Shown: piece after piece, positions 1-23,461 of the stretch
Layout of the letters: each line of letters begins with the position of its first letter
Numbering within the stretch: the first letter of the stretch is position 1
Source of the DNA: an uncultured Porphyromonadaceae bacterium
Lineage (GTDB): Bacteria > Bacteroidota > Bacteroidia > Bacteroidales > Muribaculaceae
Direction: 5' to 3'
NCBI GenBank assembly: GCA_900546835.1
Contig: UREH01000017.1
Coordinates: 1 to 23,461, forward strand
Length of the DNA stretch: 23,461 nt
Made by a program: the position numbers and the translations under genes
Notes under the pieces: model-generated
Databases searched by the model: none
Told to the model about the DNA's origin: nothing
What the model saw: only the letters and a program-made list of their open reading frames with translations

Positions 1-1
1 C

Positions 2-493
2 CCCACCAACGCCAGCCGTGGCATTCAGCTCACCGTAAAACAGAACTTCTACCCTCGTTTCATCGGCAACGACTACGCTTTTTCCGAAACGGAATTCATA
101 TTCAACGCCTATAAAAAGTGGTGGAGCAGCGGCATCGTGGCATTCCAGCTGCACGGATGGAGCACTTACGGCAATACGCCGTGGACACTCCTTCCCACCG
201 TCGACGACTCTAACGGCATACGCGGATACTACGAGGGACGCTACCGCGCCAAGCAGGAAGCCGACGTGACCGTCGAGGTGCGTCAGCATGTATGGCGCCG
301 CAACGGCATCGTTGTGTGGGCGGGACTGGGAACGGTGTTCGACCGTTTCAGCCAGATCGACTCCGACCGACTCCTCCCCTCCTATGGCATAGGCTATCGC
401 TGGGAATTCAAGAAGAGGGTGAATATCCGCGTGGACCTCGGGTTCGGCCGACACAGCACCGCCTTCGCCATGGGCATCCACGAAACATTCTAA
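2..493 (+). CDS. BamA/TamA-like outer membrane beta-barrel protein, C-terminal fragment
   Basis: The reading frame is open from base 2 and ends at TAA 491-493, so the N-terminus lies outside the window and 163 residues are visible. They resemble the end of the Omp85/surface-antigen barrel: alternating polar and aromatic strands, an RGYYEGRYR segment (the RGY-type motif of the family's inward-folding loop), and a final strand ending in Phe, as expected of a beta-signal recognised by the BAM machinery. The likely role is in outer membrane protein assembly or a related translocation task. Any POTRA domains would be upstream and unseen, so BamA, TamA and other Omp85 members cannot be separated. 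The next gene begins 10 nt downstream on the same strand, suggesting co-transcription. Confidence 0.8.
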   Translation, partial: PTNASRGIQLTVKQNFYPRFIGNDYAFSETEFIFNAYKKWWSSGIVAFQLHGWSTYGNTPWTLLPTVDDSNGIRGYYEGRYRAKQEADVTVEVRQHVWRRNGIVVWAGLGTVFDRFSQIDSDRLLPSYGIGYRWEFKKRVNIRVDLGFGRHSTAFAMGIHETF

Positions 494-503
494 ACGGCAC
501 TCA

Positions 504-2219
504 ATGAATTCAGAGATACAAAAACCATCCCGACATACCCACAATGCGTCCGTACTTCCGGCAATTCTGTTTTTCTGGACACTCGCATCGCTGATTATTC
601 CCAATGCGGTGCTCGACATCACCGACCGCTACGACTGGGCGACAGCCACATTGAATATATTGCTGCCGGTATCGGCATATGCCCTGCTGCTTACCTACCG
701 TCGCCGAATCGGAGTAGCGGTGGTTCTCGCCCTGCCGCTGATGATTTTCGGAGCTTTCCAGCTCGTGTTGAGCTACCTCTACGGCGAGGCCATCATAGCG
801 GTGGACATGTTTCTCAACGTAGCCACCACCAACGTAGATGAGGTCAACGAACTCCTCGGCAACCTCATCTATGCCATCGGAGCCGTGGTGGTGCTCTACC
901 TGCCGCCTCTCATCGCGGGAATCATAGGAATAATAAGAAAATGGCGGATCGGAGAGAGATTCTCGCACCGCGCGCGCAAACTCGCCATTGCCGGCATCGG
1001 CTGCTCCGCCATACTGACGGGCATCGTAGCAATCAGAAGCTCATTCGGATCGCTGCGTCACACACTATTTCCGGTCAACGTGGTCTGCAACCTTGCGGAA
1101 GCCATAAACCGAACGGTGAAAACCAACCATTATGAACAGACTTCCGCCGGATTCACCCACCGGGCACGTAGCACCCGCGACGCCGGCGAACGCGAAGTCT
1201 ACGTGATGGTAATCGGAGAAACATCGAGAGCTATCAACTGGCAGCTCGCGGGCTACGGCCGGCCCACCAACCCACGCCTGAGCGAGGATTCCAACCTGGC
1301 GTTTTTCCGCCGTTCCATTTCCGAATCGAACACCACCCATAAGAGTGTGCCGATGCTGATGAGCCACCTCTCTGCCGAGAACTTCGACTCCATCTATTCT
1401 TCCAAAAGCATCATATCGGCCATGAAGGAGGCCGGATTCCACACCTACTTCTTCTCCAACCAGACGGCCAACCGGTCGTTCACCCAGTTTTTCGGCGATG
1501 AAGCCGACGAAGTGCGCTATACCGAACTCGGTGGCAAGACTCACCCATATGACGATGAACTGTCCATATGGCTTCGGGAGGCCGTGGCTGACACAACGCA
1601 TGCCAAGCAATTCTTCGTGCTCCATACCTATGGGTCACACTTCCTCTACAAAGACCGCTACCCCGCCGAATACACATATTTCATGCCCGACAATGCGCTC
1701 GACGCCAACCGTGCCAACCGCGAAAGCCTCATAAACGGCTACGACAACTCCATACGCTATACGGACGGCATGCTCGCCGACGTAATCGGAGCACTGCGGA
1801 CCGTCGACGGACGTGCGGCGATGGTCTACAGCGCCGACCACGGCGAAGATATCTTCGACGATGAGCGCAACCGCTTCCTGCACGCTTCTCCGCATCCGAC
1901 CTACTACCAGCTCCACGTGGCTTCGCTGGCATGGATGAACGACTCGCTTGCCAGCAACCGGCCCGACTTTGCCGCATTCCTGACCAAAAATGCCGGTAAA
2001 CCCGTCTCCCCCCAGAAATCACTGTTTCCGACCATGCTGGAAATGGCCGGAGTGTCCACCCCCCTGTTGCACCGCGAACATTCCCTCGTGGATTCAGCCT
2101 ACCGCTACGAAGGCCCAGTATATCTAACCGATGTAAACCAATGCGTACCGCTTCATGAGGCCGGAATCAAGGAAAGTGACCGCAAAAAAATCGACACGCT
2201 TATAAGGCGCCACAACTGA
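504..2219 (+). CDS. Phosphoethanolamine transferase (EptA-like, sulfatase fold)
   Basis: 571 aa. Five hydrophobic segments (about residues 17-37, 48-66, 70-95, 118-145, 159-178) precede a soluble alkaline phosphatase-like domain, the topology of lipid A phosphoethanolamine transferases. Visible motifs: GETSR with metal-ligand candidate E239; the nucleophile region SNTTHKSVP, with T277 or T278 as the probable catalytic Thr; SADHGED with D445 and H446; and H460 in LHASPH. The family moves phosphoethanolamine from phosphatidylethanolamine to lipid A or another surface glycan at the outer face of the inner membrane, lowering negative charge and often cationic-peptide sensitivity. The acceptor cannot be read from sequence. 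The start lies 10 nt after the barrel protein gene, consistent with an envelope operon. Length is close to the family's usual 500-570 residues. Confidence 0.88.
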   Translation: MNSEIQKPSRHTHNASVLPAILFFWTLASLIIPNAVLDITDRYDWATATLNILLPVSAYALLLTYRRRIGVAVVLALPLMIFGAFQLVLSYLYGEAIIAVDMFLNVATTNVDEVNELLGNLIYAIGAVVVLYLPPLIAGIIGIIRKWRIGERFSHRARKLAIAGIGCSAILTGIVAIRSSFGSLRHTLFPVNVVCNLAEAINRTVKTNHYEQTSAGFTHRARSTRDAGEREVYVMVIGETSRAINWQLAGYGRPTNPRLSEDSNLAFFRRSISESNTTHKSVPMLMSHLSAENFDSIYSSKSIISAMKEAGFHTYFFSNQTANRSFTQFFGDEADEVRYTELGGKTHPYDDELSIWLREAVADTTHAKQFFVLHTYGSHFLYKDRYPAEYTYFMPDNALDANRANRESLINGYDNSIRYTDGMLADVIGALRTVDGRAAMVYSADHGEDIFDDERNRFLHASPHPTYYQLHVASLAWMNDSLASNRPDFAAFLTKNAGKPVSPQKSLFPTMLEMAGVSTPLLHREHSLVDSAYRYEGPVYLTDVNQCVPLHEAGIKESDRKKIDTLIRRHN

Positions 2220-2267
2220 CGATGTGGAACGTTTTGTGGAACATCACACAGCGGACAACTCGGCAAA

Positions 2268-2343
2268 GTTTCCCAAAATAATTTTCAACCATCTGATTAT
2301 TAATGCCATAAAATTTAAACACTCTCAAATTGTTTCCCAAAAT
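2268..2343 (+). repeat. Paired 12-bp direct repeat upstream of nrdD
   Basis: GTTTCCCAAAAT occurs at 2268-2279 and again at 2332-2343, each followed within 0-2 nt by AATTTTC. Copies start 64 bp apart in an AT-rich spacer and lie upstream of the nrdD promoter. They could be binding sites for a regulator of the anaerobic reductase, but they do not resemble the NrdR box consensus. No function is established. Confidence 0.5.
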
Positions 2344-2373
2344 GTAATTTTCCGAAATTTTCTTGTCGGATTT

Positions 2374-2405
2374 TTTGGCAACAAAAAGATATATTTCTAC
2401 CTTTG
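2374..2405 (+). promoter_or_regulatory. Bacteroidetes-type promoter for nrdD
   Basis: TTTG at 2374-2377, a 20-nt spacer, then TACCTTTG at 2398-2405 match the Bacteroidetes sigma-ABfr consensus (TTTG, 19-21 nt, TAnnTTTG). Transcription would start near 2409-2412, leaving a leader of about 90 nt before the nrdD ATG at 2503. It is the only full match in this 283-bp spacer. Confidence 0.7.
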
Positions 2406-2407
2406 TA

Positions 2408-2444
2408 GTCGTCGGTTAGCCGCAAGCGCTCCGACGACATTTTT
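2408..2444 (+). promoter_or_regulatory. Hairpin plus T-run at the 5' end of the nrdD leader
   Basis: GTCGTCGG (2408-2415) and CCGACGAC (2431-2438) form a perfect 8-bp stem around a 15-nt loop, in which AGC and GCT can add three more pairs. ATTTTTG follows directly (T-run 2440-2444). This has the form of an intrinsic terminator, yet it begins at the predicted transcription start, so it may act as an attenuator or a 5' protective stem. Which one is not decidable from sequence. Confidence 0.5.
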
Positions 2445-2502
2445 GTGTTACCACAACAACTCTCTTACCCCCTGATACCAAGCAAATCCAGAAAACAAGA
2501 AG

Positions 2503-4710
2503 ATGATACAAACCGTAAAAAAACGCGACGGTCGCGTCGTGGGCTACAACGAAGAGAAAATCAAGGCCGCCATCCGCAAGGCCATGTTGCAAACCCCTCT
2601 CGGCGAAGACGAGGCACTGATTCAGAAAATCGCTGACCGCATCAGCATTTCCGGCAAGGAGCAGATGACCGTAGAAGAGATTCAGGACCGCGTGGAACTG
2701 GAACTCATGAAATCTCCGCGCAAGGAAGTGGCCAAACGCTATATCGCCTATCGCGACCAGCGCAGCATAGCCCGACGCGCCAAGACCCGCGACATCTTCC
2801 TGGAAATCATCGAGACGAAAAACAACGACATCACCCGCGAGAACGCCAACATGAACACCGACTCGCCCGCGGGAATGATGATGAAATTCGCCTCCGAAAC
2901 GACCAAGCCCTTTGTTGACGACTACCTTCTCTCGGCTGAAGCACGCGACGCCGTGCGCCACGGGTATCTTCACATCCACGACAAGGACTACTACCCCACC
3001 AAATCGCTCACTTGCGTGCAGCACCCGCTCGAAAAGATTCTGCAGAACGGATTCATCGCCGGCCACGGCGAATCGCGCCCCGCCAAGCGCATAGAGACCG
3101 CCAGCGTAATCGCATGCATATCGCTGGAGACCGCGCAGAACGAGATGCACGGCGGTCAGGCCATACCCGCCTTCGACTTCTATCTCGCTCCGTTCGTGCG
3201 CTCCTCATTCATCGAGGAACTCAAGAAAGCCGAGCAGATAACCGGCCTCGACCTGAGCGACGCCTACAACGCACCGCTCGACGACTACATCAGCAAATCG
3301 CTTGAAGGCCTGGAGGGCCGTGAACGCGCCATACAGCATGCCATAAACTGCACTGTAAGCCGCGTGCATCAGTCGATGGAGGCCTTCATCCACAATATGA
3401 ACACCATCCACTCGCGCGGCGGCAACCAGGTTGTGTTCAGCTCGATCAACTACGGTACCGACACCTCGGCCGAGGGCCGCTGCGTGATCCGCGAACTCCT
3501 CCATTCCACCTACGAAGGCGTAGGCAACGGCGCCACAGCCATCTTCCCCATCCAGATCTGGAAAAAGAAAACCGGCGTGAACTACCGCGAGAGCGACCCC
3601 AACTACGACCTGTACCGTCTGGCCTGCAAGGTGACCGCACGGCGCTTCTTCCCCAACTTCGTGAACCTCGACGCCACATTCAACCAGCATGAGGACTGGC
3701 GCGCCGACGACCCACGCCGCTACGAGCACGAGGTAGCCACCATGGGATGCCGCACCCGCGTGTTCGAAAACCGCTACGGAGCGAAAACATCGATTGGCCG
3801 AGGCAACATCAGCTTCTCCACCATAAATATCGTGCGACTGGCCATCGAATGTATGAACATACAGGACAAGGACGAGCGCATCGAACGCTTCTTCACCCGT
3901 CTGGACGACCTGCTTGAAATCACGGCGCGTCAGCTCTGCGACCGCTACAACTTCCAGAAGACGGCCCTTGTGAAGCAGTTCCCCCTGCTCATGTCGCGCC
4001 TTTGGAACGGAGCCGAAAACCTCGCTCCCAACGATACCATCGAGAGCGTAATCAACCAGGGAACACTCGGCATCGGATTCATAGGCCTGGCCGAATGTCT
4101 GATTGCACTCGTAGGCAAGCACCACGGCGAGTCGGAGGACGCCCAGCGCCTGGGTCTGCGCATCGTAAGTCATATGCGCTCCAAAGCAAATGAATTCTCC
4201 GAGCGCTACAACCATAACTTCTCGGTTCTCGCCACTCCCGCCGAAGGCCTTTCCGGAAAATTCACCACGAAAGACCGCAAAACCTTCGGCAGCATTCCCG
4301 GCATCACCGACAAAATCTACTATACGAACTCAAACCACGTGCCGGTATACTACAAATGTTCGCCGCGCCATAAAGCCAAAATCGAAGGTCCCTACCACGA
4401 ACTGACCCGAGGCGGCCACATATTTTATGTGGAAATCGACGGCGATGCCACCCACAACCCGCAGGCAATCGCCGACATTGTCGACCTGATGGACAGCAAC
4501 AACATAGGCTACTGCTCGGTGAACCACAACCGCAACCGCTGCATGGACTGCGGATATGAGGACGCCCAGGAGGACCTTGAAGTATGTCCCACCTGCGGCA
4601 GCCGCCATATCGACAAACTCCAGCGCATCACCGGCTATCTCGTAGGCACTACCGACCGATGGAATTCGGCGAAACTCGCCGAATTGGCCGACCGCGTGGT
4701 CCACAAGTAA
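2503..4710 (+). CDS. nrdD: Anaerobic (class III) ribonucleoside-triphosphate reductase
   Basis: 735 aa, close to the usual 700-740. It reduces ribonucleoside triphosphates to deoxyribonucleotides without oxygen, using a glycyl radical. An ATP-cone allosteric domain occupies roughly residues 3-90 (KKRDGRVVGYNEEKI). In the catalytic barrel C171 (LTCVQ) and C416 (MGCRTRV) match the conserved active-site cysteines. Near the end, C680, C683, C695 and C698 form the zinc site, followed by RITGYL with G711 as the radical glycine. The ATG at 2503 puts the ATP cone at the N-terminus as expected. The activase gene nrdG lies 59 nt downstream. A promoter, a hairpin and direct repeats upstream suggest regulated expression. 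All key residues are present. Confidence 0.98.
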   Translation: MIQTVKKRDGRVVGYNEEKIKAAIRKAMLQTPLGEDEALIQKIADRISISGKEQMTVEEIQDRVELELMKSPRKEVAKRYIAYRDQRSIARRAKTRDIFLEIIETKNNDITRENANMNTDSPAGMMMKFASETTKPFVDDYLLSAEARDAVRHGYLHIHDKDYYPTKSLTCVQHPLEKILQNGFIAGHGESRPAKRIETASVIACISLETAQNEMHGGQAIPAFDFYLAPFVRSSFIEELKKAEQITGLDLSDAYNAPLDDYISKSLEGLEGRERAIQHAINCTVSRVHQSMEAFIHNMNTIHSRGGNQVVFSSINYGTDTSAEGRCVIRELLHSTYEGVGNGATAIFPIQIWKKKTGVNYRESDPNYDLYRLACKVTARRFFPNFVNLDATFNQHEDWRADDPRRYEHEVATMGCRTRVFENRYGAKTSIGRGNISFSTINIVRLAIECMNIQDKDERIERFFTRLDDLLEITARQLCDRYNFQKTALVKQFPLLMSRLWNGAENLAPNDTIESVINQGTLGIGFIGLAECLIALVGKHHGESEDAQRLGLRIVSHMRSKANEFSERYNHNFSVLATPAEGLSGKFTTKDRKTFGSIPGITDKIYYTNSNHVPVYYKCSPRHKAKIEGPYHELTRGGHIFYVEIDGDATHNPQAIADIVDLMDSNNIGYCSVNHNRNRCMDCGYEDAQEDLEVCPTCGSRHIDKLQRITGYLVGTTDRWNSAKLAELADRVVHK

Positions 4711-4769
4711 CCGCATCACCCTTCAATGCGATGGAATTATAAAGCCAACACACTAATGTACATACCTTT

Positions 4770-5255
4770 ATGAAGGTTCTGGATATAATCCCGGGCACGT
4801 CGGTCGACGGCCCGGGACTTCGCACATCAATCTATCTGGCCGGATGCGACCACCATTGCCCGAACTGCCACAATCCGCAGTCGTGGGATTTCAACGGCGG
4901 CACGGAGCTGAGCGTAGACAGAATTATGGAGGAAGTCGAGGCCAACGGGTTCAACGTAACCCTGACCGGAGGCGACCCGATTTATCATGCCAAAGAAGTG
5001 CTTCCGCTGGCCAGACGTCTGCGGGAGCGAGGCTATGATATATGGCTTTATACCGGTTTCCTGATGGAACAACTGCTCGAAATGCCGGATGCCCGCGCCC
5101 TGCTGCCATGGATCGATGTGGTTGTCGACGGACCGTTCATAGAGGCGCAGCGGGATGTTCACCTGATTTTCCGAGGCTCGGCAAATCAGCGACTCATCGC
5201 TGTGGCACCTACGCTCGAATCCGGGCGTATAACCCTCTTCGAGCCAAACGTGTAA
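4770..5255 (+). CDS. nrdG: Anaerobic ribonucleotide reductase activating protein (radical SAM)
   Basis: 161 aa. This radical SAM enzyme cleaves S-adenosylmethionine and abstracts hydrogen from the C-terminal glycine of NrdD to make the glycyl radical. The 4Fe-4S binding motif CxxxCxxC is C26, C30, C33 (GCDHHCPNCHN), preceded by SVDGPGLRTS. The glycine-rich SAM-binding GGD motif appears in LTGGDP. The length matches the compact NrdG family (about 150-170 aa). It sits directly after nrdD on the same strand, the usual pairing. The downstream nuclease gene begins 24 nt after its stop, so the transcript probably continues. Confidence 0.96.
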   Translation: MKVLDIIPGTSVDGPGLRTSIYLAGCDHHCPNCHNPQSWDFNGGTELSVDRIMEEVEANGFNVTLTGGDPIYHAKEVLPLARRLRERGYDIWLYTGFLMEQLLEMPDARALLPWIDVVVDGPFIEAQRDVHLIFRGSANQRLIAVAPTLESGRITLFEPNV

Positions 5256-5279
5256 TTCTTCCGACCGAAGCCTTCTGCC

Positions 5280-8200
5280 ATGAAACCCTTTCTGCAATCA
5301 ATAGCCCGGACATATCTGCACCATGAGAGCGACACGCTCGTGGATACATGTTTTGTGTTTCCCAACCGACGCAGCACAGTGTATTTCACGGACTATATGC
5401 GCGCGGAAGCCCAAAAGGAAGGCCGAAGGATTATCTTACCGGAAACGACGACCATAGTGGATTTCACCGAGAGTTTCTCGCAAAACAGCATGGCCGCCGA
5501 CCGCATGGAGATGGTGTTCATCCTTTTCGGCGTATACCGCGACGTAGTCGGAGCGGGAGCCGGAGCCGAAGCCGCCTCTTCGATTGATTTCAACCGGTTC
5601 ATACAGTGGGCCGACGTATTGCTCAACGACTTCGACGACGTGGATCATGCTCTGGCCGATCCGGAGAAGATATTCTCCAACGTAGAGCGCCTCAAAGAAA
5701 TATCATCCAACTATCTTACTGCCGAACAGATTGAGGTACTGGGCCACTATTTCGACACTACAAACCTGCGCGCCGATGTAGAGCGGTTCTGGAATCATAT
5801 CGGACCACACGACTCCGAAGGCAACCACAAGGCCTCACAGGGCTTTCTAAGAATATGGCAGGTGCTTGGCGAAGTTTACCGCAGCTTCATAGAGCACCTG
5901 GAACATTCGGGACTGCACTCGCCGGGGATGTCGGTGCGCCGCGCCGTAGCCGCCATAAAAGGGATGGGCGCTCCCGACTTCAGATGGCGCCGATATGTGT
6001 TTACAGGCTTCGATACCATAACGAATGCCCAGCTGGCGATAATGAAGCGGATGCAGACCCTGCGGCATCCCGACGGCACCCCGCTTGCCGATTTCTACTG
6101 GGACCTCTCGTCGCCGGCTTTCAGAGGCGACCACCGGTCGGATGGAGCGCGCACCGTGGAACGATATTCAAAAATGCTCCCTTCGCTCTATCCATGCGTG
6201 CCGCCCGTGGAGAATTTTCCACCCATCCACGCAATAGGGGTGCCTTCGCGTGTCGGGCAGGCCAAAGCCGTAGGCGAACTGCTGGAGAAAATCCGAGCGC
6301 AACGTCTGAAACATATCCACGAGACGGATGGAGGAGCCGACCCAAATGCAGAAGACAACCTGCTGCGCGACACTGCCGTCGTGCTGCCGGAAGAAAATCT
6401 GCTGACGCCACTGCTCAGTTCGCTTCCCGACGACATCGGCAAACTGAACATCACCATGGGCTACAAGCTGCGCAATACGGCGGCGGCAGGTCTGCTACGC
6501 GACATCGCGCTGATGCAGCGCCATACATCGACATGCAACGGGCAAAAGACCTTCTTTGCCGACGACGTGGCGAGGGTACTTTCCAACCCGATTGTGCAGG
6601 AACGCTCGCTCGACGCCTGCATTCACGCGCTGTTCGCCCTTCAGACCCTCCACCTCATTTCGGTGCCGAAATCATTTTTCGAAGAGAACGACGAACGCAG
6701 AGAACTGCTTCCGATATTCACACCCCTCCCCGACCGCCTGGCAGTCGGAGAAGCGTTCGATTACCAGCACGAGGTTGTTCGCTGGCTCGAAACCGCCCTC
6801 GGCGCAGATTCACAGAAGAAGGTCTCCACCCCGGCCGATGAAACTGATTTCGATGATGATTCCCCCCGTGAAACGATTCGGGTTGCGGATGGGCCGAACG
6901 ACGCCAATGCCGTTCAGCATGCTTTTCTGCAAGCCTACGGCGAAGCCATCGACCGCCTGAAGGGATTCTGCGGAATATATCTCCCCCCCGACGCGCCGAT
7001 AGACAAGACAACGGCATTCACACTCGCCGACCGCATAGTGCAAGGCGAGATGATATCATTCGAGGGGTTGCCGCTCATCGGTCTGCAGATAATGGGTGTG
7101 CTCGAAGCCCGTTCACTCGATTTCGACACTCTGATCATACCTTCGTTGAACGAACGTGTATTTCCGCGCGTACGATTCACCGCTTCGTTCATCCCCCCGG
7201 TACTGCGGCGTGCATTCGGGCTTACCACCCCCGACGAACAAGAGGCAATATTCGCCTACCGGTTCTACCGCATGATGTCGCGCGCACACCACGTGTATCT
7301 GCTCTACGACGCCCGCGCAACCGGCCGACGCACACAGCCCTCGCGCTATATCCACCAGCTTGAGCACATTTACAGGCCGCAAGGATTCAGGCGCTCGACA
7401 TATGCCTACCGGATGCACAATCCGGAAGAGACCGCATTTACCGTGGAAAAAAACGAGAGCATCCGGCGGCATCTCGACCGCTACCGCACGAGCGGTCCCG
7501 ACGCGCTGTATCTGTCGGCCAGCCGCATAAATCAGTATCTGAGCTGCCCCATGTCGTTCTATCTGCAGTATGTGGCAGGCTATTCGCGCGAGGACCAGCC
7601 CACGGAATGGATAGACGAGAGCACCTACGGCACGATAGTGCACGAAGTGCTTGAGAATGTATACGGCTCGCTGCTGAAGGATTCGCCCAACGGCGTACTT
7701 GTGGAAGCATCGACCATCGACGGCTTCCTGAACCTCAATGACCGGACCATTCAGGTGCTGACCACGCGGGCCATCAACAGAAACTTCCTCAACCTCCCGG
7801 ACGACCGACTCGACTTTTCGCTCTCCGGGCAAAACAAACTGACAGGGAGCATCGTGGCACAGTATGTGCGGAAAACGCTGGAACGCGACCGCGACCTTAC
7901 CCCTTTCGTGTATCTACACGGCGAATGGGGCAAGGGGGAAGAAGGGCCTCTGACCCTGACCGACGACACGGGCAACTCCATGACATTCAATTTCACATGC
8001 CGGATCGACCGGGTGGACCGCGTGCCGGATTCCGACGGCACCCCGCGCCTGCGCATAGTCGATTATAAGACAGGAGGAGACTCCGACGAAGCCCAGGACC
8101 TCGAATCGGTCTTCACAAACTACAAATCCAAAGGGCTGCTCCAGCTCATGCTGTATGCCCAGGCATATGCGGCAAGAAAAAACTGCGGCGAGCCGATTTC

Positions 8201-8492
8201 TCTGTCGCTGTATTCCCTCCGTCGCCTTATGCTTGAGCCTGTGGGCCCGTACAAAATCCGTGTGGCGCCCTTCAGACCGCAGACCGAAAGCGACATCGCC
8301 CTCAAACAGATGCCCAGATCGACGAAATGGAGAATCCTGGACTACCGCGACTATTCCCCGCAACTCAACAGACTGCTCATAGGTCATCTCAACGAACTTT
8401 TTTCCGACGAGCCGTTCAGATGTACCGACGATATATCGCATTGCCGCCTCTGCCGGTTCACCTCAATATGCCGCACCGACAAAGACGACTGA
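5280..8492 (+). CDS. AddB-like PD-(D/E)XK nuclease with iron-sulfur cluster motif
   Basis: 1070 aa. The C-terminal region carries RecB-type nuclease signatures: H788 (GTIVHEVLE), the acidic RIDRVD segment, D928 and K930 (VDYKTG), and a following QLMLYAQ motif. C756 (LSCPMSFYL) together with C1055, C1058 and C1064 (CxxCxxxxxC) reproduces the four-cysteine 4Fe-4S pattern of AddB, which locks the nuclease domain. The N-terminus (CFVFPNRRS) resembles the helicase fold of AddB, where Walker A residues are lost. The expected role is the nuclease and Chi-recognition subunit of an AddAB-type complex that resects double-strand breaks. A partner helicase AddA is not adjacent here, which is unusual if the complex is conventional. 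It follows nrdG by 24 nt. Confidence 0.85.
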   Translation: MKPFLQSIARTYLHHESDTLVDTCFVFPNRRSTVYFTDYMRAEAQKEGRRIILPETTTIVDFTESFSQNSMAADRMEMVFILFGVYRDVVGAGAGAEAASSIDFNRFIQWADVLLNDFDDVDHALADPEKIFSNVERLKEISSNYLTAEQIEVLGHYFDTTNLRADVERFWNHIGPHDSEGNHKASQGFLRIWQVLGEVYRSFIEHLEHSGLHSPGMSVRRAVAAIKGMGAPDFRWRRYVFTGFDTITNAQLAIMKRMQTLRHPDGTPLADFYWDLSSPAFRGDHRSDGARTVERYSKMLPSLYPCVPPVENFPPIHAIGVPSRVGQAKAVGELLEKIRAQRLKHIHETDGGADPNAEDNLLRDTAVVLPEENLLTPLLSSLPDDIGKLNITMGYKLRNTAAAGLLRDIALMQRHTSTCNGQKTFFADDVARVLSNPIVQERSLDACIHALFALQTLHLISVPKSFFEENDERRELLPIFTPLPDRLAVGEAFDYQHEVVRWLETALGADSQKKVSTPADETDFDDDSPRETIRVADGPNDANAVQHAFLQAYGEAIDRLKGFCGIYLPPDAPIDKTTAFTLADRIVQGEMISFEGLPLIGLQIMGVLEARSLDFDTLIIPSLNERVFPRVRFTASFIPPVLRRAFGLTTPDEQEAIFAYRFYRMMSRAHHVYLLYDARATGRRTQPSRYIHQLEHIYRPQGFRRSTYAYRMHNPEETAFTVEKNESIRRHLDRYRTSGPDALYLSASRINQYLSCPMSFYLQYVAGYSREDQPTEWIDESTYGTIVHEVLENVYGSLLKDSPNGVLVEASTIDGFLNLNDRTIQVLTTRAINRNFLNLPDDRLDFSLSGQNKLTGSIVAQYVRKTLERDRDLTPFVYLHGEWGKGEEGPLTLTDDTGNSMTFNFTCRIDRVDRVPDSDGTPRLRIVDYKTGGDSDEAQDLESVFTNYKSKGLLQLMLYAQAYAARKNCGEPISLSLYSLRRLMLEPVGPYKIRVAPFRPQTESDIALKQMPRSTKWRILDYRDYSPQLNRLLIGHLNELFSDEPFRCTDDISHCRLCRFTSICRTDKDD

Positions 8493-8531
8493 ACGACCTG
8501 AAACCATCCACAACGAACCCTCACCACGACA

Positions 8532-10631
8532 ATGAAACGCCGTAATAAACTGATATGCGCACTGACTGCCGCCATATCGCTGCTGACGCCCACTGATTCC
8601 GCTCTACAGGCAGCAACCAATACGCCGGCCCGATCGGCGATTATGGCCGACAGCCTGCAGAGAGTTCTCCTGAATGCCAAAACCGCAAACGACAGCCTCG
8701 CGCTTCTGATCGATATCTACGACCTTTCGGGTCGCGGCCATCGCGATGAAACAGGCAGAAAAATTGTGGAAATCGCGCTCCGGTCTGGAAATACGGCGGT
8801 GGGGCTGGACGGCGTAAGGAATCTGGCAAACAACCATTTCAAAAACGACTCCCTGCTGAATCTGGACATGGAGCTGGCCTCACGCTTCCCCGACAGCGAC
8901 GACCGCAAGGAGACGCTTACCTTCATCGCCATGATGAAGAATCTATACAGTGTGCGCTACAGCACTCCGGAAGAACGGGAGACCCAACTTCGCAAGCTTC
9001 TGCGGGAGGCCAATGCCGGCAACGAGACCGACGTATACCGCAGTATCGTTCTGTTGCATGCCATAAGTCTGTATATCGGGGAATCCTCGCAAGGCAACCT
9101 TCTATCGAAATATCTCGACCGACTGGGACGGCTAATTGAAAACCTACGGCCTGAAGCGACATCTCTACGCAACATCTACTACGTGCAGGCGGCCATGGCC
9201 TATACAAACAACGAAGAGTATTCAAAAGCCATCAACGCCGACACCAAGCTTCTGAAAAGCATCGACGACCTTGAATCCGGCCGCACGGGCCTCCGGCGCA
9301 AATACCGTTCGTACGATGCCAACCGCTATATCGCCTACACAAGGCTCCTTGCCAATTATCCACATCTTTCCAAAAGAGACATAGAAGATTATTACCGGAA
9401 AGTGATGGATATTGTGGCAACCGATTCCACAGCCGCCACAACCAACCGCATATCGCTCCGCCCGCAGATATATTACGCCATGTACCGGCAGCAATACGAC
9501 AAAGCGCTCGAATTGCTGAAACAGGCCATCGACTATCCCTATAACGCGTCATGCCGCCGGCAGATGCTCAAAATGGCCATCACAGCAGCCGAACATACCG
9601 GCGACCACGAAACGCTCCTCAAGGCTTCGCGCGACTACAATACAATGCTTGAAAACACTCTGAGCCAGCGCAATGAGGAGAAGTACAAGGAATTGCAGCT
9701 TGTATACGACATAAACCAGATGCGCGCCCAGCACAACCGTGAATCCATGGCTCTCGAACGGCGCATGGCTATAATCGGCATAGTGGCGGCAGGAATTCTA
9801 CTCCTACTTCTTATGCTGACACTTTGGCTCTGGATCCATTCGCGCAAACTCGCGCGACATCTTGCAGCATCCAACACCGCACTGCAGGCTGAAAGCGAAA
9901 ATCTCAGGCTGGCTCAGGCCGACCTGATGCGTGCCCGCGACGATGCGGAGGCGGCCTACCACATCAAGACCGACTTCATTCAGAACATGAGCGGCGAAGT
10001 GACCGGGCCGCTCAACATAATAACGGAATACATCCATCTGATTGTAGACTGCTCGGAAGCCAACGACAAGCCCTATCTGCGCCATTTCGCAGATATTGTG
10101 AATTTCAATGCCGAACTGCTCAAGACAACCGCCAACGATGTGCTCGACCTGTCGGAAATCGACACGAACAACGTGAAACTGATATTCAAACGTGAGCTGA
10201 TCCGGCCTATCTGCGAGGCCGCGGTTGATTCCGTCCGCCATAAACTCAACCCGGGAGTGAGCATCCGGCTGGAGAACAACCTTCCCGACATATCGCTCAA
10301 CACAGATTCCCGACGCCTGATGCGCATCCTGATTCAGCTTCTTTCCAACGCCGCAAAGTTCACCGAAGAGGGAGAGATTTCTCTGGGTTATACCGTCGAC
10401 AATGAGAACGGGTGCGTATACATTCGAGTGACCGACACCGGTATCGGAATAAAGCCCGAAGCGGCAGAATACATATTCCGCCGCTTCGTAAAAATCAACA
10501 AATCAAGTCAGGGTATCGGCATCGGGCTCTCCATAGCGCGTCATTTCGCCGATATGCTCGGAGGCACTCTGGCCGTAAACACCAAATATACGCTCGGGGC
10601 GCAGTTTGTGCTTACTCTGCCGCTGAACTGA
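8532..10631 (+). CDS. Membrane sensor histidine kinase-like protein lacking the phospho-acceptor histidine
   Basis: 699 aa. A signal peptide (about 1-26, ending ALQA) leads a helical periplasmic region of about 380 residues, then a transmembrane helix at 413-434, a coiled coil (about 440-475), a DHp-like helix and a HATPase domain. ATP-binding motifs look intact: N606 (SNAAKF), D635 (DTGIGI), and the G box G661-G665. The H box that normally reads NMSHEIRTPLN reads NMSGEVTGPLN, so G488 replaces the phosphorylated His and the Arg-Thr after it is also changed. Autophosphorylation at the usual site should therefore be impossible. It may be a pseudokinase, a partner in a heterodimer, or a phosphatase. 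No response regulator gene is adjacent. The gene starts 39 nt after the nuclease gene. Confidence 0.9.
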   Translation: MKRRNKLICALTAAISLLTPTDSALQAATNTPARSAIMADSLQRVLLNAKTANDSLALLIDIYDLSGRGHRDETGRKIVEIALRSGNTAVGLDGVRNLANNHFKNDSLLNLDMELASRFPDSDDRKETLTFIAMMKNLYSVRYSTPEERETQLRKLLREANAGNETDVYRSIVLLHAISLYIGESSQGNLLSKYLDRLGRLIENLRPEATSLRNIYYVQAAMAYTNNEEYSKAINADTKLLKSIDDLESGRTGLRRKYRSYDANRYIAYTRLLANYPHLSKRDIEDYYRKVMDIVATDSTAATTNRISLRPQIYYAMYRQQYDKALELLKQAIDYPYNASCRRQMLKMAITAAEHTGDHETLLKASRDYNTMLENTLSQRNEEKYKELQLVYDINQMRAQHNRESMALERRMAIIGIVAAGILLLLLMLTLWLWIHSRKLARHLAASNTALQAESENLRLAQADLMRARDDAEAAYHIKTDFIQNMSGEVTGPLNIITEYIHLIVDCSEANDKPYLRHFADIVNFNAELLKTTANDVLDLSEIDTNNVKLIFKRELIRPICEAAVDSVRHKLNPGVSIRLENNLPDISLNTDSRRLMRILIQLLSNAAKFTEEGEISLGYTVDNENGCVYIRVTDTGIGIKPEAAEYIFRRFVKINKSSQGIGIGLSIARHFADMLGGTLAVNTKYTLGAQFVLTLPLN

Positions 10632-10634
10632 GCA

Positions 10635-11066
10635 TCAGCGCAGCCGGTCGGCAGCGCGGAGCAGACGTTCGTCATGACGGATGCCACGATAGGCCAGTAC
10701 CGCCGAAACCAAAGCCCCGAGAAGCAGGAAAATGCTTCCGAGCCACTCGACCCTCGTGCCTGCGCCAGCACCCCACGAAAGGAGGTAGCAAACTTCCGTA
10801 ACCATTACGACCACGATAAGAAGCATCGATACAAGCGTAACGGTGCGCTGACGGGCCGTATTCTTATAAAGGAAAATGGCTATGAAAAGAAGGAGTGCCA
10901 CCACCCCGTCGACCACAAACAGCACAGGGATATCGGCCGGGCGAAGGAAAGTCGCGCTTTCAGGCGACATATCGTCGGCTATCGAAGCCATCGGAACAAA
11001 GCAGAATACTGCGGCCAGGATTGCCGCCATAAGCAACCATACGGTTTGCCAACGTTGAATTACCAT
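10635..11066 (-). CDS. DUF4293 family integral membrane protein
   Basis: 143 aa with an N-terminus (MVIQRWQTVWLL) and four hydrophobic helices (about 8-26, 47-67, 75-95, 108-127) typical of the Bacteroidetes-specific DUF4293 family. No function is established for the family and no catalytic motif is visible. The C-terminus is Arg-rich and probably cytoplasmic. It lies 46 nt downstream of the DUF695 gene on the same strand, so the two are probably co-transcribed. Its stop codon is only 3 nt from the convergent stop of the sensor kinase gene, where a short GCTGA/TCAGC inverted repeat overlaps both ends. Confidence 0.82.
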   Translation of the reverse strand: MVIQRWQTVWLLMAAILAAVFCFVPMASIADDMSPESATFLRPADIPVLFVVDGVVALLLFIAIFLYKNTARQRTVTLVSMLLIVVVMVTEVCYLLSWGAGAGTRVEWLGSIFLLLGALVSAVLAYRGIRHDERLLRAADRLR

Positions 11067-11112
11067 AATCTATAAGTCGTTTTACAATTAATAATCAGGA
11101 AATCATTGGGCA

Positions 11113-11604
11113 TCAGTCGGATTCATCTGCGTCGTCGGATTCGTATACGTCGGGGACCTCCCCGCTGTCGAGCTCATCGTCGACACGGCGCACCTGAGAG
11201 AGCATCGAACCATATTCCTCCCAGTCCGGGTCCTCAAAAGCCTCGAACTCAAGCGGGAGAGCCGGGAAATCGGTCAGAGCCTCGTTGAACTTACGCTGGA
11301 AAATATGGAGACTCAGCGTATAGAATACCATCGTGCGGCTGCCGTTGCCGGTGTAGATACCCGTCAGCACCGCCACAGGGTCGGCCTTGAGCACACTCTG
11401 CAGAGCGTCGGCCACAGCCTCAAGCTCATGACCGAGACTCTCAGGCGGCATACCGCCTGCCGCCGGCTCATAAGGCCATTCCACCTCTACGCGAAACCTG
11501 AAACGCGGATTCTCGCGGAAGCGGCTCACGTCGGTACGCACCGTGCACATAACCAGATTTTCACCCTCGATACTTTCGAAGGGAGCAGTAATCCAATTTG
11601 ACAT
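11113..11604 (-). CDS. DUF695 domain-containing protein
   Basis: 163 aa, soluble, no signal peptide or membrane segment. The sequence (NWITAPFE at the start, NPRFRFRVEVEWPY, DPVAVLTGIYTG, VFYTLSLHIFQRKFNEAL) matches what I know of DUF695 proteins in Bacteroidetes. The family has no established biochemical role. The last 30 residues are strongly acidic with many Asp and Glu, ending DDADESD, a likely disordered tail. The ATG at 11602-11604 is the first in frame. A minus-strand TAACTTTG at 11806-11799 is a plausible promoter, giving a long leader that contains three copies of a dispersed repeat. Confidence 0.75.
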   Translation of the reverse strand: MSNWITAPFESIEGENLVMCTVRTDVSRFRENPRFRFRVEVEWPYEPAAGGMPPESLGHELEAVADALQSVLKADPVAVLTGIYTGNGSRTMVFYTLSLHIFQRKFNEALTDFPALPLEFEAFEDPDWEEYGSMLSQVRRVDDELDSGEVPDVYESDDADESD

Positions 11605-11615
11605 AATATATTAAT

Positions 11616-11637
11616 AAGTAATTGTTCAGAATAATTT
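11616..11637 (-). repeat. Dispersed repeat (core GAACNGTTACTT), copy 1
   Basis: Read on the minus strand this copy contains TTCTGAACAATTACTT. Its plus-strand continuation to 11650 (GACCGGTTATTT) is an imperfect inverted partner, so the whole copy can fold on itself. It lies 12 nt upstream of the DUF695 start codon, in the probable mRNA leader. Confidence 0.5.
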
Positions 11638-11677
11638 CGACCGGTTATTTAACTGTTATAAACCGTTACATTGTAGC

Positions 11678-11700
11678 AAGTAACTGTTCAGAATCATTTT
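11678..11700 (-). repeat. Dispersed repeat (core GAACNGTTACTT), copy 2
   Basis: Minus strand ATTCTGAACAGTTACTT. It is inverted relative to copy 3, with 16 of 20 positions complementary, so copies 2 and 3 could pair across a loop of about 47 nt in the DUF695 leader. Confidence 0.5.
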
Positions 11701-11747
11701 ATACTTTACTGATTTGATTATTTCAATATTTCCACGGAATTATCAAA

Positions 11748-11770
11748 ATAATTCCGACCAGTTACTTATA
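11748..11770 (+). repeat. Dispersed repeat (core GAACNGTTACTT), copy 3, inverted
   Basis: Plus strand ATTCCGACCAGTTACTTAT, in the opposite orientation to copies 1 and 2. It also overlaps a perfect hairpin, GGAATTAT (11736-11743), CAAA, ATAATTCC (11748-11755). Confidence 0.5.
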
Positions 11771-11798
11771 AGTCGATATTACAACAATATTAGCATTT

Positions 11799-11806
11799 CA
11801 AAGTTA
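11799..11806 (-). promoter_or_regulatory. Candidate -7 element for the DUF695/DUF4293 operon
   Basis: The minus strand reads TAACTTTG, a match to TAnnTTTG. No good -33 TTTG is seen at the expected distance, so the call rests on the -7 element and on position between divergent genes. The leader would be about 190 nt. Confidence 0.4.
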
Positions 11807-11829
11807 ATAATAAATCCCCGAAGATTGGC

Positions 11830-11837
11830 TAAATTTG
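11830..11837 (+). promoter_or_regulatory. Candidate -7 element for mutS2
   Basis: TAAATTTG matches TAnnTTTG. Transcription would begin near 11841-11844, about 20 nt before the TTG at 11865. An in-frame TTG at 11835 overlaps this element and would not be transcribed, which favours 11865 as the start. No clear -33 TTTG is visible. Confidence 0.5.
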
Positions 11838-11864
11838 CACTCCAAAATAAAATCGGACGCACCA

Positions 11865-14309
11865 TTGATATATCCTGAAACATTTGAAGATAAAATCGGT
11901 TTCACTGCCATAAGGCATGAACTGTCGGCAAACTGCTCCGGAGAAAAAGGGAAAGAGTATGCTGAGGCAATGCGTTTTTCCACCGATCCGGAGGAGATAA
12001 TCCTCGCATTGGAACGAACCGCAGAGATGCTCTCGATTCTCACCTCGGGGGAAGCGTTCCCGCTGGGTGGTCTACACAATGTGGCACCGGCATTGATGCG
12101 CTGCCGCGTGGAGGGCGCCTCGCTTACTCTTGAGGAACTACATCGCCTGCGCCAGACGCTCGTCAGTTCCGCCGAAGTCGCGTTTTTTTTCTCCTCGCAT
12201 ACATCCGACGAAGCAACGCCAGCATTTCCGCGTCTCAGCGAGCTTTGCAGTGACATCGAGTGTTTCCCCTCGATTCTGAAGACTATAGGGCGCCTGATCG
12301 ACGACACAGGCGAGATGCTCGACACCGCCTCGCCCGAACTCGGCAGAATCCGTCGCGAGCTTCAGCGAGTGCGCGGCTCGGTGGGAGCCATAATGCGGCG
12401 CGTAATGGCATCGGCCGCCGAAGCCGGAATGCTCGACAAAGATGCCGCCCCCACCATCCGCGACGGGCGCCTCGTGCTGCCGATAGCGCCGATGCATAAA
12501 CGGAAGATCCAGGGCATCGTACACGATGAATCGGCTACCGGCAAGACATGCTATATCGAACCGGCCGAAGTGGTGGAAGCCAACAACCGTACACGCGAAC
12601 TTGAAATAGAGGAATTGCGCGAGATAGCGCGCATCCTCCAGGAGTTCACGGCCTCGATACGCCCCGACATCCCGGCGATACTCCGCAGTTACGATACTCT
12701 CGGGCATTTTGATTTTATTGCCGCCAAAGCACGCATGGCGCGCGACTGCGACGCCACGCTGCCTCATATCGAAATGCGGGAAGCCCTGGAATGGTATCAT
12801 GCCGTTCATCCGGGACTGCTGCAGTCGCTGCGCCGGCAGAACAAAGAAATCGTTCCGCTCGACATACGTCTAACCCCTGAGAGCCGCATATTGGTGATTT
12901 CGGGGCCGAATGCCGGCGGCAAGTCGGTGACATTGAAAACCGTGGGTGTCATTCAGTACATGATGCAGTGCGGAATGCTCCCACCGGTCTACGAAAATTC
13001 GCGTATGGGTATTTTCGAAAGCATCTTCATCGACATCGGCGACGACCAGTCGATTGACGACGACCTTTCGACCTATAGTTCCCACCTGCGCAATATGCGC
13101 GTGCTGCTCGGAGGCAATGAGTCGTCGCTTATCCTCATAGACGAATTCGGAGGTGGCACGGAGCCTCAGATTGGCGGCGCAATCGCCCAGGCTCTCCTCC
13201 ATGCATTCAACGACCGGCATATGTGGGGCATCGTGACAACACACTACCAGAATCTGAAACATTACGCGTCGGAGACTCCCGGCCTGACAAACGGCTCCAT
13301 GCTCTACGACCGCCAGAAGATGCGTCCGCTGTTCCGGCTCTCCATCGGACAGCCCGGGAGCTCGTTTGCAATCGAGATAGCCCGTAAATCCGGACTGCCG
13401 GCAGATATCATCGACGAAGCCGCGGAGATTGTGGGAAGCGACTATGTGAACCTCGACAAATATCTTCTCGACATTGCCCGCGACAAACGCTACTGGGAGA
13501 ACAAGCGCATGCAGATCCGCCAGAAAGAGAAGAAAATAGAGCAGACACTCGAGCGCTACGAAAACGAGGCTGAGACTCTGCGGGCCAACAGGCGCACCAT
13601 TCTCGCCGAAGCAAAGGAGGAAGCGAAGAAGATACTTGAAGGGAGCAACGCAACAATCGAACGCACCATACGCGAAATTCGCGAGAGCCAGGCGGATAAG
13701 GAACGGACACGCGCAGCCCGCGCCGAGATGCAGAAAGAGCGCCAGCGACTGGCCTCGGAAACTCCCGCAGCCGACCATACCCTTCTGAAAAAAGCGCCCA
13801 AAGCGAAGAACCCGAAGCAAACCAGCGCCTCGGCAGCGGCGAAACCTCTTGCCATAGGCGATTTCGTAAAACTCGACGGACAGGGCGCTCCCGGCACCAT
13901 CATCGATCTGCAGGGTCAGAATGCCATGGTGGCTTTCGGCCAACTGAAAACCAGCGTGAAACTGAGCCGCCTGACCCCCACCCTTTCCCGACCGGCGACG
14001 GCCGCCGGTGCGGCATCGTTCGTAAGCGAACAGACTACTTCGGCCATCAGGCAGAAACAGCTACAGTTCAAGCGTGAGCTCGATGTGCGCGGCATGCGTG
14101 TGGACGAGGCTCTTCAGGCCGTTACATATTTTCTTGACGATGCCATTCAGTTCAACCAGGGAGAAGTGCGGATTCTCCACGGCACCGGCACAGGGGCTCT
14201 CCGTCAGGCCATCCGTCAGGCCCTCGACACCACTCCGGGAGTGGCGTCGTACCGCGATGAGCACCCGCAATTCGGCGGAGCAGGAATCACTGTGATAACC
14301 TTGGCATAG
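11865..14309 (+). CDS. mutS2: Endonuclease MutS2 (MutS-like ATPase with Smr domain)
   Basis: 814 aa from the TTG at 11865. The protein then begins with IYPETFEDKIGF, the usual MutS2 N-terminus. An in-frame TTG 30 nt earlier adds ten atypical residues and overlaps the promoter. Domains: MutS core and clamp helices (about 1-320), an ABC-type ATPase with Walker A GPNAGGKS at 347-354 and Walker B ending in D426 and E427, a charged coiled coil (about 500-620), and a C-terminal Smr nuclease domain with LDVRG (739-743) and the HGTGTG motif. MutS2 binds branched DNA and suppresses recombination. In Bacillus it also binds collided ribosomes. It acts outside mismatch repair. The operator region is shared with the divergent DUF695 gene. 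No ATG start is available near the N-terminus. Confidence 0.95.
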   Translation: MIYPETFEDKIGFTAIRHELSANCSGEKGKEYAEAMRFSTDPEEIILALERTAEMLSILTSGEAFPLGGLHNVAPALMRCRVEGASLTLEELHRLRQTLVSSAEVAFFFSSHTSDEATPAFPRLSELCSDIECFPSILKTIGRLIDDTGEMLDTASPELGRIRRELQRVRGSVGAIMRRVMASAAEAGMLDKDAAPTIRDGRLVLPIAPMHKRKIQGIVHDESATGKTCYIEPAEVVEANNRTRELEIEELREIARILQEFTASIRPDIPAILRSYDTLGHFDFIAAKARMARDCDATLPHIEMREALEWYHAVHPGLLQSLRRQNKEIVPLDIRLTPESRILVISGPNAGGKSVTLKTVGVIQYMMQCGMLPPVYENSRMGIFESIFIDIGDDQSIDDDLSTYSSHLRNMRVLLGGNESSLILIDEFGGGTEPQIGGAIAQALLHAFNDRHMWGIVTTHYQNLKHYASETPGLTNGSMLYDRQKMRPLFRLSIGQPGSSFAIEIARKSGLPADIIDEAAEIVGSDYVNLDKYLLDIARDKRYWENKRMQIRQKEKKIEQTLERYENEAETLRANRRTILAEAKEEAKKILEGSNATIERTIREIRESQADKERTRAARAEMQKERQRLASETPAADHTLLKKAPKAKNPKQTSASAAAKPLAIGDFVKLDGQGAPGTIIDLQGQNAMVAFGQLKTSVKLSRLTPTLSRPATAAGAASFVSEQTTSAIRQKQLQFKRELDVRGMRVDEALQAVTYFLDDAIQFNQGEVRILHGTGTGALRQAIRQALDTTPGVASYRDEHPQFGGAGITVITLA

Positions 14310-14362
14310 AGGCCGATGTGGCTTCTGCATTCGCTGAAACGCGCAAATAAACCCACCCAACG

Positions 14363-14394
14363 TTTGCAGAATAGAACCAAAAGATTTAAATTTG
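14363..14394 (+). promoter_or_regulatory. Consensus promoter in front of a non-coding region
   Basis: TTTG at 14363-14366, a 20-nt spacer and TAAATTTG at 14387-14394 form one of the best promoter matches in the window. It points into sequence with no credible protein gene but with stable hairpins and two terminators, implying an RNA product starting near 14400. Confidence 0.7.
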
Positions 14395-14400
14395 CGTTAT

Positions 14401-14693
14401 AAAAGCAAAAGGAAGCAGCGGGGAGAGCCCCCTGCCAGACACCGGAGGCCGACATAGAGAATCCAATCCGGTATACGTTTTGAAATATTGCCGCATCAAA
14501 GTTGATTGGGAAACTCATCAAATTTTTATGAAATGCCGAGACAAACCCGACGCGCGATGGCGGGCCCCGGCGGTGATTCCGATTGCCGCAGCCGGAGAGG
14601 CTTTACAGCCCCGGCCAGGCGGATTACAAAGCGCGGAGGGAGCTCAAAACCTGTCATTCGGAGTTTCATCGCATCCTTTGATGCGGCTTTTTT
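14401..14693 (+). ncRNA. Putative structured non-coding RNA, unidentified, about 290 nt
   Basis: The segment sits between a consensus promoter and an intrinsic terminator. Foldable elements in order: 14415-14435, 8 bp with one bulged C and an AGAG loop; 14441-14472, ACCGGA with TCCGGT; 14502-14521, a stem capped by a GAAA tetraloop; then a domain closed by long-range pairing of 14528-14533 with 14664-14669, 14536-14539 with 14658-14661 and 14540-14543 with 14652-14655. Inside that domain are CGCGC (14551-14555) with GCGCG (14631-14635), an 8-bp hairpin with a UCCG loop at 14570-14589, and a hairpin at 14591-14615. No hallmark of RNase P RNA (GAGGAAAGUCC), tmRNA or SRP RNA is seen. A divergent 6S-like RNA or a lineage-specific regulator remain possible. 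Boundaries are inferred. Confidence 0.6.
14670..14693 (+). terminator. Intrinsic terminator of the putative ncRNA
   Basis: CGCATC (14670-14675), a CTTT loop and GATGCG (14680-14685) form a perfect 6-bp stem, followed by GC and six T at 14688-14693. It abuts the closing helix of the RNA domain. Confidence 0.8.
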
Positions 14694-14699
14694 ATACAG

Positions 14700-14743
14700 C
14701 GAGGGGCTGAACCGTATACGGTTCAGCCCCTCGTTTCTTTTTG
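14700..14743 (+). terminator. Second terminator: 34-bp perfect palindrome with T-rich tail
   Basis: Bases 14700-14733 are fully self-complementary (17 bp per arm, centre GTATAC), followed on the plus strand by GTTTCTTTTTG. It lies 6 nt after the first terminator and 23 nt from the end of the convergent protease gene. The minus-strand side lacks a T-run, so for that gene it may only be a 3' protective stem. Confidence 0.75.
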
Positions 14744-14756
14744 TGGTGTCGACGCG

Positions 14757-16310
14757 TCAGTCGTCCGCGCCGTTGCCGCTCAGATCGACGGCATAATACA
14801 CCTTGCGTCCGGTAGGATAAATACCGGAGATAAACATCACGCGGTCGGAGGCTCCGGAGGCCATTATCTCCTTGTAGACCTTCTCTACATCGTCGGCCGA
14901 GGCGATGCGGACGCCATTGATATCAAGTATTACAAAACCTTCCTTGATGCCGCTGCGTCGGAAAAGGCCGTCGGACGTTAAGCCCGACACCTGCACGCCA
15001 CCTGCCACGCCGAGCTGACGGCGCGTATCGGCAGACAGCTCCTTGAAAGCGCAACCGAGGGCGGAAAAATCGTCGGCCTTCGAAAGGGCTGTGCCACCCT
15101 GCGAGTTGCGGAGCGTAACGTCGAGCGATTTCCGCTCATTGTCGCGCACAATCTCCACCTTTATCTTGTCGCCCGGGCGGTACTTGCTAATTTCGCCCTG
15201 CAAGTGTGCCGCAGTATGCGTGGGAGCGTCGTTGATGGCCACGATAACATCACCCACCTCGATACCGGCCTCGAGAGCCGCCGAGCGGTCCTGCACCTCG
15301 CCGACAAGAATGCCGTCGTTGACAGCCGTGATATTCTTCTCCTTGGCAAGCTGAGGAGTAAGTTCCTGATATGCCACTCCGATAACAGCCCGCTGCACGG
15401 CACCGAACTGCCGGATGTCGTTGACCACCTTGGTAACCATCGACGAAGGGATGGCGAACGAATAGCCTACATAATTGCCCGTCTGGGAATAGATGGCGGT
15501 GTTGATGCCGACCAGTTCACCCTTCACGTTGACCAGTGCACCGCCGGAATTGCCCGGGTTTACGGCTGCGTCGGTCTGGATATAGCTTTCGATACCCATC
15601 GGGCGACCCATGGCCGCCTGACCGACACTGCGTGCCTTGGCGCTGACGATACCGGTGGTGACGGTAGATGTAAAACCAAATGGATTACCCACGGCCAAAA
15701 CCCATTCGCCTACACGAAGTGCGTCGCTGTCGCCGATAGGAATCACCGGAAGATTCTTTGCGTCGATTTTCAGAAGTGCCACATCGGTAGCGGGATCGGA
15801 ACCCACCACAGTGGCGTTATAGATGCTGTTGTCGTTGAGTGTCACCTCAAGACGGTCTGCGCCCTCAATTACATGGTTGTTGGTTACAATATATCCGTCG
15901 GAAGCCACTATGACACCCGAGCCGAGACCGCGGGCCTGCTCCTGCGGTTTTTCCTGGCGGCGCTGCTGACGCGGCTGCTGGCGTCGCGGCGCACCGAAAA
16001 AGAACTCATATAGAGGGTCGGAGAAAAAGTCGCCGCCCTGCCCCTGCATCTGCCGCGATGGAGCCGAAGCGTAATTCTTGATGCTCACAACGCCATTGAT
16101 CGTGCTTTCGGCGGCATGAGTGAAATCCGTGGGAGGAGTAAGCGAATTGCTGACTGTGAAAAGCCCTCCGGAGGCACCCGCGGATGCCGCCGTCGCAATC
16201 TCCGGAGTCTCGGTATGAGACTGAACGGAATTAATGGCCATGGCAGTGAGAGTGGCACTTGCCACAGATGCACCGCAGGCCGAGAGAATGATTTTGGAAT
16301 ATAGTTTCAT
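14757..16310 (-). CDS. Do/HtrA family periplasmic serine protease (Deg-like)
   Basis: 517 aa from the ATG at 16308-16310, chosen because a signal peptide-like segment follows directly (MKLYSKIILSACGASVASATLT). An in-frame start at 16376 would put 22 polar residues before it. The trypsin-like domain has the triad H146 (TNNHVIEG), D176 (DPATDVALLK) and S255 (GNSGGA). A Gln/Arg-rich linker at 108-126 sits where HtrA proteins have a flexible regulatory loop. Two PDZ domains follow (about 300-395 and 425-510). The enzyme degrades or refolds misfolded envelope proteins. The organisation matches DegP/DegQ-type proteases, but which E. coli member it equals cannot be said. It is divergent from the superoxide dismutase gene, with 339 bp between them. 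Confidence 0.93.
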   Translation of the reverse strand: MKLYSKIILSACGASVASATLTAMAINSVQSHTETPEIATAASAGASGGLFTVSNSLTPPTDFTHAAESTINGVVSIKNYASAPSRQMQGQGGDFFSDPLYEFFFGAPRRQQPRQQRRQEKPQEQARGLGSGVIVASDGYIVTNNHVIEGADRLEVTLNDNSIYNATVVGSDPATDVALLKIDAKNLPVIPIGDSDALRVGEWVLAVGNPFGFTSTVTTGIVSAKARSVGQAAMGRPMGIESYIQTDAAVNPGNSGGALVNVKGELVGINTAIYSQTGNYVGYSFAIPSSMVTKVVNDIRQFGAVQRAVIGVAYQELTPQLAKEKNITAVNDGILVGEVQDRSAALEAGIEVGDVIVAINDAPTHTAAHLQGEISKYRPGDKIKVEIVRDNERKSLDVTLRNSQGGTALSKADDFSALGCAFKELSADTRRQLGVAGGVQVSGLTSDGLFRRSGIKEGFVILDINGVRIASADDVEKVYKEIMASGASDRVMFISGIYPTGRKVYYAVDLSGNGADD

Positions 16311-16649
16311 AACGTGATTTGAATATGCTTCGGAACAACACTGCCTACGTAGCGGAGCATCGTCCGAGATTAACATTTAATGTGAATCGCTAACCAATTC
16401 GACTTCAAATTAACGCAAAAGTTCAATTCCTTCATATGCTTTCGGGACGACCTTAAACATATTTAGCCAAAGGCCTGCCGAATTAAGTGAAATTGACATA
16501 ACAATGTTAAAATTCCGTTTATCTCCCATAGGATTACCGTAAGGCCGGTCGATAAATCCTCATTAAAATACGCTAAATATAACTCATTAGGTAAACCACA
16601 TATCCCTGCGGTGTGTTTTGCTGATAGAATTAACTTCAAAGCTACAACT
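16311..16649. other. Divergent spacer between the HtrA-type protease and superoxide dismutase genes
   Basis: This 339-bp AT-rich region has no credible ORF and presumably holds both promoters. I find no full TTTG/TAnnTTTG match for either gene. An imperfect direct repeat is present: ATATGCTTCGGAACAAC at 16323-16339 and ATATGCTTTCGGGACGAC at 16434-16451. It could be a regulator site near the protease gene, but this is unproven. Confidence 0.4.
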
Positions 16650-17225
16650 ATGAAATACAACCAGCCTCAACTTCCTTACGCCGCCGACTCACTGGAACCG
16701 GCCATAAGCCGACGCACGGTGGATTTCCATTACGGAAAACATGAGAAAGCCTACATCGACAACCTCAACAACCTTATCGAAGGGACCGAATTTGCCGACC
16801 TGCCGCTCGAAGAGATAATCCACGACGCCAAGGGGCCGCTTTTCAACAACGCCTCTCAGGCCTGGAACCATATATTCTACTTCTTCTCGTTCTCGCCCGA
16901 CGGCGGCGGCGAACCTGAAGGAGAACTGCGCGAGGCCATCGACCGCGATTTCGGATCGTTCGAGAATTTCAAAAAGGAATTCGTCGACGCGGGCGTCAAA
17001 CTGTTTGGCTCGGGCTGGGTATGGCTCAGCCGCGACAACGACGGAAAACTGTTCATAACGCAGGAGGGCAACGCGGGCAACCCCATAACCAAAGGACTCA
17101 CCCCTATTCTGACCTTCGACGTCTGGGAACATGCCTATTACCTCGACTATCAGAACCGGCGTGCCGACGCGCTCAACGCGCTTTGGGACATTATCGACTG
17201 GCCCATTGTAGAAGGCCGCTACTGA
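16650..17225 (+). CDS. sodB: Superoxide dismutase, Fe-type or cambialistic Fe/Mn
   Basis: 191 aa from the ATG at 16650 (MKYNQPQLPYAADSLEP), the normal family start. An upstream in-frame ATG at 16611 adds 13 atypical residues. Metal ligands by alignment to E. coli FeSOD: H27, H74, D157 and H161 (DVWEHAYYLDYQNR). The second-sphere Gln in ASQAWNH (Q70) and the NAGNP segment resemble Fe-type and the cambialistic Bacteroides and Porphyromonas enzymes. It converts superoxide to peroxide and oxygen in the cytoplasm, helping an anaerobe survive oxygen exposure. A strong terminator follows at 17313. Metal preference is an inference from these residues. Confidence 0.95.
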   Translation: MKYNQPQLPYAADSLEPAISRRTVDFHYGKHEKAYIDNLNNLIEGTEFADLPLEEIIHDAKGPLFNNASQAWNHIFYFFSFSPDGGGEPEGELREAIDRDFGSFENFKKEFVDAGVKLFGSGWVWLSRDNDGKLFITQEGNAGNPITKGLTPILTFDVWEHAYYLDYQNRRADALNALWDIIDWPIVEGRY

Positions 17226-17312
17226 CCCGACGGCACTCGTGCCGCCATATACATAAAAAATAACCCATACACACAAGAGCACTTAATTGTAAGCATAATG
17301 TGATGAATGGAG

Positions 17313-17347
17313 AGAACGGCACCTGTGAAGGCCCCGTTCTTTTTTTT
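17313..17347 (+). terminator. Intrinsic terminator of sodB
   Basis: AGAACGG (17313-17319) pairs with CCGTTCT (17334-17340). An inner CC/GG pair further closes the loop, and the next seven bases, 17341-17347, are all T. It lies about 90 nt after the sodB stop. Confidence 0.85.
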
Positions 17348-17363
17348 GCACCCTACTATAAAA

Positions 17364-17395
17364 ATTGGAAATTAAGGCGAAAAGTGTTAACTTTG
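17364..17395 (+). promoter_or_regulatory. Promoter for rplY
   Basis: ATTG at 17364-17367, a 20-nt spacer and TAACTTTG at 17388-17395 fit the Bacteroidetes promoter pattern. The leader to the ATG at 17488 is about 88 nt and contains a small CCCA/TGGG hairpin, which could allow ribosomal protein feedback. No known leader motif is recognised. Confidence 0.7.
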
Positions 17396-17487
17396 CGGTC
17401 GCTTAGGGGAAAAGCATCCTCAGGCAAACCCAGTGTGATGGGAAATTAACAGTTTAATTTTGAGTAACACAGTTATTTAACCGCAAC

Positions 17488-18144
17488 ATGAAAACTTACC
17501 AACTTACAGCCGAGCCCCGCGTAGAACTGGGCAAGAAAGCCGCAAAGACCCTCCGCAACGAAGGCAAAATTCCCGTGGTTCTCAACGGCGGCGAGCCTTT
17601 CGAGCTCCCCTACAAAGGCACACTTCAGCCCGGCGAAAAAATCGTTGAAATCGAAAACGGCCGCGGCATCGTAACCACCGACCTCACCGTAACCAACGAA
17701 GCCGTACGCAAACTCATCTATACCCCCGACATCTTCGCAATTGAGCTCGCCTACAACGGCGGCAAGAAGATGGCCGTGCTCCGCGAGGTGCAGTTCCACC
17801 CTGTAAAGGACAATATCCTCCACATCGACCTTCTCGAAGTCACCGACAAGAAGCCCGTGGTTATGTCCGTGCCCGTGAAGATCGAAGGCCACGCCGAAGG
17901 CGTTAAAGCCGGCGGTAAGCTCACCCTCTCGATGAAGAAACTGAAAGTCAAGGCTCTCTATACCGACGTTCCCGAGCGTCTGGTCATCAACGTAGACCAC
18001 CTCGGCCTGGGCAAGACCCTTCAGGTTGGCGAACTCCACTTCGAAGGTCTGGAACTCGTATCGCCCAAGGAAGCCGTTGTCTGCGCCGTTCAGCTCACTC
18101 GCGCCGCCCGCGGTGCCGCAGCAGCTGCCGCCGCCGGAAAATAA
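17488..18144 (+). CDS. rplY: 50S ribosomal protein bL25 (Ctc type)
   Basis: 218 aa. The N-terminal 5S rRNA-binding domain (about 1-95, MKTYQLTAEPRVELGKKA) is followed by the beta-rich TL5/Ctc C-terminal domain (about 96-190, DNILHIDLLEV, VPVKIEGHAEGVKAGG), so this is the long general-stress form rather than the short E. coli L25. The last 20 residues are Ala-rich (RAARGAAAAAAAGK), probably disordered. The protein binds 5S rRNA in the large subunit. A consensus promoter lies about 90 nt upstream. The tRNA hydrolase gene pth follows by 59 nt, a common bacterial pairing of translation genes. Confidence 0.95.
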   Translation: MKTYQLTAEPRVELGKKAAKTLRNEGKIPVVLNGGEPFELPYKGTLQPGEKIVEIENGRGIVTTDLTVTNEAVRKLIYTPDIFAIELAYNGGKKMAVLREVQFHPVKDNILHIDLLEVTDKKPVVMSVPVKIEGHAEGVKAGGKLTLSMKKLKVKALYTDVPERLVINVDHLGLGKTLQVGELHFEGLELVSPKEAVVCAVQLTRAARGAAAAAAAGK

Positions 18145-18203
18145 AGAGATGCGGGCAGCCTGCCCCCAACTCATTTCCTACGTAATGAAATCAGTTTTAT
18201 AGG

Positions 18204-18767
18204 ATGAAATATCTTATAGTGGGTCTCGGAAATATCGGACAGGAATATCAGGGTACCCGCCATAACATAGGATTCAGAATATTGGATGCCTTTGCCGAGG
18301 CATCCAATATTTCTTTTTCCACCGAGCGCTATGGCGACGTGGGGCGCGGAAGAGTGAAAAACAAGCAAGTCGTACTGCTTAAACCGTCGACCTACATGAA
18401 CCTCAGCGGTAATGCCGTGCGCTACTGGCTGACAAAGGAGAATATTCCCATTGAAAATCTGCTGGTGCTGGTCGACGACATCGCCCTCCCTTTCGGAGCA
18501 ATCCGCATCAAACCGAAAGGAAGCGACGCCGGCCATAACGGGCTGAAAAATATCGCCGCTATGCTCGGAAGCGATGCATATCCGCGTCTGAGATTCGGTA
18601 TCGGCAACGATTTTCCACGCGGATGCCAGATTGACTACGTGCTCGGGCAGTTTACGCTCGACGAGCGTCAGCGGTTGCCGCAGCGCACCGAGATTGCCGT
18701 CGACGCCATAAAAACCTTCGTTCTGGCGGGCCTGCAGACGGCGATGTGCGATTTCAACAACAAATGA
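18204..18767 (+). CDS. pth: Peptidyl-tRNA hydrolase
   Basis: 187 aa, typical family length. It releases tRNA from peptidyl-tRNAs that drop off ribosomes. Active-site residues by comparison with the E. coli enzyme: N10 (GLGNIG), H20 (GTRHNIGF), Asn in YMNLSG, and the Asp pair at D91-D92 in LVDDIAL. The [11 protein letters not shown] segment contains the second conserved Asn. The coding sequence contains a 13-bp perfect inverted repeat followed by a T-rich stretch about 75 nt after the start (see 18278). The stop overlaps the next gene's ATG (ATGA at 18764-18767), so translation of the S4 protein is probably coupled. It lies in a translation gene cluster after rplY. Confidence 0.97.
18278..18320 (+). 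promoter_or_regulatory. Terminator-like hairpin inside the pth coding sequence
   Basis: AATATTGGATGCC (18278-18290) and GGCATCCAATATT (18299-18311) are perfectly complementary around the 8-nt loop TTTGCCGA. TCTTTTTCC follows. A stem this long with a T-rich tail has the form of an intrinsic terminator, but it lies within codons of a conserved gene. It could lower pth expression relative to rplY or make a short transcript. Function is inferred only. Confidence 0.5.
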
Positions 18768-19237
18768 AAACCGAAGTAAGAATCGACAAATGGATATGGG
18801 CGATGCGCATCTTCAAGACGCGCACCGTGGCGACCGACAGCTGCAAAAAGGGGCGGGTGATGCTTCGCACCCCTGGAGGCGATGTCGCGGCCAAGCCATC
18901 AAGAATGATTAAAGTGGGCGACGTGGTACTGGTGCGCAAACCGCCCGTGACCTATTTCTTCCGCGTCAAGGCGCTGACCGAAAACCGGCTGGGCGCACGG
19001 CTCGTGCCTGAATATATGGAAAATATAACGCCAAAAGAACAATACGACCTGCTTGACGTAATCCGCATAAGCGGTTTCATCGACCGCAGGAAAGGCCTCG
19101 GACGACCCACCAAACGCGAAGGCCGCGACCTGGCGGCGTTCACCGACCAGATCTACATGGACGCCTCAGTCGACGACTTCGACGATGATCCCGACAACAA
19201 CGATTTCGACTTCGACGAGAGCGACTTCAACGACTAA
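18764..19237 (+). CDS. S4-domain RNA-binding protein (Hsp15-like)
   Basis: 157 aa from the ATG at 18764, chosen because it overlaps the pth stop as ATGA and starts the S4 domain correctly ([21 protein letters not shown]). An upstream in-frame ATG at 18746 would add six residues. The S4 fold spans about residues 6-70, with [14 protein letters not shown] as its second half. E. coli Hsp15 binds stalled 50S subunits carrying nascent chains, and a similar ribosome rescue role would fit the pth neighbourhood. A basic segment ([17 protein letters not shown]) resembles the Hsp15 C-terminal extension. The last 25 residues are very acidic ([21 protein letters not shown]), a likely disordered tail. Confidence 0.88.
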
Positions 19238-19252
19238 GCGGCCGCGCCGCTT
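19236..19252 (+). other. Small hairpin at the end of the S4-protein gene
   Basis: AAGCGGC, CGC, GCCGCTT form a perfect 7-bp stem that overlaps the stop codon. No T-run follows (ACCAAATACC), so it is not a standard intrinsic terminator. It may stabilise the 3' end. Confidence 0.35.
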
Positions 19253-19274
19253 ACCAAATACCATTATAACAACA

Positions 19275-19460
19275 GAGGGCGTGTCATAATAGCCCATCTG
19301 GGGCGTCGCCTGAGGGGTTCGGGTTCGGTCATTGACCTTAGTCAACTCCCTTCGCCCTCACCCTCAAGCTCCTACCATCTGGACCATTCTTACAGCGCCC
19401 TCACCATCCGGGTGAAAAATAGGGCGATGTGTCAAATTATGGAGTTTTGACACACCGCCT
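19275..19460. mobile_element. Possible degenerate MITE or insertion sequence remnant
   Basis: The spacer between the S4-protein and aquaporin genes begins with AGGGCGTGTCATAATAG (from 19275) and ends with the inverted match TTTTGACACACCGCC (19445-19459), a GTGTCA-centred pair reminiscent of IS ends in Bacteroidetes. Inside are a TTGAC/GTCAA hairpin and repeated CGCCCTCACC and CCATCTGG words. Composition is GC-rich, unlike the other spacers. No transposase fragment and no target duplication were found, so this is tentative. Confidence 0.35.
19411..19459 (-). terminator. Intrinsic terminator of the aquaporin gene
   Basis: On the minus strand, GGCG-G-TGTGTCAAA pairs with TTTGACACA-T-CGCC (13 bp with one mismatch, 8-nt loop, 19423-19459) and is followed by CTATTTTTC. 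It begins about 27 nt after the aquaporin stop codon. Confidence 0.8.
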
Positions 19461-19485
19461 GCATATAAGATAAGATTTAGAGGAA

Positions 19486-20184
19486 TCAGCCTTCGATGGC
19501 GTTGTTGTTCAGGTAGCCGCTGACAGCTTTCCAGCAGAGAGCCGCAATGAGAGCTCCCACGAGGGGACCTACAACCATAATCCAGAAATCAGGCCACGCT
19601 TCAGGACACCACAATGCCGGACCGAAACTGCGTGCGGGATTGACCGAGCAATTGTCGACGGGAATACCTACAATATTGACAAGACCGAGCGCAAGACCGA
19701 TTGCCACACCGGCAAGATTGCCGAACCCTTTCTTGGAATCGGTGGCTCCGAGAACCACAAGAACAAAGAAGAAGGTAAACAGACACTCGACTACGAGAGC
19801 CATACCGGCATTGGCACCGGGCTGGAGAACGTTGGTGGCCAGATTGCAGTCGCCCGTGATTCCGCCGAACTCAAATCCGGGAGCCATATCGACCATCCAG
19901 AAAAGGAAACCGGCACCGATGGCTGCGCCTATCAGTTGCGAAACCACATATCCACAGAATTCGCCGAACTTCATACGTCCACTCAGCCACATGGCAAACG
20001 AAACAGCCGGATTGACATGGCAGCCGGAAATATTGCCGATGCAATACACCAGGCACAGCAGAACCAGACCGAAACAGAGGCCGATACCGAGCACCCCGAT
20101 TTTTGGACCAGCCAATACGGCACTTCCGCAGGCAAGGAGCACCAGAAACATCGTTCCGATACACTCCGCGAGATATTTTCTCAT
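19486..20184 (-). CDS. aqpZ: Aquaporin (AqpZ-like MIP family channel)
   Basis: 232 aa, about the length of E. coli AqpZ (231), with six membrane helices and two NPA half-helices (N58-P-A and N182-P-A-R185). It mediates water flux across the inner membrane. The sequence aligns with AqpZ almost without gaps around the pore. Selectivity-filter positions are F38, N170, C179 and R185. E. coli has Phe, His174, Thr183 and Arg189, so the pore His is Asn and the Thr is Cys. That may alter what passes, and the water-specific label is therefore an inference. The gene stands alone, with a strong terminator downstream. A 258-bp mobile element sits 16 nt upstream of its start codon and carries promoter matches facing this gene. 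Confidence 0.93.
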   Translation of the reverse strand: MRKYLAECIGTMFLVLLACGSAVLAGPKIGVLGIGLCFGLVLLCLVYCIGNISGCHVNPAVSFAMWLSGRMKFGEFCGYVVSQLIGAAIGAGFLFWMVDMAPGFEFGGITGDCNLATNVLQPGANAGMALVVECLFTFFFVLVVLGATDSKKGFGNLAGVAIGLALGLVNIVGIPVDNCSVNPARSFGPALWCPEAWPDFWIMVVGPLVGALIAALCWKAVSGYLNNNAIEG

Positions 20185-20200
20185 AATCTCAATGTTTTAA

Positions 20201-20209
20201 ATAACGTTA
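20201..20209. repeat. Target-site duplication, left copy
   Basis: ATAACGTTA, identical to 20468-20476, flanks the inverted ends of the 258-bp element. It begins 16 nt beyond the aquaporin start codon. Confidence 0.75.
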
Positions 20210-20467
20210 CACTACTGTCCACTAAAAATGGGACGTGGTTAAAAATTAAATAAATTCAGTTCACCTGAACCATAGAGACCCTTGAAATTATGCTTGATAT
20301 TCAATAAGTTGCAGAATAAAGGGATTTCTTTGACTGAGAAAATTTCTCAAACAGTCTGATACAGACCGCAAAGATAAAATCAAATCGTTGCGTGCCAAAT
20401 TTACTTACAACAAATTGAATATCAACAATTTCAAAGTCCTCATATGATTTTTTAGTGGACACTAATG
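20210..20467. mobile_element. MITE-like non-autonomous transposable element, 258 bp
   Basis: The ends are inverted repeats: left CACTACTGTCCACTAAAAA and right (reverse complement) CATTAGTGTCCACTAAAAA agree at 17 of 19 positions. The element is flanked by a perfect 9-bp direct repeat. A second internal inverted pair is TTGATATTCAAT (20294-20305) and ATTGAATATCAA (20414-20425). It is AT-rich and encodes no protein, so movement would need a transposase supplied by a related insertion sequence. The GTCCACTAAAAA-type ends resemble some Bacteroidetes insertion sequences, but the family is not assigned. It lies between the divergent aquaporin and glycosylase genes. Confidence 0.8.
20369..20403 (-). 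promoter_or_regulatory. Promoter matches inside the element, facing the aquaporin gene
   Basis: On the minus strand TTTG (20399-20396), a 19-nt spacer and TATCTTTG (20376-20369) match the Bacteroidetes promoter. An overlapping alternative is TAAATTTG (20403-20396), with GTTG 19 nt upstream. Transcripts would begin near 20362 or 20390 and enter aqpZ with a leader of about 180-205 nt. Confidence 0.55.
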
Positions 20468-20476
20468 ATAACGTTA
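20468..20476. repeat. Target-site duplication, right copy
   Basis: ATAACGTTA, identical to the left copy at 20201-20209 and directly adjoining the right inverted end of the element. Confidence 0.75.
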
Positions 20477-20483
20477 TAATAAT

Positions 20484-20503
20484 AAGTAACTGTTCAAAAC
20501 GAT
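20484..20503 (-). repeat. Dispersed repeat (core GAACNGTTACTT), copy 4
   Basis: Minus strand ATCGTTTTGAACAGTTACTT. It lies just outside the mobile element, in the spacer upstream of the glycosylase gene, in the same orientation as copies 1 and 2. Confidence 0.45.
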
Positions 20504-20509
20504 TTTATA

Positions 20510-20547
20510 ACGTCACGGTCCAATCATCGAATAATTGGTGGTGACGT
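20510..20547. promoter_or_regulatory. Two-tier inverted repeat upstream of the glycosylase gene
   Basis: ACGTCAC (20510-20516) pairs with GTGACGT (20541-20547), and the inner CCAAT (20520-20524) pairs with ATTGG (20534-20538). There is no T-run. Downstream, CAAACGTT occurs twice (20595-20602 and 20612-20619), 17 bp apart. These may be operator sites for the glycosylase gene; the regulator is unknown. Confidence 0.35.
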
Positions 20548-20667
20548 GAGCCGGAATCACGACTGCAATCCAGGTTTCAGATTCAAGTATCAAACAAACG
20601 TTCGCTCGAATCAAACGTTATATAAAATATAAGACACCCACAAATAAGAAAAGTTTAAAAACTTATA

Positions 20668-20675
20668 TAAATTTG
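20668..20675 (+). promoter_or_regulatory. Candidate -7 element for the glycosylase gene
   Basis: TAAATTTG matches TAnnTTTG and lies 24 nt before the ATG at 20700, giving a short leader. No good -33 TTTG is present at the expected spacing. Confidence 0.45.
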
Positions 20676-20699
20676 TAAATAAATTTCATTTTGCCACAT

Positions 20700-21299
20700 A
20701 TGTCAGACCACCAGCACATGCCGATAGAGCAGCATCCGTGGGCTCCCTACATTCCGCAGGATGCACGCATTCTCATAATGGGGACTTTCCCGCCCCAGCC
20801 CCACCGGTGGAGCATGAATTTCTACTATCCCAACCGGACCAATGATTTCTGGAGAGTAATGGGTCTTCTATTCTACGGCAATCCGTCGGCACTCTATGTC
20901 GAGGGCACGAAAGATTTCGACCTCAACGAAATAAAAGTGCTGCTCAACCGGGAAGGAATCGCACTGAATGACTCCTGCCATAAAATCCGGCGACTTCGCG
21001 GCAACGCATCCGATAAATTTCTGGAAGTAGTGGAACCGGTCGATCTTAACGCGTTGCTCCGGGCAATGCCCGGACTGACAGACATTGCCACCACCGGCGA
21101 AAAAGCCGCCGGAGTGATAGCGACGCTTACCGGAACCGCAGCTCCCGGTGTAGGAGAATACACCGAGTTCGACTATGGACCGGATAAACGCCGTCTGCGC
21201 CATTGGCGCATGCCGTCGACATCGCGAGCCTATCCCCTTCCGCTCGAGCAGAAAGCCGTCGTCTACGCCCGGCTGCTCAAGCCGCGTGAGGCCAACTGA
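20700..21299 (+). CDS. Uracil-DNA glycosylase superfamily protein
   Basis: 199 aa from the ATG at 20700. An in-frame TTG nine bases earlier is less likely. The fold signature of the uracil-DNA glycosylase superfamily is visible: ILIMGTFPPQP near residue 25 (active-site loop type GxxPxx), a central NDFWRVMG segment, ATTGEKAAG, and MPSTSRAYP near the C-terminus in the position of the DNA-intercalation loop (SPS or HPS type). Such enzymes excise uracil or related damaged bases to start base excision repair. This looks like the MUG/TDG-like branch rather than classical Ung, and the exact substrate cannot be read. It appears to be a single gene. Confidence 0.78.
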   Translation: MSDHQHMPIEQHPWAPYIPQDARILIMGTFPPQPHRWSMNFYYPNRTNDFWRVMGLLFYGNPSALYVEGTKDFDLNEIKVLLNREGIALNDSCHKIRRLRGNASDKFLEVVEPVDLNALLRAMPGLTDIATTGEKAAGVIATLTGTAAPGVGEYTEFDYGPDKRRLRHWRMPSTSRAYPLPLEQKAVVYARLLKPREAN

Positions 21300-21371
21300 T
21301 TCCGCAATTCATACAACGATGCCGGCCGATATATTAAATCGCAGGAAAACGGCATTTTCGCGAAATTTGCT

Positions 21372-21379
21372 TAACTTTG
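21372..21379 (+). promoter_or_regulatory. Candidate -7 element for the DedA gene
   Basis: TAACTTTG matches TAnnTTTG. Transcription would start near 21385, about 70 nt before the ATG at 21455. That rules against an in-frame ATG at 21377, which lies within the element. Confidence 0.55.
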
Positions 21380-21435
21380 TCGCACCATATCAGGCCGCCC
21401 GTCAGAGAGCGGCCGCAACACAGACCCTCTAAGCA

Positions 21436-21456
21436 AAATTTTGAACCGTTACTTAT
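21436..21456 (+). repeat. Dispersed repeat (core GAACNGTTACTT), copy 5, touching the DedA start codon
   Basis: AATTTTGAACCGTTACTTAT shares the GAACNGTTACTT core with copies 1-4 and runs into the ATG at 21455. The position suggests a leader or translation-linked function, or simply insertion tolerance between genes. Confidence 0.45.
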
Positions 21457-22123
21457 GACCGACCTCCTCATAACGCTGGCGATATCCGACTATTTCAGCG
21501 CAAAATTTCTTCTGGAATTCTTCATCGAGAACGCGAGCTACATGCTCGTATTCTGGTTTATGGTAATCGAAAGTTCATTTCTCCCCTTCCCGTCGGAAGT
21601 GGTGGTACCACCGGCCGCCTATCTGGCCGTAACGCGCGGCGACATGAATATATTCGCTATCGTTGTAGTGGCAACTGCCGGAGCCGTTGTCGGCGCTCTG
21701 ATAAACTACGGGCTGTCGGTTTGGCTCGGACGCCCCATAGTATATGCTTTTGCCAACAGCCGCCTGGGGCATGCCTGCCTGATCGACCAAACCAAGGTTG
21801 AGAACGCCGAACGCTATTTCTACCGCCACGGAGCCGTCTCGACCTTTATCGGCCGACTGATTCCAGCCGTGCGTCAGCTCATCTCGATTCCCGCAGGCCT
21901 GTCGAGGATGAATCTCGGAGTATTTGTGACATTCACCGCTCTTGGAGCAGGCGTATGGAACGCCATTCTGGCCGCGCTGGGCTATTGGCTCGGTAAAACC
22001 GTTCCGCTGAGCACCCTCTGGGAGAATGTCGAAAAATACAACCACTATCTCACATTGGGAGGATTCGCGCTTCTGATTCTCTGTCTGGCCTACATCTGCT
22101 GGCAGGCCATGAGAAAGCGCTAA
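21455..22123 (+). CDS. DedA family membrane protein
   Basis: 222 aa from the ATG at 21455, which gives a normal DedA N-terminus downstream of the predicted promoter. Family hallmarks: ESSFLPFPSEVVVPPAAYLA near residue 40 (acidic residue in the first re-entrant loop) and FIGRLIPAVRQLISIPAGLSRMNL near residue 130 (conserved Gly, Arg and Pro). Several hydrophobic helices follow, ending with a basic tail (MRKR). DedA proteins are inner-membrane transporters; some members recycle undecaprenyl phosphate or flip phospholipids, depending on the proton gradient. Which substrate this one uses is not evident. Neighbouring genes give no clue. Confidence 0.92.
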   Translation: MTDLLITLAISDYFSAKFLLEFFIENASYMLVFWFMVIESSFLPFPSEVVVPPAAYLAVTRGDMNIFAIVVVATAGAVVGALINYGLSVWLGRPIVYAFANSRLGHACLIDQTKVENAERYFYRHGAVSTFIGRLIPAVRQLISIPAGLSRMNLGVFVTFTALGAGVWNAILAALGYWLGKTVPLSTLWENVEKYNHYLTLGGFALLILCLAYICWQAMRKR

Positions 22124-22182
22124 TATGCCATCAGCAAAAACCTATCCCCCACTTAATCTGAACCATCAAAGAAAAATACCCC

Positions 22183-22827
22183 ATGCTCGTATCCCCCTCA
22201 ATTCTTGCCGCGGACTTTCTCAATCTAGGCCGCGACATCGAGATGCTAAACACAAGTGATGCCGATATGATCCACTGCGACGTGATGGACGGCGTGTTCG
22301 TGCCCAATATATCATTCGGATTCCCGGTAATAGCGCAGGTGGGGAAAATGGCCCGAAAACCGCTCGACGTACATCTGATGATTGTAGAACCGCAAAACTA
22401 TATCGGAGCCGTGCGCGACGCCGGAGCGGCGATAATGAACGTGCATCAGGAAGCGTGTATCCACCTTGACCGCACCATCCAGGCCATCAGGCAAGCCGGG
22501 ATGAAAGCGGCAGTGACACTCAATCCGTCGACCCCAGTAGGAATGCTTGAGGACGTAATCGGCGATGTGGATATGGTACTGCTCATGTCGGTGAATCCCG
22601 GATTCGGCGGACAGAAATTCATCGGCAATACCATAGAAAAAATCAAACGCCTGCGGGTTCTTATCTCAGCGACCGGCTCCAAAGCCCTGATTGAGGTGGA
22701 CGGCGGCGTCAATCCCGAGACGGCGCCACAGCTTGCGCTTGCCGGGGCCGACATTCTCGTAGCCGGCAGTTATGTCTTCAAATCGCCGGATCCGCATGCG
22801 GCAATCCGCCACCTCAAATCGCTCTGA
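22183..22827 (+). CDS. rpe: Ribulose-phosphate 3-epimerase
   Basis: 214 aa, a TIM barrel. It interconverts ribulose 5-phosphate and xylulose 5-phosphate in the pentose phosphate pathway. Metal ligands by family comparison: H31 and D33 (MIHCDVMDG), H64 (LDVHLMI) and D173 (LIEVDGGV). The phosphate-binding loop GGV and the later VAGSYVF strand are intact, as is SVNPGFGGQ near residue 140. It starts 59 nt after the DedA gene on the same strand. A 6-bp hairpin follows the stop codon without a T-run, so termination there is uncertain. Confidence 0.97.
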   Translation: MLVSPSILAADFLNLGRDIEMLNTSDADMIHCDVMDGVFVPNISFGFPVIAQVGKMARKPLDVHLMIVEPQNYIGAVRDAGAAIMNVHQEACIHLDRTIQAIRQAGMKAAVTLNPSTPVGMLEDVIGDVDMVLLMSVNPGFGGQKFIGNTIEKIKRLRVLISATGSKALIEVDGGVNPETAPQLALAGADILVAGSYVFKSPDPHAAIRHLKSL

Positions 22828-22904
22828 CACCTTACCTGTTTTTGAATAACAGGGCCTGTAGGGCATATAGCGTTAGCCATGATGCAACAGCATTCAGAAA
22901 AAAG

Positions 22905-22936
22905 ATTGTATAATCCAAAATAAATTCTTAAATTTG
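22905..22936 (+). promoter_or_regulatory. Promoter for rpsP
   Basis: ATTG at 22905-22908, a 20-nt spacer and TAAATTTG at 22929-22936 fit the Bacteroidetes consensus. The leader to the ATG at 23012 is about 70 nt. Confidence 0.7.
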
Positions 22937-22952
22937 CACCCGCTCAGGCAGA

Positions 22953-22964
22953 GGGATGCATCCC
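22953..22964 (+). promoter_or_regulatory. Palindrome in the rpsP leader
   Basis: GGGATGCATCCC is a perfect 12-bp palindrome within the predicted leader, flanked by GGC and GCC that could extend a hairpin. Ribosomal protein leaders are often autoregulated, but no known motif is recognised here. Confidence 0.35.
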
Positions 22965-23011
22965 CCGCCACAGCAAAACCATACAAAACCACTTAATTTA
23001 TCTAATTTTAG

Positions 23012-23461
23012 ATGGCAACAAAAATCAGACTGCAACGTCATGGTCGCAAAAACTATGCGTTCTATCCTATTGTTATCGCCGATAGCAGGGCACCACGAGA
23101 TGGTAGATTTATTGAAAGGATAGGTTCTTATAATCCGAACACTAATCCTGCTACAATTACTCTCAACTTCGAGCGGGCTTTGTATTGGGTAAATGTAGGC
23201 GCCCAGCCTACCGACACCGTTCGCAGCATCCTTTCCAACGAAGGCGTGCTCCTGATGAAGCATCTTCAGGGCGGTGTGAAAAAAGGTGCATTCGACGAGG
23301 CCGAGGCCCAGAAGCGCTTCGACGCCTGGAAAGCTAAAAAGCAGCAGGCAGTCGACAATCTGAAGACCACCATGGCATCGAAGAAAGAACTCGCCGCCAA
23401 GGAACGCCTTGAGGCAGAAAAAGCCAAAAACGCTGCCAAGGCAGAGGAAGTGGCTAAAAAG
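23012..23461 (+). CDS. rpsP: 30S ribosomal protein bS16, truncated by the window end
   Basis: 150 codons are visible with no stop before the end of the window. The conserved S16 core occupies about residues 1-80 ([24 protein letters not shown], then [14 protein letters not shown]). A Lys/Ala/Glu-rich extension follows (from about residue 95), predicted helical and typical of the long bS16 of Bacteroidetes. The protein binds 16S rRNA and stabilises assembly of the small subunit body. A consensus promoter and a 12-bp palindrome lie upstream. The C-terminal end cannot be described from this window. Confidence 0.97.

Follow-up and report, generated by a model that had tools for sequence, protein, structure and literature searches.

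The region between the mutS2 gene and the HtrA-type protease gene in the window (the whole stretch of DNA analysed, 23,461 nucleotides) encodes, as a gene of its own, Bacteroidales-1, a regulatory RNA already known from gut Bacteroidales. In a search with the Rfam covariance models, RF01693 (Bacteroidales-1) matched positions 14489 to 14694 on the forward strand over the whole model (positions 1-179 of 179), with 112.6 bits against a cut-off of 60 and an E value of 2.7e-18, and this was the sole Rfam match in the window at curated cut-offs. Rfam labels the family "6S-Bacteroidales RNA suggested", the word "suggested" being Rfam's own. The original prediction had described a gene for a structured RNA, about 290 nt long and transcribed from its own promoter, and the analysis supports this. 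It had also called the RNA unidentified and had noted that the RNA would count as known if it matched an established family, 6S RNA for instance, and the Rfam check returned such a match. Its exclusion of RNase P RNA, tmRNA and SRP RNA holds, none of which matched at curated cut-offs in the window or at E values up to 1 in positions 14300-14800. A tRNA or tmRNA identity was ruled out, none being found in a search, and the other Rfam families recorded in 14300-14800 were just weak mir-55 and Rev72 matches at a palindrome. The candidate novel RNA, sensed as structured and not recognised earlier, thus receives the name of a known family, with two modest additions: a covarying closing stem that is missing from the Rfam consensus, and a hairpin in the 5' leader.

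The family is carried as a single copy wherever it is matched. RF01693 was found once in each of 12 of 12 genomes reached via loci selected by core sequence, and in 138 of the 149 genomes sampled from a related family, the one to which the genome with Muribaculaceae locus L025 belongs, again with one match per genome. A shortened search detected it in 48 of 198 genomes of the order (36 above cut-off), and it was detected in 4 of 148 genomes of the phylum (1 above cut-off), 12 to 16 candidates being scored per genome at both levels. The closest relatives among the loci examined are as much as 78% identical across some 200 nt, with alignments that end within the leader, and they suggest a Muribaculaceae origin for the window. 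Bacteroidales-1 was first described, according to passages of the original paper, as a Bacteroidales motif (Weinberg et al., 2010, PMC2864571), and passages of another report annotate it in Porphyromonas gingivalis (PMC5771137). The window RNA contains the conserved cores of RF01693, namely GGGAAACUCAUCA, CCGAGACAA, AUGGCGGGC, GGAUUACAAAG, CUCAAA and CGGAGUUUC. It differs from the model in that the Rfam consensus pairs the apical stem only, leaving out the closing stem of the window RNA, and in that the 87-nt leader with its AGAG-loop hairpin falls outside the model. Moreover, the match measures 206 nt against 179 model positions, the extra length lying mostly in the apical arm.

Consensus fold and alternative pairings

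The structure was studied in a sequence-only alignment of the window RNA and 114 relatives (115 sequences), for which a consensus fold was obtained with RNAalifold. Both cores were present in 185 of the 221 records searched, and 183 remained after the loss of two at contig edges; removal of near-identical sequences left 117, and dropping L142 and L192, which had odd lengths, left 115. Since the pattern loci (at least 118) were picked by exact core, covariation counts cover core-bearing members only and the invariance of the core is partly a product of this selection. Shuffle controls kept the relatedness among sequences in place. From its base to its tip, the consensus fold runs through a closing stem (P1), the inner helix GAAACTC/GAGTTTC and a bubble to an apical arm. 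Of the 35 pairs in this structure, 24 show changes in both partners (409 such cells against 130.6 in shuffles), and none of 500 shuffles reached the covariation score. Covariation in related genomes, the test named by the original prediction, is therefore present, and it is strong in the closing stem and the apical arm.

P1 is the longest helix of the RNA and had been overlooked in the first reading. Its arms, GCCGCATCAAAG at 14490-14501 and CTTTGATGCGGC at 14676-14687, form a perfect inverted repeat of 12 pairs, all 12 of which show changes on both sides among the 115 sequences (165 cells against 50.6 in shuffles). The P1 covariation score of 0.412, compared to 0.225 in shuffles, was reached by 0 of 500 shuffles and was lost on sliding the arms, which makes P1 the best supported among the helices counted. 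The inner closing helix pairs GAAACTC (14510-14516) with GAGTTTC (14661-14667); six of its seven pairs are identical in 115 of 115 sequences, so that covariation is silent for or against it. The central bubble has an A+U-rich 5' strand (14517-14537) that is unpaired in the consensus fold, and a 3' strand (14646-14660) that is unpaired except for one isolated pair. The apical arm (14538-14645) opens with an invariant GAG/CTC helix (14538-14540 with 14643-14645), and in its upper stem 10 of 12 pairs have both-side changes in some sequence. The RNA from 14489 to 14693 has a minimum-energy fold of -80.3 kcal/mol (z -2.92, 0 of 200 shuffles as good); with the leader included, the z value is -2.74, with 2 of 200 shuffles as good.

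The minimum-energy fold contains the hairpin of TTGAT with ATCAA, the loops UCCG and GAAA and the long-range helix of the original prediction. The last of these is mostly invariant and displays little covariation in the 115 sequences. Within it, an alternative, collapse-type helix (14528-14539 with 14658-14669) is paired in 82.3% of cells and has 15 both-side-change cells against 6.6 in shuffles, 19 of 500 shuffles reaching its score. This helix and the inner closing helix compete for the same 3' arm. In the energy model, the isolated window RNA reaches -80.3 kcal/mol in the collapsed form and -77.7 kcal/mol in the form with the inner helix, a difference of 2.6; the isolated RNA is thus predicted to favour slightly a collapsed bubble, and the open bubble rests on the consensus fold. 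The TTGAT...ATCAA hairpin with its GAAA loop (14502-14521) is an alternative to the helix GAAACTC/GAGTTTC; its pairs, from the outside in, are held in 78 of 112 and then in 38, 92, 104 and 99 of the 115 sequences. 6S RNAs refold during product-RNA synthesis. By analogy, the switch that had been suggested for this hairpin appears a reasonable idea, in the sense that mutually exclusive pairings are predicted. A further candidate helix, in which the conserved start (TTATAAAA) would pair with the 3' tail, obtained no support because own pairs were no stronger than mismatched pairs (means of -1.84 and -2.07 kcal/mol, respectively, in 90 sequences).

The intrinsic terminator of the original prediction fared less well. 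A site scan found the hairpin followed by six T at 14669-14693, with the stem at 14669-14686; as two such sites occur in the window against a shuffle mean of 0.9, terminator evidence alone is not above chance. Five or more T follow the hairpin in 24 of 115 sequences, no such run being seen in the other 91, and its covariation did not exceed that of shuffles (384 of 500 reached its score), and it was thus rejected as a conserved element. Conservation at this site is better explained by P1, because the 3' arm of the hairpin lies within the 3' arm of P1. Scans for repeats and terminators detected a second hairpin at 14698-14735 on the same strand, formed by a 20-nt self-complementary repeat with a T-rich tail, which is likely a back-up terminator between convergent genes, towards the HtrA gene.

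Promoter, 5' leader and neighbouring genes

Bacteroidota are a phylum with an unusual primary sigma factor. The promoter of the original prediction, TTTG-N20-TAAATTTG at 14363-14394, was confirmed, the exact pattern occurring twice in the window compared to a shuffle mean of 0.03. Its -7 box, TAAATTTG, lies at 14387-14394, and the general form TAnnTTTG was found in the roughly 130 nt preceding the RNA in 100 of the 115 sequences (shuffle mean 9.8, maximum 18). In 98 of these 100, TTG stands 19 or 20 nt ahead of the box, so the promoter is conserved along with the RNA. The -33 box TTTG (14363-14366), identified by the pattern TTTG-N20-TANNTTTG (0.03 expected in the window), fits the sigma-ABfr promoter consensus as quoted in PMC7366714.

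Two further signals emerged from the relatives. The conserved start region CGTTATAAAA (14395-14404), defined by base frequencies in 99 promoters against 96 other sites, has the consensus YRTTATAAAA in promoters of Bacteroidales-1 RNA, and transcription would start near 14400-14404. Where the spacer measures 20 nt, an AAC element between the -33 and -7 boxes (14375-14377) stands at one set position in 54 of 89 promoters of the RNA; none of 62 comparable sites elsewhere in these loci has it. Genome-wide, 11 of 12 genomes contain the AAC pattern, with 1 to 11 occurrences each, and it is commoner than a reversed control in 9 of the 12, equal in 2 and rarer in 1. The element is therefore probably the mark of a wider promoter class and no private signal of Bacteroidales-1 RNA, though it is specific to the RNA within the loci examined. 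The other perfect TTTG-N20-TAnnTTTG promoter of the window is located at 2374-2405, upstream of a 735-aa frame (2503-4710).

The 5' leader (14402-14488, 87 nt) folds with a z value of -2.62, with 1 of 200 shuffles folding equally well. Among relatives, between 31 and 122 nt separate the -7 box from the core, and the window is near the long end. The leader contains a hairpin of the AGAG-loop class, GCAG(C)GGGG-AGAG-CCCCCUGC, at 14415-14435, which with its flanks has a z value of -2.45 (5 of 200 shuffles as good). Hairpins of this type were found in 79 of 127 leaders of at least 30 nt, compared to an average of less than one per set in shuffles, and in 60 of 99 after thinning of similar leaders. 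Two loop classes are counted here, [AG]AGAGA with at least 3 stem pairs around the loop and [AG]GAG with at least 4. The former occurred in 35 of 73 discovery leaders of at least 30 nt (0.44 in shuffles) and in 19 of 54 test leaders (0.28 in shuffles), the second figure being a true test because the loop was defined on the discovery set. The test set derived from 100 further family loci, minus 2 without core, 6 without promoter and 20 with leaders identical to discovery ones; of the resulting 72 leaders, 54 have at least 30 nt. Among the remaining leaders, the [AG]GAG tetraloop occurred in 13 of 38 (discovery) and 12 of 35 (test), against 0.25 and 0.30 in shuffles, counts that form no independent test since this class was defined after viewing both sets. 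Eleven other tetraloops were found 0 to 3 times per set. In the discovery set, stem pairs 1 to 4 were present in 32, 30, 32 and 23 of 37 cases, each beating 500 of 500 shuffles. Elsewhere in the loci, hairpins of the same type were not clearly enriched (23, compared to about 17 expected by a crude estimate), and one of the 23, in L001, is probably that locus's own leader. Three loci titled Dysgonamonadaceae (L006, L070 and L103) carry the leader hairpin. No published description of it was found in the open-access literature by queries that did not name the leader hairpin, and this element, conserved in part of the group with a changing stem, is apparently new.

The flanking genes had been correctly named, encoding a MutS2-type protein (MutS domain V, Smr) and a trypsin/PDZ protease. 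The RNA gene follows mutS2 on the same strand and converges with the gene downstream. Neither mutS2 nor the HtrA gene was found close to the RNA in 220 loci, of which 133 or more extend at least 800 nt upstream, and a conserved gene order with these two was rejected. The 274 neighbour proteins, some of which come from the same genome sampled twice, formed 133 clusters, and the two neighbours of the window cluster with none of the others. The largest cluster, with 45 members, is upstream and corresponds to ribosomal protein L20 (for example in L002); L20 was found in 78 of 350 loci, a set with many short or unrelated members, but is missing from the window. As neighbours vary between loci, the gene is located elsewhere in the lineage of the window and the RNA most likely works in trans. 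Upstream of mutS2, the window holds a gene for a DUF695 protein (11113-11604, reverse strand) and a 133-aa frame without a Pfam match (10674-11075, forward strand).

Probable assignment to the 6S class

6S RNA parks RNA polymerase, and the canonical plan of E. coli SsrS and B. subtilis 6S-1 and 6S-2 consists of a closing stem, a central bubble and an apical arm. The window RNA is very probably the 6S RNA of Bacteroidales, which by membership of this class would sequester polymerase and be released by product-RNA synthesis. It shares the overall plan of canonical 6S RNA (RF00013): the closing stem, the large central bubble and the apical stem are all found in the consensus fold and covariation of the 115 sequences. 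The RF00013 model itself gave no match in the window, where its cut-off was not reached, nor in 12 of 12 relatives; it matched 5 control genomes including E. coli and B. subtilis.

Homology to an accepted 6S family comes through 6S-Flavo (RF01685), which matched 21 of 198 genomes at the order level (0 above cut-off) and 17 of 148 at the phylum level (7 above cut-off). RF01693 and RF01685 both matched 5 of the 198 and 3 of the 148 genomes, and in 8 of 8 cases they coincide in place and strand. None of these 8 genomes passes both cut-offs: 5 pass neither and 3 pass one, namely G053 and G209 for RF01693 and G262 for RF01685. In alignments of some of them, AAACUCA...GGAGUUU cores are common to 6S-Flavo and Bacteroidales-1; the 6S-Flavo model gave no match to the window itself. 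The coincidence in position supports one 6S RNA across Bacteroidota. In the passages available from PMC7366714, differential RNA-seq of B. thetaiotaomicron reports a Bacteroides 6S RNA with two classes of product RNA. These passages give no accession, and the RNA in question is presumably RF01693, which also matches in the control Bacteroides ihuae. The alternative pairing of the bubble strands in the window resembles what PMC8876501 names the "central bubble collapse helix" in B. subtilis 6S-1.

The following cycle can be proposed. The sigma-ABfr promoter would give rise to a transcript of about 290 nt including the 87-nt leader, in which the closing stem, the open A+U-rich bubble and the apical arm would mimic an open promoter. 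Under nutrient exhaustion, the RNA would hold sigma-ABfr polymerase. Upon recovery, this enzyme would copy the 5' bubble strand, which by analogy is the likely template side, into a short product RNA. The latter would open the inner closing helix and free its 3' arm (GAGTTTCAT), and the freed arm could then pair with ATGAAAT...CCGA, leading to collapse of the bubble and release of the enzyme. In the lineage of the window, the leader would add an AGAG-type-loop hairpin, possibly a binding or processing site.

Bacteroidales-1 might instead be a trans-acting RNA with another function, for example with a protein partner other than polymerase, its 6S-like layout being coincidental. The functional assignment draws on homology and on studies of other genera, the coincidences with 6S-Flavo are mostly below cut-off, and some core sequences are more invariant than pairing needs, which would also fit protein binding; this last hint is weakened by the partial selection of loci by the same core. 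We consider such a function improbable, given the coincidence of RF01693 and 6S-Flavo in all eight double-matched genomes, the lack of any alternative 6S candidate from RF00013 in the 12 relatives and the product RNAs that passages of PMC7366714 report for Bacteroides 6S RNA. Even less credible, to the point of being hardly worth entertaining, is a cis-acting element, whether the mutS2 3' UTR, an attenuator or a switch acting on an adjacent gene. Its attractions are the mutually exclusive folds, the terminator-like hairpin and the position downstream of mutS2 on the same strand; against these stand the RNA's own conserved promoter, the convergent downstream gene and the variable neighbours, 274 proteins in 133 clusters with the commonest upstream one, L20, absent from the window. 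A 6S RNA acting in trans accordingly remains the preferred reading.

The hairpin of the leader calls for a more tentative view. It may be a functional site for protein binding or processing, a possibility that we hold with some reserve. On this reading, Muribaculaceae and some relatives would produce a 6S RNA born with a 5' domain of about 30 to 100 nt, whose hairpin would be a protein recognition site adding a second control point, a proposal that is likewise conceivable rather than probable; the protein may be a processing nuclease, a transcription-elongation factor or a component of the 6S ribonucleoprotein. A non-functional hairpin, arising by chance or as a by-product of promoter relocation, would agree with its absence, by the criteria used, from 48 of 127 leaders of at least 30 nt and with its presence in just one (L153) of 83 leaders shorter than 30 nt. 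It would also agree with the single stem positions of the smaller test set, which stay within the shuffle range, and with the non-independence of related sequences. This explanation is nevertheless unlikely in view of the excess of both loop classes over shuffles in the discovery and test sets, the persistence of the hairpin after thinning and the stem pairs that beat every discovery-set shuffle. Read as a recognition site, the leader hairpin offers a testable handle on the control of a polymerase-parking RNA in gut Bacteroidales.

A hairpin with a GAGAGA loop also starts the rRNA leader at both 16S loci of a Phocaeicola genome, G008 (L351 and L355). It is absent at four 16S loci of G482 and one of G003, an eighth locus having hardly any upstream DNA. 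In the 6S leaders of the same genomes (L023 and L033), G008 is without the hairpin and G003 has it, and a hairpin common to 6S and rRNA leaders was rejected because no genome examined carries it in both. Finally, near the 6S gene of locus L173, positions 2352-2433 on the reverse strand match the Bacteroidetes small RNA FopS with 46.5 bits, below the cut-off of 56.
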